Shown in pieces: positions 1 to 64,000 of a stretch of DNA of 64,000 bases (position 1 is the stretch's first letter; each line of letters begins with the position of its first letter). Both the position numbers and the translations under genes were made by a program. The notes below the pieces were generated by a model. It was given only the letters and a program-made list of their open reading frames with translations, had not been told where the DNA came from and made no database searches. Origin of the DNA: Bacteroidota bacterium (GTDB taxonomy: Bacteria; Bacteroidota; Bacteroidia; Bacteroidales; UBA12481); NCBI GenBank assembly GCA_018669475.1, contig JABHCC010000137.1, positions 1 through 64,000 on the forward strand, given 5' to 3'.

Positions 1-67
1 AAGTAGTGTTTTAGCTGAATTTGAGCGATTTGATGTAGATCTTTTTTTAACTTTACTCATAACATAA
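1..67 (+). CDS. possible 3' end of a protein gene
   Basis: The only plus-strand frame open from the window edge encodes 21 residues and stops with TAA at 65-67. The stop sits on a TCATAAC box (57-63) of the kind seen at the attC-like sites downstream. Cassette genes often end inside or next to their recombination site, so this may be the tail of an upstream cassette gene. There is no recognisable domain in so short a piece and it may be chance. Confidence 0.22.
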   Translation, partial: SSVLAEFERFDVDLFLTLLIT

Positions 68-135
68 TAGTATTAATGGTATGAGCTTATACGTCCGGTG
101 GCTGAGATTTGTGATCTTTAGCTACCGGAGGTTGA

Positions 136-195
136 GTTCAACAATGTTTATAATTTATGCCCATTCGGGCACAAATCATACACTAAACGTTATGC
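136..195 (+). other. attC-like recombination hairpin, short form (site A)
   Basis: The box GTTCAAC (136-142) and the box GTTATGC (189-195) flank an imperfect inverted repeat. TGCCC (158-162) pairs with GGGCA (167-171) across a 4-nt loop, and the stem continues through A/T pairs to G146-C183. It is then interrupted by an asymmetric internal loop (AAT on the left, TAAAC on the right) before AAC pairs with GTT. The same plan is seen at 2371-2420. Integron attC sites have AAC/GTT termini and asymmetric bulges, which is why I call it attC-like. No integrase is visible. Confidence 0.6.
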
Positions 196-228
196 CCAAT
201 TAATGCGCAGCAGTAAATACTAGATATT

Positions 229-588
229 ATGGATAGAGTAAATATTAGTGATAAATTAGATTTAATAAAAGATTTCTGGAAACCAATAATAGTTGGGGAG
301 CTTAATAATCAACAAGTAAGATTGGTCAAGATTAAAGGTGAATTCGTTATGCACCACCATGATAATGAGGATGAATTGTTTCTTGTAATTAAAGGAGCTT
401 TAAAAATGGATTACGGTGATAAGATAGTTGATGTAAACGAAGGTGAGTTTATTATCATTCCAAGAGGAGTAAAGCATAAACCAATCGCAGATTCAGAGAC
501 TCATTTATTGCTTTTTGAACCAGATACCGTGTTGAATACAGGAAATATTCGAAATGAATTTACGCTTGATTCTCCAGAACGGAAATAA
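229..588 (+). CDS. cupin domain protein
   Basis: This 119-residue single-domain cupin is probably a small cytosolic metal-binding beta-barrel. The first cupin motif is clear at residues 42-50 (HHHDNEDEL), giving two His and one Glu ligands. The second motif has the usual G-E-F-I-I-I-P run and a His in RGVKHKP near residue 84. There is no signal peptide. Proteins of this class are often annotated as mannose-6-phosphate isomerase-like, but no substrate can be named. It lies between site A and a DUF3795 gene that begins only 2 nt after its stop, so the two are probably co-transcribed and carried as one cassette. Confidence 0.85.
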   Translation: MDRVNISDKLDLIKDFWKPIIVGELNNQQVRLVKIKGEFVMHHHDNEDELFLVIKGALKMDYGDKIVDVNEGEFIIIPRGVKHKPIADSETHLLLFEPDTVLNTGNIRNEFTLDSPERK

Positions 589-590
589 AA

Positions 591-1043
591 ATGGATTACG
601 AACTCATAAAAAAAAGGCTAGCTCCATGTGGACTACATTGTGGAAAATGTTTTGCATTTAAAGATGGTGATATAGGAAAGTTTAGTTTTAAGTTAAGAGA
701 ATCATTAGGGGATTTTGATGTTTATGCTAAAAGATTTGTTGACTTAATTGATGAGCCTGTATTTCTTAAATACCCGGAATTTAAAGAGATGCTAGACTAT
801 ATGTCATTACCACAATGTGGAGGATGCAGAGAAGAAAAGTGTAAGCTTTTTAAGGGGTGCAAGGTAAGAGAATGCTCCGAAAGGTTGAATGTTGATTATT
901 GTTTTGAATGTATTGATTTCCCATGTAATAATACTGGATTTGATGAACACCTTCAAAAACGTTCGGTAGAAATAAATACTCGTATGAAAGAAATTGGAGT
1001 TGATAATTATTACGATGAGATTAAAGATAAATCAAGATACTAA
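591..1043 (+). CDS. DUF3795 domain protein
   Basis: This 150-residue protein is Cys-rich. It has an N-terminal APCGLHCGKC motif (residues about 11-20), a central CGGCREEKCKLFKGCKVREC cluster (about 76-95) and a later CFECIDFPC segment (about 104-112). This spacing is typical of DUF3795, a family of unknown function thought to bind metal. Transcription is probably coupled to the cupin gene 2 nt upstream. A 128-bp attC-like inverted repeat begins 16 nt after its stop, as expected for the last gene of a cassette. A+T-rich codon use matches the neighbouring cassette genes. Confidence 0.82.
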   Translation: MDYELIKKRLAPCGLHCGKCFAFKDGDIGKFSFKLRESLGDFDVYAKRFVDLIDEPVFLKYPEFKEMLDYMSLPQCGGCREEKCKLFKGCKVRECSERLNVDYCFECIDFPCNNTGFDEHLQKRSVEINTRMKEIGVDNYYDEIKDKSRY

Positions 1044-1059
1044 TTGAAAAAAGAACAGG

Positions 1060-1187
1060 GCATAACACGCGCTATAAATAATTTGGTAGTCAGTGGTTTG
1101 CGAAGTTATTGGCTTTTAATTATGTTTACTGTAAACAGTAACGTGAGTGCTTTAGTTTGCCAACTATTCATAGCCCGATCGTTAGTA
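1060..1187 (+). other. attC-like recombination site, long form (site C)
   Basis: GCATAAC (1060-1066) and GTTAGTA (1181-1187) bound a 128-bp imperfect palindrome. The left arm GCTATAAATAATTTGG (1071-1086) pairs with the right arm CCAACTATTCATAGC (1160-1174) with a few mismatches and one extra T. The long central part carries a small TTTACTGTAAA palindrome near 1125. Size and terminal AAC/GTT boxes resemble long attC sites such as VCRs. No other function is evident. Confidence 0.6.
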
Positions 1188-1227
1188 TTAATTGTAAAGA
1201 ACCACAAATGCATTAAGTGAACATGAT

Positions 1228-1824
1228 ATGAAGAAATTAATAATTACAAGCTTTTTTTTAATGAGCTTATTTGCATGTGACAAGGAGAACACACAACCCG
1301 ATCTAGAATATTTTAATAATATTATTGCGGGAAAAACCGAAGGAATAGGTATTAAATATTCAGAGATGTTAACTGACACACTATTTTTTTATTACCCTTC
1401 TTCAAATACAAATAGATATATTGATATTAATGATGATGGAATAAATGATTTTGATTTAAAGTTTTCAGGTACTGCTTCTCCTGGTCATGGAAATTCAAAT
1501 AATACAATTTTAACCATAGGAAATAGTTTTTTAGCAATACCTGAGTTTGAGAGTTATATTGTTGACACTATTCCAATTAATGATACAATTGACGACAAAT
1601 TAATTTGGGTTAATGATACCTGTATATTATACAATTATTATTGGGAAGCGTCTGGGAATTCATCAAATACTGGATTATGGAATGATGTAAGAAACAAATA
1701 TATTGGGACAAAGATACTTGTTGAAGATAAGGCATTATTTGGATGGATACGAGTAGAAATTACTTCTGGATGGAATCTGACTTTGATTGAATATGCATGC
1801 ACGGTTGGATTTGAATTAGAATAG
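1228..1824 (+). CDS. hypothetical lipoprotein
   Basis: This 198-residue predicted lipoprotein has the signal peptide MKKLIITSFFLMSLFAC, with the lipidation Cys at residue 17. The mature part is beta-rich and acidic, with a DINDDGINDFD stretch near residues 67-77 that looks like a dockerin or FG-GAP type calcium loop. I do not recognise the family. It is preceded by site C and followed by half of another attC-like site, so it fits a single-gene cassette. The base composition is very A+T rich. Confidence 0.6.
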   Translation: MKKLIITSFFLMSLFACDKENTQPDLEYFNNIIAGKTEGIGIKYSEMLTDTLFFYYPSSNTNRYIDINDDGINDFDLKFSGTASPGHGNSNNTILTIGNSFLAIPEFESYIVDTIPINDTIDDKLIWVNDTCILYNYYWEASGNSSNTGLWNDVRNKYIGTKILVEDKALFGWIRVEITSGWNLTLIEYACTVGFELE

Positions 1825-1831
1825 CAACTAA

Positions 1832-1896
1832 AACTAACAATATATATAAAAAATAAACGAGATAACAGTAACATCAAAGCTTGTAGCCCGCTTGAA
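1832..1896 (+). other. left half of an interrupted attC-like site (site E)
   Basis: The segment from AACTAAC (1832-1838) through about 1896 matches most positions of the left half of site D (4153 to about 4215). Both read AACAATRTATA, then an A-rich run, then GTAGCATCA-like and TTGTAGCCCGCTTGAACT-like blocks. After TTGAACT the similarity stops and transposase coding sequence begins. No right half follows, so the site appears to have been cut by the arrival of the transposase fragment. Confidence 0.45.
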
Positions 1897-2395
1897 CTCC
1901 AAGGCTATCAAAAAGGTATTCAGAGAAACGGTGAAAGTTGCCAAGCATTTCAATCTTATTGGTGGTACCCTGATCGCCGGAGACAGTACAAAGCTCCGAG
2001 CACAAAACAGCAAGAAAAATAATTTCAACCAGAAGAAGATATCCCGACATTTAGAATACATTGAGAACAAACTTCGCGAATACAATGAAGCTTTGGCTGA
2101 AAGTGATGGTGATAATAAAAGAATAATTGAGGAGGAAATAGGGAAGCAAGAACACCGGAAAGCGGTGTATAAAAAGATTTACACACAGCTCAGTGAAAGC
2201 AGTGAACCACAGGTTTCCACCTCAGATCCTGACAGTCGTCAAATGATTACTCGAAACAACATTACTGAAGTAGCCTATAATCTACAAACGACAGTAGATG
2301 CGAAAAACAACCTTCCGGTTGATTACAAAGTGACCAACACAAATGACAGCAAGGCAATGGGCAAACTGGTGCTAACAATGTATATAGCACATTAA
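1892..2395 (+). pseudogene. IS1182-type transposase fragment
   Basis: This is an open reading frame of 167 codons matching the middle of IS1182-family DDE transposases. It has SKAIKKVF, a first catalytic-type Asp in LIAGDSTKLRA (about residues 28-38), a Lys-rich coiled segment, and DYKVTNTNDSKAMGKLV with the second Asp-type motif. Full transposases are about 450-550 residues, and here both the N-terminus and the C-terminal third are missing. Similarity ends at about base 2367, exactly where the attC-like hairpin 2371-2420 begins. The last residues are therefore read from the recombination site. It cannot be functional. Confidence 0.8.
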
Positions 2396-2420
2396 AACGC
2401 GCCATACACTAAACGTTAGC
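2371..2420 (+). other. attC-like recombination hairpin, short form (site B)
   Basis: GCTAAC (2371-2376) pairs perfectly with GTTAGC (2415-2420). An internal loop of AAT (left) against TAAAC (right) follows, then G2380-C2409 and T2381-A2408, a mismatch, three pairs, a mismatch, and G2387-C2402. The loop sizes and mismatch positions equal those of site A, and both share CATACACTAAACGTTA on the right. It lies directly on the broken end of the transposase fragment. Confidence 0.62.
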
Positions 2421-2493
2421 TTTCATTAGGAGATCACTAGAAAAGTGAATTTGAAAGCATCTTTCCGTATCTTAGTAGAAGATCAAAATATAT

Positions 2494-3204
2494 ATGACCA
2501 AGGAAGCAGCTATAAAACTATTTCAAGACCATAGGGTTCGTGTAGAATGGGATAATGATCAAGAAAAATGGCTCTTTTCCATCATTGATATCATCGGAAT
2601 TTTAACTGAAAGTGAACGGCCAAGAAAGTATTGGTCTGACCTTAAAAAGAAGTTGCGTACGGAGGGAAGTGAAGTGTCCGAACATATCGGACAGTTGAAA
2701 ATGAGATCGCCAGATGGAAAAATGAGACAAACCGATGTGGCAGATACTGAGCAACTTTTACGATTAATACAATCAATCCCTTCTCCGAATGCTGAACCTT
2801 TTAAAATCTGGCTAGCTAAAGTTGGATATGAACGCATTGAAGAGACTGAAGATCCTGAAAAATCGTTTGATCGGGCCATGGAGACTTATTTGCGAAAAGG
2901 CTATTCTGTAAATTGGATTAATCAGCGGCTGAAAAGTATTGAGGTTAGAAAAGAACTAACAGACGAATGGGATATCATAGGAGTAAAGAAAGGATCGGAA
3001 TATGCTATTCTTACAGATGAGATAACTAAAGCATGGGGATGTTGTTTTGAATCATTGCATTTGAAAGGCCAACCTCGTGTTGTGGTTCTCCCAGGCGCCT
3101 CTGCTCTGGGAATTGCAAAGTTGAAAGTTGGTACGTTGAAATGCCCGCCAAATTTTAACCCAACCGTTATGAACAAAAATGAGTACTATATTCAGTATGA
3201 ATAA
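2494..3204 (+). CDS. Bro-N domain protein with atypical C-terminus
   Basis: Residues about 5-110 match the BRO family N-terminal (Bro-N) DNA-binding domain (FSIIDIIGILTES, RKYWSDLKKKL, PSPNAEPFKIWLAKVGYERI). Residues 110-178 match the middle of the usual bacterial Bro-N proteins (SVNWINQRLKSIEVRKELTDEW, EYAILTDEITKAW). After residue about 178 the normal family ending is absent. It is replaced by about 58 residues read from sequence that ends with an attC-like right arm (AACCGTTATGA, 3160-3170). These proteins resemble phage antirepressors, and a role in DNA binding is inferred. Probably truncated by cassette recombination, so function is uncertain. Confidence 0.7.
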   Translation: MTKEAAIKLFQDHRVRVEWDNDQEKWLFSIIDIIGILTESERPRKYWSDLKKKLRTEGSEVSEHIGQLKMRSPDGKMRQTDVADTEQLLRLIQSIPSPNAEPFKIWLAKVGYERIEETEDPEKSFDRAMETYLRKGYSVNWINQRLKSIEVRKELTDEWDIIGVKKGSEYAILTDEITKAWGCCFESLHLKGQPRVVVLPGASALGIAKLKVGTLKCPPNFNPTVMNKNEYYIQYE

Positions 3205-3250
3205 TGAAATCCCGATGACCTTTAATTATTTCCATAATAAGAATACATAA

Positions 3251-4135
3251 ATGATAAGCTCTGACAAGAACTCTTTAAAAAGAAGTAAGAATAAAATAAT
3301 TACGTTTTTATCACTTACATTTCTATTAAGCACAGTATTCTGGGTCCAATTTTTTTTATTAGGAGAAATACCTTCAGGAGGAGGATTAATAGGATTAGGA
3401 TTGATGTGGAGTCCAGGTATTGCTGCTATAATTACCAAAATAGTTTTTGACAGAAATTTACGTGGAATGGGATGGAAATGGGGTAAAACTCATTTTGTGC
3501 TAATGGGCTATATCCTTCCTGTAATAGTTTTCTCATTAATCTACATTCCCATCTGGCTTTTTGGGTTTGCTGAATTTTCTAGTGAATATCTCACCTCTAG
3601 AATTGCTGATGCTGTGGGTTTGGAGAAACCAATATCGCTTGGCCTGACAATTTTAATACAATCCACTTTAGGCTTATTAACGGTCATTATTCCAGCATTG
3701 GGAGAAGAAATAGGCTGGCGTGGACTCCTTGTACCTGAGCTTGCAAAACGGATAAGTTTTACTAAAATGGCTCTAGTTGTGGGTGGGATCTGGGCCATCT
3801 GGCATTACCCAATGATGTTTTTGGGACATTCTGAAGAGACCAATATGCTTCAACACATAGTTTTCTACACTGTGAAGTTGCTTGCTTATTCATTTATTAT
3901 TTCTTGGTTGGTTCTTAAGAGCGGTAGTATCTGGCCTGCTGTTTTTATGCATGCAAGTGGCAATTTATTTCTAGAGGGGGTTTTTAATGATCTAACAGTA
4001 AGTAACAATATTACCAGAATATTATTGGACGATGCTGGATTTGGAGTAGTTGGTGTTTATATAATCTTTGCATACGTATTTTGGCGTAAGAAATCTGAAA
4101 TAGCTAATAGTTTATTAAAGATTACGAATGGGTAG
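3251..4135 (+). CDS. CPBP family intramembrane metalloprotease
   Basis: This 294-residue polytopic membrane protein has about eight hydrophobic segments. The CPBP (Abi/CAAX protease) motifs are present: EEIGWRG at residues about 155-161, AIWHYPMMF at about 181-189, and HASGN near residue 235. Members are intramembrane glutamate or metallo-type proteases. In bacteria they process peptides or give self-immunity to bacteriocins, but no substrate gene lies next to it here. It starts 46 nt after the Bro-N gene and is followed by attC-like site D, consistent with a one-gene cassette. Confidence 0.88.
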   Translation: MISSDKNSLKRSKNKIITFLSLTFLLSTVFWVQFFLLGEIPSGGGLIGLGLMWSPGIAAIITKIVFDRNLRGMGWKWGKTHFVLMGYILPVIVFSLIYIPIWLFGFAEFSSEYLTSRIADAVGLEKPISLGLTILIQSTLGLLTVIIPALGEEIGWRGLLVPELAKRISFTKMALVVGGIWAIWHYPMMFLGHSEETNMLQHIVFYTVKLLAYSFIISWLVLKSGSIWPAVFMHASGNLFLEGVFNDLTVSNNITRILLDDAGFGVVGVYIIFAYVFWRKKSEIANSLLKITNG

Positions 4136-4152
4136 TGCGGGAAGATTTCTGT

Positions 4153-4314
4153 TCATAACAATGTATACAAAAAAAAAGCTAGATGGCGGTAGCATCAGGG
4201 TTTGTAGACCGTTTGAACTTTATTGTCAGTTGAAAGTTTTGTATTTTGGAATCCCTTACTTTTTAACCTTAACACCAAGCCGAAAAGCGTAGTAGATCGC
4301 ACAACGTGTTATGC
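4153..4314 (+). other. attC-like recombination site, long form (site D)
   Basis: TCATAAC (4153-4159) and GTTATGC (4308-4314) form six end pairs (CATAAC with GTTATG). Inside them the left strand has AAT and the right strand AACGT before G4163-C4302 and T4164-A4301. That repeats the 3-nt/5-nt internal loop of sites A and B, although the inner stem is poorer. The 160-bp centre contains no gene. Its left half is shared with the interrupted site E at 1832-1896. Confidence 0.5.
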
Positions 4315-4331
4315 AATAATTAACGAATGTG

Positions 4332-4361
4332 TTGATCGTGTTGTGCAAACACGTATCTTTG
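4332..4361 (+). promoter_or_regulatory. Bacteroidota-type promoter for the ATPase gene
   Basis: TTG at 4332-4334 and TATCTTTG at 4354-4361 are separated by 19 nt. That fits the -33 TTG and -7 TAnnTTTG consensus of the Bacteroidota primary sigma factor. Transcription would begin near 4368, downstream of the upstream in-frame ATG at 4329 and before the ATG at 4386. This supports the shorter protein. The promoter begins just 18 nt after site D, so the cassette carries its own promoter. Confidence 0.6.
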
Positions 4362-4385
4362 CAGAGGATTATATATATTAAAGCT

Positions 4386-5555
4386 ATGAGAACACTTTAT
4401 CAGAAATATAAAACGCTTTTGCAAAGCACCCCAACAGATTTTAAGCGCTATTTGTACGAAGAAATCTCATGGGATAGTCGTATGATTGGGATTATTGGTG
4501 CTCGTGGCGTCGGAAAAACGACCATGATTCTGCAATATATCAAAGAACAATTAGACAGTAAAAAAGCACTTTATGTATCCGCAGACGACATGTTCTTTGG
4601 TGAAAACAGACTAGTTGATTTAGCTGATGACTTCTATAAGAATGCAGGAGAATATTTGCTTATAGATGAAATTCATAAATACAGGGACTGGTCTCGCGAG
4701 CTTAAGAATATTTACGATTCATTTCCAACACTAAAAGTTGTATTCACCGGTTCTTCTGTACTGGATATACTAAAAGGCTCCGATGATTTAAGCCGACGAA
4801 CTTTAATCTACAAACTACAAGGACTCTCATTTCGGGAGTATTTGAAACTCTATCATAGTCATGAAATAGAAATTTTTTCGTTAGAGCAAATAGTCAAGAA
4901 CGAAGTGAAAATTAGCGGCATAGATCACCCGTTGCCATTGTTTAATGACTATTTGAAACGCGGGTACTATCCATTCGGCCTTGAAAATGAAATGAATTTA
5001 CGTTTAGGGCAAATTATTGTACAGACATTAGAAACAGATATACCGCAATACGCAAACCTTAATGTTGGCACAAGTCGTAAACTGAAACGATTACTTTCAA
5101 TTATTGGAGAAAGTGTGCCGTTCAAACCCAACTTCTCCAAAATAGCCGAGATAATTGGTGTGAGTAGGAACTCCTTAGATGATTATTTCTCCTATATGGA
5201 AAAAGCAGGCCTTATCGGGCAATTACGCACTGAAACAAAAGGTATTCGTGGCTTAGGAAAGGTTGGTACAGTGTATTTAGATAATCCAAATATCATTTTT
5301 AACTTGGTAGGTGATAGATCAAATGTGGGAAATATTCGAGAAACTTTCTTCCTCAATCAAATGCGAGTTTTAAATGAGGTAATATTTTCAAAGAATGCCG
5401 ATTTCGTCATTAACAATTATACGTTCGAGGTTGGAGGAAAGAACAAGCAGCAAAAACAAATAGAGAAAGACGGTAAATCATTTGTGGTAAAAGATGATAT
5501 TGAATTTGGTTACCGCAATGTGATCCCGCTTTGGGCTTTTGGGTTGAATTATTAA
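4386..5555 (+). CDS. AAA family ATPase with DUF4143 domain
   Basis: The protein has 389 residues from the ATG chosen because a promoter lies between it and the earlier in-frame ATG at 4329. An N-terminal AAA_14 domain has Walker A GARGVGKT (about residues 38-45) and Walker B YLLIDEIHKYRDW (about 89-101). The C-terminal part is DUF4143, a winged-helix plus nuclease-like fold, with DYFSYMEKAGLI. These stand-alone ATPases are common in bacterial and archaeal accessory DNA and their role is unknown. A link to defence or toxin function has been suggested but is not shown. The gene is cassette-like: its own promoter, site D upstream, and an attC-like end motif downstream. Confidence 0.85.
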   Translation: MRTLYQKYKTLLQSTPTDFKRYLYEEISWDSRMIGIIGARGVGKTTMILQYIKEQLDSKKALYVSADDMFFGENRLVDLADDFYKNAGEYLLIDEIHKYRDWSRELKNIYDSFPTLKVVFTGSSVLDILKGSDDLSRRTLIYKLQGLSFREYLKLYHSHEIEIFSLEQIVKNEVKISGIDHPLPLFNDYLKRGYYPFGLENEMNLRLGQIIVQTLETDIPQYANLNVGTSRKLKRLLSIIGESVPFKPNFSKIAEIIGVSRNSLDDYFSYMEKAGLIGQLRTETKGIRGLGKVGTVYLDNPNIIFNLVGDRSNVGNIRETFFLNQMRVLNEVIFSKNADFVINNYTFEVGGKNKQQKQIEKDGKSFVVKDDIEFGYRNVIPLWAFGLNY

Positions 5556-5961
5556 GTGAACTGAGATGAAAAAGGGGCCTCCCTTTATGCTACATTAAAA
5601 AACAAAGGGGTTGAATGGAGAATAAATTATCGCTACACTGTAACGACAATTGTAATGTTGGGTTTCTAAAATCTGAGATTGTCCTCGGTTTAATTGCTGC
5701 AGAGCAGAAAAGTGAGACTTGAAAAAACCTACAAGAAATCTTTCTGAGCATTAAAAGCATAAAAAGAACGCAGCTTAATAACATGCAAACACCATAGCAT
5801 TCAGTGAAAGTACAAGCATCGCTTCCCGCTCGATCCAATTTCCTTCATGAAACTAGATCACACGCTTGGCTGCGGCCTCTGCACCGAACGTTATCGGTAA
5901 GATTCCAAACGTGTATTTTGAATAAATCATAAAGAATACAAATCAAACCTAAGAGGAAAAA
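5556..5961 (+). other. 406-bp gap with an attC-like right end (site F)
   Basis: No convincing gene is seen here. The minus-strand open frame at 5590-5838 has no recognisable domain. Near the right end, CACCGAACGTTATCGG (5882-5897) has the GTT-type box seen at the other sites. No clear matching left arm was found within 150 bp, and ATAAC near 5778 is only a weak candidate. I take it as a degenerate or divergent attC-like site. Confidence 0.3.
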
Positions 5962-6747
5962 ATGAAAAAAGTCGTTAAAATACTCATTATGATAGTGGTA
6001 TTAATTGTTGAACCAGCCATTAACTCGACTGTGAGCGGTCAGGATTTTCATCCTGCGCCAAAATTGTTTATTGGAGGAGGAGCTTTGCCGGAACCAATGT
6101 ATAAAGAATTTCTCAAGCTGACAGGTCCAGATGCTAAACTTGTAGTAATTCCGACCGCCTCAAATGATGATATTGATAGGGAGCAAATGCAAGAACTTTG
6201 GCTATCTCGTGGATTCAAGGAGATTAGCATCCTGCATACAAACGACACGGAAGTCGCCTCATCCTCCGATTTCTCAGCGCCGCTGAGAACAGCAACGGCC
6301 GTCTGGTTTGGGGGAGGTTCACAACAGAGAATTGCCGACGCTTATAGCGGCACCACTGTGGAAAAAGAATTGTATAAACTAATGCAACGGGGCGGAGTTA
6401 TTGGTGGAAGCTCAGCAGGGGCTGCAATTCAGTCGAGAGTTATGATTAGAGGTGGTGGTGACCAGCCAAAGATCTCGACAGGATTCGAATTATTACCGGG
6501 AGCCATCATTGATCAGCACTTCCTGAAAAGAAACCGGCTCTCCAGGCTTATCGCAGCTGTTCGTACTCATCCAGGACTTATTGGATTCGGCATTGATGAG
6601 GGAACAGCTATTGTTGTATGCGACAACGAATACAGAATTGTTGGTAAATCGTATGTGTTACGCTTTGAGATGGTCGAAGGAGCAATCAAAGTTGATGCCT
6701 TTGAAAATGGGGATGTTGTTCCCCTGACGGATCGCCAGGAGGACTGA
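5962..6747 (+). CDS. exported cyanophycinase-like peptidase, family S51
   Basis: This 261-residue protein has an N-terminal signal peptide (hydrophobic residues 5-25, likely cleavage near residue 27). The S51 serine peptidase signature is present: FGGGSQ at 116-121, nucleophile Ser151 in GGSSAGA, a His in DQHFLKR and a Glu in GIDEGTA. Cyanophycinases hydrolyse multi-L-arginyl-poly-L-aspartate to beta-Asp-Arg dipeptides, and exported forms degrade cyanophycin released by other cells. No cyanophycin synthetase is nearby, which favours scavenging or another isopeptidase role. It stands alone on the plus strand after attC-like remnant F and may be a cassette gene. Confidence 0.87.
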   Translation: MKKVVKILIMIVVLIVEPAINSTVSGQDFHPAPKLFIGGGALPEPMYKEFLKLTGPDAKLVVIPTASNDDIDREQMQELWLSRGFKEISILHTNDTEVASSSDFSAPLRTATAVWFGGGSQQRIADAYSGTTVEKELYKLMQRGGVIGGSSAGAAIQSRVMIRGGGDQPKISTGFELLPGAIIDQHFLKRNRLSRLIAAVRTHPGLIGFGIDEGTAIVVCDNEYRIVGKSYVLRFEMVEGAIKVDAFENGDVVPLTDRQED

Positions 6748-6907
6748 CTTGAAGAACAAAATCAAACCAATAGCACAAGTTATATGCCATTAAAACGGTA
6801 CATAACCATACTCGGTGTCCGGCATGGGTTTTAATTATAGGGTGTAGATGCGGAGGTTTCTTTGTATATTACTCTACTCGATTAGGCTCCATTGAAAAAC
6901 AAAGAAA

Positions 6908-7864
6908 ATGAAAGCTTCTATCCGCAGAAAGTATTGTTTACCAAATCAGATTAACATTGAAAATATTGAAAGAGTAGTTCCCAAGGACCGCGAAGTGTTA
7001 ATTAAGGTTTATGCTACAACAGTCAACAGGACAGATTGTGCAATCCTTACAGCTCACCCTTTCATAATGAGGTTTTTGTTAGGTTTTTTTAAACCACGAA
7101 AAGTAATATTGGGGACAGATTTCGCAGGTGAGGTAATCTTGATAGGAGAAAATGTGAAATCATATAATATTGGTGATAAAGTGTTTGGTTTTATTGACAC
7201 TGGTTCTGAATCACAAGCAGAATATACATTAGCAAAGGAGGGAAATTTGTTTTCTGTTCCAGAAAAGATAGGTTATAAGCAAGCGGTAGCAAGTTTAGAG
7301 GGTGCTCATTATGCATACACATTCATTCATAAAGTAAATATTCAATCTGGTCAAAAAATTTTAATAATTGGAGCAACTGGAGCGATTGGTTCTGCTCTCC
7401 TGCAATTTGTAAAACAGTATGATGTCAAAATAACTGCTACTTGTAATACAAAAAATATCCAGCTTATAGAATCTCTAGGCGCCGACAAAACCTATGATTA
7501 CACCAAAGAAGATTTTACAGATGATAATGATAAATATGATTTTATCTTTGATACGGTTGGCAAAAGCACATTTGGAAAGTGCAAACCATTGTTAAAAGGA
7601 AAAGGAATTTATATATCGTCAGAATTAGGACCTTTTTCTCAAAACATCTTTTTCCCTTTAATAACTTCAATTTCAAATAAAAAAGTAATCTTTCCAATCC
7701 CTTATAGCACTCAGAAAACGATACCTTATATTAGTAAACTTTTGGAGACAGAAAAGTTCAAGCCTGTGATCGACCGTGAATATTCTTTAAAAGATATATC
7801 CAAAGCTTACGAATATGTACTTGCAGGACAAAAAACTGGAAACGTCATAATTGAAGTAGAATAA
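6908..7864 (+). CDS. MDR-family NAD(P)-dependent alcohol dehydrogenase/quinone reductase
   Basis: This 318-residue medium-chain dehydrogenase/reductase has an N-terminal GroES-like fold with KVYATTVNRTDCAI, a Rossmann fold with IIGATGAIGSALLQF (about residues 150-164), and a C-terminal REYSLKDISKAYEYVLAGQKTGN segment. The structural and catalytic zinc ligands of classical alcohol dehydrogenases are not evident, so it belongs to the zinc-independent quinone oxidoreductase branch. The substrate is unknown. It is a paralogue of the next gene, and a third decayed copy lies at 12309-12547. It is cytosolic. Confidence 0.85.
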   Translation: MKASIRRKYCLPNQINIENIERVVPKDREVLIKVYATTVNRTDCAILTAHPFIMRFLLGFFKPRKVILGTDFAGEVILIGENVKSYNIGDKVFGFIDTGSESQAEYTLAKEGNLFSVPEKIGYKQAVASLEGAHYAYTFIHKVNIQSGQKILIIGATGAIGSALLQFVKQYDVKITATCNTKNIQLIESLGADKTYDYTKEDFTDDNDKYDFIFDTVGKSTFGKCKPLLKGKGIYISSELGPFSQNIFFPLITSISNKKVIFPIPYSTQKTIPYISKLLETEKFKPVIDREYSLKDISKAYEYVLAGQKTGNVIIEVE

Positions 7865-7966
7865 TATACGGAAGCAAAACCTAATCTGCATTGAAACGCA
7901 ACTTAGCCAAACCTTTGTGCCTCATTATAAATGTGGGCAAACACATGAACTAAAATATTAATTGAT

Positions 7967-8929
7967 ATGGGAAAAATGAAAGCGGTTATATGTACGAAGT
8001 ATGGACCCCCTGAAGTCTTACAGCTGAAAGAAGTGGGAAAGCCCATTCCTAAACACAATGAGGTACTCATCAAAATTCACGCAACTGCAGTTACGGCTAG
8101 TGATTGTATTATCCGGGGTTTTAATATGCCCGGTGATCACAAATTTCCAATGAAACAAATAATGGGACTGATGATGAGGCTTTATGTAGGCTTCACAAAA
8201 CCGAGAAAACCTATTCTTGGACTGGTGCTTTCAGGAGTAATTGAATCACATGGCGAAGACATTAAGCAATTTAAAACAGGAGACCAGGTATATGGAATGA
8301 CCGGCTATAGCTTTGGTGGATATGCTGAGTATAAATGCATGACCGAAAAAGAATCGAAAAATGGTTGCCTGGCAATTAAACCGAACAATATGAGCCATCA
8401 GGAAGCGGCCTCAGTATCTTATGGAGGCATTTTGGCAATACATTTTATGAGAGAGATGAATATCCAGAGTGGACAAAAGGTTCTTATCTATGGAGCTTCA
8501 GGAGCAATAGGAACAGTAGCGGTTCAAATTGCTAAATCTCTTGGTGCGGAAGTTATCGGTGTGTGTGGTTCCTCTAATGCTGAATTGGTAAAATCATTAG
8601 GAGCCGATAAAGTAATTGATTATACAAACGATGGCTCTATAAACAAGCTGGAAGTGTATGATTATATTTTAGATGCAGCCGGAAAAAACAAAAAATCAAA
8701 TCTAAAAACAGCATCTAAAAATGCACTTAAGGAGAATGGAAAATATATATCAGTTGATGATGGACTTCTCGAGTTGCGTTCCGAATATCTTAAACAACTC
8801 ACAGAACTATGCGAAGCAGGAAAAATTAAAGCGGTCACAGACAGCACTTATCCCCTGGAGCAAATAGTCGAAGCCCACAGGTATGTGGACCAAAAACACA
8901 AAAAAGGGAATGTAGTTATAACAATATAA
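7967..8929 (+). CDS. MDR-family NAD(P)-dependent alcohol dehydrogenase/quinone reductase
   Basis: The protein has 320 residues and the same architecture as the gene upstream: MKAVICTKYGPPEVLQLKEV start, IHATAVTASDCIIRGF, nucleotide-binding IYGASGAIGTVAVQIAKSL, and C-terminal TYPLEQIVEAHRYVDQKHKKGN. Zinc ligands are not evident. An ATG at 7967 gives MGKMKAV, and the ATG at 7976 (MKAV) is an equally good start. The 102-bp gap to the previous gene contains no clear promoter or terminator. Sequence divergence from its neighbour is large, so this is not a recent duplication. Confidence 0.86.
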   Translation: MGKMKAVICTKYGPPEVLQLKEVGKPIPKHNEVLIKIHATAVTASDCIIRGFNMPGDHKFPMKQIMGLMMRLYVGFTKPRKPILGLVLSGVIESHGEDIKQFKTGDQVYGMTGYSFGGYAEYKCMTEKESKNGCLAIKPNNMSHQEAASVSYGGILAIHFMREMNIQSGQKVLIYGASGAIGTVAVQIAKSLGAEVIGVCGSSNAELVKSLGADKVIDYTNDGSINKLEVYDYILDAAGKNKKSNLKTASKNALKENGKYISVDDGLLELRSEYLKQLTELCEAGKIKAVTDSTYPLEQIVEAHRYVDQKHKKGNVVITI

Positions 8930-9055
8930 TATTCAGATAATAAGAATAACGAATCCACAAGAAGTATAGAAATGCTGTTTCAATCGCATTTACATTTAAG
9001 GTATGTCGGATAAAACACTATAAGGTTATATACAATTGACAAATAAAAAATCGGA

Positions 9056-9811
9056 ATGAATAAAAATTTAAACATGGCTGTTTTAATAGATGGCGATAAT
9101 ATACCGTCAGCTCATGTAAAAGAAATGATGGAAGAAATTGCCAAATATGGAAATCCTACAATCAAAAGAATTTATGGTGATTGGACTAGGCCTGGTTTGA
9201 CAAAGTGGAAAAACCTTCTTCTTGAAAATGCTATTACACCTATTCAACAATATGCATATACAACTGGTAAAAACGCAACAGACTCAGCCATGATTATTGA
9301 TGCAATGGATATTCTTTATAGTGGTAAGGTTAATGGTTTTTGTCTTGTTTCAAGTGATAGCGATTTTACACGATTAGCTACCAGATTGAGGGAAGCAGGT
9401 ATGCAAGTAATTGGTATTGGTGAAAAAAAGACCCCTAATCCTTTTATTGTAGCATGTGACAAGTTTGTATATATCGAAATCTTAAAGAAACAAACGGAGG
9501 AAAAAATTGAAAATAAGGAAATCACTGAATTAGTAGTAGACAGTATCACGAAGAAAGAAATAAAGCTGATTTCCGCTACGATTAACGATTTGTCAGATGA
9601 GGATGGATGGGCGTTTCTTGGAGATGTTGGAAGTTTATTACAGAAAAAACAACCCAACTTTGATTCCAGAAATTATGGTTTTGAAAAACTAACTCCCTTG
9701 ATAAAATCAACGGGTAATTTTGAAATAGAACAGCGAGAGAATCCAAAAAGTAGACACAAATTGATTTTCGTTAAGAATAAAGAAAAGCATCTAAGAGCTA
9801 AAAAGCATTAA
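9056..9811 (+). CDS. NYN domain RNase-like protein with OST-HTH/LOTUS domain
   Basis: The protein has 251 residues. The N-terminal NYN (PIN-like) domain spans residues about 5-145, with acidic motifs LIDGDN (11-16), TDSAMIIDAMD and VSSDSDFTRLATRLRE, the expected metal-binding Asp positions. The C-terminal residues about 165-240 match OST-HTH/LOTUS (DEDGWAFLGDVGSLL, NYGFEKLTPLI). Such LabA/DUF88 proteins are RNases or RNA binders, and the OST-HTH domain is an RNA-binding module. The target is unknown. It is a single plus-strand gene in the accessory part of the window. Confidence 0.88.
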   Translation: MNKNLNMAVLIDGDNIPSAHVKEMMEEIAKYGNPTIKRIYGDWTRPGLTKWKNLLLENAITPIQQYAYTTGKNATDSAMIIDAMDILYSGKVNGFCLVSSDSDFTRLATRLREAGMQVIGIGEKKTPNPFIVACDKFVYIEILKKQTEEKIENKEITELVVDSITKKEIKLISATINDLSDEDGWAFLGDVGSLLQKKQPNFDSRNYGFEKLTPLIKSTGNFEIEQRENPKSRHKLIFVKNKEKHLRAKKH

Positions 9812-10038
9812 AACAACTTTTAGCCGGATCCTTAGGCTGCATATTAATGTGATACAAAATTACCATAAGAGGATTTAGCTAAAGAGTGTAAGCAAATTAC
9901 TACTTTTATTGAAATGGAAAGGAATTATAACTGCCGGGTTACCCTGCGCCGGGAGAGCCTTAAAAGTGCCTGAGCTATGCTGGGAACTAACTGGCATGTA
10001 CAATTCTTAGGGGGCGTAAGCTACCCGGAGCTTAATTT

Positions 10039-11472
10039 ATGACTTCGAAAAAAACATACATACTCCTATTGGCTCTTTTCTTAATTGCAGCTTGTAAAAA
10101 AGGTGATAATGAGCCTGTCACAAAGAATTTAACAATATTTATTGTTAATGATCAGCAAGGGCAGATTGATAATTTTTCAAAAGTCAAACATATAATTGAC
10201 ATGGAAAGGCAGGAAGCAGATGTTATTGTTACCTGCGGAGGAGATATATTTTCTGGAAATCCCGTTGTTGACAATTGTGAGGAAAGTGGATATCCCATGA
10301 TTGATATTATGAATAAAGTGGGATTTGATTTTTCGGTTATTGGAAATCATGAGTTTGATTATGGAAAAAGCATCTTATCAGATAGGATAAAACAAGCTGA
10401 CTTTGATTGGGTTTGTGCTAATATAGATATGGCAAATACAAGCATTCCTCAGCCCTATGAATATAATACTCTGAGCATTGGTGATCTGAAAGTCACCTTT
10501 TTAGGACTGCTTGAAACCAATGGTAAACCAGGCGCCATAATACCATCTACTCATCCAATGAAAATTCAAGGGATTACTTTTAATAGACCCGAAAATGTCA
10601 TTTCTAAATACTCTAATATCAAAGAACAGGAAAATTCAGATTTGTATATTGCTTTAACACATATAGGACATAACGGACGTAATGGAGAATTGGGAGACTT
10701 TCAATTGGCTCGGCAATTTCCTTATTTTGATTTGATTATTGGAGGTCATAGCAGTCAGCTTATAGATACAATCGTAAACAATATTCCAATATTCCAGGCC
10801 GGCAGTTATTTAGAATATTTAGGTAAAATTGAATTAACAGTGAAAAACAAAGAAGTAGCAGGATTAAATTATGAACTAATAGACCTGAATACTTATCCTG
10901 ATTTCGACACGGAATTACAAGCCGACATTGATGAATACAATAATAATATGGCTGATGTATTGAATGAAGTTATTGGTCTATCTCAGGTATATCATGAGAA
11001 GTATCAGCTTGGTTGTTTTTATACTGATGCATTAAGAGAACGATTAGAAGTAGATGTTACATTTCAAAATTATGGAGGAATTCGTTCAGATCTTGATGAA
11101 GGCAATATTACAGTTAGAGAAATTTATGAGATTGACCCTTTTAATAATGGAACAATAATTTTCAATATGTCAGTTTCAGAAATTAAATACTTTTTAATGG
11201 GAACACAGTCCTGGTTTTGCTATTCAGGAATACAAATTGAACAAATAGGCAATGATGTTCAGATTAGTGACTTATATGGCAATATAATACCTGGTAATAC
11301 TATTCTGTCAATTGGGATTAATGATTACATTCCGGCTGTTTACGATAGTTATTTCCCAACAAATGGGGATATTCAATCTTTCACTACTGCCGAAGCAATT
11401 ATGTTTTATCTAAAAAACATAAACAATGAGGTGAATTACCCTGATTGTGACCGTTATTTCAAATATCAATGA
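10039..11472 (+). CDS. 5'-nucleotidase-like metallophosphatase lipoprotein
   Basis: The protein has 477 residues. The lipoprotein signal has Cys at residue 19 (LFLIAAC). The metallophosphatase domain shows VTCGGDIFSGNP, VIGNHEFDYGK, ALTHIGHNGRNG and GGHSSQLID. The C-terminal 5'-nucleotidase domain shows QNYGGIRSDLDEG and TVREIYEIDPFNN. The family hydrolyses nucleoside 5'-phosphates or UDP-sugars outside the cytoplasm. The first metal motif reads IVNDQQG, where family members have ND-x-H-G, so one His ligand is replaced by Gln. Activity may be altered. It is not adjacent to other nucleotide genes. Confidence 0.85.
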   Translation: MTSKKTYILLLALFLIAACKKGDNEPVTKNLTIFIVNDQQGQIDNFSKVKHIIDMERQEADVIVTCGGDIFSGNPVVDNCEESGYPMIDIMNKVGFDFSVIGNHEFDYGKSILSDRIKQADFDWVCANIDMANTSIPQPYEYNTLSIGDLKVTFLGLLETNGKPGAIIPSTHPMKIQGITFNRPENVISKYSNIKEQENSDLYIALTHIGHNGRNGELGDFQLARQFPYFDLIIGGHSSQLIDTIVNNIPIFQAGSYLEYLGKIELTVKNKEVAGLNYELIDLNTYPDFDTELQADIDEYNNNMADVLNEVIGLSQVYHEKYQLGCFYTDALRERLEVDVTFQNYGGIRSDLDEGNITVREIYEIDPFNNGTIIFNMSVSEIKYFLMGTQSWFCYSGIQIEQIGNDVQISDLYGNIIPGNTILSIGINDYIPAVYDSYFPTNGDIQSFTTAEAIMFYLKNINNEVNYPDCDRYFKYQ

Positions 11473-11686
11473 AAAACTAAAGCTAATATAGATAGTGTCT
11501 TTATTTTACAGGCCGCTGATAGAGATTTTAGCATCAACAGAATAGAAAGATCTCTAACTATTAGCAACAAATCAAACGTAAAACCAATTATCATTCTCAA
11601 TACAATTGACTTGGTGCATGATGACAACTTACAAAAACCACAAGTCAATTAAGACCTGTGGTTCATTGGATGTAAATTTGAAAAAT
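11473..11686. other. gap between the 5'-nucleotidase gene and the SnoaL remnant
   Basis: No gene is supported. The only clear structure is the minus-strand terminator-like hairpin at 11632-11662. Confidence 0.6.
11632..11662 (-). terminator. rho-independent terminator for the SnoaL-like remnant
   Basis: Read on the minus strand, ACCACAGGTC pairs with GACTTGTGGT (9 of 10 positions) across a 6-nt loop and is followed by a run of five T. It lies 25 bp after the stop of the SnoaL-like reading frame, which suggests that frame was once a normal gene. Confidence 0.6.
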
Positions 11687-12042
11687 CTATTTTTTTGTAA
11701 TCTGCTGCATCAAACCTGCCATGTTGGTTGTTTGCCATTCAGCTGTTACTTTACCGTTTTTACTTCACGAATAAATTGACCTGTAGCAATAACCCTTTTT
11801 TGGGTAGCGGGAACTCCAAGAAACTCACCAACATGGGTCATTTTATTTGTGTAGTTTACAGAGACTAAGTAATCTTCAGCAATAACATGTAAAAAATCCA
11901 TATCCATTTCTGTAAAAGCATTGCTAAGTGCATTTCTCATAAAACCAATATATTCTTGTTTTCCAATTGCTGGTCTTCCATCTGCTTCATATTTAAAATC
12001 ATCAGAAATAAGACTATCAACTTTCTCCCAATCACCAGACAC
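11687..12042 (-). pseudogene. SnoaL-like (NTF2 fold) protein remnant, truncated and frameshifted
   Basis: The frame starting inside the chimeric segment reads GDWEKVDSLISDDFKYEADG and then GKQEYIGFMRNAL, typical of SnoaL-like polyketide-cyclase or ketosteroid-isomerase proteins. It stops early at 11746 after a run of five T on the plus strand (11757-11761). Adding one base there restores a frame ending in MAGLMQQITKK with a stop at 11687. The N-terminus is lost at the junction near 12042, where an HxlR remnant begins on the other strand. Both lesions argue for a pseudogene. The frameshift could also be a sequencing error. Confidence 0.7.
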
Positions 12043-12049
12043 ACAGACA

Positions 12050-12217
12050 CTAAAGCAACTTGTAGAACAGAAAATTGTAGTTAGGGAATCGGATAATGAA
12101 ATTCCACCGAAAGTAGAGTATTCCTTATCTGAAACAGGCAAAGAATTATTGCCAATCTTTCTATTAATGCAAGAATGGGGTGAGAAAAACAATTCTGAGA
12201 AAAGTGCGATTGCCTAA
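12050..12217 (+). pseudogene. HxlR-family transcription regulator remnant (C-terminal third)
   Basis: The reading frame from about 12050 gives LKQLVEQKIVVRESDNEIPP followed by KVEYSLSETGKELLPI and a WGEKN end. This is the C-terminal half of the HxlR winged-helix domain including the wing (PPKVEYSLTE-like). The first half, with the helix-turn-helix and the signature Cys, is absent. The upstream sequence in this frame is antisense to the SnoaL remnant. Members repress or activate detoxification reductase genes, so the nearby MDR remnant may once have been a target. Confidence 0.75.
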
Positions 12218-12308
12218 CTCTAAGGTAAAGAACCAGAGCTTTCTTCGTGCCTTACTTCACTTGATTGGCGTTCATTAGAATAAATATCAGTGCAAGAAAA
12301 AATTGACA

Positions 12309-12547
12309 ATGAAATACTTTGAAAGCATAGAAGATATTAAGCAAATATTTTCAGATCAAAGAAATCTAAACTAGTGCTTGTTAAGCCTGATTCTGGCAAT
12401 TTGAGGGAGATTAAGAAAATGGTAGGGAAAGGAAGCCTTATTGGGAAAATATCTAAGGTGTTTAGTTTTAACGATATAAAGAAAGCCCATGTTATGAGTC
12501 AAAAAGGTGGGTTCAGTGGTAAACTGGTATTAAAAGATTGGATTTAG
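12309..12547 (+). pseudogene. MDR reductase remnant (C-terminal part)
   Basis: From about 12370 one frame reads KSKLVLVKPDSGNLREIKKM, then GSLIGKISKVFSFNDIKKAH and ends GGFSGKLVLKDWI with a stop at 12545-12547. This matches the C-terminal end of zinc-independent quinone reductases like those at 6908 and 7967. The ATG at 12309 opens a different frame (MKYFESIEDIKQIF) that stops after 21 codons, so the intact gene is missing about 230 residues and is frameshifted. Confidence 0.7.
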
Positions 12548-12604
12548 GCTTACGATCTCAGTAAAAAAGTTAAGGTAAATTATATTCTTTTTATGATGCT
12601 TATT

Positions 12605-12648
12605 TTGAGCATATGCTTATATTTGCAGTGATTATATTGAGCATATGC
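12605..12648 (+). promoter_or_regulatory. direct-repeat operator and promoter of the DUF134 operon
   Basis: The 12-mer TTGAGCATATGC occurs at 12605-12616 and again at 12637-12648, with start points 32 bp apart, about three helical turns. Each contains the palindrome GCATATGC. Between them TATATTTG (12618-12625) fits the Bacteroidota -7 box TAnnTTTG. The second repeat contains the ATG start codon at 12645, so a bound protein would cover both promoter and start. Autoregulation by the DUF134 protein is an inference. Confidence 0.55.
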
Positions 12649-12959
12649 CCAGAAAGAAGTGTGTTAGAATTGTTGCTAATGAACCTGGAACGGTTTACTA
12701 TAAACCGATTGGTATTCCCTGCCGGATGCTTACCGAGATAGTTATCCATGTTGATGAATATGAGGCAATTCGATTAGCAGATCATCATGATTTGTATCAT
12801 GAAGAAGCTGCTGAACGGATGCAGGTTTCAAGAGCTACATTCGGACGAATTCTTTCAGTGGCAAGATCTAAAATCGCTGATGCCATGGTAAATGGTAAAG
12901 CTATAAAAATTGAAGGTGGAAATTTTACACTGAATGAAGACAGACCATGCCACAAATGA
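12645..12959 (+). CDS. DUF134 helix-turn-helix protein
   Basis: This 104-residue protein matches DUF134 (UPF0251). It begins MPRKKCVRIV, has the conserved EIVIHVDEYEAIRLADHHDL (about residues 30-49) and a sigma-70-region-4-like HTH (HEEAAERMQVSRATFGRILS). The family is a DNA-binding regulator usually found beside NifX/NafY-like proteins, as here. The next gene overlaps it by 13 bp. The start codon lies inside a repeated GAGCATATGC element, suggesting tight control of its own expression. Confidence 0.9.
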   Translation: MPRKKCVRIVANEPGTVYYKPIGIPCRMLTEIVIHVDEYEAIRLADHHDLYHEEAAERMQVSRATFGRILSVARSKIADAMVNGKAIKIEGGNFTLNEDRPCHK

Positions 12960-13177
12960 ATCATACCGGTCCGGATGGAAAAGGACCTCGAACAGGTCGT
13001 AAATTAGGTAAATGTAAAGACAAGGACGATGCTGATCCCGCCAATCTGGGAACAGGAATGGGTAAAAAGCGTCGCTCAGGAGGAGGCTCAGGAAAAGGCC
13101 AAAGGTTGAAAAGTAGTAAATTATTTAATAATCAAACAAGTACAGATAATGAAGATTGCAATTCCAACAAGGAATAA
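12947..13177 (+). CDS. small glycine-rich DUF5320-like protein
   Basis: This 76-residue polar protein starts MPQMNHTGPDGKGPRTGRKL and continues with GxGxG-rich and Lys-rich stretches. The N-terminal TGPxGxGPxTGR pattern is like the DUF5320 family, which commonly lies next to NifX-like and DUF134 genes. Two Cys residues (in GKCKD and DCNSN) are the only likely metal ligands. It overlaps the DUF134 gene by 13 bp and the following gene by 29 bp, implying translational coupling. Function unknown, probably part of the same metal-handling unit. Confidence 0.72.
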   Translation: MPQMNHTGPDGKGPRTGRKLGKCKDKDDADPANLGTGMGKKRRSGGGSGKGQRLKSSKLFNNQTSTDNEDCNSNKE

Positions 13178-13532
13178 CCAGGTAGATGCCCATTTCGGAC
13201 ATTGTGAGTATTACACGATTTTTATTGTTGAAGATCAAAAAATATTAAGTGTTGAACCAATGCAATCCCCAGAAGGATGTGGATGCAAATCAGATATTGC
13301 CAATACCCTTATGGAGATTGGTGTTTCATTGATGTTGGCTGGCAACATGGGAGCCGGTGCCTTACATAAATTAAACAGTTTTGGAATCGAAGTAGTAAGA
13401 GGCTGCTCAGGTAATGTTGAGGATGTGGTAAACGAATATCTAAAAGGTCAAATCCAGGATTCAGGCCAGGGTTGTAGTCAACACGAGCAACATCACGGCG
13501 AGGGACAAAGTCACGGACACAGTTGTAACTGA
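13149..13532 (+). CDS. NifX/NafY-like dinitrogenase iron-molybdenum cofactor family protein
   Basis: The protein has 127 residues. The Nitro_FeMo-Co fold begins MKIAIPTRNNQVDAHFGHCE, the usual start for this family. It continues with a LMLAGNMGAGALHKLNSFGI segment and EVVRGCSGNVEDVVNEYL. The C-terminus (residues about 108-127) is His/Cys rich (HEQHHGEGQSHGHSC), suggesting extra metal binding. Relatives outside nitrogen fixers (MTH1175 type) bind metal clusters of unknown use. No nif genes are present. It is the last gene of the three-gene operon. Confidence 0.88.
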   Translation: MKIAIPTRNNQVDAHFGHCEYYTIFIVEDQKILSVEPMQSPEGCGCKSDIANTLMEIGVSLMLAGNMGAGALHKLNSFGIEVVRGCSGNVEDVVNEYLKGQIQDSGQGCSQHEQHHGEGQSHGHSCN

Positions 13533-13533
13533 T

Positions 13534-13620
13534 TCGGTTACTCGGGGAATTCGCTTACTCGGTTAGCGCTTTGCTTATTCCTTATACTTAAGCCTTATGC
13601 CCTAATTTCTAAGCCCTAGG
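13534..13620. repeat. mosaic short-repeat element, copy 1
   Basis: This intergenic stretch is made of degenerate short units: TTACTCGG and GGTTA units first, then CTTATTCCTTATACTTA, then TGCCCTAA and AAGCCCTA units. The same units in the same order recur at 17337-17432, and TTACTCGG units appear inverted at 57434-57472. It fills the gap between two convergent genes. Confidence 0.6.
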
Positions 13621-13622
13621 GT

Positions 13623-14153
13623 TCAAAGCCTTAACTTAAGTCCTAGTCTTATCGGTACATCGGTGTAGCTCCATATTGGTCCGTACTTTTTGTAGCCGGG
13701 ACAGGCAGTGTACTTTATTCCTGAACTTAGTTGAAAGGCGATTCTTTCGCCGATTTTGTATTCAACATCAGGTCCGATTTCTATACTGCCTGCGTATAGA
13801 GTATTTTCTCTGAAAAGGGCAAATCCGTTTAGGAAATAAGCTGAGCCGGAGATGGTAAAAGGACCATGAACCCAGAATTGATATTGAATGCCATTATTGA
13901 ACAGGATCTGTGAGCCCCAGCCTTGAAAAGAATATTCAATGCCGTTGTTAATGGATATTGGTGAATTTGCAATGCTTTGTATCCGCCCGATTCGAATACC
14001 AGCACCACTGAATCCCGGCTCATAAATATTGTTGTCATGCATCTGATAACCAAGTCCCTGACTACCCCAAATGGCAATCTCTATTTTCTGTGCGGAGAGA
14101 TTGCAACTTAGTAAGGATAGTAATACGATGGATAATAATTTGCTTGAGTTCAT
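13623..14153 (-). CDS. predicted outer-membrane beta-barrel protein
   Basis: The protein has 176 residues from the ATG at 14153 (MNSSKLLSIVLLSLL), which places a normal signal peptide at the N-terminus, ending at NLSAQ. An in-frame ATG at 14186 would add 11 residues and overlap the upstream hydrolase gene. The mature part alternates hydrophobic and polar residues with many Gly and aromatic residues and ends in an LGLKLRL strand. This is typical of small Bacteroidota outer-membrane barrels (outer membrane protein beta-barrel domain). No specific family is recognised. Confidence 0.6.
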   Translation of the reverse strand: MNSSKLLSIVLLSLLSCNLSAQKIEIAIWGSQGLGYQMHDNNIYEPGFSGAGIRIGRIQSIANSPISINNGIEYSFQGWGSQILFNNGIQYQFWVHGPFTISGSAYFLNGFALFRENTLYAGSIEIGPDVEYKIGERIAFQLSSGIKYTACPGYKKYGPIWSYTDVPIRLGLKLRL

Positions 14154-14163
14154 GCTTTTATAT

Positions 14164-14988
14164 TTATTCATCCCAGTTGTAGGCATCGAACCATAACTGT
14201 AGAATATTTACCAATTCTTTAATTTGCTTCTCTCTTGTTATCGTCGCTTCTCCATCTCCTTTTTGATCTCCGTATTGACCGAAATAGGCATGGTTTCCGC
14301 CGGGAATTGTATAATAGACCGTTTTCGAATCCTGATTCATGGGGAATTCCTCAAGTGTATTAATCTTTATAGCCGGAGGTAGAAAGTTTGCATTTGAATC
14401 AAGCTCATCTTCCGAAACCAAAGCATCATGTTCACCTCTGATCGACAAAACTGTTTGTGACCACCAATTTATATCACTTGATTCCTGAGGGTAGGCAGCC
14501 AATAAAGCGAGTCCGAAAAAGAAGCTTGGGTATTCATGAACCAACCTGCAGGCTGAAACTCCACCCAGCGAATGTCCGGCAAGCACCCAGCGCTTCACAT
14601 ATGAAAAATCATCGTAAATCCATTTTCCTTTTTCTGCATTCAAAATAGCAAGGTTAGCAGGCATTTTTACAATAACAATCTGATGCATTAATCCCGATAC
14701 AGCAAATCTTGATAGGGCCTCAACATATGAATGCGGATCAACATTTCCTCCCGGATAAAAAACCAGTCCTGTCATTGAATACCATTCCCGATTGGGTGTA
14801 ATAATGATGTAATCCCGATTCTCTTCCACATGCACGGTGTCAGAAAGGTTCTGCACCTCAGGCAGGTAGCTGCATCCGGATGCAAAAAGCATGAGCCCAA
14901 TCCCGATAATAAACAGGTTTTTTCGTAATACGCCAGAGAGGCAGCACCTCATAGCAAGCTTATTATTATTGTTATAATGATTATCCAT
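14164..14988 (-). CDS. alpha/beta hydrolase lipoprotein
   Basis: The protein has 274 residues. A lipobox (LMLFASGC, Cys39) follows a long n-region, and starting at the internal ATG at 14952 would give a more ordinary signal peptide with Cys27. The nucleophile elbow GHSLGG (about residues 138-143) and a later GGNHAYFGQYGDQ supply Ser and His of a hydrolase triad. Asp is likely in IRGEHDALVS. The fold resembles carboxylesterase/dienelactone-hydrolase proteins that act outside the cytoplasm. It starts 9 nt after the GH141-like gene and probably shares its transcript, so glycan ester removal is possible but inferred. Confidence 0.8.
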   Translation of the reverse strand: MDNHYNNNNKLAMRCCLSGVLRKNLFIIGIGLMLFASGCSYLPEVQNLSDTVHVEENRDYIIITPNREWYSMTGLVFYPGGNVDPHSYVEALSRFAVSGLMHQIVIVKMPANLAILNAEKGKWIYDDFSYVKRWVLAGHSLGGVSACRLVHEYPSFFFGLALLAAYPQESSDINWWSQTVLSIRGEHDALVSEDELDSNANFLPPAIKINTLEEFPMNQDSKTVYYTIPGGNHAYFGQYGDQKGDGEATITREKQIKELVNILQLWFDAYNWDE

Positions 14989-14997
14989 TCTCAGATA

Positions 14998-17331
14998 TTA
15001 CTTCGTTTTAATACTTTTTGTCAACTCAGTTTGATTCCTGAAAATTCTCAACTCTAATCTTCCTTTCCAGTTATTCCCCTGATGGCTTTGTAAAAGATCC
15101 TGCATAGTTTTCACAGCGGTATTTTCACAGCTCAGAATAACATCTCCCTTTTCAAGTCCTGCCTGCTCAGCTAACCCGCCGCTTGTTATTTCAAGAATAA
15201 GCACTCCGCTTTCTTCAGATAACCCCGATGCCGATCGTTCAGCCATTGACTCAATATTTTTAATTCTGGCTCCCAGCCATTCTATTTCTTTTTGTTTTTC
15301 TTTCTGAAAAGCTTCAATGAATAAGCTTGGTATCTGTGGTTCCTGCCGGATGTTTTTCAGAGCCGGGTGTTGTACACCAAACTGATCCATGTCGAAATTT
15401 TTAAATCCAAGTTTCAGCGCAGGTGATGATTCTGATACACGGAAATCACCCTGCTCAGGAGCAATAAAATCCGGATTTCCCACCAGTGAGTTTTGGTCAG
15501 TTCCATTTTTCTGTGCCTTGGCCAGGGCTGCATCCGAAGGAAATAAATTATAGTCTACTTCTTTTCCCCAGGCTGCCAGACGGATATCTTTATGGTCAGT
15601 CATCACAATATTCTTTCTGAAAATATCAGCAGAATTTGAGAACCACACATGAGGATGAAACCCATTGTTAATCATGATGTTATTCTCCACTGTTCTGTAA
15701 AATCCCTCCCGGAGTTTAATTCCGCCATTCAGACATAAATTATTATATAGTTCGTAATTTGTTGAACCATCATCCAGGTCGATATCCCATCCGTGATCGC
15801 AGCGAAAACGATTATTTCGGATTATCGTCGTGTGAATAGCATCCCATAGCGGCATCAAAGGGTCAGCCAGATTCAGACTATCCATGATACCCCGGTTTGG
15901 ATGCCAGAAACGATCGCGTCCCCATGAATTGAAAGAGCCATGATCGCCCGATTCCTGAACGGTCATAAAAACATCGTTAAACTCAATAATATGTCCGCCC
16001 CAGGTTCCTTCTGAAATATTGATCCCGGCGCGTGGCACATCATAAATACTGTTATGACTGATCGTAATATCCATGCACATGGAAAGCTGTACACCGGCAA
16101 TCTGTTTTTCAATTCTGCCAACCCTGTGTATTAAATTGTTATCGATCAAGCAGACCGCTGGATATGCTTCATTTTTTGGCCCATTAATAGTGTCCATTTC
16201 CTCAATATTCACATACTGCCCGTATTGAAAAGATGGAGAGCGTACAGCATCAGGATCTCCAACCACCAGCACTCCGGATGCCCCGATATTGTGAATATGA
16301 TTACGGGCAATTTCGACTTTGCGACAAAATCCGGATAGAAAAATACCATTTCCACCCAAAGCAGTAAGTTCACAATCAGTAAGCGAGCAAGCCTGCACCC
16401 CCTCAAAGAACAAAGCACCGCCACGATAGATTGTCCAGTCACTACGCAGCAAGGGTTCATAATATTCCATGAAAGTGCGAGTCGAATGGCTAAAACTGAT
16501 CCCCCTTATGTTGATATTGCTTACAAACTTGTCAATAGATCCTTTTACTACAACAAGCTCAGAAAGCACTGGTATTTCGATTGTTGCATTAAGGGGCTCC
16601 CCTGATTTTTCAGGCATCCAATATAATTTCGAAGCTAACTTATCGAAGAAAAACTCACCAGGACTGTCAAGTTCCTCAAAAATATTCTCAACCATCCTGT
16701 AGCGGGTATGCATTCGGTTCGGACGGTTATTCTGATGTCCTCCCTCTAGCTCTACCTCCCCCGATTCATTAGTATCCTTGATGGTAAAATGAAAATCTCC
16801 CCATTCTGATCCATGCATGGCATGAACAATTCCTCCTGCCGGATGCAGCCACTTCGAAATTCTCTCAGGCTCAATAGCATCGGGAGCATGCCCTTGCCAG
16901 TGGCCGCCATTTTCGTCATAATCAGGATATCGGGCCAAAATCTGCTGTTTACCATTCACATACAGTTGTTCGACCTGGGAAACATCCGGCAGGTGAACCA
17001 CGTAGAGGTCATCTTCAACTATCCATTTGATTTCTTTTCTGACTGATCCTTTGATCCGGGCTTCACCCTCTTCAGGTCCTGTAATGCTTAATCCGCTCAT
17101 TTCAGGCCCCAGGATAATCGGTTCAGACAGATAATAATCGCCAGGGGTCAAACTGATCTCAACAGATTTGTCAGGATATTGAGCTTTAAAAGCCCGTGCT
17201 TCAAGAAGAGCATCCTCAATTGACAGTTCATCAGGCATTGAATCAGGATGAGCGACAATAATTTCAGGGCCCTGATTGCAAGAAAATGCCAGGAAGGTGA
17301 AGAGAAGAAGGGATTGAGTGATGTTTTTCAT
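14998..17331 (-). CDS. GH141-like right-handed beta-helix lipoprotein with C-terminal PDZ domain
   Basis: The protein has 777 residues. Lipoprotein signal (LAFSC, Cys18). Residues about 40-130 form an N-terminal beta-helix cap region (SLTPGDYYLSEPIIL). Residues about 270-600 carry repeated parallel beta-helix turns (GGNGIFLSGFCRKVEIARNH, NIHRVG-type, SGDHGSFNSWGRDRFWHPN, CDHGWDIDLDDG). This pattern matches GH141 and related proteins, which include an alpha-L-fucosidase and xylanases. Residues about 695-775 are a PDZ domain (EITSGGLAEQAGLEKGDVIL). The PDZ fusion is unusual. Substrate unknown; surface or periplasmic glycan processing is likely. Confidence 0.78.
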   Translation of the reverse strand: MKNITQSLLLFTFLAFSCNQGPEIIVAHPDSMPDELSIEDALLEARAFKAQYPDKSVEISLTPGDYYLSEPIILGPEMSGLSITGPEEGEARIKGSVRKEIKWIVEDDLYVVHLPDVSQVEQLYVNGKQQILARYPDYDENGGHWQGHAPDAIEPERISKWLHPAGGIVHAMHGSEWGDFHFTIKDTNESGEVELEGGHQNNRPNRMHTRYRMVENIFEELDSPGEFFFDKLASKLYWMPEKSGEPLNATIEIPVLSELVVVKGSIDKFVSNINIRGISFSHSTRTFMEYYEPLLRSDWTIYRGGALFFEGVQACSLTDCELTALGGNGIFLSGFCRKVEIARNHIHNIGASGVLVVGDPDAVRSPSFQYGQYVNIEEMDTINGPKNEAYPAVCLIDNNLIHRVGRIEKQIAGVQLSMCMDITISHNSIYDVPRAGINISEGTWGGHIIEFNDVFMTVQESGDHGSFNSWGRDRFWHPNRGIMDSLNLADPLMPLWDAIHTTIIRNNRFRCDHGWDIDLDDGSTNYELYNNLCLNGGIKLREGFYRTVENNIMINNGFHPHVWFSNSADIFRKNIVMTDHKDIRLAAWGKEVDYNLFPSDAALAKAQKNGTDQNSLVGNPDFIAPEQGDFRVSESSPALKLGFKNFDMDQFGVQHPALKNIRQEPQIPSLFIEAFQKEKQKEIEWLGARIKNIESMAERSASGLSEESGVLILEITSGGLAEQAGLEKGDVILSCENTAVKTMQDLLQSHQGNNWKGRLELRIFRNQTELTKSIKTK

Positions 17332-17336
17332 GGTTG

Positions 17337-17432
17337 TTTCTGTTACTCTGTTACTCGGTTATTATGTAAATCGGTACTTATTTCTTATTCCTTTTACTTA
17401 TTCCTATGCCCTAAGCCCTAATTCCTACGCCC
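17337..17432. repeat. mosaic short-repeat element, copy 2
   Basis: GTTACTCTGTTACTCGGTTA is followed by CTTATTCCTTTTACTTA and then CCTATGCCCTAAGCCCTA. The unit order is the same as in the copy at 13534-13620. It lies between two minus-strand genes and touches the end of the DUF418 gene, whose last codons lie in it. Confidence 0.6.
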
Positions 17433-18642
17433 TTTCTTTTCTCCAATATGTTAGATTTCTCCATAGCTTTTCCAAGGGGCCGTACTTGAAATACTTGAGC
17501 CATAGGGGTGACCAGATGAGAATCAAAATCCATATTCCGATAGTAATCAGAATCTGTCCAGTTCGTTCGATCTCACCAAACAGACTTAATCCGAATCCGT
17601 AAAAAATGAAGGTGCAGATCACTGACATCATTATGTAATTGGTGAAGGCCATTTTGCCGACAGCTGATAAAACCAACTTCAGTCTCTTGAATCTCTTCGA
17701 TTTGAAACAGAGCATGATGACTCCGATGTAGCCCATGGCCACGAAGACACTACCAATATAATTGTAGAGGGAGCCAATGTACATGGAATTATCCATCAGC
17801 CAGTTGACCTTGAAGTTTTGAAAAAGCCCGATAATGATAATTCCAAATCCGGCTAGTAAGCCAAAAGAGGATAATTTCACATAAAATACACGGGATTTTT
17901 CGCCTGTTAGCACGCCTGATTTGAATAAAGCCATTCCGAGAAGCATCATTGAAAAAGCTCTCCATAAGGTATGCATGAAGAAAATATAAATCTGAATAAC
18001 CATCTGGTAGTATGCTCGAATGGAGAATTGCTCAAACCATGTGCCGGTGAATGCAGCAGTTTCTGATTTTACTGATTCAGCCGCAGGAAGCCATGACTCC
18101 ATCGATTGGGTGTATGCACTGGTATCCCATAATGAAATTGTGAGCCCGGAGAACAAAGTGAACAGTATTGGAATTGTAAAGAAAACAGCAGAGAATCTGA
18201 TTAATTTACGTGCATCGTTATTTCTAAAAAGAAAAACTAAATAGCCACATAAGGCATACGATAACAGGATGTCACCATGCCAGATCAGAAATCCATGAAT
18301 AAGTCCGAATAATAATAACCAGGAATTACGACGGTAGAATATTTTCGAAGGAATCAATCCTGTTGCCTGTAGTCGTCCGGCAAATAAAAGAATACTTGCT
18401 CCAAAAAGAATTGAAAACAAACTCATGAATTTAGTGTCGGCAATGATGTGACTGAAAATGAATATCCATTTATTGAGCCCGGTCATATCGCCGTATGCCA
18501 TAGGATTACTGTATGCAGCAGAAACCATTGAAAAGCTTTGAATATTCATAATCAGAATGCCAAGCACTGCAACTCCTCTCAGAATGTCAATAGAAACCAA
18601 TCGTTGGCCTGGATTTGTTGATTGTATATTAGTTGTTTTCAT
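17425..18642 (-). CDS. DUF418 family membrane protein
   Basis: This 405-residue polytopic inner-membrane protein has about ten hydrophobic segments. The N-terminal VSIDILRGVAVLGILIMNIQ and the following KFMSLFSILFGASILL are the hallmark of the DUF418/YeiB group, related to heparan-alpha-glucosaminide acyltransferases. The C-terminal DUF418 region (about 240-400) includes GKMAFTNYIMMS and FGEIERTGQ. The role is unknown; acyl transfer across the membrane is possible. Its start overlaps the end of the SGNH hydrolase gene by 14 bp, so the two are coupled. An esterase paired with a putative acyltransferase suggests acyl editing of a cell-surface sugar. Confidence 0.85.
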   Translation of the reverse strand: MKTTNIQSTNPGQRLVSIDILRGVAVLGILIMNIQSFSMVSAAYSNPMAYGDMTGLNKWIFIFSHIIADTKFMSLFSILFGASILLFAGRLQATGLIPSKIFYRRNSWLLLFGLIHGFLIWHGDILLSYALCGYLVFLFRNNDARKLIRFSAVFFTIPILFTLFSGLTISLWDTSAYTQSMESWLPAAESVKSETAAFTGTWFEQFSIRAYYQMVIQIYIFFMHTLWRAFSMMLLGMALFKSGVLTGEKSRVFYVKLSSFGLLAGFGIIIIGLFQNFKVNWLMDNSMYIGSLYNYIGSVFVAMGYIGVIMLCFKSKRFKRLKLVLSAVGKMAFTNYIMMSVICTFIFYGFGLSLFGEIERTGQILITIGIWILILIWSPLWLKYFKYGPLEKLWRNLTYWRKERA

Positions 18643-19303
18643 TTAACCTTGAGTCAAACTGTGCCAGTCCTTCAATGATTTTGTTTGCCAGTAATTTATA
18701 TCCATCTTTTGTGTAATGCACATTATTAGCAGCTGTACTGTGCTCAGCATGAATCTCTTTTGAGAAATCATACAAATCGTTAACGGGGATTTTGTATTCT
18801 GCCATTACTTCTTTTGCCACCTTATTATAAATAGGAGCGTCTTTGACGAACCGGCCCTTTTCTCCCTCAGGCACATAGCTTGTTGAAACAAACAGCAATT
18901 TTGCTTTGGTAGATGACTTTATTATCCTTACTAATGAATCAAGGTTACTTCGGTATTGTTCAGGTGTAAAAGTTACTATACCTTTAATTTTGTCTCTTTT
19001 CCCCTGGGTTTCTGAGTCTTCATGCCGGTAAGCCAGATCCCACAGACCCCAGTTAAACTGAACAATATCCCATTTCTCCTCACCAATCCAGCTTATTACT
19101 TCTTCAAGGCCTGTTCCACTATGTTGAGCGTTCCCTTCATTGTGCTCCACATAGGCTCTTTCCCCAAGCATTTCTTTTACATAGGGTGTATAGCCAATGG
19201 ATATTGAATCTCCAATTATGAGAATTTTGGGTGCTTCTTTCGTACATGAAATCAATGCCAAAAGGCATGTTGCTATTAAAAAGCTGATACTATTTGCTTT
19301 CAT
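18629..19303 (-). CDS. SGNH/GDSL hydrolase lipoprotein
   Basis: The protein has 224 residues from the ATG at 19303 (MKANSISF), chosen because it gives a standard lipoprotein signal with Cys20 (LLALISC). An earlier in-frame ATG at 19357 lies inside the M16 gene. Block I is IGDSIS (nucleophile Ser), the Gly/Asn blocks are less clear (FNWGLWDL), and block V is DGYKLLANK preceded by NVHYTKDG with the catalytic Asp-x-x-His equivalent. The family comprises esterases acting on acylated carbohydrates or lipids. It overlaps the DUF418 gene. Confidence 0.82.
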   Translation of the reverse strand: MKANSISFLIATCLLALISCTKEAPKILIIGDSISIGYTPYVKEMLGERAYVEHNEGNAQHSGTGLEEVISWIGEEKWDIVQFNWGLWDLAYRHEDSETQGKRDKIKGIVTFTPEQYRSNLDSLVRIIKSSTKAKLLFVSTSYVPEGEKGRFVKDAPIYNKVAKEVMAEYKIPVNDLYDFSKEIHAEHSTAANNVHYTKDGYKLLANKIIEGLAQFDSRLNENN

Positions 19304-19331
19304 ATTTATCACATCATATTCAATCACATTA

Positions 19332-22151
19332 TTATTTATTGAGCAGAATTGGGTCACCGTAACCCAAACCCTTCATTCTGTCGAGTTGAGATGCAGCATC
19401 ACCCACAATCAGATAGATCATTTTTCCAGGGTCTGCATATTTGCTTGCCAAATCCTGAATCCCATCAACTGTACTCTCTCTTACCATGGCCTCCTGGCTT
19501 TTTACATAATCAGGATTCCAGCCGTAAGCACTTATATTCCTCAACATTGACAGCTTGGCGCCTTGAGTTTCAAAAGCACGTGCATTTTTCTTTATGAGAT
19601 AAGCTTTTGTAATTGCCAGATCTTCTGTATTAAATCCGACAGGATATTCTTTTAATATATTCTGGATCAGACTGATTGCTTCAAAGCTGATGCTTGTCTT
19701 CACGTTAGTGGAAATGGCAAAAGGGCCTACCAGGTCTGATCCTGAAAATCCTGATCCAACCCCATATGTATAACCTTTATTTTGTCTGAGTTCTTGTGTT
19801 AGCCTTGAGGCAAATCCGCCTCCTCCCAAAATGTAATTCATGATTGTGGCAGGATAGAAATCAGGATCTGTTACACTCATACAAGGGTATCCCAGGTAAA
19901 TGACCGATTGCTTGGCATTGGGAATGTCATAGAAATATACTACTGAGTTTTCGGGAGGAGAGGGTATTTCAGTCGCAGGAATAACTACCTCTCTGTTCTC
20001 CCACATCTGATTCAATTCCTCGAGTGAGGCAACAACCTCATTCTTCTTCATAGCCCCGACGAAATGGAAATTGCATATGTTTGGGGCAAGATTTGCTTCG
20101 TAATAGGCTTTCAAATCGTTCATGTTAATGTTTGCAACTGACTCTTCAGAACCCATCTGATTATTACTGAGTATCTGATCTTCTCCATAAATGAGTTTTG
20201 AGAATTCATTTCTTGCGATGCTTGCCGGACTACCTTTCTGCTGTTGCAAATTACTATTAATACTCTGCCGGATGAGATCGAGTTCCTTCTCGTCCCATCT
20301 GGGCTCTGTTAGCATTTCGATTACCAGAGCCATAGTTTTTTCGTAGTTTTTCGACAGTGAACTACCCGAAATACTTATACTTTCTTTTCCTGCTGATATG
20401 TTTATCCGGGCGCCAATCTCATCAATTGCATCTTCAAGCTCAACAGGGGTTTTGCTCTCGGTTCCTTTATTCATTAATCGGGCCATCATGTTTGCCACGC
20501 CAACCTTGTTGGTCTCATCAAGCAAAAGGCCTCCTTTTAGTCTGAATTCAAATTGCACCAGAGGAACTTCAAAATTCTCAATTCCGAATAATTTCATACC
20601 ATTGCTCATTTCCTCTTTCCAGATCTCAGGAACAGGTGTTTCAAGTCCTTCTCCATAAGGTGGCTCAATAGTACGGTCGAAGCGTGATGGTGTTCGTTCA
20701 AAATCAACAAGCAGATTGACATCGAACCCTTCACCATCATCTTCACTGATGTTTTCTTCATCAATTGTTACCAATTGGGAGCCTGAAATTACTAATTCAG
20801 ATTGTCCTTTTGGAACAACACATACAAGCACATTGGGCTGGTCTTTGATGTATTTATTATAAACTTCTGTGATATCACTGGCCGAAACCTCCAGCATCAG
20901 ATCCACTTCTTTTGCTACTTGTCCCGGATCATTCGCAAAAATTGCAGCGTGAGCCAGTTGGTATGATTTTCCCATTACACTCGACAAACCACTGTAGAAA
21001 CCTGTTTCCAAACCGGCTTTAATACGTTTTAGATCCTTGGCCGGAATCCCGGATTTTTCAAATCGGGCAAATGCTTTCAGAATAGCAATGTTTACTTCAT
21101 TCAGATCGGTATTTGGATAGGCCCGTAATGACAAACTGATTTCTCCGGCTAATTCATTGCTGCCGTTATACATGCCAACACCAGAGCATAATTGCAATTC
21201 TTCTACAAGAATAGCGTGTAGCGGAGCTTTTTTTCCATCCGACAGGTAAGTAGTTAAAATATCTAAGGCATAAGCATCAGGATGATATTCAGGAACACTT
21301 GGCCAGGTAAAAGTAACAGCAGGCAATCGGGCAAAAAGGTCTTCGTAATACAGTTTCTTCGTTTCCTTGAGAACAGGAATCTGCTCTTTACGAGCCTGCA
21401 TATCCTGCCCTTTCTCAATCTCTCCAAAATATTTCTCAACCCATTCTTTGGCCTGATCAGGATCAAAATCACCTGCAATTACCAAAGTGACATTATTGGG
21501 AACGTACCAGGTATTATAGAAATCTTTGACATCCTGCAAAGTTGCATTATGAACATCTTCTAATGACCCGATGACTGTCCAGCTATATGGATGTCCTGCC
21601 GGATACAGATTGTCGCAAATTATGTGAGATGTATGGCCATAGGGACGATTATCGTAATTCTGTCGTTTTTCATTCTTAACCACTTGCTTCTCCTTGGCTA
21701 AAACCGGGTCGGTAACTGTGTTAATAAACCAGCCAAGCTTATCAGCCTCTGCCCATATCATTTTCTCAAGGGCATCTTTTGGAATTGTTTGAAAATAATT
21801 CGTTCGATCGCGTGATGTTGAACCATTGGCCCCTGATCCTCCAATCCGTGCACTCATATTATCTAAGCCACCCCGTCCGAGGTTTTCTGACTCGTTAAAC
21901 AGCAGATGTTCAAATAAATGAGCAAATCCGGTTCGCCCGGGTAATTCTCGTGACGATCCAACATGGCAGGTCATGTTAACTGCTACAACGGGATCGGATC
22001 GGTCAATATGAAGAATTACGCTGAGACCATTTTCAAGTGTGAATTGAGAATAGTCAATTTTGAAGTCAGCTTTCTTACTGACATCATTACAGCTGGTGAT
22101 CAGGGAGAGGCTCAATATGGCCAGTAGAAACCTGGAAGTTATCTTGCTCAT
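19332..22151 (-). CDS. M16 family zinc metallopeptidase lipoprotein
   Basis: The protein has 939 residues from the ATG at 22151 (MSKITSRFLL), giving a lipoprotein signal with Cys21 (SLSLITSC). There are two full M16 repeats. The N-terminal one has the inverted zinc motif HLFEH (His78, Glu81, His82). The C-terminal half (about 510-930) lacks HxxEH and ends with the R/Y-type segment GGFASRLTQELRQNKGYTY. This is the usual active/inactive pair of pitrilysin-like peptidases in one chain. It probably degrades peptides in the periplasm or at the surface. It is divergent from the M3 oligopeptidase gene, with a shared inverted repeat between them. Confidence 0.92.
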   Translation of the reverse strand: MSKITSRFLLAILSLSLITSCNDVSKKADFKIDYSQFTLENGLSVILHIDRSDPVVAVNMTCHVGSSRELPGRTGFAHLFEHLLFNESENLGRGGLDNMSARIGGSGANGSTSRDRTNYFQTIPKDALEKMIWAEADKLGWFINTVTDPVLAKEKQVVKNEKRQNYDNRPYGHTSHIICDNLYPAGHPYSWTVIGSLEDVHNATLQDVKDFYNTWYVPNNVTLVIAGDFDPDQAKEWVEKYFGEIEKGQDMQARKEQIPVLKETKKLYYEDLFARLPAVTFTWPSVPEYHPDAYALDILTTYLSDGKKAPLHAILVEELQLCSGVGMYNGSNELAGEISLSLRAYPNTDLNEVNIAILKAFARFEKSGIPAKDLKRIKAGLETGFYSGLSSVMGKSYQLAHAAIFANDPGQVAKEVDLMLEVSASDITEVYNKYIKDQPNVLVCVVPKGQSELVISGSQLVTIDEENISEDDGEGFDVNLLVDFERTPSRFDRTIEPPYGEGLETPVPEIWKEEMSNGMKLFGIENFEVPLVQFEFRLKGGLLLDETNKVGVANMMARLMNKGTESKTPVELEDAIDEIGARINISAGKESISISGSSLSKNYEKTMALVIEMLTEPRWDEKELDLIRQSINSNLQQQKGSPASIARNEFSKLIYGEDQILSNNQMGSEESVANINMNDLKAYYEANLAPNICNFHFVGAMKKNEVVASLEELNQMWENREVVIPATEIPSPPENSVVYFYDIPNAKQSVIYLGYPCMSVTDPDFYPATIMNYILGGGGFASRLTQELRQNKGYTYGVGSGFSGSDLVGPFAISTNVKTSISFEAISLIQNILKEYPVGFNTEDLAITKAYLIKKNARAFETQGAKLSMLRNISAYGWNPDYVKSQEAMVRESTVDGIQDLASKYADPGKMIYLIVGDAASQLDRMKGLGYGDPILLNK

Positions 22152-22236
22152 GGATATGTCTTTTAGTTTGAGTGATGAAGATAAGCAAAACACTGAGATC
22201 ATGAGCAATAATCAAGTTGACATAGTAAAAATGTAA

Positions 22237-22297
22237 TTCCAATTGGAACATCCTTCAGAATGGACTTTTGGCGATTAATAGTGGAAGGTTGTTCCAA
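22237..22297. promoter_or_regulatory. nested inverted repeats between divergent peptidase genes
   Basis: TTGGAACATCCTTC (22243-22256) is repeated in inverted form as GAAGGTTGTTCCAA (22284-22297) with one mismatch. Overlapping its left end is a perfect 12-bp palindrome TTCCAATTGGAA (22237-22248). The spacing between arm centres is about 41 bp. It lies 86 bp before the M16 start and 66 bp before the M3 start, so it could be a shared operator. It could instead be an RNA stem in the M3 leader. Confidence 0.5.
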
Positions 22298-22362
22298 AAA
22301 AAATGTCTTTATTTGCTGTCTAATCTGATCAGGAAGAACCAGGATCAATTTATTTTATTGTT

Positions 22363-24402
22363 ATGACGAATCCATTATTGTCGACTTTCGACACTCCTTT
22401 TGAGTCGGCCCCTTTTGATATAATTAAAACAGAGCACTTTGTACCTGCAATTGATAAACTTATTGCTGAGGCGGACAAGGAAATTCTCGAAATTGCTAAC
22501 AATCCTGAAATTGCTGATTTTGAAAATACAATTGATGCATTGGAGCTTAATGGTGAGCTCTTGGGACGGGTAGTGGAGGTGCTGTATAATCTTAATCACG
22601 CGGAGACATCTGAGGAATTGCAACAAATTGCACAAATCATATCACCAAAACTCTCAGATTTCTCAAGTCGTTTGCTGATGAATCAAGAGCTATTTGGGCG
22701 GATAAAATATATATATAAACTTTCCCCGGATTCCCTTTCAACTGAGCAGAAAACAGTGCTTTCAAATTTTTACGATAATTTCATTCGGAATGGTGCTGAG
22801 CTCGAGGGTGAAGAAAGAAAGCGTTTCGCAGAGATAAAATCGGAGCTTTCTACCTTAACCCTGACCTTTGGGGAGCATGTGCTGGCTGAAACCAACGCCT
22901 TTTTTCTTCATCTGAGTGATGAAAAAGATTTGATTGGCCTGCCGGATTTTGTACGTGAAGCGGCACAGATAGAAGCCGGGGGAAGAGAATTAGAGGGATG
23001 GGTTTTTACTCTGCAATATCCTAGTTTTGTTCCTTTCATGAAGTACTCTGAGAATAGAGGACTGAGAAAAGAAATGTTCACTGCTCACAGTTTAAGGGCA
23101 AATCAGGATAATGAAAACGACAACAAGGAGCTGATAAAAAGGATAGTAAACCTCAGATTGGAGTTGGCTCAAATAATGGGTGAGCGTGATTATGCTACCT
23201 ATGTTCTTAAAAAAAGAATGGCTGAACAGCCAGAAAAGGTGAATGAATTCATCCAATCATTGCACAAGGCCTCACGTCCCTTTTCTGAGAAAGATTATAG
23301 TGAAGTTCAGCTCTTCGCCACTGATAATGGCCATGAAGGTCATGTTGAGAAGTGGGACTGGCCCTACTGGAGTGAGGAGCTGAGAAAAGCAAAATATGAT
23401 ATCAGTGATGAAGAGGTAAAACCATATTTCGAGTTAGGGCTCGTGAGTAAAGGAATTTTCGATTTGGCAAACCGGCTGTATGGGATAAATTTCGAGAAAC
23501 TTGATGACATCTCTGTCTATCACCCCGAAGTGGAAGTATACAAGGTATGCGAAGAAAACGGAGATTTTCTTTCTCTTTTATACCTTGATTTTTTCCCTAG
23601 AAAAGGAAAGCAGGGAGGAGCCTGGATGACTGATTTCCGTGGACAGGATAAACTTGGTGAACATGAGGTGCGACCACATGTTTCGATTGTATGTAATTTT
23701 ACACGTCCAACAGAAAGCAAACCATCCCTGTTGACATTTGATGAGGTGAACACTTATTTACATGAGTTCGGACATGCACTGCACGGAATGCTAACAAATT
23801 GTGTATATCCGTCTGTGTCAGGGACAAGTGTCTATCGTGATTTTGTTGAGCTGCCCTCTCAATTGATGGAAAACTGGATTACTGAAAAAGAATGGCTTGA
23901 TGAGGTTGCTGTGCACTATAAAAGCGGGGACAAGATGCCTCAGGTCTTGCTACAGAAACTAATAGATGCGAAAAACTATCAGGCTGGGTATATGTCTGAG
24001 CGGCAGCTGGGCTTCGGGTTCAATGATATGGCATGGCACAGTATTACAGAAGTGTTTGATGGTGATGTGATAGCCTTTGAGAAAGCAGCGATGAAACCAA
24101 CAGAGCTGTTTCCCGATATTAAGGGAAGCTGTATGAGCACAGCATTCTCCCACATTTTCGCAGGTGGCTATGCCGCAGGATATTATGGCTACAAGTGGGC
24201 TGAAGTGCTTGATGCTGATGCATTTAGTCTGTTTAAAGAAAAGGGTATTTTCAACAAGGATGTGGCAAGCTCTTTTCGAATTAATGTTCTTGAAAAAGGA
24301 GGCTCTGAAGCCCCAATGGTTTTATACAAGAGATTCAGAGGTAAAGAGCCGAGCATTGACGGATTGTTGAAACGAAGCGGTTTGTCTTCATCTGAGCAAT
24401 AA
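22363..24402 (+). CDS. M3 family oligopeptidase (oligopeptidase A/dipeptidyl carboxypeptidase type)
   Basis: This 679-residue enzyme is the full length typical of PrlC/Dcp. The zinc-binding HEFGH motif is at residues 467-471 (LHEFGHALHG), and the downstream Glu ligand lies in the SGTSVYRDFVELPSQLMENW segment. There is no signal peptide, so it is cytosolic. The family cleaves short peptides left by proteases and transporters. It is divergently transcribed from the M16 peptidase, a pairing that suggests a peptide-use locus: one breaks peptides outside, the other inside. An N-terminal peptide of family type (STFDTPFESAPFDII) supports this start. Confidence 0.93.
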   Translation: MTNPLLSTFDTPFESAPFDIIKTEHFVPAIDKLIAEADKEILEIANNPEIADFENTIDALELNGELLGRVVEVLYNLNHAETSEELQQIAQIISPKLSDFSSRLLMNQELFGRIKYIYKLSPDSLSTEQKTVLSNFYDNFIRNGAELEGEERKRFAEIKSELSTLTLTFGEHVLAETNAFFLHLSDEKDLIGLPDFVREAAQIEAGGRELEGWVFTLQYPSFVPFMKYSENRGLRKEMFTAHSLRANQDNENDNKELIKRIVNLRLELAQIMGERDYATYVLKKRMAEQPEKVNEFIQSLHKASRPFSEKDYSEVQLFATDNGHEGHVEKWDWPYWSEELRKAKYDISDEEVKPYFELGLVSKGIFDLANRLYGINFEKLDDISVYHPEVEVYKVCEENGDFLSLLYLDFFPRKGKQGGAWMTDFRGQDKLGEHEVRPHVSIVCNFTRPTESKPSLLTFDEVNTYLHEFGHALHGMLTNCVYPSVSGTSVYRDFVELPSQLMENWITEKEWLDEVAVHYKSGDKMPQVLLQKLIDAKNYQAGYMSERQLGFGFNDMAWHSITEVFDGDVIAFEKAAMKPTELFPDIKGSCMSTAFSHIFAGGYAAGYYGYKWAEVLDADAFSLFKEKGIFNKDVASSFRINVLEKGGSEAPMVLYKRFRGKEPSIDGLLKRSGLSSSEQ

Positions 24403-24449
24403 TAAATTTGGCAAGAGTCAAAGGAAACCTACTCTGCCGGGATCAAACA

Positions 24450-25004
24450 TCATAACTGTTTTTTCTCAATCCATTCAATTACTTTTTCACCATCGGGCTT
24501 CTTCATCGGTTCGACAATGTCGTGTATTTGCCCCTCTTCGTCGATCAGGTACTTCTGAAAATTCCACTTAACTTCAGAATCCATGACCCCGTTCAGGTCT
24601 TTTTTCGTCAGCCATTGATAAACGGCATGAATGTTATCTCCCTTCATTGAAGTTTTTTCCATTACAGGAAAGCTGACTTTGTATTTGCGTTTGATGAACT
24701 CACAAATTTCTTCATTATCTCCGGGTTCACGATTAGCAAAATCATTACCCGGAAAACCAATAATGAAAAAACCATTATCCTTGTATTTCGAATATAATTC
24801 CTGAAGGGCTTTGTATTGTGGACTCAAACTGCATCTTGAAGCAACATTAACGATCATTACTTTCTTATCTCTCAGTTGCTCGAACGGGAATTCCTCACCA
24901 GTAATGCTGACGGCCGATAATTTATAAAAACTATCATTCTGTGAGAAGGCTGAGCTCACCAGGAGAAAGTAACAGGTAATTAATAAACAGCATTTTGTGT
25001 TCAT
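24450..25004 (-). CDS. exported glutathione peroxidase-like protein
   Basis: The protein has 184 residues, with signal peptide to about residue 21 (LVSSAFSQ). It has the GPx fold: peroxidatic Cys58 in NVASRCSLSPQY, FPGNDF (residues 84-89) and WNFQKYL (Trp147, Asn148). Bacterial GPx commonly read FPCNQF, and here the Cys and Gln are Gly and Asp. The usual second Cys used for thioredoxin reduction is therefore missing from that position. The protein would act on peroxides in the periplasm. It stands alone between convergent and divergent genes. Confidence 0.88.
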   Translation of the reverse strand: MNTKCCLLITCYFLLVSSAFSQNDSFYKLSAVSITGEEFPFEQLRDKKVMIVNVASRCSLSPQYKALQELYSKYKDNGFFIIGFPGNDFANREPGDNEEICEFIKRKYKVSFPVMEKTSMKGDNIHAVYQWLTKKDLNGVMDSEVKWNFQKYLIDEEGQIHDIVEPMKKPDGEKVIEWIEKKQL

Positions 25005-25143
25005 TCTATAAATTTATTGAATTTTAGTCAAACAAAATAACCTTTATTCCTGATGGCTTAACATAGAGCAGTTTTCAGGCGTTTTTTTTAGAAATTGGAT
25101 TCATGATTAATGATTACATTTAAGAAATAAATACAAAGTCTCA

Positions 25144-25473
25144 ATGAAACTATCCGACCTGAATCCTGATGATATACGCGATCTGGTGAAAATTAAAGGT
25201 TACAGCCTTGTTTCAAATCAAATTCTGGAAGAAGGTTTACCCATCCGTTTTATGTACAGAGAAGAACCATTAGATGAGGAAGACAGTGGTTGGCGGTTTT
25301 TATCCGGCAGGGAAGACCAGGAATATCTTGATGATTCTGATAATAGTAAATTTATTGGAGTGAATACTATGGCGAATATGGATCAATCCATAATACCATA
25401 CCTGGGAAAAGAACTGGGATCTGAACTGGAAAAGAAAGATGATGGTTCTGGATTTGAAACTCTAAGTGAATAA
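25144..25473 (+). CDS. DUF2185 family protein (immunity-protein-like)
   Basis: This 109-residue acidic protein contains GYSLVSNQILEEG, GWRFLSGREDQEYLDD (about residues 49-64) and VNTMANMDQSIIPYL, the characteristic DUF2185 pattern. The family has been grouped with polymorphic-toxin immunity proteins (Imm33-like), but no toxin gene lies nearby. No signal peptide. It ends 37 nt before the start of the next lipoprotein gene. Confidence 0.78.
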   Translation: MKLSDLNPDDIRDLVKIKGYSLVSNQILEEGLPIRFMYREEPLDEEDSGWRFLSGREDQEYLDDSDNSKFIGVNTMANMDQSIIPYLGKELGSELEKKDDGSGFETLSE

Positions 25474-25510
25474 GTATAAGGCACTTGAAATTCTAGTTGT
25501 AATGCAAATC

Positions 25511-26338
25511 ATGAAAACGCTTATTATTGCAATTTTGCTTGTATGCAGTGCCTGTGTTATGGATTCAAATAATGATGAAATGGATACTGTGAAAATCGCA
25601 ATGGCACAGATCTTTTGTGTGAATTCTGATACCTCCGGCAATTTCAAAAGAATTGAGTATGCCATTGAGGATGCGCTTAAATCCGGAGCAGAATTGATTT
25701 GTTTTCCTGAGACATCTCTGTTTGGATGGGTGAATCCGGAGGCACATAAAATGGCTTCACCGATACCTGGTGAAAGTACAGACCGACTGGCCGGACTGGC
25801 AAGAAAGCATGAGGTTTATATTTGCATAGGTTTGTGTGAAAAGGAGGGTGAGAAACTGTATGACTCGGTGATTCTTCTTGACCCTCAGGGTACTATTCTT
25901 TTAAAGCATCGCAAGATCAATATTCTCACTGAACTGATGGATCCTCCTTATACAAAAGGTAGTGGTGTGCAGGTGGTGGAAACTGAGTTTGGCAGAATTG
26001 GATTATTGGTATGTGCTGATTCATTCGTGCCTGAATTGCTGGATGAAATGAAAAAACATAAACCCGATATCATGCTGATTCCATATGGCTGGGCAAATTC
26101 AATCGACAAATGGCCTCAGCATGGGGAGTCCCTACGAAAGACTATTCAAAATGTTGCACAAAAGCTTGATTGTCCTGTAATTGGTACCGATGCACTTGGA
26201 AAAATCAGTCATGGTCCATGGAGCGGATTAGTCTTCGGGGGGCAGAGTTACGCCATTGATTATGATGGTACAGTGCTCGCGAGAGGTCGGGATAGGGATA
26301 GAGATATTATTAGCCTTGAACTGAAAATTCGAAAATGA
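25511..26338 (+). CDS. carbon-nitrogen hydrolase lipoprotein
   Basis: The protein has 275 residues from the ATG at 25511, which gives a lipoprotein signal with Cys15 (LLVCSAC). An earlier in-frame ATG at 25466 overlaps the DUF2185 gene. The catalytic triad of the nitrilase superfamily is present: Glu67 in CFPETSLFGW, Lys in HRKINIL and Cys in LVCADSF. An extracytoplasmic location is unusual for this superfamily, outside apolipoprotein N-acyltransferase. The substrate is probably an amide or carbamoyl group. Its stop overlaps the start of the next gene by 4 bp (ATGA), so both are translated together and may act on one substrate. Confidence 0.86.
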   Translation: MKTLIIAILLVCSACVMDSNNDEMDTVKIAMAQIFCVNSDTSGNFKRIEYAIEDALKSGAELICFPETSLFGWVNPEAHKMASPIPGESTDRLAGLARKHEVYICIGLCEKEGEKLYDSVILLDPQGTILLKHRKINILTELMDPPYTKGSGVQVVETEFGRIGLLVCADSFVPELLDEMKKHKPDIMLIPYGWANSIDKWPQHGESLRKTIQNVAQKLDCPVIGTDALGKISHGPWSGLVFGGQSYAIDYDGTVLARGRDRDRDIISLELKIRK

Positions 26339-28500
26339 ACAAACTACTTATTAATCTCCTGGCTGGAAGTATATTGATACTATCAGCCTGTCAGTCTGAT
26401 GACAAATCTATAGCCGATTGGTTGATAGATAATGATGCTTATATTGCTCAATTAGAGCAAGTTTCTGAAACGGAGTTCGTCCTTGACAACGGATTGATTC
26501 GCCGGGTTTTTAGTATTAATCCGGCAGGATCAACTATTGGACTTGATAACCTGATGACCGGGGAGTCTGTGATTCGGGGCATAAAGCCTGAGGCTAAAGT
26601 CATGATTAATGACATTGAATATGAGGTAGGAGGATTGACCGGGCAGCCGAATTATGCCTATCTGAAAAGAGAGTGGATTGATGGTATGAAGGCCAATCCC
26701 GATGCTTTTCAATATAAGAGTTTTGAAACGGGCCCGATTAAGGCCCGCATGGATTGGAAAAGAGTAAGGCATGCTGCTCCTGATCTTGAATGGCCTCCGA
26801 AAGGTATACATCTGGTAATGAATTATAAGCTGCCGGATGAAATGCCCGGGCTGGAAATAAAGGTCCATTACAATATGTATGATGGCCTGCCGGTTTTCAG
26901 TAAATGGATTGAGTTGATCAATCATTCAAAAGACGCAATTCGTCTGAATAGTTTCGTTTCTGAGATTCTGGCTGCAGTTGAGGCAGAGTCATGGGTGGAG
27001 TCACGTGATGTTGAAATGCCCAAGCCAAATATTCAGGTAGCAACTGATTATCAGTTTGGCGGAATGGTTCCGGCTAATGTTACCAAACATTCAGTTTTCT
27101 GGGAGTCTGATCCGGATTATCATACTCAGGTGGGATACACCAAACAAACACCTTGTCTCTTGGAGCTTAAGCCCGGAATAGGTCCGAATCAGCTGATCGA
27201 ACCCGGCGGGCAATTTGAAAGTTTCAGATCATGGGTGCTTGTCAATGATAGTTATGATAAGATGAGAAATTCTCTGGCACTAAGGAAAATGTACAGGATT
27301 ATTGCACCCTGGACAACTGAAAACCCCCTTATGATGCATATAAGGTATAGCGATGATAAGGCTATAAAGCTTGCATTGGATCAATGTGCCGAAGTAGGAT
27401 TTGAGATGGCCATAATGACTTTTGGCAGTGGTTTTCATATTGAAGATCATAGTGAAGAGAACTTGATGAAATGGAAAAAATGGGCTGATTATGCTCACGA
27501 AAAAGGAGTTCATTTGGGTGGCTATTCGTTACTCTCAAGTCGCAGAATTTCGGAGGAGGATGATGTGATAAATCCTGAAACGGGTAAACGGGGAGGAGTT
27601 ATTCATGGCAATGCACCTTGTCTCGGATCAAATTGGGGTAAAGAATACATGGATAAATTGTACCATTTTTATGAGGTAACGGGAATGGATTTACTTGAGC
27701 ATGATGGCTCATATCCGGGACATATATGTGCCTCTGAAACACATCCTGGTCATGAAGGATTAGAAGATTCTCAATGGAATCAATGGAAAACTATAAGCGA
27801 TTATTACAAATGGTGCCGGGCACAAGGTATCTATCTGAATGTTCCAGACTGGTTTTATCTGTCAGGATCAAATAAAAATGGGATGGGGTACCGGGAGGTG
27901 AACTGGTCACTGCCACGTGCCCAGCAGGTTATTCATACACGACAGAATATTTTCGATGGCACCTGGTATAAAACTCCATCAATGGGGTGGATGTTTGTTC
28001 CCTTAACTGAATACCATGGTGGAGGAGCTGCCGCCACGATTGAGCCTCTTAATGAACACCTTGAGCATTACGACCAAATGATTGCTGGAAATTTAGGTAA
28101 TGGTGTACAGGCATGTTACAGGGGACCAAGACTTTATGACACTGAAGAGACCAAAGAACTCGTAATTCAATGGGTAGACCTATATAAGAAGTACCGGGAT
28201 ATTATGGAGTCTGACATTATTCATTCATCTAGCAGAAGGGCTGATGGCAGAGATCTGGATTGGATTTTTCATGCTAATCCTGATCTGCAAGTAAAAGGAT
28301 TTGCCATGGTATTTAATCCTACTGACTCTGATATTCAAAAAAACCTGGATTTTGATCTGTATTTTACCGGATTAAAAAACAAAGTAAGGATTTCGACAAA
28401 TGGAGAGAAAGATGTCATTCATCAAATAAATAGGCAGTTTTTAGTTCGTATTCCGGTCAATGTCAAAGCATCAGGCTATATTTACATGACATTTGAATAG
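26335..28500 (+). CDS. alpha-galactosidase-like (clan D type) glycoside hydrolase lipoprotein
   Basis: The protein has 721 residues. Lipoprotein signal (ILILSAC, Cys19). Residues about 40-310 form an N-terminal beta-sandwich. Residues about 330-640 look like a TIM barrel with GFEMAIMTFGSGFHIE, KGVHLGGYSLL, MDLLEHDGSYPG (a likely nucleophile Asp at the barrel edge), GIYLNVPDWFYLSG and SMGWMFVPLTEYHGGG. A short beta-domain follows. The pattern resembles GH36/GH27-related proteins often named alpha-galactosidase in Bacteroidota, but true substrate is not known. Translation is coupled to the C-N hydrolase upstream through a 4-bp overlap. Confidence 0.65.
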   Translation: MNKLLINLLAGSILILSACQSDDKSIADWLIDNDAYIAQLEQVSETEFVLDNGLIRRVFSINPAGSTIGLDNLMTGESVIRGIKPEAKVMINDIEYEVGGLTGQPNYAYLKREWIDGMKANPDAFQYKSFETGPIKARMDWKRVRHAAPDLEWPPKGIHLVMNYKLPDEMPGLEIKVHYNMYDGLPVFSKWIELINHSKDAIRLNSFVSEILAAVEAESWVESRDVEMPKPNIQVATDYQFGGMVPANVTKHSVFWESDPDYHTQVGYTKQTPCLLELKPGIGPNQLIEPGGQFESFRSWVLVNDSYDKMRNSLALRKMYRIIAPWTTENPLMMHIRYSDDKAIKLALDQCAEVGFEMAIMTFGSGFHIEDHSEENLMKWKKWADYAHEKGVHLGGYSLLSSRRISEEDDVINPETGKRGGVIHGNAPCLGSNWGKEYMDKLYHFYEVTGMDLLEHDGSYPGHICASETHPGHEGLEDSQWNQWKTISDYYKWCRAQGIYLNVPDWFYLSGSNKNGMGYREVNWSLPRAQQVIHTRQNIFDGTWYKTPSMGWMFVPLTEYHGGGAAATIEPLNEHLEHYDQMIAGNLGNGVQACYRGPRLYDTEETKELVIQWVDLYKKYRDIMESDIIHSSSRRADGRDLDWIFHANPDLQVKGFAMVFNPTDSDIQKNLDFDLYFTGLKNKVRISTNGEKDVIHQINRQFLVRIPVNVKASGYIYMTFE

Positions 28501-28590
28501 CAAATGCCATCAATAATTCTAGTACCATTAAACAATTGTATGTTTCATTGGTTGACATATCAGAGCTAAAAATCATTAAAAACTCACGAA

Positions 28591-29040
28591 ATGAAAACAC
28601 ATTATTCTTTTAGGCTGATTATCCTTTTTTTTGGAATCTTAATTTGTGGCTCAGTTGTTCATGCTCAGGATGCTCCACCTGCTAAACCGATTCAGTTTGA
28701 ATCATCTGATACACTATTGGTTGTATGGTCAAGTGGTGATCCGGAGCTTGCCGAAAAGGTTTGCTTCATGTATGCTTATAATGCAAAAAAATGGGCTTGG
28801 TTTAAGGAAGTAATTTTTGTTGTCTGGGGACCCTCGCAGAAACTGCTTGCTGAAAATGAAAAACTACAGGAAGGAATCGAGAAAATGAAGGAGATAGGAA
28901 TGATTGTGGAAGCCTGTGTTGCATGTGCCAGAATGTATGGAGTAGACGAGGATCTTAGAGAAATGGACATCGATGTTAAGGGTATGGGGACAGTTCTGAC
29001 TAAATACCTGAAAGCTGGTTATCCTAATATTACTTTTTAA
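28591..29040 (+). CDS. exported DsrE family protein
   Basis: The protein has 149 residues, with a signal peptide to about residue 25 (CGSVVHAQ). The DsrE-like fold shows TLLVVWSSGDPELAEKVC, VIFVVWGPS and MKEIGMIVEACVACARMYGV with a CxxC-type pair (ACVACA, about residues 109-112). Cytosolic DsrE/TusD proteins relay sulfur on a Cys. Exported forms occur in Bacteroidota and their role is unclear, perhaps a thiol or persulfide carrier. It is followed by a beta-barrel protein and a lipoprotein on the same strand. Confidence 0.84.
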   Translation: MKTHYSFRLIILFFGILICGSVVHAQDAPPAKPIQFESSDTLLVVWSSGDPELAEKVCFMYAYNAKKWAWFKEVIFVVWGPSQKLLAENEKLQEGIEKMKEIGMIVEACVACARMYGVDEDLREMDIDVKGMGTVLTKYLKAGYPNITF

Positions 29041-29125
29041 TGGATATTTAGATTTAATTTTTGTCTACGCAATTGATACAGTGATAAGTAATACAAGCAA
29101 ATAGTAATCAAATTAATTCAAAATT

Positions 29126-29842
29126 ATGAAAAAGCACTCATTTATTATTTTTGTTCTCTTGTTATTAATGACTCCGGGAATTGTTTTTTCTCAAGACTCA
29201 GAAGTTGAACAGCTGGAGGAAAACTCCGCAGGCTGGAGCCTGAAGAGCCAATGGGGCTTGGGTGTTAAAGCCGGGCTTAGCGGTGTGGGTTTTGAGCTCA
29301 TTAAGGGATTAGGTGATCGTTTAAACCTCAGAATTGGCTATTCAGCTCTGGATATACCATATACATTAAATCAATCCTTTGAGGGATATGATTTAGAGGC
29401 AGATATTAAAGCATCACTTGGGGGTGTAAGTGGATTGATCGATTTTTACCTTGTTAAGAATGCTATTCACCTGACAGCCGGAGTGGTACAGAACAAAACA
29501 AATATTGGGGTAGATATCAGATCTCTTAGCTCATTCCCTTATGGCGATATCGAGATTCCGGCTGAAGATGTTGGAGTGATATCTGCTGAACTTGGTCCGG
29601 GCATGAGTATTTCTCCATATATAGGTCTTGGATTTGGAAATACTTTATCAAGAAAACGTGTAGTATCATTCAATTTTGAGTTAGGAGCCATATACCAGGG
29701 ATCGCCTTTGTTGTTACTCAACGGTGATGGAATTATTGGTCCTATGGCAAGTGAAGCAAATCAGGATGTTGTTAACGCAGCAATTGCTCAATACACCTGG
29801 TTTCCAATGGTAAATTTCCAATTAAGTTTTAAAATTCTTTAA
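29126..29842 (+). CDS. predicted outer-membrane beta-barrel protein
   Basis: The protein has 238 residues. Signal peptide to about residue 22 (GIVFSQ). The mature sequence has repeated amphipathic strands (GVKAGLSGVGFELIKGLGD, NLRIGYSALDIPY, VVSFNFELGAIYQG) and ends with a C-terminal strand NFQLSFKIL, a typical barrel closing strand. Family not recognised. The next gene, a large lipoprotein, begins 12 nt after its stop, so they form a likely two-gene unit. Confidence 0.65.
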   Translation: MKKHSFIIFVLLLLMTPGIVFSQDSEVEQLEENSAGWSLKSQWGLGVKAGLSGVGFELIKGLGDRLNLRIGYSALDIPYTLNQSFEGYDLEADIKASLGGVSGLIDFYLVKNAIHLTAGVVQNKTNIGVDIRSLSSFPYGDIEIPAEDVGVISAELGPGMSISPYIGLGFGNTLSRKRVVSFNFELGAIYQGSPLLLLNGDGIIGPMASEANQDVVNAAIAQYTWFPMVNFQLSFKIL

Positions 29843-29854
29843 TCAACTAAAAAC

Positions 29855-31561
29855 ATGAAGAAAAATAAATTATTCGTCCCGGTATTGTTAATTCTCATTA
29901 TGCTCACATCCTGGGGATGTGATAAATTTGATTTGAACCAGGATGACCTTACACTGTCAGGTGATTTCAGCATATTTAAAACCTATGTGAGTGTAAAATA
30001 TCTTGACGCAGAGATCCAGGAGTTAGTTGGCCTTTCTGAGTCAGCAAATCTGAGCATCGAGGTTTTAACGGATGAGGCTGATCTGATTTCAACCTCAACA
30101 GGAGAATATAAAACCTCCTTTAATGCAGACATTGGCTTACTTTCTTTTGCTTTGAATCCTTATTCCAAAGTGCCCAGTTTAGTTGAACCAATTGATCTGC
30201 TTATCAAAACTACTTCTGAAGATTATCTTGAGCACTTCAGTACGATCAGGATTAGCGAAGAAAGAACCTATTCTTATGAGGTTCAGCTGATCAATAAAGT
30301 TAATCCACCTGAAGGGGTTTCTGTTGAAGAAAATGAGGATGTTGGAGAAACATCAGACACAGGCGAAACAAAGGAAGATATTACTATTGAAACAGAAGAT
30401 GATGAAGTGGAAATAGAAATTCCCAGCGGAACAATTTTAACAACTGAAGATGGAGAGGCTTTAACAGGTTCAGTGTCTGTGCAGATTGTTTCTGTTGATG
30501 TAACTGACGAATCAGGACTTGAGAATTTACCGGGATTAAACCAACCCATGGTAACAGAAAGTGGTGAAACAATTTCACTTAAAAGTCCTCTTGCATATAC
30601 CAGTATTGACATTACTGATGAATCTGGAAGAAAAGCTGCACGTATTGTCGGTCAGGAAATGAAAATCACCACTACTCTTCCTTCTGGTGTGACAAATCCA
30701 AGAACCCAAAAGGAACTGGCACCTGGTGATGCAGTTCCATCTTTTGGATTCAATAAAGAAAATGCTGAGTGGTTCTTTTTAGGCAATGAAATCGTAAGTG
30801 AAGCAGATGGGAAATTGGTGGTTATAAAAGTTATATCATCAATGAAATCAGGAACACCATCAAATTTTAATCAAATTGTATATAATCTTGAAGAGATTCC
30901 AACTTTGGATTATCTTATCGAATATACAACAGATTTGAGTCCGATGTCTATGGCTTTTCAATACCAGGTTTTTGGTGTGGATGGAGCAGTTGCTTCTGTT
31001 GGTGCAGGTACCATCTCGGTTCCGTCAGGGACCACAACAAGTGCTTTTACAATTCCTAATGTACAGGACTTGAGTGATCAATCGATAGGAGATTTTAACT
31101 TAAGTTTCTCGTCGTCTGCAGCGAGTTTTAATCCCAACCCGCTTACGAAAGGCGATCTGACCAGTATTCTGGGCAATCCTGGTTTTCATGTAGATATTAC
31201 AGGTAATCTAGTTGCACCCACTACAACTGACGTTTATGTTAAACTTGTGCTGGAATGTAAAAATGCCACTGTATCAGACCTTCCTGGTTTCTATGTCTTT
31301 ATTTCAGGAACAGGATTTTCGGGCAGTGAGCAAATATTTATTGACCAGTCAAGAATTACACTCCCATACGTTCACGGTACTGAACCAGGGGGTACCTGGC
31401 AAGGGCGTTTAATGTTTGGTGATGTGATCTATCCTGAATATGGAGATCCGGCCTTGTCATTGAGCTCATCAGCTTTTGAAATAATAGATGGAAAGGTGAC
31501 ATTTGTTTATACACCTACTACAGATCAATGTACTGAATTAGCAAGAATTCTCGGAATATAG
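29855..31561 (+). CDS. large hypothetical lipoprotein
   Basis: The protein has 568 residues. Lipoprotein signal with Cys22 (LTSWGC). A linker at residues about 150-190 is very acidic (many Glu, Asp, Thr). It is followed by a ZU5-like beta-domain (EIEIPSGTILTTEDGEAL and VSVQIVSVDVTDESG) and by further Ser/Thr-rich beta-sandwich segments to the C-terminus. The last segment contains LVLECKN and ends with CTELARIL, so two Cys could form a disulfide. No enzyme motif is seen. A structural partner of the barrel upstream is likely. A bidirectional terminator follows 33 nt after the stop. Confidence 0.6.
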   Translation: MKKNKLFVPVLLILIMLTSWGCDKFDLNQDDLTLSGDFSIFKTYVSVKYLDAEIQELVGLSESANLSIEVLTDEADLISTSTGEYKTSFNADIGLLSFALNPYSKVPSLVEPIDLLIKTTSEDYLEHFSTIRISEERTYSYEVQLINKVNPPEGVSVEENEDVGETSDTGETKEDITIETEDDEVEIEIPSGTILTTEDGEALTGSVSVQIVSVDVTDESGLENLPGLNQPMVTESGETISLKSPLAYTSIDITDESGRKAARIVGQEMKITTTLPSGVTNPRTQKELAPGDAVPSFGFNKENAEWFFLGNEIVSEADGKLVVIKVISSMKSGTPSNFNQIVYNLEEIPTLDYLIEYTTDLSPMSMAFQYQVFGVDGAVASVGAGTISVPSGTTTSAFTIPNVQDLSDQSIGDFNLSFSSSAASFNPNPLTKGDLTSILGNPGFHVDITGNLVAPTTTDVYVKLVLECKNATVSDLPGFYVFISGTGFSGSEQIFIDQSRITLPYVHGTEPGGTWQGRLMFGDVIYPEYGDPALSLSSSAFEIIDGKVTFVYTPTTDQCTELARILGI

Positions 31562-31593
31562 AAATGAATTATCCGGCAGGTTCTGCTTGCCAT

Positions 31594-31630
31594 AAAAAAA
31601 ACCGCATGCCAGAAGGCTGCGGTTTTTTTT
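31594..31630. terminator. bidirectional rho-independent terminator
   Basis: ACCGCATGCC and GGCTGCGGT form a GC-rich stem with one bulged T and a 4-nt AGAA loop. It is flanked by a run of A before and a run of eight T after. It ends the plus-strand lipoprotein gene (stop at 31561) and the convergent minus-strand gene (stop at 31648). Confidence 0.9.
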
Positions 31631-31647
31631 ATTCTTTATGGTTTGGT

Positions 31648-33603
31648 CTATCTATTAATAAATAGCTTCTGGGTTTTACTTCCTTCTTCTGAGTCAATCT
31701 GAATGATATAAACTCCAGCATCCAAACCTGTTGTTTGAATAGTCGTCTTTCCTGTGATTTTTTGATCCAAAACAATTTGGCCTTCAAGATTTATCACTTT
31801 AATTTTTCCCAGAATTACTCCGTCAATAGTAAACTGATTTCTAGCCGGATTCGGATAAACCAAAACAGGGTCAAGAGACAAATCTTCGATTCCTGAAGTA
31901 TTGTACATTACTTGTTTCAATATATCACCATCTACAGAAAGTATTCCGTTCTCAATTTCTTCCCCTTTATAGCTTACACTGTATGAGTATTCTGCCTGAT
32001 CACAATTTCTCCATGTAGCATACCCGAAGGCATTGGTTGATTGCGTCATATCAGTAAATGTAACCTCTACTTCAGGTAGAACTTCTTCGTTTTGGTCAAT
32101 TACCTGGAATTGGACCTTATAACCGGGCATATTCTCAATGATTAATACATTATCCAAATAGAACCAGTTATTAACAGCTTCTGAAGTAATTTTAAAACAT
32201 AGATATTTATCTCCAACATCAGCGGCCTCAATTCTGGCACCTAGTCCGTGCATGTGATCAGCATAGAAGATTTCCTGACTTGCGATTTCTGAATAATCGG
32301 CTGCTGGGTCATCTTTACTGCTTACAATACCAAAAGACAAAGTTGATCTTCCACTTGAGTTACCTGCTTTGTAGGAAATATTGCATCCCTGATCAATTGC
32401 AATTTTTGGAAAAACAAAATAGACAGCATCATCTGCATCCGCTGACCATCTGCTGTATATTGCCTCTCCCGAACTATTACGTGTGAAATAATTACCATGA
32501 GGATTTACTAATGTCCAGTCTTCAGGAAGCTGAGGGGCTTCAAAATCTTCATAGAAGAGGAATGGAGGAACTTCCAGAAATATATCCTGCTCAACATCCG
32601 TATCTGTAACAGTGAATTCACCATCATATGGGAAGAGTCCGGGAACAACAACCTGATATTGGTAGGTGCCTGGTAGTATCTTTGTCTGTGTGGCTTTCGA
32701 ATCCATGATACGGGTTTCACCAGCTAGAGCAATGGCAATTCTACCTCCATCAACTAAATTGAAATCTTCATCATACACATTAAAACTGGCTGAATAATCA
32801 ACAAATGGATGGGTAATTTCAACCATTTCTGATTGTTTTACATCCATGGTGGCAGGATCCTGAACGAATACTACCAATAAGAGATCATTGCCAGTTTCAG
32901 TATTTGTGCCCGTAAGATCAATACTCAGATCATAAGTAATTACCTGATCAGTTGTAAGGGCGTCAAGAACATCTCCTTCTGAACTTAATACGTAGCTCTG
33001 AACTACATTATGAAATTCTGTCTCGCCGTTTGTGCCAACGTTCTCAAAAGTACTCTCTTCTACTACCATGATGTAGGTTTTTAATCCAGCTTCATAATTG
33101 TCATGTGCTTTAACTTCCACATGACAAGTCACAACCATGGCTCCTGTATTTGAAGCGTCAGCCATAGCCGGAGTACCAACTGCAACGGAACCTTCTGCTG
33201 TTATGGAAATATTGGTTTTTGCTCCCAGTAAGTCATTAAAGTCTGATTCAATAAAAGACTGTGGATACCAGGCTTCTAGCTCCGGATGAGGTCTAATTCC
33301 ATTTGTTCGCAAATGTGGAACTCCAGAAACAGTATAATAATTTCTTCTGACAGCTGAGGCCTCCATGTAGTAAGGATCTCCGTCGCCAGGCCAGTTCATT
33401 TGATATTTGATTAAAGTATAGGCATCAGGATGATTTACTAAGACTCCATCAATAGCCAAATTTCCACCAACACAGGGCGGACAGGTAGATGCGGTAAAAA
33501 CTTCAAGCAAAGGCTTCTTGTCAACAGCACCATCTTGAGCCATGGTAGCCGTTCCAACAAAAAGACAAAGGGTTAATGTTAACAGGGAAATCCAGTTTTT
33601 CAT
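31648..33603 (-). CDS. Omp28-like T9SS cargo protein with thioredoxin-like CxxC
   Basis: The protein has 651 residues. Signal peptide to about residue 22. Residues about 28-120 are thioredoxin-like with CPPC (FTASTCPPCVGG, Cys40 and Cys43). The next part matches Omp28-type proteins (VVQSYVLSSEGD). Residues about 350-490 are a cleaved-adhesin/MAM-like beta-sandwich (LFYEDFEAPQLPEDWTL). The last 70 residues are a type A T9SS sorting domain (VYPNPARNQFTI, GVYIIQI, KLFINR), which predicts secretion and surface attachment. A surface thiol-disulfide role is possible from CPPC but not shown. Confidence 0.9.
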   Translation of the reverse strand: MKNWISLLTLTLCLFVGTATMAQDGAVDKKPLLEVFTASTCPPCVGGNLAIDGVLVNHPDAYTLIKYQMNWPGDGDPYYMEASAVRRNYYTVSGVPHLRTNGIRPHPELEAWYPQSFIESDFNDLLGAKTNISITAEGSVAVGTPAMADASNTGAMVVTCHVEVKAHDNYEAGLKTYIMVVEESTFENVGTNGETEFHNVVQSYVLSSEGDVLDALTTDQVITYDLSIDLTGTNTETGNDLLLVVFVQDPATMDVKQSEMVEITHPFVDYSASFNVYDEDFNLVDGGRIAIALAGETRIMDSKATQTKILPGTYQYQVVVPGLFPYDGEFTVTDTDVEQDIFLEVPPFLFYEDFEAPQLPEDWTLVNPHGNYFTRNSSGEAIYSRWSADADDAVYFVFPKIAIDQGCNISYKAGNSSGRSTLSFGIVSSKDDPAADYSEIASQEIFYADHMHGLGARIEAADVGDKYLCFKITSEAVNNWFYLDNVLIIENMPGYKVQFQVIDQNEEVLPEVEVTFTDMTQSTNAFGYATWRNCDQAEYSYSVSYKGEEIENGILSVDGDILKQVMYNTSGIEDLSLDPVLVYPNPARNQFTIDGVILGKIKVINLEGQIVLDQKITGKTTIQTTGLDAGVYIIQIDSEEGSKTQKLFINR

Positions 33604-33743
33604 ATAATATTAATCTTTGGTTTGTTTTAGAATTGCTTACAATTTTAAGTAATACTGGTATATATTGCAATAGCCTGATTATTTTTATATAAAATTGTCG
33701 GTAATTTCTTTGTAAAAGCGTACATAAGCAAATCTCAGAATCT

Positions 33744-36353
33744 ATGCGTAATTATTTCTTAAGCCTGGCCATTCTCATATTCTTACCTGTCCATCTTTTT
33801 TGTCAGTCAAACCAGGAATCACCCTTGTTGGCATCCTGGGAAGAATACAAATCACTTAAAGAGACCAGTGAATACCAACTCCAATGGGTATCTCTTGGTC
33901 CTGTAATCAATTCAGCCAGAGTAGAAGCCATTCAGGGCGATCCCTCTCATCCCGGGATATTCTATGTGGCTTTTGGATCAGGAAACTTATGGAAGACAAG
34001 CAATCATGGATTGAGCTGGAAACCAATTTTTGAAGATCAAGCTGCTTTAGGTATTGGTGATATTGCCCTGGCTCCTTCAAATACTGATGTAATATATATT
34101 GGGACTGGAGAGAGTTTGAAAAAACCCCGCAACTTCACAATGCCGGGTGTGGGTGTTTTTCGCTCTGATGATGCCGGTGAATCATGGAATTATTTGGGAT
34201 TACCTGATTCTTACCATATTGGAGAGATAGCAGTTCATCCTCTGGACCCGGATATCGCCTTTGTTGCAGTCATGGGACATTTCTGGACTCCTAATGAAAA
34301 TCGTGGACTTTACCGAACTAAAGACGGGGGCAAAACATGGGATCATGTATTATATATTGATGAAAACACGGGTGCCAATGATGTGGTGATAGCCTTGGAT
34401 AAGCCAGAGGTGATATATGCTTCTATGTGGAATAACTATCCTGATGTGGCAGGCGAAAATAGTGGAATATTTACCAGTAAGGATGGAGGTGACAGCTGGA
34501 TACAGTGTAAGGAAGGATTACCTGATGGACCTTTTGTAGGTCGAATTGGCTTAGCTGTATCACAGCAGGATGCCAATAAAATATACGCACTGATGGATCA
34601 TCGTGATCCAAAATTGAAACAAGCAGCCGAAGTATACAGAAGTTTGGATGGAGGAGAAAACTGGACCAGGACTCACGATCAGGATCTGAAAATCATGGCA
34701 CGATTGGGGTGGTATTTTGCAGATTGTTATCTGAATCCAAAGGATGATGAGGAATTTTATGGTTTAGGTGTCAGACTAGCTCATAGCACAGATGGGGGCT
34801 CAAGTTTTTCAATGATAGGAGGTGAGATCCATCACCATAACCCCAGTCCGGCAATTCCATTACATCTCGATCATTGCGAGATGTGGATCAATCCGATAAA
34901 TCCTGATCACCTTGCTCTGGGTAATGATGGCGGATTGTATATGAGTTATGATAAGGGAGAAACATGGAGGCATTTCAATAATATTCCTGCTGGCGAGTTT
35001 TATGATATCTCAGTAGATAATCAGAAACCCTACAATGTATATGGTGGTGTTCAGGATGATGCCAGTGTATTTGGCCCTTCAAAAGAATGGAACCCTATAT
35101 ACCCGGATGGCTGGAAATATATCTGGATTGACGCCTGGGCCGGGGGTGATGGCTGCGTTACCTATCCCGATCCGGAAGACCCGGATATAATATACACATC
35201 ATCTCAAAACGGAGGAATTTTCAGAAAGAATATGCAGGCTCAGAGGTCGAAGCACATTAGACCCAGGTTACCAAGATCAAATAAGGGGAAGCAGCAGTAT
35301 AATTTCATCGCCCCGTATATTATTTCCTCTCATAATACAAAAACCCTCTATCATGCAGGTAATTACGTATTTAAAACTGAGGATAAAGGAGATAATTGGA
35401 GATTGATTAGTCCTGATCTATCCTTGTCATCAGATCCTCAAAAGAAATCTCTTGCGGCTGGAGCGATAGCTGAGTCTCCATTGCAGCAGGGCTTACTTTT
35501 TATGGGTACTGACCATGGAGCTTTCTGGGTAACAAGTGATGATGGTGAAAGCTGGGAGGAACAGTCAGATGGATTGCCAGTGGCTTATATAAGGAGTATT
35601 GTCGCTTCAAAATTTAAAGAATCCCGAATCTACCTTACTCTGTCAGGTATGAATTATGATGATTTGAGTAAACATGTTTATACTTCAGATGACAGGGGGG
35701 TGACCTGGAAAAATATAGGCTCAAACCTGCCGGATGAAACCATGAATTGCATTCTGGAGGATCCGATTCATGAGAATTGGATTTATGTAGGTGGACACAG
35801 GGGAGTTTATTTATCTATGGACAGAGGTGGTTCCTGGCAGCTTCTTGGTGCTAATATGGCCGCCAGCTGTATATCAGACTTGGTTATGCAGGAAGAGTAT
35901 CAGGATTTATTGGCAGGAACTCACGGAAGAGGAATTTATAAAATGAATCTTAAATCCCTTTATGATGGTTTTGGAAAGGGGAGGGTGAACCGTAGCAGGC
36001 TTTTACCGATAAAGGATGGTCGGGCACCCTGGTATAATGATACACACAGAGATGTGAATCCAGAATCAGTAAAAAAAACTACTTTTGCCTTCTGGCTTGA
36101 AAAATCTGAAAGAGTAAGCTTGAAAATAAAGCAGAAATTGAAAACAGTGGCTACAATTGAAATAGAAGGAAAACCAGGGCTAAACGAGTTCAGGTGGGAT
36201 TTGGTGACCAGCCAATCTGATAATCAAAGTCCCTACTTCATTCATTTTAAGAAATATCTTCCTTCGGGATCATATACTGTTCAACTAAAAGCCGGAAATA
36301 TTGTTTCAGAACAAGACTGGCTGGTCAGGTCGGCAGAGTTTCCATTTAATTAA
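33744..36353 (+). CDS. BNR/sortilin-like beta-propeller protein
   Basis: The protein has 869 residues. Signal peptide to about residue 20 (PVHLFCQ). About eleven Asp-box repeats of the S-x-D-x-G-x-x-W type run from residue about 85 to 700 (SDDAGESW, TKDGGKTW, SKDGGDSW, SLDGGENW, SYDKGETW, SDDRGVTW, SMDRGGSW). These predict one or two VPS10/sialidase-like propellers. A C-terminal beta-domain (about 760-865) follows, without a T9SS sorting signature. Such proteins are often named glycosyl hydrolase or exo-alpha-sialidase, but Asp boxes alone do not prove catalysis. The next gene begins 6 nt after its stop. Confidence 0.85.
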   Translation: MRNYFLSLAILIFLPVHLFCQSNQESPLLASWEEYKSLKETSEYQLQWVSLGPVINSARVEAIQGDPSHPGIFYVAFGSGNLWKTSNHGLSWKPIFEDQAALGIGDIALAPSNTDVIYIGTGESLKKPRNFTMPGVGVFRSDDAGESWNYLGLPDSYHIGEIAVHPLDPDIAFVAVMGHFWTPNENRGLYRTKDGGKTWDHVLYIDENTGANDVVIALDKPEVIYASMWNNYPDVAGENSGIFTSKDGGDSWIQCKEGLPDGPFVGRIGLAVSQQDANKIYALMDHRDPKLKQAAEVYRSLDGGENWTRTHDQDLKIMARLGWYFADCYLNPKDDEEFYGLGVRLAHSTDGGSSFSMIGGEIHHHNPSPAIPLHLDHCEMWINPINPDHLALGNDGGLYMSYDKGETWRHFNNIPAGEFYDISVDNQKPYNVYGGVQDDASVFGPSKEWNPIYPDGWKYIWIDAWAGGDGCVTYPDPEDPDIIYTSSQNGGIFRKNMQAQRSKHIRPRLPRSNKGKQQYNFIAPYIISSHNTKTLYHAGNYVFKTEDKGDNWRLISPDLSLSSDPQKKSLAAGAIAESPLQQGLLFMGTDHGAFWVTSDDGESWEEQSDGLPVAYIRSIVASKFKESRIYLTLSGMNYDDLSKHVYTSDDRGVTWKNIGSNLPDETMNCILEDPIHENWIYVGGHRGVYLSMDRGGSWQLLGANMAASCISDLVMQEEYQDLLAGTHGRGIYKMNLKSLYDGFGKGRVNRSRLLPIKDGRAPWYNDTHRDVNPESVKKTTFAFWLEKSERVSLKIKQKLKTVATIEIEGKPGLNEFRWDLVTSQSDNQSPYFIHFKKYLPSGSYTVQLKAGNIVSEQDWLVRSAEFPFN

Positions 36354-36359
36354 ATTGCT

Positions 36360-37334
36360 TTGAAGAGAATAATTAGTTCCTTGTTTTGGGTCTCAGTTGG
36401 TGGTTTTTTCATGTATCTCACTCTCAAGGATAAATCCCTGAATGAATTGTTTGATAGTATAATTCATGCAAATCCTTTTTGGGTGGGAATGAATTGTGTG
36501 ACACTTATTGGTGTTTTTTTCCTTCGAGGGTACCGGTGGAGATTGCTTTTGAAAAATACAGGTGAAAATCCCAAACTAATTTATGTATTGTATTCCCTTG
36601 TCATGGGTTTTTTTGTAAACAGTTTTACACCCCGTCTGGGTGAAGTGGCCAGATGTACAGCTTTAAAACAAGCCGATGACGTGCCTGTATCTAAAAGTTT
36701 GGGTACAATGGTTACAGAGCGAATTTGGGATTTATTAATACTGATGATTGGGATCGTAGTCATCTTTTTCCTTGAGCTTGGTCGACTACAGCCTGTCTGG
36801 GATGAACTTATGACTAGTATTCGCCAAATATTAGAAAAGAATATGTTCCTGTTTCTGGGGACAATAGTTGTTTTGGTATTGGCCGGGCTAATAGTATTCA
36901 GGATTCTGAAACACCGGAAAGTATTTGAGAAAGGGAGACGGTTTATTCAGGAATTCTGGCAAACAATTCGTCTGAGTTTTAAGATTAAAAGATATCCCAG
37001 ATTCCTGTTCGTTACTTTATTGATCTGGATTACACTGATCTTTATGAACTATTTCAGTTTATTGGCTCTGAGAGAAACCTCCGGTTACAGCTTTTATTTT
37101 GCTTTTATACTGCTATTTGTGGTGGGTATTGGATGGGCTATCCCAAGTCCAAGTGGAATTGGGACAACCCATTTTATCGTGTTACAAATATTTTTGGCTT
37201 TCAATTTGCCAGAAACTGGTGGTGTAGCTTTCGGGGTATTGTCAAATGGACTAACCTTTATCTACACCATTATTCTGGGTGGTTTAAGTTTGCTGATTTA
37301 CCAGATGGCTACCCGTAAGCGCTCAAAAGTCTAA
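36360..37334 (+). CDS. lysylphosphatidylglycerol synthase TM region/YbhN-like flippase family protein
   Basis: This 324-residue inner-membrane protein has about eight TM segments. It shows the LPG_synthase_TM (UPF0104, DUF2156-less) features FLRGYRWRLLL, FVNSFTPRLGEVARC and IPSPSGIGTTHF. The start appears to be TTG at 36360, 6 nt after the previous stop, since no ATG fits. Relatives include MprF membrane domains, AglD and YbhN, which are thought to move lipids or glycolipids. No synthase domain is attached. Its stop codon overlaps that of the convergent porin gene by 4 bp. Confidence 0.85.
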   Translation: MKRIISSLFWVSVGGFFMYLTLKDKSLNELFDSIIHANPFWVGMNCVTLIGVFFLRGYRWRLLLKNTGENPKLIYVLYSLVMGFFVNSFTPRLGEVARCTALKQADDVPVSKSLGTMVTERIWDLLILMIGIVVIFFLELGRLQPVWDELMTSIRQILEKNMFLFLGTIVVLVLAGLIVFRILKHRKVFEKGRRFIQEFWQTIRLSFKIKRYPRFLFVTLLIWITLIFMNYFSLLALRETSGYSFYFAFILLFVVGIGWAIPSPSGIGTTHFIVLQIFLAFNLPETGGVAFGVLSNGLTFIYTIILGGLSLLIYQMATRKRSKV

Positions 37335-38566
37335 AAGAAATAATAAATGGCTACCAGTCCACGTAAGTTTGACACAACATTGGTTGTTTCCGGTTTATAG
37401 CTTACATCGAAGTTATTACCATAAGCTGCTTGAGTGTATTCCATCTCGAGTGCAATCCTTGTCTTGTTCGAATTAAAAACAACGCGCGGAGAGACTCGTA
37501 TCAGGGCATCAATATCTGTTCCCAGTCCATATATATCTCCACCGGCAAGCATCTCTTCTTTAGTTCCAAGATTCTTGAATACACCACCAAAAACGCCGAA
37601 TTGTACTTTCCCGTTTGTATGTATCTCACCCCAGACGGTCATACTGGTAAGTGGTGTATAAGATTGACTGCCTGAAGTTATATCTGTAACACTGCTAACT
37701 GCAAAACCACTTATAGCAAGTACATCTGCAATATTCTCGCCATATCTTGCCTCAAGCTTGAAGGTGAGAGGCTTTGTTGTGATCTTTGTAAATCCTATTA
37801 CCGTTAGCCCTCCTACCTTTTCATCAACACTATACCTCATTAAAGGGATTGGCTCACTCATCAATCTGGGAGCCAATGTTTTATAGGCCAAGCCAGCTCC
37901 AGCTACGAATCCAGCACCTCCATACTGTGCTTGAAAATGCATGTCCGGTATTGATGAGTTACGAAGGTATTCCGAAGATACTCCGTTCGCACCCCTTGAA
38001 GAATAATCTCGCTGTGAAAGAGCAGCAGCAGTAATCTTCAGCCCTCCACTTTTATAAGATAATCTAATCTGTGGATTCCTTGCAAATGATTGTAATGGAG
38101 TTCCAGTATTAAAAGACACTGTTCCAGGAAAGCAATCCGTTACAAAAAGTGGATTCCAATATTGTCCCGCTAGTAACTCAAGATGTGTCCAGTTTAATTT
38201 TATGAAGGCATGACGCATCCTTAGAAGGTTTACGTTATCATTTGCCTGGGCAAAGAAATCAGCTTCAATAACTCCAGATGTTTTCGCTCCAAATGCATCC
38301 GGACCTGAAATAGCAGCTTTCATTCTTGATTGAATGGCAAGCATATTAAAATTTGACTTTGCATTAATATCCTCCCCTTTTTCATCAAGCAATTCTTTAG
38401 AAGGCCAAAGAAGAAAATGGCCTTCGCGAGCGGCAACGGTTTGTCTTGAATCCAGAAAGGCATCATTCTTAACGAAACCTGAAAACTTAATTCCAAATTT
38501 TCCATCCTGACCAAAACTAATTCCAGCCAAAATCAAACTAACTGCCAATAAAACTATACGTTTCAT
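37331..38566 (-). CDS. porin-like outer-membrane protein
   Basis: The protein has 411 residues. Signal peptide to about residue 19 (AGISFGQ). The mature sequence begins KFGIKFSGFVKNDAFLDSRQ, typical of DcaP-like/porin-type trimeric barrels, and has alternating strands ending in GLVAIYYFF with a terminal Phe. It is 12 nt downstream of the symporter gene and is probably the last gene of the DUF485-symporter-porin operon, giving the organic acid a route across the outer membrane. That role is inferred from position. Confidence 0.75.
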   Translation of the reverse strand: MKRIVLLAVSLILAGISFGQDGKFGIKFSGFVKNDAFLDSRQTVAAREGHFLLWPSKELLDEKGEDINAKSNFNMLAIQSRMKAAISGPDAFGAKTSGVIEADFFAQANDNVNLLRMRHAFIKLNWTHLELLAGQYWNPLFVTDCFPGTVSFNTGTPLQSFARNPQIRLSYKSGGLKITAAALSQRDYSSRGANGVSSEYLRNSSIPDMHFQAQYGGAGFVAGAGLAYKTLAPRLMSEPIPLMRYSVDEKVGGLTVIGFTKITTKPLTFKLEARYGENIADVLAISGFAVSSVTDITSGSQSYTPLTSMTVWGEIHTNGKVQFGVFGGVFKNLGTKEEMLAGGDIYGLGTDIDALIRVSPRVVFNSNKTRIALEMEYTQAAYGNNFDVSYKPETTNVVSNLRGLVAIYYFF

Positions 38567-38578
38567 ATGTTTATATCC

Positions 38579-40459
38579 TTATATCTTATTTCTTAACTTT
38601 TTGTTATCTTTTTGTGTTGCTAAGGACACAATAATAAGTGTAATCATAGCTAGTGAAAAGGAGATTATTGCCGGTGAATCCAATCCATGCAATCCTTCAG
38701 TCCCGAAAAATTGCTTACTAATTGAGGGGCCCGTCACTATAATACCAATGGCGCTTACAATACCAACAATAATTGACGAAGCAATACCTTTTGCAGTCGT
38801 CTTTTTCCAGAACAGCACCATTAATATTGCCGGTAGGTTTGCAGAAGCTGCAACAGCAAAAGCCCAACCAACAAGGAAAGAAACATTCATTCCTTTGAAT
38901 ATTATTCCCAGAATAATAGCCACAACACCCACGCCGGCTGCAGCAATTTTCCCTGCTCTCACTTTTGCCTTATCCGAAAGCTGTTTACCCATATATCTGT
39001 CAATCAGGTCGTGGGCAATAGCACCGGATGAAGCAACAATAAGGCCACTAACAGTTCCCAGGATGGTAGCAAAAGCTATTGCTGATATAATAGCAAATAA
39101 TCCAACACCAAAAGCTTTAGCTAAGAGTGGGGCTGACATATTTCCATCTTCCAGATTTAATACACCACTTGTTGCAGCACCCAATCCCATAAACAGGGTC
39201 AGAACATAGAAAAAACCAATGGCAGCAATTGCAACAATTGTAGATTTCCTGGCATCGCGTTGACTGGGGACCGTATAATAACGGATAAGGATATGAGGTA
39301 ATGACGCTGTACCAAGGAATAAGGCAAGCATAAGAGATATGAAGTTCAATTTTGATAGAGGTGTAGCACCTTTCCCAATCTTAAATTTCAAGCCGGGAAT
39401 GAGCATTTCTTTACCTGGGGTTATTTTCTGAACATAGGCAGTTACTGCATTATCACCATCATCAAATAAGATTTTTACATATCGTGCAACTTCACTTGAA
39501 TTGATGATGCTTAGAAATTTTAAAGGACTTACTTTACCTGTTGATTCAACTACCTCTCCGTCCTTAATAATTTTTACCAGGGTGCCTACCTGATAGAACT
39601 TTCCTTCTTCTTTTGGTGCACCATTGTATAATTTCTCTCCATCACTTGTAGCTGTGACAGTCATTGCCTCCTCGAAATTATTCCCGCTTTTAGTAAACCA
39701 GCGATAAACACCCTCTTTTTCCATTTTCACCAGGGAAAAATCTTCAACTTCCATATTCGAAACCATAGTAAAGCCTTGCATATCATCGGCTGTTAATGTC
39801 ATGGGCTGAATATAGTCTTGATTTTTATTATTGGGATTAAGGTCCAGACCGTTGTTAAATATATATATGGCTAGAACTGTAGAAAAAATGATCAGCAAGC
39901 CTCCTTTTATAAATTGAACGTAGGTAGTAGATGTCATACCAGCTGTTGCAACAATAAAAATCACTACAGCGCCAACAATAACAACCCCAACCCAGTGGTC
40001 AAGCCCGAGTAGTGGTTCCACGAGCGTACCGGCACCTACCATTTGAGGGATCAGGTAAAATATTGAAACAATCAATGTGCTGATAGCTGCTGTAAGCTGA
40101 ATGGCTTTAGAATTAAATTTTGAATCCAGAGCATCAGTAAAGGTGAATTTTCCTAAGCGCTTCATGGGTTCGGCAACAAGGAAAAGTGCTACAATCCAAC
40201 CAGCAAGATAACCTATTGAATAAAGGAAGCCATCATAGCCTACAAAAGCAATCATCCCGCAAATACCCAGAAAAGAGGCTGCGGATAGATAATCACCAGC
40301 AAAGGCTACTCCATTTACAGCCCAGTGAATTGTACCTCCAGCAGCAAAATAACTACTGGCAGATTTAGTTTTTGAGCCAAAGTAAAATGACAAACCCAGT
40401 ACAAGCAATACAAAAAAAACGAACAGGGCAATTGCTAAATATGATACTCCGTAAATCAT
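38579..40459 (-). CDS. sodium:solute symporter, ActP-like (VC_2705 type)
   Basis: This 626-residue SSS-family transporter has an N-terminal ASSYFAAGGTIHWAVNGVAF and GDYLSAASFLGI, and the conserved GTASLPHILIRYYTVP. Typical ActP proteins are about 550 residues. Here residues about 205-345 form a hydrophilic insert with many charged residues between two TM helices, presumably on the periplasmic side. The DUF485 gene upstream overlaps it by 4 bp, as in yjcH-actP operons, so uptake of acetate or a similar short-chain carboxylate is likely. No acetyl-CoA synthetase gene is next to it. Confidence 0.9.
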   Translation of the reverse strand: MIYGVSYLAIALFVFFVLLVLGLSFYFGSKTKSASSYFAAGGTIHWAVNGVAFAGDYLSAASFLGICGMIAFVGYDGFLYSIGYLAGWIVALFLVAEPMKRLGKFTFTDALDSKFNSKAIQLTAAISTLIVSIFYLIPQMVGAGTLVEPLLGLDHWVGVVIVGAVVIFIVATAGMTSTTYVQFIKGGLLIIFSTVLAIYIFNNGLDLNPNNKNQDYIQPMTLTADDMQGFTMVSNMEVEDFSLVKMEKEGVYRWFTKSGNNFEEAMTVTATSDGEKLYNGAPKEEGKFYQVGTLVKIIKDGEVVESTGKVSPLKFLSIINSSEVARYVKILFDDGDNAVTAYVQKITPGKEMLIPGLKFKIGKGATPLSKLNFISLMLALFLGTASLPHILIRYYTVPSQRDARKSTIVAIAAIGFFYVLTLFMGLGAATSGVLNLEDGNMSAPLLAKAFGVGLFAIISAIAFATILGTVSGLIVASSGAIAHDLIDRYMGKQLSDKAKVRAGKIAAAGVGVVAIILGIIFKGMNVSFLVGWAFAVAASANLPAILMVLFWKKTTAKGIASSIIVGIVSAIGIIVTGPSISKQFFGTEGLHGLDSPAIISFSLAMITLIIVSLATQKDNKKLRNKI

Positions 40460-40737
40460 GATTTCTCCTCCTTATTCATTTCGTTTTCAATCTTTGTACA
40501 TCTCCAATTATAAATCAGACCCATAATTATGGCAAGAATAATTAATCCGAAGCCGTATGTAACAGCAAGGTTGAGATCTCCAAAAACTATATTACTCATT
40601 GCTTCATAATTAACTACACCAATGGCTACAAATACTCCATATACAATCGTATAAAGAATGAACATCCATATGCCAAGCCTGGTTTTTCTTTTCGCTGCAT
40701 GATCTACACCGAGTTCTACTGCTGGTCCGTGATCCAT
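40456..40737 (-). CDS. DUF485 domain membrane protein (YjcH-like)
   Basis: This 93-residue protein has two TM helices (about residues 22-44 and 56-78) and a charged C-terminal tail. The DUF485 pattern LGIWMFILYTIVYGVFVAIG is followed by a second GLIILAIIMGLIY helix. The family accompanies ActP-type symporters and probably helps their assembly or activity. It overlaps the symporter start by 4 bp. It begins the operon, and the 377-bp region upstream is shared with the divergent cutC gene. Confidence 0.88.
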   Translation of the reverse strand: MDHGPAVELGVDHAAKRKTRLGIWMFILYTIVYGVFVAIGVVNYEAMSNIVFGDLNLAVTYGFGLIILAIIMGLIYNWRCTKIENEMNKEEKS

Positions 40738-41114
40738 AGGTTTTAAAGTTTTAGGGATTGATAATCGTGTAATATTTTAATTGCTTTGATATTCTGACAA
40801 ATATACCACTAACAACATGAACAAGTGTATTTTTGCTAGCCACAACCCATACTATCACAAGCTGAATGATCATGTTTCTGTTCCTTCTGGCACTGTCTGT
40901 GGTAGGTTTAAAAAAGCTTATCCGATAATCGGCAGGAATTGCTTCCATACAAAAGAGTTTATAATGTTAGTTAAGTCTAAGTGGTTAAAAGTATATCTTG
41001 AATCTGACCAAAACAATGCGCTTTATCAGGTTACCGTGATTAGATTAACATATGAAGTGACAGTTAACCAGGCTTTCCGGATGTATGCTTAATATGTACT
41101 CTTATCTTTGTAAG
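40738..41114. promoter_or_regulatory. divergent intergenic region between DUF485 operon and cutC
   Basis: No gene is supported in these 377 bp; the open frames on both strands lack recognisable domains. TATCTTTG at 41103-41110 fits a plus-strand -7 box and lies only 4 nt before the cutC ATG at 41115. TATTTTTG near 40828 is another match. No minus-strand promoter could be fixed for the DUF485 operon. Confidence 0.45.
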
Positions 41115-41807
41115 ATGAACACTCCATTAGTTGAAGTATGTGTGGAATCATTGGTATCTGCGAGGGCTGCCCATGCCGGAGGTGCAGGACGCATTGAACT
41201 TTGTGACAGATTGGATCTGGGGGGCCTTACTCCTGCCACAGATCTCATCCGGCAGGTTAAAAGGGAGATTAGCATAAAACTCCATGTCTTAATTCGTCCC
41301 AGAGAGGGAAATTTCAATTATTCTCATAAGGAATATCAAAAAATTCAGGATGAAATCAGGGAATGTAAAGATCTGGGGGTGGATGGCATTGTAATAGGAA
41401 TACTCCTCCCGGATGGGAGCCTGGATGTTGAACGGATGAGCAAAATCCTGGAACTGGCTACACCTCTTTCTACTACTTTTCACAGAGCCTTTGATGAAAT
41501 TAAGGATCCGGCAAACTCTGTTAAACAAATTATTAATTTGGGAATGGATAGGATTTTGAGCTCAGGTCAACAGCCTGAAGCCCCTCAGGGATCTGAACTA
41601 CTGCAAAAAATGATCGTTCAGGCAGGTGAAGAACTTATTATTATGCCTGGAGCAGGTTTGAATACTGAAAATATTACCGAATTTGCAAGAGAAATCAGAA
41701 CGAGTGAATACCATGGTTCACTTAGAATAAGGCAAGGTAATTCTATGGAAACAACTGTTGAAACAGTGCAAAAGTTCATCAGAAATCTTAATTTGGCATA
41801 TTCTTAA
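41115..41807 (+). CDS. cutC: CutC family protein
   Basis: This 230-residue TIM-barrel protein starts MNTPLVEVCVESLVSARAAH and continues AGRIELCDRLDLGGLTPAT, the diagnostic CutC pattern. Later come LIRPREGNFNYS and FHRAFDEIKDP. CutC was linked to copper homeostasis in E. coli, but its biochemical role is unclear. The start at 41115 is preferred over the in-frame ATG at 41085 because it begins at the usual family N-terminus and follows a TAnnTTTG box. It is followed 10 nt later by the acetolactate decarboxylase gene. Confidence 0.9.
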   Translation: MNTPLVEVCVESLVSARAAHAGGAGRIELCDRLDLGGLTPATDLIRQVKREISIKLHVLIRPREGNFNYSHKEYQKIQDEIRECKDLGVDGIVIGILLPDGSLDVERMSKILELATPLSTTFHRAFDEIKDPANSVKQIINLGMDRILSSGQQPEAPQGSELLQKMIVQAGEELIIMPGAGLNTENITEFAREIRTSEYHGSLRIRQGNSMETTVETVQKFIRNLNLAYS

Positions 41808-41817
41808 ATACTAGCAT

Positions 41818-42531
41818 ATGAGAAGGATAATAAATATGACAAGAGGTTTTATGTTCCTCATCTGTATAGCTTTAATGCTCTCTTGTTCTAATCATAAAGT
41901 ACAGACAGATGTGCTGTACCAGGTTAATTCATTTGATATTTTGATGCAGGGAAACTATGATGGCAACTGGCTTTATGATGATGTACTTGAGAATGGAGAT
42001 TTTGGAATTGGCTCTTTTGACCGGCTCAACGGCGAAATGGTTTTGGTCGACGGACAAATGTTTCGTATCCATGCCTCGGGTGAGGCACAGCAGACTGATA
42101 CCGGAGAATCTGCTTGTATAGCCACACTTTGCTGGTTTATGGAGGATTTTGAATTTGAAGTACAGAATTTATCCATTGAGGAATTGAAGCAAAAAATCAA
42201 AACTCAACTGCCAGATACAACTCTTTTTTATGCCATAAGGATCGAAGGGGAATTTGAGGCGATTACCACACGAAGTATTTATCCACAGGAAAAACCCTAT
42301 CGTCCATTACCTGAGGTTCTGGCCGAAGAAGTACGCCGTGAATCAGCTGATGTTACGGGTACGGGTGTGGGATTCTTAGCCCCCTCTCATGTTCAGGGTG
42401 CCGTGTGGAAAGGATTTCATTTTCATTTCCTGTCGGATGACCACTCATTTGGGGGACATATTATTAATTTTGTAATCCGGAATGCAGTTGTGAAAATTGA
42501 TATTTTAAACCAGCTAAACCTCATATTGTAA
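41818..42531 (+). CDS. acetolactate decarboxylase, predicted lipoprotein
   Basis: This 237-residue protein matches alpha-acetolactate decarboxylase (AlsD/BudA): GDFGIGSFDRLNGEMVLVDG, GTGVGFLAPSHVQGAVWKGF, and zinc-type HFHFLSDDHSFGGHI near residues 200-214. The N-terminus has a lipoprotein signal with Cys23 (LMLSC), so the enzyme would be outside the cytoplasm. AlsD converts acetolactate to acetoin and is usually cytosolic, although exported forms are known in some bacteria. No acetolactate synthase of the catabolic type is nearby. It is in one run of plus-strand genes with cutC and a protease, separated by 1-19 nt. Confidence 0.87.
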   Translation: MRRIINMTRGFMFLICIALMLSCSNHKVQTDVLYQVNSFDILMQGNYDGNWLYDDVLENGDFGIGSFDRLNGEMVLVDGQMFRIHASGEAQQTDTGESACIATLCWFMEDFEFEVQNLSIEELKQKIKTQLPDTTLFYAIRIEGEFEAITTRSIYPQEKPYRPLPEVLAEEVRRESADVTGTGVGFLAPSHVQGAVWKGFHFHFLSDDHSFGGHIINFVIRNAVVKIDILNQLNLIL

Positions 42532-42532
42532 T

Positions 42533-43306
42533 ATGATCATTCAGATAAAAAATAAGTCAATATTCCTTTCGGGATTATTTGCTGTGCTGCTTGTAATGAG
42601 TGCTTGTAAATCAAAAAAGGAGCATATTGAGGATGGTGCATGGATGAATCAATCGTCTTCAGAATGGCCGGCAGTCGTTATGACAAATCAAATTCAGTTT
42701 GAGGATAAAACCTTTACTGATTTTGCAAACGGATTCTTGTTGGATACGGGAACAGATACCGTTGCAATAAGCTGTAAACATGTTTTTATGGCTTTTGCAT
42801 CGATGGGTCTGGTGACTGTTGACTTTCAGGGAAAACTTATTGAATGGAAAATGAATCCGAAAAATGCGAAAGGCCATGAAATCAAACTTGGTGAGCTGAT
42901 TAACCGGGATCCGGGTGAGATGGCGGCTTTGCCAAATGCGAGCAACAATTCTGATTGGCTGGCATTCCATATAGAATCATATGATCCGGGGATTACACCT
43001 TTAAAAATTGGAGATGCTTCTGTGAGAACTGGTGATATTGTTTACACCGTGGGCTGGACTACAGAGGATAAAAAGGGGCCACCAAGGCTTATATTGAGTA
43101 GGGTTTTCAGGATGGTAGGATTTCAAATATTCCTTGAGCCAATTACCAAAATTGATAATCCTGCAGGACTAAGCGGTTCACCTGTGCTGAATAAAGACGG
43201 ACATCTGGTTGGAATTTCTTCTGGTAGTGAGGGCTTTATGGAAAGAGCTTGTTCGGTATATTATATTATGGATGTTCTTAAGAAAAAGAATTTGATTAGT
43301 CCTTGA
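42533..43306 (+). CDS. trypsin-like serine protease lipoprotein
   Basis: The protein has 257 residues. Lipoprotein signal with Cys25 (VLLVMSAC). The chymotrypsin-fold triad can be seen as His83 (SCKHVF), Asp141 (NNSDWLAF) and Ser214 in AGLSGSPVLNKDG. There is no PDZ domain, so it is not DegP. The substrate is unknown. It begins 1 nt after the acetolactate decarboxylase stop, indicating an operon. The sequence around Ser (GLSGSP) differs from the standard GDSGGP, as in many bacterial members. Confidence 0.8.
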   Translation: MIIQIKNKSIFLSGLFAVLLVMSACKSKKEHIEDGAWMNQSSSEWPAVVMTNQIQFEDKTFTDFANGFLLDTGTDTVAISCKHVFMAFASMGLVTVDFQGKLIEWKMNPKNAKGHEIKLGELINRDPGEMAALPNASNNSDWLAFHIESYDPGITPLKIGDASVRTGDIVYTVGWTTEDKKGPPRLILSRVFRMVGFQIFLEPITKIDNPAGLSGSPVLNKDGHLVGISSGSEGFMERACSVYYIMDVLKKKNLISP

Positions 43307-43324
43307 ACCCAAAATAGTTTTAAA

Positions 43325-44677
43325 ATGACTACACGTAGATCTTTTCTCAAAAAGGCAGGTGTTATTTCAGCAGCCTCTCTTGCTTTACCAAGTATTTTTC
43401 CTTCTTGTGTTAATTGGAGAGGGGCAAACGACCGGCTGATGGTTGGTCATATTGGATTAGGTTCAAGAGGTACCGATGAATTAAAGATGTATTTTCTGCC
43501 GCATGATAAATTCAGATCAGTGGCGGTTTGTGATGTTTTTCAATCAAGGAGAGACGCGGCCGCTGATGTTGTGAGAAAAGCCTACTCTGAAAAAGGATAT
43601 GAGAATCCTGATTGCCAAACATATCAAGACTATCGAGAATTGCTTGATCGTAAGGACATTGACATGGTGGCAATTACTACAAGCGACCATTGGCATTTAC
43701 CAATAGCAATTCATGCGGCTCAGGCTGGCAAGCATTGTCATGTGAATAAGCCTTTGGGTTTAAGCTATGAGTATATGATGCGACTGAAGGCTGAGCTTGA
43801 GAAAGGTAAGTTGCATTTCAATTATGGTAGCCAGCAGCGATCATATTCTTTTATGATTAAAGCAATGGAGTATATTCATAAGGGGGACCTGGGAGAGATA
43901 AAAGAAGTAATGGTTTGGGCTCCGGGAGGCGGAGCAGATCGTCATATTGGATACTTCAAAGCGATGGATGTTCCAAGTGGCCTCGATTATGATGCCTGGT
44001 TGGGGCCTGCTCCTCAGATGCCCTATACTGCAGACAGAGTGCATCGTGATGGATCCTTTTTTATTAATGATTATTCTATAGGCTTCTTAGCGGGATGGGG
44101 TGCTCATCCATTAGATATTCTTGTTTGGGCACTGGCAGATCAGTTGCAGGAAAACTTTGAAGTGAATGCCAGTGGACAAATAAGCTGGCCTGAAGGATGC
44201 ATGTATGACAACATAAATATTTGGGATTCTGATCTCACTTATATGAATGGTTTGAAAATAAGATTTATGAGCCAGGATCTGGCGAAGCCCGTTGTTATGA
44301 AATATCTGAAAGACTATCGGCAGAACGGGACATTATTCATCGGCTCAAAAGGCTGGATGTCACTCAGCAGAACTTATGCAGAATCAAATATTCCTGAGAT
44401 TCATCAGGCTATTAATGATTTTCCTAAGCAAGAATGGGGCTTGCATGGTGATCAGGGTAATCATGCACTTGAATTTGCAAAGTTAATACAGGGTGAACGC
44501 GATCATTATATGACAGTTGATGATGCTATTGCATCCGATTTAATAAGTCATGCATCCAATGCGGCCATTCGCTTGAATGAAAGTCTGAAATGGAATGCCC
44601 AAAAGAAGGAGATGCTTGGATCAACTGAAGCAAACAAGCTGATGAACCGTGGCCATCGATATCCATATGCTATTTAA
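43325..44677 (+). CDS. Gfo/Idh/MocA family oxidoreductase with Tat-type signal
   Basis: The protein has 450 residues. Twin-arginine signal TTRRSFLKKAGVISAASLAL at residues 2-21. The Rossmann fold starts VGHIGLGSRGTDELK. The usual EKP motif is NKP (CHVNKPLGLSYE), and the C-terminal domain has GGGADRHIGYF and FLAGWGAHPLDILVWAL. The family oxidises or epimerises sugars and polyols using NAD(P), and Tat-exported members carry the cofactor out already bound. Substrate unknown. It follows the protease gene by 18 nt. Confidence 0.9.
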   Translation: MTTRRSFLKKAGVISAASLALPSIFPSCVNWRGANDRLMVGHIGLGSRGTDELKMYFLPHDKFRSVAVCDVFQSRRDAAADVVRKAYSEKGYENPDCQTYQDYRELLDRKDIDMVAITTSDHWHLPIAIHAAQAGKHCHVNKPLGLSYEYMMRLKAELEKGKLHFNYGSQQRSYSFMIKAMEYIHKGDLGEIKEVMVWAPGGGADRHIGYFKAMDVPSGLDYDAWLGPAPQMPYTADRVHRDGSFFINDYSIGFLAGWGAHPLDILVWALADQLQENFEVNASGQISWPEGCMYDNINIWDSDLTYMNGLKIRFMSQDLAKPVVMKYLKDYRQNGTLFIGSKGWMSLSRTYAESNIPEIHQAINDFPKQEWGLHGDQGNHALEFAKLIQGERDHYMTVDDAIASDLISHASNAAIRLNESLKWNAQKKEMLGSTEANKLMNRGHRYPYAI

Positions 44678-44691
44678 TGCAGTGAAAGAAA

Positions 44692-46074
44692 TTATCTGGC
44701 AAGACTAATAAATGCTGCTTCCTTTCGTATAATCCATGAAGGATCCTTTTCAGCAAACTGCATCAATTCTTTCGTAGCCATAGGATTGATTTTTCCGATG
44801 ACTGATAAAGCCCTCCATCTGACCAGACTGTCATGGGCTGTATTCAAAAATATATCTCTTAAGCCTTGAATTGATCTGTTTCCCAAGCTAATGAGATGAT
44901 TAGAAGCCAGTGTATCCGCCTCCCAATGAGCGATACTTATCTCATTAAGTAATAATCCGATAGGATCTCCTTCAAAATCAGAGAGAATATCATTTAAACA
45001 AAGTCGGCGTAATTGCCCAACTGATTGTGCATAGATTTTCTTAATCTTAGCGCTAAGAGAATCTGGATCGTTTTTCAATAGTGAATGGGCTATCCTGAAT
45101 TGTTCCCACAATGAATCCTGCGGGATATAAGCATCCGGACATGCTTTGAATGATTCATCATCTGGCAAGATATCTTTTTCAATTAATTCGTCTATTGTTA
45201 TAAGGCCAAAAGTAAGGGCTATTAATCTTGGATCCATCCGGTAGGAGGTATGCCCCTCGTAGAAGCCATAGCGCTGAACATAATAGGGAGCTAAATCGCT
45301 AAAAAATATTTCCGGGGTTTGGGCCTGATTTCTTGACTTGTAAAGCGGCATAGGAAGGAAAATATGGATTTGAGATGTGCCGGTTAAGCTATCATTAAAC
45401 AGCGATGTTTGCCATCCTCTGCCCCCCTGGAAATTTACCTCGAGAAATTGATCATTGTAGTAGAACCCTGAAATATCAGCTTTTCGAGATGAACGGTGAT
45501 TCGGTACTTTGCTATATTCCCAAACCATATTCCATACATGGAAAAGGGGCCGGGCAAGTTGCTGATGGCTTAGTTTCATTGCTTTAACAAGGTCATTATC
45601 ATGCTCTATACAACTGAGTATTGTTTCATCTGTACAAAGAAAACCAGCCCATGATGCATGACCAGGCCAGGCATCTACCGTGATCTCCGCAACTGATCTG
45701 CCGTTAATACTTAGTGTTTTTCTGAGCTCACTCCTCTTGTGGAGGCCGGTTTTTTGAAGATTCTTAAAAGCGTCAGCTCCATAGTGAAGTTGATTTCCTT
45801 TTTCCCTTTGTCCGGCAACAACATTTCTGATACCACTATTCTCCTGGCTCACATCAAAAATACAATAGTCCCCGCTTGTCGTTTTTGCCAATAATATTTC
45901 CCTGCCATTCTTTGTTAAAGAGGGTGAAGGCAAATCTGGTTTATCGTTATAGGTATAGGGAAAAAACCGCAATGAGTCAGTATTAATTTTGATTAGCTGG
46001 ACATTGAATGGCTTGTGAGAAGTAGTACATGACCCAACCATAAATATGAATAAAAAGATTTTTGCTAACTTCAT
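44692..46074 (-). CDS. unrecognised lipoprotein with HEAT-like C-terminal repeat
   Basis: The protein has 460 residues. Lipoprotein signal with Cys16 (FMVGSC). The middle is mixed alpha/beta with Trp-rich patches (DAWPGHASWAGF, HVWNMVWEYSKV) and a Pro-rich segment near residues 240-260. The last 50 residues look like a HEAT-type helix pair (RWRALSVIGKINPMATKELM). No catalytic motif recognised. It is convergent with the oxidoreductase gene (14 nt between stops) and divergent from the nitrilase gene. A role together with these neighbours cannot be stated. Confidence 0.55.
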   Translation of the reverse strand: MKLAKIFLFIFMVGSCTTSHKPFNVQLIKINTDSLRFFPYTYNDKPDLPSPSLTKNGREILLAKTTSGDYCIFDVSQENSGIRNVVAGQREKGNQLHYGADAFKNLQKTGLHKRSELRKTLSINGRSVAEITVDAWPGHASWAGFLCTDETILSCIEHDNDLVKAMKLSHQQLARPLFHVWNMVWEYSKVPNHRSSRKADISGFYYNDQFLEVNFQGGRGWQTSLFNDSLTGTSQIHIFLPMPLYKSRNQAQTPEIFFSDLAPYYVQRYGFYEGHTSYRMDPRLIALTFGLITIDELIEKDILPDDESFKACPDAYIPQDSLWEQFRIAHSLLKNDPDSLSAKIKKIYAQSVGQLRRLCLNDILSDFEGDPIGLLLNEISIAHWEADTLASNHLISLGNRSIQGLRDIFLNTAHDSLVRWRALSVIGKINPMATKELMQFAEKDPSWIIRKEAAFISLAR

Positions 46075-46123
46075 GACGTCTTTATTTACCTAAAAGATAC
46101 GCTTTTATCAAAAAAGTTCCCAA

Positions 46124-47086
46124 GTGAAGGCAATAAAAACAGATAATTTAAGGATTGCAATGGCTCAGATTGCTCCTGTGTGGCTAAAAAGGGATGAGAC
46201 TATTGCGAAAATGCTTGTTTTTATTGAGCAGGCTGCGGATGAGAATTGTAATCTGGTAGTTTTTGGAGAAGCACTCCTGCCCGGGTATCCTTATTGGATA
46301 GAGCGAACTGACGGGGCACGATTTAACTCCAAAATTCAAAAGGAATTGCATGCCTGGTATATGAAGGAAGCGGTTCAAATTGAGGCCGGACATCTTGATA
46401 AACTTTGTGAACTTAGTGCAAAAAGAAATATTGCTATTGTTAGCGGCACTATCGAATGCCCAAATGATCGGGGAGGTCATAGCCTGTACTGCTCAATGGT
46501 TTATATTGATGAAAATGGCCTTATCAAAAATGTGCATCGTAAACTTCAACCAACATATGAAGAAAGACTGAGTTGGTCGCCAGGCGATGGGCATGGGCTC
46601 AGAGTTCAGCAACTAGGTGATTTCACAGTGGGTGGACTGAATTGCTGGGAAAACTGGATGCCCTTGTCGCGATCGGCACTGTATGCACAGGGAGAAGATC
46701 TTCACCTGGCAATTTGGCCAGGAGGAGTGCAAAATACTATTGACACAACTCCTTTTCTTGCCAAAGAAGGCAGATCTTATGTGGCTGGAGTTTCAGGACT
46801 AATGAGAAAGTCAGACATACCTGATGATATACCTCATGCCGATCTCATACGGGAAAAAAGCCAGGAAATATTGGCCAACGGAGGATCTTGTCTGGCTGCT
46901 CCAACAGGTGAATGGATAATTGAACCCTGCATTAATGAGGAGAAACTGATAATTGCGGATATTGACCATAAGCTCATCCGGGAGGAAAGACAAAATTTTG
47001 ATCCGGCAGGTCATTATTCACGTCCTGATGTGACTCAACTAATTGTAAACCGCCAAAGGCCGGGAATTGTGAGATTTGAAGATTAA
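46124..47086 (+). CDS. nitrilase
   Basis: The protein has 320 residues. The nitrilase triad is Glu49 (VVFGEALLPGYP), Lys140 (HRKLQPTYEERL) and Cys174 (GGLNCWENWMPL). The CWEN motif marks the true nitrilase branch, which turns nitriles into carboxylic acids and ammonia, rather than the amidase branch seen in the gene at 25511. No signal peptide, so cytosolic. It starts 50 nt from the divergent gene. The end is followed by a dispersed repeat. Confidence 0.9.
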   Translation: MKAIKTDNLRIAMAQIAPVWLKRDETIAKMLVFIEQAADENCNLVVFGEALLPGYPYWIERTDGARFNSKIQKELHAWYMKEAVQIEAGHLDKLCELSAKRNIAIVSGTIECPNDRGGHSLYCSMVYIDENGLIKNVHRKLQPTYEERLSWSPGDGHGLRVQQLGDFTVGGLNCWENWMPLSRSALYAQGEDLHLAIWPGGVQNTIDTTPFLAKEGRSYVAGVSGLMRKSDIPDDIPHADLIREKSQEILANGGSCLAAPTGEWIIEPCINEEKLIIADIDHKLIREERQNFDPAGHYSRPDVTQLIVNRQRPGIVRFED

Positions 47087-47096
47087 TGAATATTTG

Positions 47097-47210
47097 ATAT
47101 GAACCGAGCATGACAAAAGGAATAATCTTTAAAACACACGCGGATGATTGTTTTTGTTATGCGAGCTCTCCCGATTTTAATCGGGAACAAATAAGATTAA
47201 ATATAAACGA
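47097..47210 (-). repeat. dispersed 100-bp repeat R1 (inverted copy)
   Basis: On the minus strand this stretch matches, with small gaps, the two tandem copies at 55734-55834 and 55835-55936. Shared blocks include CGTTTATATTTA, TTATTTGT, GAGCTCGCA, AAAACAAT, GTGTGTG-like, TTTTGT and ATGCTCGGTTCAT. It holds an inverted repeat, GCATGACAAAA (47108-47118) with TTTTGTTATGC (47152-47162), and a perfect palindrome TCCCGATTTTAATCGGGA. It ends directly at the start codon of the next gene. Confidence 0.7.
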
Positions 47211-47921
47211 ATGAAATCTAATATGACCAGGAGTTTCTCCCGTATAATTCTGGCGCTGATTATTTCAATAGTTATATGGTTGGTCCTTATGATTTTGGTA
47301 GCCGGGAAAATTGACCCGGAGTGGGGTGACCTGGTTTTTCTGCTCTGGATAAAAGATCCGGGACTCAATTATTATCTGGGCTATCTTATTGGAATTGTTT
47401 TCACGATATTAACCATAATGTTTTTTGGAGGCTTATATGCTTTCTTGAGGCGCAAAACTCACTCACTCACCTTGTGGATTGCAATTTTGTTTGTGCCAAT
47501 CTATGGGGTGATTAATCTGCTTGTTTACAGTTCCCAGCTTCTTTTTGTTCCCCAGCTAATCCAGTCATATTCTGATCAGATTGCAGATGTCAGGATTTCA
47601 ATGTATCTGTTGCAGATGATTCAGCTGAGGGCAGGGTCATTTATGGCCTATAGCAGTAGCCTGGCTTATCTTATTCTGGGCATTCCTTCAGTCATTTTTG
47701 GAATTCTGTTACTTAAATCCCACTATACGGCTAAATTTGCAGGCAGTTTCCTTATTTTATATGCTGTATCATGTCTCCTGGGCGTAACAGGATCAGCGCT
47801 GGGAAATAAATTTTTAAGCATGGGAACAATGGCTGGTGTCGTTTTCTTTTTAATAGCCATGATATTTCTTTTTGCTTACACCCGCCTCAAAGGTCAAGCT
47901 AAACATGACCTGCCGGATTAA
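47211..47921 (+). CDS. six-TM hypothetical membrane protein
   Basis: This 236-residue protein has six clear TM segments (about residues 9-30, 56-80, 87-114, 142-168, 177-199 and 206-228). There are no charged residues within the helices and no recognised motif. It may belong to the DUF4386-like group, but this is a guess. The ATG immediately follows the repeat R1, so the promoter or leader must lie within the repeat or further upstream. Confidence 0.6.
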   Translation: MKSNMTRSFSRIILALIISIVIWLVLMILVAGKIDPEWGDLVFLLWIKDPGLNYYLGYLIGIVFTILTIMFFGGLYAFLRRKTHSLTLWIAILFVPIYGVINLLVYSSQLLFVPQLIQSYSDQIADVRISMYLLQMIQLRAGSFMAYSSSLAYLILGIPSVIFGILLLKSHYTAKFAGSFLILYAVSCLLGVTGSALGNKFLSMGTMAGVVFFLIAMIFLFAYTRLKGQAKHDLPD

Positions 47922-48135
47922 AGAGACTCCTATTCGAAAATGTCGAGTTTATGGATTCCTTATTAGAGTATATCTATGCCTGATTCTATGAAGAAATACG
48001 ATACTATTTTATCGATTAATCAAAGCATTTGATCGAAAAGCTTTCTACAGGTAGTTAAGTACTTGTAACTTCATCCATTCTCGTACGTCTGATAGTTGAA
48101 ACAAAATCTAATAGCAAATAATTAAAATATATTTT

Positions 48136-50316
48136 ATGAAAAAGATGAAACAGTATAGAATCTTACTGATCGTTGCACTGCTTGCTCTTACAAATTTGCA
48201 AGCTTTGAACGCACAATCCATAGCTGGTGACTGGTATGGACTTGCAGAGATTCAGGGAATGTTCCTTCAAATCGATATTCACATCACAGAAACTGATGAA
48301 GGTGTTACTGGTACTTTTGACGTGCCTGACCAGGGTGCACAGCAGATACCTTTTACCAGCATGACTTATGATGCTCCTGAGTTTAAATTTTCTTTTACTC
48401 CTGCCGGATTATCTTATGAAGGGTTTGTTGATCCCGGATGTACTAGAATTGTGGGGAAATTTAAACAAGGCGATCTGGAAGAAACCTTAAACTTTACAAG
48501 AGAGCCTGTTGAATTACCTGAGAGCAGTATGCCGAAGATCAAGGAGAAGTACGATAAAAAGGAGGTATACATTACCATGCGCGACGGAGTTCGTTTGTTT
48601 ACTTCAATATATACTCCTAAAGACATTGATGAAAATACGCCTATTCTGATTACTAGAACACCATATAACAGTGAAGGTGGTGGTGAGGAAGCCTATAATC
48701 AATTCCTGTCAATTTATTATCGCTTCATTAAGGAGAACTATATTTTTGTTTTTCAGGATGTTAGGGGAAGGTTTATGAGTGAAGGGGAGTTTGAGCATGT
48801 CAGACCAATCAATCCGAAGAAAAAAGGTAAGGAAATAGATGAAGCCTCCGACACATATGATACTGTTGAGTGGTTATTAGAGAATGTAGAGAATAACAAT
48901 GGTAAAGTAGGTGTTTCAGGGATCTCCTATCCGGGATTCTATGCCACTTTAGCTGCCATAGCATACCATCCGGCAATCAAGGCTGTATCGCCTCAGGCAC
49001 CTGTTACAAACTGGTGGATAGGAGATGACTGGCATCATAATGGAGCAGTGTTTATGCTTGATGGATTCTCTTTTTATAACAGATTCAGTGAAGATCATCC
49101 TGAACCAACGCGCAGAAATTCTCCCCAGGTTTTTAGTTGGGGCGTTCAGGATAGCTATGAATATTTCATGCGAAACAGTACTCTTAAAGGGCTTATAGAG
49201 AAGGATTTTTCAAGCCCCACAAGTTATTTTACAATTCTTAAGAACAATCCGGATTACAACGATTACTGGAAATCCACAGATCCCCGTCCACATTTGAAAA
49301 ATATTAGTGCTGCTGTTATGACTGTTGGCGGTTGGTTTGATGCTGAAGATTGCTGGGGAGCTCAGAAAACTTACGAGGCAATTGAGAATCAAAACCCGGG
49401 AGCTGAAAACATTGTTGTTATAGGTCCTTGGTCACATGGGCAATGGGCCTTAAACGGCGGAGAGAATATGGGTAATATGTATTGGGGAATGAATGCGAAT
49501 GATCGATTTCATGAGCAGGAAGTTGCCTTCTTTAACTATTATCTGAAAGGTGAAGGAGAAAATGATTTGCCCGAAGCTTTAATCTTTATGACCGGAGCCA
49601 ATGAATGGCGTGAGTTTGACACCTGGCCACCAGAAAATGTAAAAGTTGAGACAATGTACTTCTCAGATGATGAGCAACTTAGTGTTGAGAAGCCACAAGA
49701 AAAGAAAGTTTTTGATGAGTATGTCTCAGATCCGAATAAACCGGTTCCATATACTGAAGATGTTCATCTCCTGAGGTCAGCCAATTACATGACAGATGAT
49801 CAGCGATTTGCTTCAAGAAGACCTGATGTTTTAGTTTATGAGACAGAAGTCCTTGAAGAGGATTACACTCTCACTGGTACAATGATTGCCGATCTGTATG
49901 TTAGCACAACAGGAACAGATGCTGATTTCATCGTTAAAGTGATTGATGTATATCCCGACAATGCCCAGCCCCTGCCGGATCAGGACATAGACATGCCATT
50001 AGGCGGATACCAAATGCTGGTTCGTGGTGAGGTTTTCAGAGGTCGATACCGTAATAGTCTTGAGAAGCCAGAGGCCTTTGTTCCTGGAGAAATTACACAG
50101 GTGAAATATGAATTACCTGGCATTGCACATACATTCAAAAAAGGTCATCGGATGATGGTACAGGTTCAATCAAGCTGGTTTCCATTAGTTGATCGAAATC
50201 CTCAAACATTCGTTGATATTTACAATTGCAATGAATCTGATTTCCAAAAAGCAAGCCACAGGATATACAGGAATAAAAAATATCCATCGGGTTTACAGGT
50301 AATGGTGTTGGAATAG
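48136..50316 (+). CDS. CocE/NonD family hydrolase (peptidase S15 type)
   Basis: The protein has 726 residues. Signal peptide to about residue 27 (QALNAQ). Residues 28-130 form an N-terminal beta-domain with lipocalin-like SIAGDWYGLAEI. The S15 alpha/beta hydrolase domain begins TMRDGVRLFTSIYTP. Nucleophile Ser264 lies in GISYPG, Asp is in VGGWFDAEDCWG and His in GPWSHGQWAL. The C-terminal jelly-roll (X-Pro dipeptidyl-peptidase C-terminal type) has DADFIVKVIDVYPD. Related exported enzymes cleave acyl-peptide, beta-lactam or glutaryl amides. Substrate unknown. Confidence 0.9.
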   Translation: MKKMKQYRILLIVALLALTNLQALNAQSIAGDWYGLAEIQGMFLQIDIHITETDEGVTGTFDVPDQGAQQIPFTSMTYDAPEFKFSFTPAGLSYEGFVDPGCTRIVGKFKQGDLEETLNFTREPVELPESSMPKIKEKYDKKEVYITMRDGVRLFTSIYTPKDIDENTPILITRTPYNSEGGGEEAYNQFLSIYYRFIKENYIFVFQDVRGRFMSEGEFEHVRPINPKKKGKEIDEASDTYDTVEWLLENVENNNGKVGVSGISYPGFYATLAAIAYHPAIKAVSPQAPVTNWWIGDDWHHNGAVFMLDGFSFYNRFSEDHPEPTRRNSPQVFSWGVQDSYEYFMRNSTLKGLIEKDFSSPTSYFTILKNNPDYNDYWKSTDPRPHLKNISAAVMTVGGWFDAEDCWGAQKTYEAIENQNPGAENIVVIGPWSHGQWALNGGENMGNMYWGMNANDRFHEQEVAFFNYYLKGEGENDLPEALIFMTGANEWREFDTWPPENVKVETMYFSDDEQLSVEKPQEKKVFDEYVSDPNKPVPYTEDVHLLRSANYMTDDQRFASRRPDVLVYETEVLEEDYTLTGTMIADLYVSTTGTDADFIVKVIDVYPDNAQPLPDQDIDMPLGGYQMLVRGEVFRGRYRNSLEKPEAFVPGEITQVKYELPGIAHTFKKGHRMMVQVQSSWFPLVDRNPQTFVDIYNCNESDFQKASHRIYRNKKYPSGLQVMVLE

Positions 50317-50338
50317 GGACGGGTTCGCAACATCACAG

Positions 50339-50360
50339 GGGCCGATTCGCGAATCGGCCC
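50339..50360. repeat. perfect 22-bp GC-rich palindrome
   Basis: The palindrome is centred on TCGCGA between 50349 and 50350, and its arms are GGGCCGATTCG. It lies in the 92-bp gap between convergent genes (stops at 50316 and 50409) without a following T-run. It may act as a bidirectional transcription stop or mRNA-stabilising stem. Confidence 0.75.
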
Positions 50361-50408
50361 TGGATTGCATTTAATAATTTGGTGGAATTCGTATGGCTAA
50401 ACTAAAAG

Positions 50409-51224
50409 CTACAATTTACGAAGGTCAAAATATACCGTATCAGCACTAATTCCTGTAAATATTCCCAGTCCGTTTTCAATATTCGTTGGGGGCTCTGAAA
50501 TGTTAACTGAGTTCATTGTAGGATTATCAAAAAGATTGGCGAACTCCTGATTAACATGGTAAAGAATTACCTGATAAGTACCAAAATACATGAGATTCCG
50601 GAACCGGATCTCAAAATTATCTGCCTGTGATGGAGGAGCCTGGCTACGAACAGGAGCATCTTCAAACATTTCATTCACAGGTTCAGGACTAGCGTCAATG
50701 TTTGTCATACTTACATAGTAGAAACCATCATTGGGATTGTTCCAGCTTACAGTCAGGTTTGAACTGTTGAGCATGCCACTGGGATTCCCTACTTCGTAAT
50801 ACAATACATTGTCACTTATCTTAATAGAGAGGGGTTTAGGAGGTATCCAGGTTGAAGCTGAGAGCGTAAATCCATCGACATTGCTTTCAAATGACAGACT
50901 ATCACCTTCCTCCAGATCTATGGCATTTGGCAAAATGTAATAGACTCCTTGTTTCTCAGGTTTTTCTGTCATAATAAATCGATCACCATCCTTTAAAAGA
51001 AAGACCTCCAGGTTCGATATTGGCTTAGCTAATGAATCGTCCTCACTGCCAAGATATGGAATCATCTCGGTAATATTTACCATTATTGTATCAGTTTCTG
51101 CTGATATGAATGCCTCAACAACAGGCTTGATATAACCAGATTGCACCAAAGGGTTTTCGCTTTCACATGCTGCTACTCCCAATAATACTATCAGCCCTGC
51201 TATGTGTAGTTTTATAATTCTCAT
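50409..51224 (-). CDS. DUF4249 family lipoprotein
   Basis: The protein has 271 residues. Lipoprotein signal with Cys20 (LLGVAAC). The DUF4249 N-terminal pattern follows (KPVVEAFISAETDTIMVNIT), with a beta-sandwich and a middle region FYYVSMTNIDASPEP. This family is found almost only in Bacteroidota, directly after a TonB-dependent receptor, as here (10 nt after its stop). It is thought to be the surface-exposed partner of the receptor. Ligand unknown. Confidence 0.9.
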   Translation of the reverse strand: MRIIKLHIAGLIVLLGVAACESENPLVQSGYIKPVVEAFISAETDTIMVNITEMIPYLGSEDDSLAKPISNLEVFLLKDGDRFIMTEKPEKQGVYYILPNAIDLEEGDSLSFESNVDGFTLSASTWIPPKPLSIKISDNVLYYEVGNPSGMLNSSNLTVSWNNPNDGFYYVSMTNIDASPEPVNEMFEDAPVRSQAPPSQADNFEIRFRNLMYFGTYQVILYHVNQEFANLFDNPTMNSVNISEPPTNIENGLGIFTGISADTVYFDLRKL

Positions 51225-51234
51225 TGTCGTGATC

Positions 51235-53928
51235 TTAGTTCAGGTTAATACTAAAGCTGATGTTTGGGGTGAATCCTAAGAGTTCAATATTGGTTTCAAT
51301 AAGCTCTCCTTCAATAATCTCAAATTGTTTGTACCAAATATTTTTTCGGTTGTACATATTGAACAGGGATAATCCAAGAGTTCCTACACCGAGATCTCCC
51401 ATTGTGAATTTGTATTGAGCTGACACATCGAGGCGGTGATAATCAGGCAGCCGAAAGACATTCTTCTCTCCAATTGTTACAAAATCCTGCATTGTGCCAT
51501 CTGGCATCGTGATCTCATAGCCCCCTAATGGTGCAGTGTAGGGCTTGCCTGTACCATAAATCCATACGGCTGAAAAGTTCCAGTCTTTGTATCTATAGGT
51601 ATTGACAAGCTTAACTTCATGACTTACATCATGGCTGGCCGGATACCAATTTTCCCCATAAATATCGAATTGATGTCTGACCTCCTGATAAGTGTAAGAA
51701 GCCCATCCTGAATAGTCACCATACTTTTTCTGTAAAAGAAACTCAAGGCCTTTTGCTGTCCCTGATCCCTGGTAGAAAAACTCGTCAAAATTCACAATCC
51801 GGTATGATGGAACAAAGGTCATAGTGTATTCACTTAGCCCTTCCATCGTTTTATAGAAGCCATCTATTCCAATCAGATAAGTTCTGTTTTCCCAATTAAT
51901 TCCCGCCTGATAATGTAAACTGCTGCTAACAGGTATCTGTTCGTTATCAGCCAGTAACCAAAAATCACGGCTTCCTGATTCAAGATCATCACGAATAATC
52001 CTATTAGTGAATTGGTAATATTGTCCCCAGGCTCCCTTTAGCTTAACGTTTTCAGTTAGGCTCAGATTTGCTGAAATCCGTGGTTCCCAGTATATCTTAT
52101 TTGTCAAATTATAGTAGCTGGCGCGAATTCCGGGCACCAGTGTAAGTCGATGAAAAAGTGTTATCCGGTCTTGTAAAAAGACTGCGCCCAAATTGGCAGA
52201 AGTTTGCCTGTCTTGAATAGTAATGGTGTCATTTCTGGTGTAGAGATAATCAATTTGGTAATGAGATCCCTGAAATCCGAATTCCACCTGGTTGTTTCTT
52301 CCAGTTTTCCATTCTGAAATATTTTTAATTGAATAATCGAACAGATCATTATTCTCGTATATTCCCAAATTCCTCGTTCCACTTGACTCAGCTTTGGAAA
52401 AATTACTTTCAGTGGTCATGTCTCTGGAACTGAAGTAGTTTGAAAAGGAACCCAAAGTATGGGTATACAGTTTGTTCGACCACCGCCTCGACCATTTGAG
52501 ACTACTGCCCCAGTTGCCCCAATCAGTCAGGTCAGTACGCCCTCCTGACATGTTCATCCCGCCTCTGGAAAAGTTGAATTCATTTGAATTATCAAGTTTA
52601 TCCTGCCCATTATAGAAGCTCAAAGAGAAAATATCATCAGGATTCGGTTTATACGTGATTTTACCATTGAGATCATAAAAAAATGAGGTAGGAGAGCTGG
52701 CTCCAACAAATTTGTTCATCGCCCTTCCCGTTGGCATTGGGGTTTCAACTTCTGTTGAATTATTTTGAAATTGATCAAATATCTTATTATACAAAGATGA
52801 TTGGAATGATCTCCTGCCGGATAAAAGGATTGAACCTTTGCCGCCCATTGGAATTTCGAGATATCCGCTACCGCTAATTAGTCCGATATTTGCTCCGGCG
52901 TCAAATCCCTTTTCGTTTCCGTCTTTTCCAGTTATCTCCATGACGGATGAAAGTCGTCCTCCGTATTTTGACTCAAATCCACCCATGCTGAGCTTAACAT
53001 CTTTTACGGCATCAGGGTTAAATGCTGAAAACATCCCAAAAAGATGATCAACATGATAAACGGTGAACCCATCATAAAGAACCAGATTTTGATCAGGAGT
53101 ACCACCTCTTACAAACAAGCCTGAACTGGATTCTTGTGATGCTGATATACCAGGAAGAAGTTGAAAAGATCTGAAAATATCTTTTTCCCCAATAGATGGA
53201 AGCTGAGCTATTTTTGATGGAGCCATACTCACAAGATTGGTTCGGTTAGAGATTCTCATGAGGTCTTCACGTTCTCCGGTGATCAGAATTTCTTCAATTT
53301 CAGTAACAGCAGGAAAAAGCTCAATAATAATTTCTGATTGGCACCTTTCAGGATCAAGTTGCTGAATTTTTGGTTGATAACCTACAAAGCGAATTACCAG
53401 GTGAGATGTGTCTGTTGGTACATGAAACAAAGTAAAATAGCCATCCATATTAGTGACAGTTCCGTTCAATGTTCCATCAATAAGAACCTGGGCATAGGGG
53501 ATTGTTTCACCCGAATCTTTATCAATTACCTGCCCGTTCAATGTGAAATCACTCTGGTGACTGATTAATGTCCTTTTTTTCTCATCTGGGAGTGAGATTT
53601 CATCACCATCTGGGCGGATAACAATAGTTATTCCTCTTATTTTATATTGCAATCCGCTGTTTTTTAATAGCTTATCAAAGACATCTGTGATGGGTGTATT
53701 ATCGAATTTTGTGCCCGGATAAATTCCTTTTGGTAAATGTTCTGCCTTATAATCAATATCCAGATGATACTTCCTCTGAAAATCGTTTAGAATATTTCTT
53801 AATGTTTTTCCATAATAGGTTTCAGTTATCTGAATTCCTGTATTCCCAATCTGGGCCTGGATTGAGATTGGTTGAAAAAATAATAGCAATCCCAGACTCA
53901 AATGAAGTAGAATAATTCTTATTCGCAT
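51235..53928 (-). CDS. TonB-dependent receptor with STN and carboxypeptidase-like domains
   Basis: The protein has 897 residues. Signal peptide to about residue 26. An STN domain lies at about 35-105 (LRNILNDFQRKYHLDIDY). A CarboxypepD_reg-like domain lies at about 128-215 (LNGQVIDKDSGETIPYAQVL). The plug domain lies at about 240-340 (LFVRGGTPDQNLVLYDGF). The 22-strand barrel ends with FTPNISFSINLN. STN domains usually talk to FecR-type anti-sigma factors, but no sigma/FecR gene is adjacent. With the DUF4249 partner it forms an uptake system for an unidentified ligand. No SusD-like protein is present, so polysaccharide uptake is not implied. Confidence 0.93.
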   Translation of the reverse strand: MRIRIILLHLSLGLLLFFQPISIQAQIGNTGIQITETYYGKTLRNILNDFQRKYHLDIDYKAEHLPKGIYPGTKFDNTPITDVFDKLLKNSGLQYKIRGITIVIRPDGDEISLPDEKKRTLISHQSDFTLNGQVIDKDSGETIPYAQVLIDGTLNGTVTNMDGYFTLFHVPTDTSHLVIRFVGYQPKIQQLDPERCQSEIIIELFPAVTEIEEILITGEREDLMRISNRTNLVSMAPSKIAQLPSIGEKDIFRSFQLLPGISASQESSSGLFVRGGTPDQNLVLYDGFTVYHVDHLFGMFSAFNPDAVKDVKLSMGGFESKYGGRLSSVMEITGKDGNEKGFDAGANIGLISGSGYLEIPMGGKGSILLSGRRSFQSSLYNKIFDQFQNNSTEVETPMPTGRAMNKFVGASSPTSFFYDLNGKITYKPNPDDIFSLSFYNGQDKLDNSNEFNFSRGGMNMSGGRTDLTDWGNWGSSLKWSRRWSNKLYTHTLGSFSNYFSSRDMTTESNFSKAESSGTRNLGIYENNDLFDYSIKNISEWKTGRNNQVEFGFQGSHYQIDYLYTRNDTITIQDRQTSANLGAVFLQDRITLFHRLTLVPGIRASYYNLTNKIYWEPRISANLSLTENVKLKGAWGQYYQFTNRIIRDDLESGSRDFWLLADNEQIPVSSSLHYQAGINWENRTYLIGIDGFYKTMEGLSEYTMTFVPSYRIVNFDEFFYQGSGTAKGLEFLLQKKYGDYSGWASYTYQEVRHQFDIYGENWYPASHDVSHEVKLVNTYRYKDWNFSAVWIYGTGKPYTAPLGGYEITMPDGTMQDFVTIGEKNVFRLPDYHRLDVSAQYKFTMGDLGVGTLGLSLFNMYNRKNIWYKQFEIIEGELIETNIELLGFTPNISFSINLN

Positions 53929-54201
53929 ATTTTCACCTTTTAATCATTAACGCAACCGTAGCTTTTGACCCTACTCGCTCTTTGATCTTTTATGAGCCAA
54001 AAGGTTTAGAAACAAGGCAGAATAATTTCACTGCAATGGCCTTTGTTGTTGAATTTCAGTTAAATACTCTCAAGTGATTGGGTCTCGTAATATAATGTCA
54101 AGAATACCATCCGGCAGGATAATTTTTACTGCTTAGATAATATTTTCAAGAATATTCCTCTGACTAAATTGAGAAGGCATCAGATTGGATCCGGCGATTA
54201 G

Positions 54202-55683
54202 CTAGTTGAAAGAACCAAATTTTTTAATTATTCTGTCAGTAACCAGTTTTGAGCTGATAACTGACATTGGGAGTCCGGCGCCAGGTATGGTGGAAGCTCC
54301 AACGTAGAATACATTGTTGAATTTTTCATCTTTATTAGATGGTCGATAGCCTCCAAAATGATTCAGATTTTTTGACTGATTAAGACTATTGCTCTGGTAA
54401 AGATTAAATTGTTGTTCCCATTGCATGGGCCCCAGAACGATTTTTTCAAGTATCATGCTCTCCAAATTCACTCCAATCCTGGATGAAAGATTTGCAATAA
54501 TATTGTCAACAATGGTTTCTCTATCTGACCAATCAGATTTATGTATTTTATTAGGGACCGGACAGAAGATGAATAGGTTTTCACATCCCTTTGGAGCACA
54601 AAGAGGATTTACTTTTGACGGTGTATTTACATAATAATTTGGCTGAAACAAGTCAGCCGAATTATTGAGAATTCCACGGGTGTATTCTTCAAAATTTTTG
54701 TCAAGGAAATAGTGATGGAGATTTAATTCATCTACTTTTTGATCTAATCCCAGATAGATCGTCAGAGGAGCCAGATTCCAAGGCATGTCATTAAGCTTAG
54801 AGGGCTTATATTTTTTTCTATTGAATATTTTATTCTTAAAATAAGGAGCATTAGAGTTTACTACATAAACATCAGCATTATATGCCTCTCCGGTATGATC
54901 AATAAGAGAGTATATTTTTCGCCCTGAACCAATATATCCTGTGATTTCTGAATTATAAGTAATCTCAACCCCAGCTTTTTCAACTTCACGAAGAAGGCCT
55001 TCAACAACTTTATACATGCCATCCTGTACATTGAAAAATCCGTCGTGTACCAGTTCGATATACGAGAGGATTGTAAATACTGCTGACTTATTATATGGGC
55101 TTGAGCCCAGAAAAAATGATACCAGGCTTAGCAACTCTTTTGCCTCGCTGCTCTCAAAATGCTTGCCTAATTCACTCCAAATACCTCTGAAAAATTTTCG
55201 GCCGTATTTTGATGGAATCCTGGAAAGAGAAAGCAAATATTGACACTTATTATTGAATGCCCTTCGGAATACTAAATTTTCTGTATCATGGAAAAGTTTT
55301 CCTGCCTGACCGAGAAATGATATGATCTTTTTTTCGAAATCTGGCTCCACCTCTTCAAATTCAGCAGCTAGCTTTTTAATGTTTTTATAAACATGAAAAG
55401 TTTTAGCATTACCATTGAAATTTATGGCATAAAGCTTATCCAGTTCAATTAACTTGAATGGTAAATCAATGTCACAATCCTTACTGAGGTCTTCGAATAT
55501 GTAACTCATACTGAGATACGTAGGCCCTAAGTCCCAGACAAAACCATTTTTTCTTATTTGATTGAGCTGACCCCCGGCCTGTTTGTATTTCTCAACAATA
55601 CTTACCTGATATCCTTTTTTTGCCAGACGCAAGGCAGTACTTAAACCTCCTAATCCGGCTCCTACTATTAATGCTTTTGCCAT
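54202..55683 (-). CDS. CrtI-family carotenoid desaturase/oxidoreductase
   Basis: The protein has 493 residues from the ATG at 55683 (MAKALIVGAG), which begins directly with the FAD-binding GAGLGGLSTALRLAKKG motif. An upstream ATG would add seven residues. The family C-terminal signature FYVGASTIPGAGLPMSVISS is intact. CrtI-type enzymes include phytoene desaturase, 1-hydroxycarotenoid 3,4-desaturase (CrtD) and ketolases. The divergent CruF-like gene makes a hydroxylated acyclic-end substrate, so CrtD-type activity is the best guess. Confidence 0.86.
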   Translation of the reverse strand: MAKALIVGAGLGGLSTALRLAKKGYQVSIVEKYKQAGGQLNQIRKNGFVWDLGPTYLSMSYIFEDLSKDCDIDLPFKLIELDKLYAINFNGNAKTFHVYKNIKKLAAEFEEVEPDFEKKIISFLGQAGKLFHDTENLVFRRAFNNKCQYLLSLSRIPSKYGRKFFRGIWSELGKHFESSEAKELLSLVSFFLGSSPYNKSAVFTILSYIELVHDGFFNVQDGMYKVVEGLLREVEKAGVEITYNSEITGYIGSGRKIYSLIDHTGEAYNADVYVVNSNAPYFKNKIFNRKKYKPSKLNDMPWNLAPLTIYLGLDQKVDELNLHHYFLDKNFEEYTRGILNNSADLFQPNYYVNTPSKVNPLCAPKGCENLFIFCPVPNKIHKSDWSDRETIVDNIIANLSSRIGVNLESMILEKIVLGPMQWEQQFNLYQSNSLNQSKNLNHFGGYRPSNKDEKFNNVFYVGASTIPGAGLPMSVISSKLVTDRIIKKFGSFN

Positions 55684-55733
55684 CGCTTTTTGAATAGAGC
55701 ACAATAAAATTAGCTAAATTTGACTAAATTGTT

Positions 55734-55834
55734 TTCATCCGTTTATATTTATTTTTATTTGTCGGATAGAGCTCGCACAACAAAAACAATTATTTGTGTG
55801 TGTGTTGAAAGATTTTTCCTTTTGTTATGCTCGG
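55734..55834 (+). repeat. dispersed 100-bp repeat R2 (tandem copy 1)
   Basis: This 101-bp unit starts TTCATCCGTTTATATTTATT and is followed directly by copy R3. The first 37 bases of R2 and R3 differ at one position. The inverted repeat GCACAACAAAA (55775-55785) and TTTTGTTATGC (55820-55830) has one mismatch. The same element occurs inverted at 47097-47210. Confidence 0.8.
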
Positions 55835-55936
55835 TTCATCCGTTTATATTTATTTTTATTTGTCGGATGGAGCTCGCATAAAAAAAACAATTATTGTCGT
55901 GTGTGTCAAAATGACTTTGTTTTGTCATGCTCGGTT
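55835..55936 (+). repeat. dispersed 100-bp repeat R3 (tandem copy 2)
   Basis: This is the second tandem unit, about 100 bp, with the same start and the same ATGCTCGGTTCAT end as R2. Its inner arms, GCATAAAAAAA (55876-55886) and TTTTGTCATGC (55920-55930), pair with two mismatches. It ends 17 bp before the start of the CruF-like gene. Confidence 0.8.
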
Positions 55937-55952
55937 CATATTAAGTATTTTA

Positions 55953-56615
55953 ATGGCAAGATTAAGGAATTTATCTGATCAGAGTTTAAGTAGGTTCATT
56001 TGGATATTTTATGCCATTGGGCTATTGGGGCTTGGTGTGCCATGGACGAGGGATTTGTTTATATCCATGTTTCCTCTTAGTTTTCTTGTTGCATTTATTG
56101 TGCTCTTTATAACCGACCGGTCTGAACAGAGAATTCTGATTCCGCTGGGTATTATTATTTTTCTATTCGGATTTCTCATTTCAGCTGTCAGTGTTAATAC
56201 TGGTGTGATTTTTGGTGACTTAGAATTTGGAAAGGCTCTGGGGCCAAAAATATCAGGAACACCATATATAATTGGCTGGCATTGGTTAATGATTGTCTAT
56301 TGTTCTATCATAACTGTAAGAAAGTATACAAAAGACAGGTACTTCATTTCCTTTTTGGCTGCTGTTTTAATGGTAGTATTTGATATGGTTTTAGAAGGTG
56401 CGGCAGGGAATCTTGATATGTGGATCTGGACCTCTGGTAATGTGCCAATCCAGAATTTCCTTGTATGGTTTGGTTTCTCCTGGTTCCTTACAGGAGTAGT
56501 TCAAATTGTGAAAGTTGATTTAAAAAACTCAATAGCTCCTACTTTATTTGCAGTTCATTTCTTTTTCTTTTTCCTCCTGAATTTGTTATTCTATATTGAA
56601 AAAGCCATCCTGTAA
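55953..56615 (+). CDS. CruF-like carotenoid biosynthesis protein
   Basis: The protein has 220 residues from the ATG at 55953 (MARLRNLSDQ). The longer frame from 55827 runs through the repeats and lacks family sequence. There are seven hydrophobic segments with GPKISGTPYIIGWHWLMIVY, FDMVLEGAAGNLDMWIWTSG and PIQNFLVWFGFSWF, the DUF422/CruF signature. CruF hydrates gamma-carotene or lycopene ends to 1'-hydroxy derivatives in the inner membrane. Together with the CrtI-like gene it suggests a monocyclic hydroxylated carotenoid such as the saproxanthin/flexixanthin type. No crtB or crtY is seen in the window. Confidence 0.86.
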   Translation: MARLRNLSDQSLSRFIWIFYAIGLLGLGVPWTRDLFISMFPLSFLVAFIVLFITDRSEQRILIPLGIIIFLFGFLISAVSVNTGVIFGDLEFGKALGPKISGTPYIIGWHWLMIVYCSIITVRKYTKDRYFISFLAAVLMVVFDMVLEGAAGNLDMWIWTSGNVPIQNFLVWFGFSWFLTGVVQIVKVDLKNSIAPTLFAVHFFFFFLLNLLFYIEKAIL

Positions 56616-56844
56616 TTTCTTCTGTACTTAAAGGCAGGATTAGATCTTTTGGGGCCTAAGCTTCGTGATATCTGATTCGGTTTTGCGCTATATAAATAGC
56701 TCTTCTTATCGTATTAAGTATCCCAGAATGTTTCCATAATTACATATTGCATTAAAAAAAAAGAACTTCAACTGTTACAAAAACCATTCTGTATCGTCTA
56801 CCCTTTGAAAACACAAATTGAAGTTTAATTTAATAAATAAAATC

Positions 56845-57360
56845 ATGAAAAAGTTTGTACTTATTTTACTCGTTGCTCTTGCTCCCGCCTTCTTAGTAGC
56901 TCAAAATTCAGCCGTTGAAAAACTCTTCGACAAGTATGGTGGTGAAAAAGGTTTCACAACAGTTACAATTAATGGAAGCTTGTTGAAAATGGCTGCTCAA
57001 TTTTCTGATGATGATGATGATCTGGATGTCTTAGATGACATAAATACTATCAAAATCCTTGTACAAGAAGATGGTGAAGCATCAAATTTCTACAGTGTGG
57101 TTATGAGCGAATTAAAGCGTGACTCATATGAAGAACTGATGACTGTAAATACTGATGAAGAAGATGTGATTTTTCTGATTAAAAAATCAGGTGACAGAAT
57201 CTCAGAATTCCTGCTGGTTGTTGGTGGTGAAAATGAAAATGCTATTATCTATATTGGTGGAAGCCTGAGCATGAAGGATCTGGCTAAGTTAAGTAAGGGT
57301 ATGCATATCGATGGTGATGTAATGGGTCATTTGGATCATCTCGAAGATCTTGACAAATAA
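56845..57360 (+). CDS. DUF4252 family protein
   Basis: The protein has 171 residues from the ATG at 56845 (MKKFVLILL). Signal peptide to about residue 19 (APAFLVAQ). It matches DUF4252: VEKLFDKYGGEKGFTTVTI, INTIKILVQEDGE and the C-terminal IIYIGGSLSMKDLAKLSK. An acidic DDDDDLDVLDD stretch lies near residues 46-56. DUF4252 proteins are small exported proteins of unknown function found in Bacteroidota. A strong terminator follows 38 nt after the stop, so it is probably transcribed alone. Confidence 0.85.
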   Translation: MKKFVLILLVALAPAFLVAQNSAVEKLFDKYGGEKGFTTVTINGSLLKMAAQFSDDDDDLDVLDDINTIKILVQEDGEASNFYSVVMSELKRDSYEELMTVNTDEEDVIFLIKKSGDRISEFLLVVGGENENAIIYIGGSLSMKDLAKLSKGMHIDGDVMGHLDHLEDLDK

Positions 57361-57398
57361 AATCCCTCTGGGGGCCAACAACGAACCAACATATCTCA

Positions 57399-57432
57399 CA
57401 GCGTTAACCAAAAGGTTAGCGCTGTTTTTTTT
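57399..57432 (+). terminator. rho-independent terminator
   Basis: CAGCGTTAACC (57399-57409) pairs with GGTTAGCGCTG (57414-57424), with one T-G wobble and an AAAA loop. A run of eight T follows. It lies 38 nt after the DUF4252 gene. Confidence 0.92.
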
Positions 57433-57433
57433 G

Positions 57434-57472
57434 TCCGAGTAACCGAGTAACCGAGGAGCCGATTCCCCGATT
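57434..57472. repeat. mosaic short-repeat element, partial inverted copy 3
   Basis: CCGAGTAACCGAGTAACCGA is the reverse complement of the TTACTCGG units seen at 13534 and 17337. It is followed by GGAGCCGATTCCCCGATTTT with similar CCGATT units. The CCCTAA part of the other copies is missing. It sits between a terminator and the sulfatase gene. Confidence 0.55.
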
Positions 57473-57509
57473 TTCCCTATCTTTCGATTTCAAACCCAAA
57501 CTAAAGATT

Positions 57510-59084
57510 ATGAAACGCTACCTGAATGGAATGATTTTTATCTTTTCTATTGGAATCTTGTTAGGCTCTTGTACAAAAGACACTCAAACCAACATCCTGT
57601 ACATCATGTCAGACGACCATGCCTACCAGGCAATTTCAGCCTATGGACATGGTTTAAATAATACACCAAATATCGATCGTTTAGCTGATGAGGGCATCTT
57701 GTTTAATAATGCTTTTGTCACTAATTCGATATGTGCACCAAGCAGGGCGGTAGTATTAACAGGTAAATTCAGTCATATTAACGGACATTTGGATAACTCT
57801 AACACATTTGATGGGAGTCAGGTTACAGTTCCCAAATTACTACAACAGGCAGGTTACCAGACAGCAATGATTGGAAAATGGCATCTAAAAAGTGACCCTA
57901 CCGGATTTGATTTCTGGAAGGTACTGCTGGGCCAGGGTCCGTATTATAATCCTGATCTGAAAGATACAAGCGGCGTACAAAGGTATATTGGATATACCAC
58001 CACGGTTATTACTGATGAGGCATTACAATGGATGGATGCAAGAGATACGGAGAAGCCATTCTTCATGATGGTTCATCATAAAGCACCTCACAGATCCTGG
58101 ATGCCTGAACCAAAGTATTTCTCTTTTGAAGAGAATACTTATCCGGTTCCAGACACTTATTTTGATGATTATGCTAATCGGGGCAGGGCTGCCAAAGAGC
58201 AGGAAATGTCAGTTATTGTTGATATGCTCTATGGATGGGATTTGAAAATTATCCATCCCGATTCAACACAAAGACCTAAAGATGCAAATTGGATGCTGGG
58301 TCAGCTGGGTAGGATGACGCCTGAACAAAGAGCAGCTTGGGATGCACATTACAACCCGATAATTGAAGATTTCCTCAGCAAAGATCTCCAGGGAGAAGAA
58401 TTGGCTATCTGGAAATATCAGAGATATATGCGTGATTATCTGGCTTGTATTCAGAGTGTTGATGATCAGGTGGGTCGATTACTTGATTATCTGGATGAAA
58501 CAGGTTTAGCAGAGAATACAGCTGTTTTTTATACCTCAGACCAGGGATTCTACCTCGGTGAACATGGTTGGTTTGATAAGCGTTTTATGTATGAGGAAAG
58601 TTTAGGAACCCCATTACTAATACGTTTGCCTGGTGAGGCCGAGGCAGGTTCAAGCTCTGATGCTTTAGTTCAGAATCTGGATTTTGCAGAAACTTTTCTG
58701 GATCTGGCCGGAGCCTCTATTCCAACTGAGATGCAAGGAATGTCTCTGCTGGGGCCAATGAATGAAGCAACCCAAACGGGTGATGGTATTCCGAAAGATT
58801 GGCGCACATCAATTTATTACCATTATTATGAATATCCTGGTGCCCACGCTGTAAAACGTCATTATGGAGTTCGCTCAGAGCAATACAAACTCATCCATTT
58901 TTATCATGATATTGATGAATGGGAGCTTTATGATCTCGAAAAAGATCCAAAGGAAATGATGAATGTGATTGATGATCCTGATTATGCTAAGGTCTTAATA
59001 GAGATGCAGGAAGAATTGAAGAAGCTGCAGGAGGAATATGGTGATAGTGAGGAAGGAGCAAGAGAATTGATTCCAAATAAATAA
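57510..59084 (+). CDS. sulfatase, S1 family, lipoprotein
   Basis: The protein has 524 residues. Lipoprotein signal with Cys21 (GILLGSC). Metal ligands Asp35 and Asp36 lie in IMSDDHAYQA. The formylglycine site is Cys75 in SICAPSRAVVLTGK (C-x-P-S-R), followed by MIGKWHLKSDPTGFDFW. The enzyme hydrolyses sulfate esters, likely of sulfated polysaccharides or host glycans, at the cell surface. Maturation by FGE or an anaerobic maturase is required, and neither is in the window. No SusCD pair or other glycan genes adjoin it, so its substrate cannot be inferred. The kinase gene follows after 28 nt. Confidence 0.92.
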   Translation: MKRYLNGMIFIFSIGILLGSCTKDTQTNILYIMSDDHAYQAISAYGHGLNNTPNIDRLADEGILFNNAFVTNSICAPSRAVVLTGKFSHINGHLDNSNTFDGSQVTVPKLLQQAGYQTAMIGKWHLKSDPTGFDFWKVLLGQGPYYNPDLKDTSGVQRYIGYTTTVITDEALQWMDARDTEKPFFMMVHHKAPHRSWMPEPKYFSFEENTYPVPDTYFDDYANRGRAAKEQEMSVIVDMLYGWDLKIIHPDSTQRPKDANWMLGQLGRMTPEQRAAWDAHYNPIIEDFLSKDLQGEELAIWKYQRYMRDYLACIQSVDDQVGRLLDYLDETGLAENTAVFYTSDQGFYLGEHGWFDKRFMYEESLGTPLLIRLPGEAEAGSSSDALVQNLDFAETFLDLAGASIPTEMQGMSLLGPMNEATQTGDGIPKDWRTSIYYHYYEYPGAHAVKRHYGVRSEQYKLIHFYHDIDEWELYDLEKDPKEMMNVIDDPDYAKVLIEMQEELKKLQEEYGDSEEGARELIPNK

Positions 59085-59112
59085 TATTTCTTTTGAGATT
59101 TCCATTAGCAAA

Positions 59113-61230
59113 ATGAAAAGTAAGTTTCCGCTTAAAGCACTTTTATCCCAATTTCAGCTTGTCAATATAGGTGTTTCGTTATTTCTGACTGTACTGATCT
59201 ATTTATTGATCAGCCCAAAGGGTACCCCATTCATCGTAAAGGAGAAATTTGAAGAGTCTACCAGATATCTCAACGACATGGTAAGTTTTGAAGATCTGGA
59301 TGGAGATGGAGTTGATGAGAAATTATTGACTTTTCATGAACAGAGTGCTGGATATCTGGTCTTTCAGGTTTACCTTTCCTCTGGCGGATTTCTTGATCAA
59401 TGGAATCATTTATCAGATGAAGAGAAGAGGTTATATGTTAGTTTTGGGGATTACAACAAAGATGGATTAAAAGAAGCATATCTGATTGGGCGGAAAGAAG
59501 ATGATATTTATCTGCATAGAGTCGACCCTTTTGGTGCTCCGGAAAAGGTTTTTGAACCTGTATTTATTGATCGAATTCAATACTCAGAGGGAGAAGCATC
59601 TTTTATGGTAACTGATTTTCTTTTCCAGGATGTAAATGGTGATGGATTCGATGAGGCGATATTTGGTCTGTATGGTACATATAAGACCTTTTACCCAAGA
59701 CGTTTATATGCCGTTGATATTAATTCTGGTAGTATTTGTGCCGTTTCAGATACTTTGGGAACTGTACTTGCTCCAATTTTTTTTACAGATCTGGATGGGG
59801 ATGGGACAAAGGAAATAACCGGATCATCCAGCTCTTCTGTTAATAACTCTTTTGGCTCATTACCAAAGTATCATGATCATTCTTCCTGGTATATGGTTTT
59901 TAATCCGGATTTGAGTTTTCAAGTAGAACCTTTGGAAATACCTCCTGCTTACAGCCGTTTGTTTTTTACACATCAGGATTATGGCACGGATGAATCCTTA
60001 CAAGGTTTGATTTTTCACAAGGGGAAGGATGTGTTAGCGCCTCAACTAGTAGAAAGTCAAGTGTATGGAGAATTAAATATTACTTACGAATTTCCAGATG
60101 ATATAAATTATCAAGTAATGAGCATTGCTCAGCTTAAGCTGGGAGGCACCTATAGAACTCTTGTTCAAAGTTCAAAAGAGGGCTTGTTCGTATTTGATAG
60201 GGAGCAAAACTTAAAAAGGCATGTGCGATATCCGTTTGAGAGTAGATTAGCAAAAGAAAGCTTACCTTTTTCTAACGATGAGTTGTTGGTGATCCGAAAT
60301 ATGAATGAAGCTGAATACCTTTTTGTTGATGCCAGAGGTCGTACCTTGGCAAAATACTCAAATGATAAATATACCGGACAGTTAGGAAGTCTTGGCTGGA
60401 CAAACTATTTTGATGATGGTGCATATTATATAAAAACAGACCAGCGTCTGGTATACTTTCAGTTGCTTAGGAATTATCTCTATCATTTTCGAATTTTATT
60501 CTTTGTACTGATTTTTGTCGGAATGTGTGGCCTGTTATATTTAATCAGATGGAATCAGCTCAGACAACTTCAACGGGTAAGTCAAATGGAAGACAAAATG
60601 TTACAATTGGAATTACAAGGATTAAAAAACCAATTGGATCCACATTTTACTTTCAACGCCCTGAATGTATTATCTTTCCTTTCATCGCACAAAGATCATT
60701 CCGGAGTAGAGTCGTTCACTGATCATTTTTCGAGACTTCTAAGACGACAACTGGAAATGAGTGACAAGCCAAGTGTAAGTTTGCACGATGAGTTGAGTTT
60801 TATCCGACACTATATTGCCCTCCAGAAATTGAGGTTTGAATCTTCAATTAATTATGATGAAGAGATAAGAGGTGAAGTGGATATGAACCTCCGGATACCA
60901 AAGATGATGATTCACACTCATGTTGAGAATGCTATCAAACATGGATTATTGCCTTCAGGCAGAGGAGGTATTGTTAGAGTCATAGTCAGAGCAGATAAAA
61001 ATTCCACTCAAATTACTATCCAGGATAACGGTATTGGGCGATCCCCATTAATTGAAAAAACATCCGATTCTGCACATAATAATACAGGGAAAGGATTAGT
61101 TGTTCTAAATCAACTATATGACCTCTTTTACCAGCTTTACAAAATAAAAATCCGGCAGGATATTGTTGATTTGAAGGATGATGAAGGGAAGCCTGTAGGT
61201 ACTAAAATTACGATATTCGTTCCCCTTTGA
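59113..61230 (+). CDS. LytS-type sensor histidine kinase with FG-GAP/VCBS-like sensor domain
   Basis: The protein has 705 residues. TM1 lies at about residues 16-34. A large periplasmic domain (about 35-455) has four calcium-loop-like repeats (DLDGDGVDE, DYNKDGLKE, DVNGDGFDE, DLDGDGTKE), as in FG-GAP/VCBS propellers. TM2 is at about 459-478 (FRILFFVLIFVGMCGLLYLI). The His_kinase domain has His511 (LKNQLDPHFTFNAL), and HATPase has IQDNGIGRS and GKGLVVLNQLY. LytS/YehU-type kinases pair with LytTR regulators, but none follows. It starts 28 nt after the sulfatase gene and may sense its product; this is inference. Confidence 0.88.
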   Translation: MKSKFPLKALLSQFQLVNIGVSLFLTVLIYLLISPKGTPFIVKEKFEESTRYLNDMVSFEDLDGDGVDEKLLTFHEQSAGYLVFQVYLSSGGFLDQWNHLSDEEKRLYVSFGDYNKDGLKEAYLIGRKEDDIYLHRVDPFGAPEKVFEPVFIDRIQYSEGEASFMVTDFLFQDVNGDGFDEAIFGLYGTYKTFYPRRLYAVDINSGSICAVSDTLGTVLAPIFFTDLDGDGTKEITGSSSSSVNNSFGSLPKYHDHSSWYMVFNPDLSFQVEPLEIPPAYSRLFFTHQDYGTDESLQGLIFHKGKDVLAPQLVESQVYGELNITYEFPDDINYQVMSIAQLKLGGTYRTLVQSSKEGLFVFDREQNLKRHVRYPFESRLAKESLPFSNDELLVIRNMNEAEYLFVDARGRTLAKYSNDKYTGQLGSLGWTNYFDDGAYYIKTDQRLVYFQLLRNYLYHFRILFFVLIFVGMCGLLYLIRWNQLRQLQRVSQMEDKMLQLELQGLKNQLDPHFTFNALNVLSFLSSHKDHSGVESFTDHFSRLLRRQLEMSDKPSVSLHDELSFIRHYIALQKLRFESSINYDEEIRGEVDMNLRIPKMMIHTHVENAIKHGLLPSGRGGIVRVIVRADKNSTQITIQDNGIGRSPLIEKTSDSAHNNTGKGLVVLNQLYDLFYQLYKIKIRQDIVDLKDDEGKPVGTKITIFVPL

Positions 61231-61649
61231 TTCTCATTAGGTTTGTTGTCTTTTATTAGTCTAGGCAATTGACCAATTCCTTGTCATAGCTGTAGTAGAT
61301 AAACAGACTGTTTGTGATGATTAGCATTGCGAGAAGCAAATCTCTGATGCCTTGAAGGAGATTGATACTTATTAGATAATGAATTAAGAAAATACTCTGT
61401 CGCTTCCAGACAGGAGTTTCTCAAGCAATCCTCAGTGATTGAGTCATAACAAGGAGACCGGATTGCCAGATCCGGTCTTTTTGTTGGGTGACAATTCATC
61501 GAGAAAATCATAAACATAATGTAGCAGCTTGTATTTTCAGGATCAGCCTGCTTTATGAAAAAAGTATAATTGATACAAATTATTGATAATTAGGCTAATA
61601 ATTAAAATAAATGTCATAACTTTTTACACCACTAACCACCTACACAATC
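61231..61649. other. 419-bp gap with terminator, no gene seen
   Basis: No coding sequence is supported. The minus-strand frame at 61284-61517 lacks recognisable sequence. The gap holds the hairpin at 61455-61482 and a second imperfect hairpin near 61394-61424 (ACTCTGTC with GACAGGAGT). The last 80 bp are A+T rich and probably hold the promoter of the LRR gene. Confidence 0.5.
61455..61482 (+). terminator. rho-independent terminator
   Basis: AGACCGGAT (61455-61463) pairs perfectly with ATCCGGTCT (61470-61478) across a 6-nt loop and is followed by TTTTT. The outer AACAA and TTGTT can extend the stem. It lies 225 nt after the kinase stop. Confidence 0.8.
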
Positions 61650-64000
61650 ATGAAAACCATTACTAAGCTATTACCAGCAGTTATCACTGCAATCATTATC
61701 CTGCTATCATCGCAAAGCGGGATAAGTCAACAATCTGATTTCTTCAAAAAGTACAGTCAAGCGAAACTTGAGATCAGCAAGGAAATTGCTTCGAATCCTG
61801 AATTAAGAGATGATCGGGAGAAATCTAAAGAATATGCTAGATCCCAGATCAGAGAACTCTATGCGTCAAAAGCACTCGATATTGAAGCCTGGCTACCCGA
61901 TCGAGGCGAAAGGGATAGATTTAAACCTATTACTAATTCGGCTAGTTCCACGACCCAAGTGGACGAAGGTGATTTACAAGCATTAACGGACTTATACAAT
62001 CAATGCAATGGGGCTGGCTGGGTCAATAATGAAAATTGGCTGGACGGAGATCCAAGTACTTGGTATGGTGTGTCTTTAAATGGTGAGGGGAGGGTAGCAG
62101 GATTGCGCCTGCCTCAAAATAATTTAACTGGTGAATTGCCTTCGAGTTTTAGCAATCTTACCGCCCTACAAGACTTATTGCTCCCCAATAACTTTCTTGA
62201 AGGAACCCTCCCAGCAAGCTGGTCTGTCTGGTCATCAATAGAGTATTTTGAACTACGCAATAATAACTTTAGCGGCAATCTGCCAGAAAGTTGGTCTGAT
62301 TGGACTTCGATCAAAAGGCTATTATTAGGTTCGAATCAAATTGAGGGTACCTTACCAGAAAGTTGGGGATTGATGTCAAGCCTTGAAATAATAGAATTGG
62401 GGCATAACCCTATTAATGGCACAATCCCAATAAGTTGGGCCAACCTATCACAATTGCAATTTATTATGTTAGATTGGACTAATCTTGGAGGAGAACTGCC
62501 GAGAGAATGGTCAAATCTTACGAATCTCGAACACATTATCTTAGGGGGTAATCAATTTGAAGGGACACTGCCAGTGGAGTGGGCCAATCTTCAAAACATT
62601 ATCCAAATTAGTGTTTTTTGGAACAACCTTAATGGAGAATTACCAAATGAATGGTCCAGTCTAAACAATCTTGAATATCTGAATTTGGGAGGAAATTATT
62701 TTTCAGGTCTTTTACCAGCTGGTTGGTCTAGTTTAACTATGCTTCGTAGTATAAGTATTGAGGACAACGAACTCATTGGAGAACTTCCTGCCTCTTGGGC
62801 TTTGTTCTCTCAATTGGAATATTTGGATTTAAGCAATAATCTTTTATCAGGTAGTTTGCCGGGATCTTGGGGCGATCTAGGCAATATTTTAAATATTAAC
62901 CTTAGCAGCAATAGCTTAGAAGGGGGTATTCCTCATGAATGGAATTCCTCCCAATTTCATTCGGTGTTACTCGGGTACAATGAACTGAGTGGTGAAATAC
63001 CATTATCATGGACCTTGAATGAAAATCTAATGTATTTGGGAATTTCTGAGAATCGGTTTTCCGTTCTACCAGATTTTTCGGCTTCGAATTTGACAGATTT
63101 ATGGGTTCGCTCAAATAATCTTGATTTTGCAGATTTAATCCCAAATATGGGTATCCTAATTGAGGATAACAGCAGGTATATCCCTCAAAAAGCTTTTGGC
63201 GAGGTAGAATATTTAGCACTACCCATGGGGCAGGCTTTTTCTAAATTCTTTGAGGTCGCTGGCGAGGGTAACCTGTATCAATGGCACCTAAATTGGGAGG
63301 AAGTTGAAGGGGCAACAAATGCTGAGTTGTTTATTAATAGTATCGACCTGACCAATCAGGGAGTATATTTTCTTCACGTAACGAATCCTGCTGTACCTGA
63401 TCTGGTTCTTGAAAGTAATGGTGTTACACTTGAAGTAATTGTACCAGATGCCGAAATAACGCAGTTTGAATTCTCCTACACCGATTGTGGATGTAATTTG
63501 AATACCATAATCGACCCTGATAATTCACTGATTACTGTTGAAGTGCCTTTTACTCTTGACATATCAAATCTTGCTCCATCATTTATCGAAATTCCTGAAG
63601 GTGCTTTTGTTTCACCTGAAGTAGGAGTTCCTCAAGATTGGTCAAATGGACCAATTAATTATGCAGTGACCGAGGAAGGTGGGGCTGGTGTTTGGACCTG
63701 GACAATTGATGTGCAACCATGGGCCTGCCAGGAAAAGAATATACTTGGATTGTCATTTCCTGAGGATCCGGTAGCTTCTGTAATTGTGGATGAAGGAACA
63801 TCAATGATAAATATAACTGCTCAGGAAGGAGTTGACCTGTCTTCGATATTGGTACAATTCGAATTGCCTTGTGGGGCAAGCCTCAATTATTCGGGACAGA
63901 CTGTTATTAACACTATTCTGTTTGATTTTTCATCTGAGTTAAATCAGGTTTTTAATGTAGTAGCACAGGATGGTAGCACACAATCATGGGAAATATTGTT
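61650..64000 (+). CDS. leucine-rich repeat surface protein, 3' end outside the window
   Basis: The frame runs from the ATG at 61650 to the window end: 783 complete codons without a stop. Signal peptide to about residue 26 (SSQSGISQ). After a charged helical part (about 30-95) comes an LRR N-terminal cap (ALTDLYNQCNGAGWVNNENW). About 12-14 LRR units of 24 residues follow, with the plant-like pattern L-x-x-L-x-L-x-x-N-x-L-x-G-x-LP-x-x-W, where Trp replaces the usual Ile or Leu. Beta-sandwich domains follow from about residue 520, the last resembling DUF5018. A T9SS sorting domain may follow outside. A role in adhesion or binding is likely. Confidence 0.88.
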   Translation, partial: MKTITKLLPAVITAIIILLSSQSGISQQSDFFKKYSQAKLEISKEIASNPELRDDREKSKEYARSQIRELYASKALDIEAWLPDRGERDRFKPITNSASSTTQVDEGDLQALTDLYNQCNGAGWVNNENWLDGDPSTWYGVSLNGEGRVAGLRLPQNNLTGELPSSFSNLTALQDLLLPNNFLEGTLPASWSVWSSIEYFELRNNNFSGNLPESWSDWTSIKRLLLGSNQIEGTLPESWGLMSSLEIIELGHNPINGTIPISWANLSQLQFIMLDWTNLGGELPREWSNLTNLEHIILGGNQFEGTLPVEWANLQNIIQISVFWNNLNGELPNEWSSLNNLEYLNLGGNYFSGLLPAGWSSLTMLRSISIEDNELIGELPASWALFSQLEYLDLSNNLLSGSLPGSWGDLGNILNINLSSNSLEGGIPHEWNSSQFHSVLLGYNELSGEIPLSWTLNENLMYLGISENRFSVLPDFSASNLTDLWVRSNNLDFADLIPNMGILIEDNSRYIPQKAFGEVEYLALPMGQAFSKFFEVAGEGNLYQWHLNWEEVEGATNAELFINSIDLTNQGVYFLHVTNPAVPDLVLESNGVTLEVIVPDAEITQFEFSYTDCGCNLNTIIDPDNSLITVEVPFTLDISNLAPSFIEIPEGAFVSPEVGVPQDWSNGPINYAVTEEGGAGVWTWTIDVQPWACQEKNILGLSFPEDPVASVIVDEGTSMINITAQEGVDLSSILVQFELPCGASLNYSGQTVINTILFDFSSELNQVFNVVAQDGSTQSWEIL

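Follow-up and report, generated by a model that had tools for sequence, protein, structure and literature searches.

Putative attC-type sites and cassette arrays in Bacteroidota associated with a tyrosine recombinase that lacks the IntI patch

The window, which is the whole 64,000 nucleotide stretch that was analysed (contig JABHCC010000137.1 of assembly GCA_018669475.1, here C71, positions 1-64,000 of the forward strand), contains a series of attC-like sites and the cassettes between them (Table 1). The sites were scored with a model, R1, built from nine seeds: sites A and B with seven longer relatives. A search of the genome with R1 at E<=1 returned only sites A, B and E; sites C and D are weak matches from a search of the window, and the latter (16.1 bits, E 3.1, for the row 1830-1938) is non-significant alone. 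By eye, site D is truncated by the transposase fragment and resembles the left half of a site in a related genome (L067, 9996-10129). The fragment, which has no Pfam match, and the 526 aa ORF to which it is homologous are presumably IS1182-type. A possible further site at about 5787-5893 was seen by eye alone and is absent from the R1 matches in the window at E<=10.

Table 1. Positions of the attC-like sites, cassettes and transposase fragment of the window
Feature	Position (strand)	Description	R1 score
Site A	134..197 (+)	Complete short attC-like site, modelled on the bottom strand; R'' GTTCAAC, spacer AAT, inner stem, spacer TAAAC, R' G|TTATGCCC; GTT 189-191	61.4 bits, E 3.2e-10; R1 seed
Cassette 1	190..1181 (+)	Two ORFs: cupin 229-588, DUF3795 591-1043	
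Site C	1058..1189 (+)	Complete long attC-like site	25.3 bits, E 0.028 (window search)
Cassette 2	1182..1838 (+)	One ORF 1228-1824, lipoprotein-like by eye, without Pfam match	
Site D	1830..1905 (+)	Left half of long attC-like site; right end set by eye	
Transposase internal fragment	1892..2395 (+)	Homologous by eye to 526 aa ORF adjoining a site in L174	
Site B	2368..2423 (+)	Complete short attC-like site; GTT 2415-2417	50.3 bits, E 9e-8; R1 seed
Cassette after B	2416..4159 (+)	BRO-N ORF 2494-3204 and CAAX protease ORF 3251-4135	
Site E	4151..4282 (+)	Long attC-like site	62.6 bits, E 1.7e-10; not a seed

An earlier note on this DNA had drawn attention to sites A and B as two short hairpins sharing a motif. 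The motif, CATACACTAAACGTTA, is indeed exact at 177-192 and 2403-2418, and allowing up to 3 mismatches revealed no third copy in the window. Shuffled sequences gave a mean of 0.40 matches, with two or more in 5 of 100, so that the recurrence is by itself modest evidence. In both sites, too, AAT opposite TAAAC forms an asymmetric spacer that separates the AAC/GTT pairs from an inner stem differing in sequence between the two. Folding against shuffles gave, for the bottom strand, z -2.81 for A and -2.02 for B, and for the top strand z -2.53 for A and 0.14 for B. The note had named a lack of further copies in the genome as a refuting outcome, and the genome indeed shows none beyond C71; the covariation comes from relatives in other genomes. 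A first search pattern, AACAATGTATA, had four matches in this genome beyond the window, which were rejected since by eye they lack the right half.

The bottom strand of an attC site folds into R and L stems and leaves a spacer unpaired, a structure that is seen here in covariation and predicted folds. Across the nine aligned seeds 93.0% of the cells of the bottom-strand stem are paired, with two-sided changes in 9 of the 21 pairs. A larger alignment of 75 rows, fitted to the structure, also covaries; slid controls are far lower. Near-constant G.T pairs lie in the inner stem (60/75 and 65/75 rows); there is no extrahelical base common to the nine seeds, three of which have an extra T. Several long sites fold no better than shuffles (z -4.10 to 0.14 for four relatives and 0.05 for site C). 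At six distinct places GTCAGACTGTCTA stands where the usual R' should be, and at three of these the matching other end was not found.

In an integron, the start of a cassette is expected to be complementary to the R'' of its own attC. Cassette 1 starts with GTTATGCCC, the exact reverse complement of its end GGGCATAAC, and the R'' of site C agrees with the cassette start at 6/6 bases beyond the core. For cassette 2, the start GTTAGTATT and the site D R'' AAAACTAAC agree at 5/6 (by eye). The cassette after B agrees with the site E R'' at only 1/6 bases and is fused or rearranged; site E has a degraded right end without GTT, reading ACCAAGCCG. The same relationship was counted in other genomes. 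In the first set, 13 of 24 intact-core pairs (from 37 pairs listed) agree at 6/6 bases, against 1.3% of random pairs. In arrays of related genomes 23 of 34 pairs of consecutive sites do so, compared with 1.6% of random pairs, and 6/6 agreement was also found in 15/25 pairs of named Bacteroidota loci (L235 and L250 left out) and 20/37 pairs of a last set. The sets overlap, L067 and L120 being in both of the first two, and named locus L236 being the contig of L174 in the second. Left out before counting were L129:1-123 (cut at an end), two weak opposite-strand matches in L069 and the opposite-strand duplicates in L284 and L287. Within a site, complementarity averages 1.98 of 6, and in random pairs 1.97. 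It is on this evidence, together with the covarying stems, that the hairpins of the window are identified as probable attC-type cassette recombination sites.

In relatives, the arrays begin beside a gene for a tyrosine recombinase that is without the patch, the additional domain of IntI, and the gene adjoins an attI-like site at the array start. Many of these recombinases carry HARP-like repeats at the N-terminus. The first cassette start is the complement of the first R'' at 9/9 bases in 11 of 14 loci; with exchanged R'' this occurred in 1 of 180. The match was found again in 9 of 13 named loci, and the attI-like starts of the last set come from regions of up to 2.6 kb, without the exchanged-R'' control. 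The earlier note had proposed that a folded single strand is recognised, in the manner of attC, and this fits the covariation, the cassette ends and these attI-like starts. The note did not anticipate that IntI would be below cut-off in this genome and above it in few genomes of the order, or that another recombinase family would head the arrays.

This recombinase matches chain positions 16-185 and 244-319 of VchIntIA (2a3v), two parts that are just 15 residues apart in the query. The IntI of genome G339 fits TIGR02249 unbroken from 1 to 315; the array-linked enzyme is without the patch stretch. For NF040815, named 'site-specific tyrosine recombinase/integron integrase', with a threshold of 220 bits, the protein of the window's genome scores 234, six of seven others 192-219 and the G339 IntI 129. 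The best matches of the family are XerA models and structures, making it Xer-like. A phylogenetic tree, in which IntI is represented by G211, G339, G093 and G278 only and from which the program left out two rows, places 36 of 38 array-linked proteins in one clade (support 98/94), outside the IntI clade and apart from the two long-branched Xer proteins of the genome. Related tyrosine recombinases of about 250-300 aa from the same genome, beside transposases that are IS91-type by eye (L005 and L008), fall outside this main clade. No R1 site was found in the stretches around these recombinases (L028 and L030), with one weak match elsewhere (L029).

The N-terminal repeat has 4o66 as its best PDB profile match (E 0.0066), and 9 of 18 repeats match Pfam HARP (PF07443) at E<=1, the best at 6.8e-6, with member 1 below the cut-off. 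Foldseek gave nothing for the repeat at E<=0.001, 4o66 being at E 0.15, and the HARP-like fold comparison gave a weak match (VIA, Z 4.6). The N-terminal model matched UvsW, XPB and MotA at Z 5-6.5, below the safe level of the tool; a fold search with the full model said little about the N-terminus. UvsW, XPB, MotA and HARP form one structure-specific family. The repeats resemble the SMARCAL1 HARP domain and similar structure-specific domains (UvsW, XPB) in profile and, weakly, in fold; there the domain is fused to helicases, and here to a recombinase. The repeats are not universal: at L166 an array of nine sites is headed by a 283 aa recombinase that lacks them.

In the window's own genome the recombinase gene is on another contig, C104, which stops 263 bp past the gene. 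An attI-like GTT adjoins it at C104:95388, unjoined to the C71 array, and no exact overlap was found between the C104 end and the C71 start. The cassette start on C104 agrees with the site A R'' at 12 of 13 bases, although this is suggestive at most because the same cassette start is found in other genomes. The C71 array may belong with the integrase and attI of the C104 end, as their separated continuation.

The sites have a consistent polarity relative to the gene. All 48 sites in 14 loci, partly picked because sites were known there, are downstream and codirectional, L182:4770-4870 (17 bits, opposite orientation) having been left out beforehand. So are 25 of 27 in 20 loci picked by rank and room, and 39 of 40 in 80 loci that were identified solely from the protein, at least one of which (L236) repeats an earlier locus. 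The divergent exceptions are two sites at L202, where the N-terminus is HARP-like by eye, and one at L235. In the phylum sample, among the matches listed (150 sites, and 101 recombinases down to E 4e-88 without those of the own genome), 27 sites within 20 kb are downstream-codirectional, 17 upstream-divergent and none otherwise, such that 44/44 point away from the gene; five downstream sites are at proteins in which no repeat was matched. Loci without sites count against the link: where 1.6 kb or more of downstream sequence is available, 8 of 15 loci have sites in it, and for named Bacteroidota loci with 1.5 kb or more the figure is 13 of 23. At L169 and L173 the gene is present, and 17 kb of sequence has no R1 site. 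Among the best 134 recombinase matches listed, a contig break lies within 600 bp 3' of the gene for 30 of 67 minus-strand genes, and 5' for 6 of 67 plus-strand genes.

Attention must also be given to the distribution of sites and enzymes. Within the order, 211 of 393 genomes have sites, and the phylum sample gives 117 of 296; site counts here are low because stricter filters were used. In the order, 119 genomes have both sites and recombinase, 24 the recombinase only, 92 sites only and 158 neither (Fisher p 6e-20, protein threshold E<=1e-40, shared ancestry ignored). The 92 of 211 site-bearing genomes without the recombinase at this threshold count against the link. An A3 profile matched 264 of 296 genomes of the phylum at E<=1e-45, which is not used as a prevalence because Xer proteins are probably included.

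It could be argued that a canonical IntI, either working in trans or no longer present, scattered what are ordinary attC cassettes, and that the nearby patch-less recombinase is incidental. Taken alone, C71 has two or more attC sites and no integrase nearby, as in a CALIN, which is an already described category (PMC9024848, PMC8618304); the C104 recombinase sets it apart in offering a candidate cognate enzyme. Searches of the genome with NF011946 and TIGR02249 returned only Xer-like proteins below cut-off, so that it has several sites and no IntI above cut-off. Five of the six genomes of the order with canonical IntI also have R1 sites, and in G339 two are on the IntI contig, about 45 kb from the gene. 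Against this, IntI exceeds its cut-off in just those six of 393 genomes, compared with 211 that have sites. One of the six, G278, may be a case of contamination: its contig scoring highest for IntI carries attC DNA that looks by eye canonical and proteobacterial in type, and in the tree this IntI falls with a protein of Nitrosomonas. No R1 site was found in the stretches around the six IntI genes (L090-L098), though four of the genes are on short or ending contigs. It is the patch-less gene that has the fixed polarity, the attI-like site and the first-cassette match, which makes an IntI origin improbable.

XerCD or another housekeeping recombinase could move the cassettes, as in Xer-dependent mobile modules. 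The family shares its catalytic core and fold with XerA, XerC and XerD; the cassette arrays, the frequent HARP-like N-terminus and a lineage distinct from the Xer proteins of the genome separate it, and the arrays begin at the array-linked gene, leaving this very improbable. Least probable of all is that the sites are dispersed MITE/REP-type repeats, or RNA hairpins such as terminators, with no part in recombination: numerous sites are solitary and scattered across contigs, but the complementarity ties a site to the preceding cassette start and not to itself, and the window has no Rfam match at gathering score.

The DNA itself shows the sites and cassette ends, where attI lies, the association with the gene and the polarity. 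Together these probably reflect an integron-like system, in which attC-type sites would be cut at G|TT by the patch-less recombinase, rather than IntI, and cassettes would be joined to attI or attC. Each cassette would comprise a gene and a site, the bottom strand of which would fold into an outer stem, an asymmetric spacer and a covarying inner stem. The tyrosine recombinase would catalyse cutting of this folded single-stranded DNA and joining of the cassette to the attI-like site by its own gene, or to another attC, with repeated joining building the arrays. Two architectures are proposed: one having N-terminal HARP-like repeats with the array downstream in the same direction, and one a shorter protein that lacks the repeat, with an array divergent from the 5' side. 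In the former, the HARP-like repeats may replace the patch in recognising folded DNA.

The system shares with IntI integrons the folded attC-type sites, the G|TT junction, the complementary cassette ends, attI beside the recombinase gene and tandem arrays of varied genes. It differs from them in a recombinase without the additional domain and outside the IntI clade, in the HARP-like repeats and codirectional downstream array of its main type, and in an inner stem with near-constant G.T pairs in place of a shared extrahelical base. Published accounts treat the IntI additional domain as essential to integron recombination, or as necessary for it (PMC8138268, PMC9668308); the former adds that the insertion is incompletely conserved in its integron-like subgroup. 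In the IntegronFinder 2.0 report, Bacteroidetes had earlier only In0, with one complete integron in Salinibacter ruber (PMC9024848); other papers count Bacteroidota or Bacteroidetes/Chlorobi among integron-bearing groups. No description of such a system with a patch-less recombinase was found in the open-licence literature.

Given the incomplete conservation reported for the IntI insertion, we lean only slightly towards a second integron lineage in the Bacteroidota, in which hairpins would be read by way of HARP-like repeats, or otherwise in the short type, so that there would be two protein solutions to the recombining of folded attC sites. The gene-capture system looks widespread in the phylum. 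Arrays with a patch-less recombinase make the requirements for reading a folded attC directly testable. If such a system is borne out, gene capture in a large phylum may be escaping standard searches, and if IntI can use these sites, the arrays would be an additional pool of cassettes.

Two short hairpins in the window, sites A and B, share an exact match to CATACACTAAACGTTA and had been read in the earlier note as attC-like. This reading is supported by covariation in the stems, complementarity at the cassette ends and attI-like array starts. Seven longer sites (about 134 bp) were retrieved from other genomes of the order via TAACAATGTATA and aligned with A and B. In this alignment of nine, 93.0% of 185 cells of the named bottom-strand structure are paired, with two-sided change in 9 of the 21 pairs and a covariation score of 0.385, against 0.160 for shuffles and at most 0.157 for slid versions. 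In a larger alignment, 75 sites fitted to the structure model, and hence biased towards the structure, are 92.6% paired, with 339 two-sided cells and a score of 0.579 against 0.162. The stem has two near-constant G.T pairs, present in 60 and 65 of these 75. When folded singly, the bottom strands of A and B have z -2.81 and -2.02 against shuffles, although the top strand of A is nearly equal to its bottom strand (z -2.53). One of four long relatives (L067) clearly beats its shuffles on its own (z -4.10), the other three ranging from -0.57 to 0.14, and site C folded alone is no better than shuffles (z 0.05).

In integron arrays, a cassette opens with bases that derive from the G|TT of the preceding site and pair with R'', an outer box of attC, in its own site. 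Within the window, GTTATGCCC after site A complements GGGCATAAC of site C at 9/9 positions. The wider comparison uses six base positions beyond the core, all but one of them outside the pairs of the structure model. All six agree in 13/24 consecutive pairs (intact cores only) versus 1.3% of random pairs; within-site agreement, 1.98 of 6, is at the random-pair level. Full agreement was found in 23/34 versus 1.6% at random in a second set, and in 15/25 and 20/37 in two more. As judged from sequence, the window sites A to E form a decaying array.

Sites in the window, the own-genome recombinase and example loci of named isolates
Feature	Location	Description
Site A	134-197	complete, short
Site B	2368-2423	complete, short
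Site C		complete, long
Site D		cut by transposase fragment
Site E		one end degraded
Own copy of array recombinase	G000:C104:93873-95264	463 aa
Flavobacterium aciduliphilum DSM 25663	L218	named isolate
Winogradskyella ursingii HL4150	L210	named isolate
Algibacter onchidii XY-114	L233	named isolate
Algoriphagus ornithinivorans DSM 15282	L219	named isolate
Seonamhaeicola aphaedonensis CECT 8487	L211	named isolate

Past the cassette region are neighbouring ORFs (12645-12959 and 13149-13532) that by eye are DUF134-like and dinitrogenase-iron-cofactor-like. At several loci in other genomes (L174:4001-4127, L118, L122, L124, L132, L111 and L236), GTCAGACTGTCTA replaces the R' side, R' being the other outer box. 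Within 100 bp after it, L174 has a 526-aa transposase ORF, presumably of IS1182 type; an ORF that is AAA-type by eye follows in L118. An element behind the shared GTCAGACTGTCTA may target attC-like sites. Some IS1111 members target attC (PMC11187229). Each of four adjacent sites in genome G026 (L068:14333-19291) has (G/A)ATGATATAGCAT after it in place of GTT. In the arrays of L166 and L284, the same sequence (GTTAATGGGTCAG, GTTATAACCAAC, GTTGAAGAAGAAT) comes after several different sites, which may reflect cassettes that are repeated or elements located where cassettes begin.

The arrays adjoin a recombinase gene. In 14 loci, picked partly for already known sites, 48/48 sites are downstream of it and codirectional. 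Among 20 loci picked by rank and room this holds for 25/27, the remaining two (both L202) being upstream and divergent; of the 15 of these loci that extend 1.6 kb or more past the gene, 8 have sites there. No site was found in 17 kb downstream of the gene in L169 and L173, two loci additional to the first 14. The 80 named loci found by protein alone have 39/40 sites downstream and codirectional, with one divergent (L235); all 15 site-bearing loci are Bacteroidota by title, and 0/39 loci not taken as Bacteroidota bear a site. Judged by length, two contigs recur across the sets (L236 is that of L174, L204 that of L193). In the phylum sample, 27 of the 44 listed sites within 20 kb are downstream and codirectional, 17 are upstream and divergent, and none is otherwise placed. 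At proteins with the N-terminal repeat in the match, 22/22 listed sites (15 loci) are downstream and codirectional; at those without a matched repeat, 17 (9 loci) are divergent and 5 (5 loci) downstream. The split is not strict, because L202 is HARP-like by eye yet divergent. The arrays therefore run away from the recombinase gene, in two architectures.

One GTT between gene and first site is followed by bases that complement the first R'' at 9/9 in 11 of 14 loci and at 8 of 9 in the other three, versus 9/9 in 1/180 exchanged pairs. The match is 9/9 in 9/13 named loci. In the divergent type, taken without the exchanged control, the GTT is 76-201 nt away from the edge of the gene and the match is 9/9 in 4/5 loci and 8/9 in the fifth. 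Several attI-like sites have, by eye, an inverted repeat directly before the crossover, and that of the window's own genome (C104:95388) is preceded by GTACCCGAAAGTCTTCGGGTAC, an imperfect palindrome. Contigs often break directly 3' of the recombinase gene, those of L137 and L147 precisely at ...GTTG and ...GTTA, as expected if the downstream sequence varies between cells or repeats within the genome. C104, the recombinase contig, ends 263 bp past the gene and 139 bp past the first base of the attI-like GTT; C71, the window array's contig, begins within the cassette terminated by site A. At the start of the C104 cassette, GTTGAACTAAACC matches the complement of the R'' of site A, GTTGAACTCAACC, at 12/13 positions, which suggests, without proving it, that the two ends belong to one broken first cassette.

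The array-adjoining protein, mostly about 280-675 aa, scores below the cut-off of TIGR02249, the profile of the canonical integrase IntI. R318, K343, H407, R410, H433 and Y442 (own-copy numbering) are invariant among 24 aligned relatives and are taken, by analogy, as putative catalytic residues. The own copy aligns with VchIntIA in two parts, chain residues 16-185 and 244-319, separated by 15 residues; its TIGR02249 alignment has the same gap, and the IntI of G339 has no such gap. The absent stretch is presumably the IntI additional domain. Most aligned enzymes carry one to three N-terminal repeats of about 65 residues, with F, W and W invariant in 18 of the repeats. The best PDB match of the repeat profile is the SMARCAL1 HARP domain (4o66, E 0.0066), and Pfam HARP matches 9/18 repeats. 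The predicted fold of the N-terminus (pLDDT 82.5) has weak matches only (UvsW, Z 6.5; XPB, Z 5.9; 4o66, Z 4.6, 2.3 Å over 53 residues). HARP domains fused to other SNF2 proteins impart annealing-helicase activity (PMC4035279). It is inferred that the HARP-like repeats could read folded attC.

A single clade (98/94) unites 36/38 array-linked or related Bacteroidota proteins; L250 and L251, both with sites, are outside it. The IntI of four order genomes cluster with those in records of Vibrio, Nitrosomonas, Pseudoduganella and Geobacter (100/100). The deeper branching order is unsure because the Xer branches are long. Two own-genome tyrosine recombinases related to the array enzyme adjoin IS91-type transposases, named by eye (L005 on C211, L008 on C116).

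Sites of the structure model are found in 211/393 genomes of the order (E<=1e-4) and in 117/296 of the phylum sample, and in the own genome at the window locus only. The recombinase family (E<=1e-40) is in 143/393, a count that takes in some short relatives adjoining IS91-type transposases; both occur in 119 genomes, the recombinase alone in 24, sites alone in 92 and neither in 158. Canonical IntI is above the cut-off in 6/393 genomes, the own genome not among them. No site of the model was found around the six genes (L090-L098), in stretches some just 3-4 kb long, and sites are present elsewhere in 5/6 of these genomes. The IntI genes of G018, G093, G196, G211 and G339 (L082-L086, L091-L098) resemble In0 elements, since the flanking stretches that were read contain no site of this family; that of G196 is interrupted by a stop codon.

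The new element of the finding is the recombinase. The system is not filed as a canonical integron, because the IntI patch was tested for and not found; it is filed, on sequence, as a variant of the integron with putative activity.
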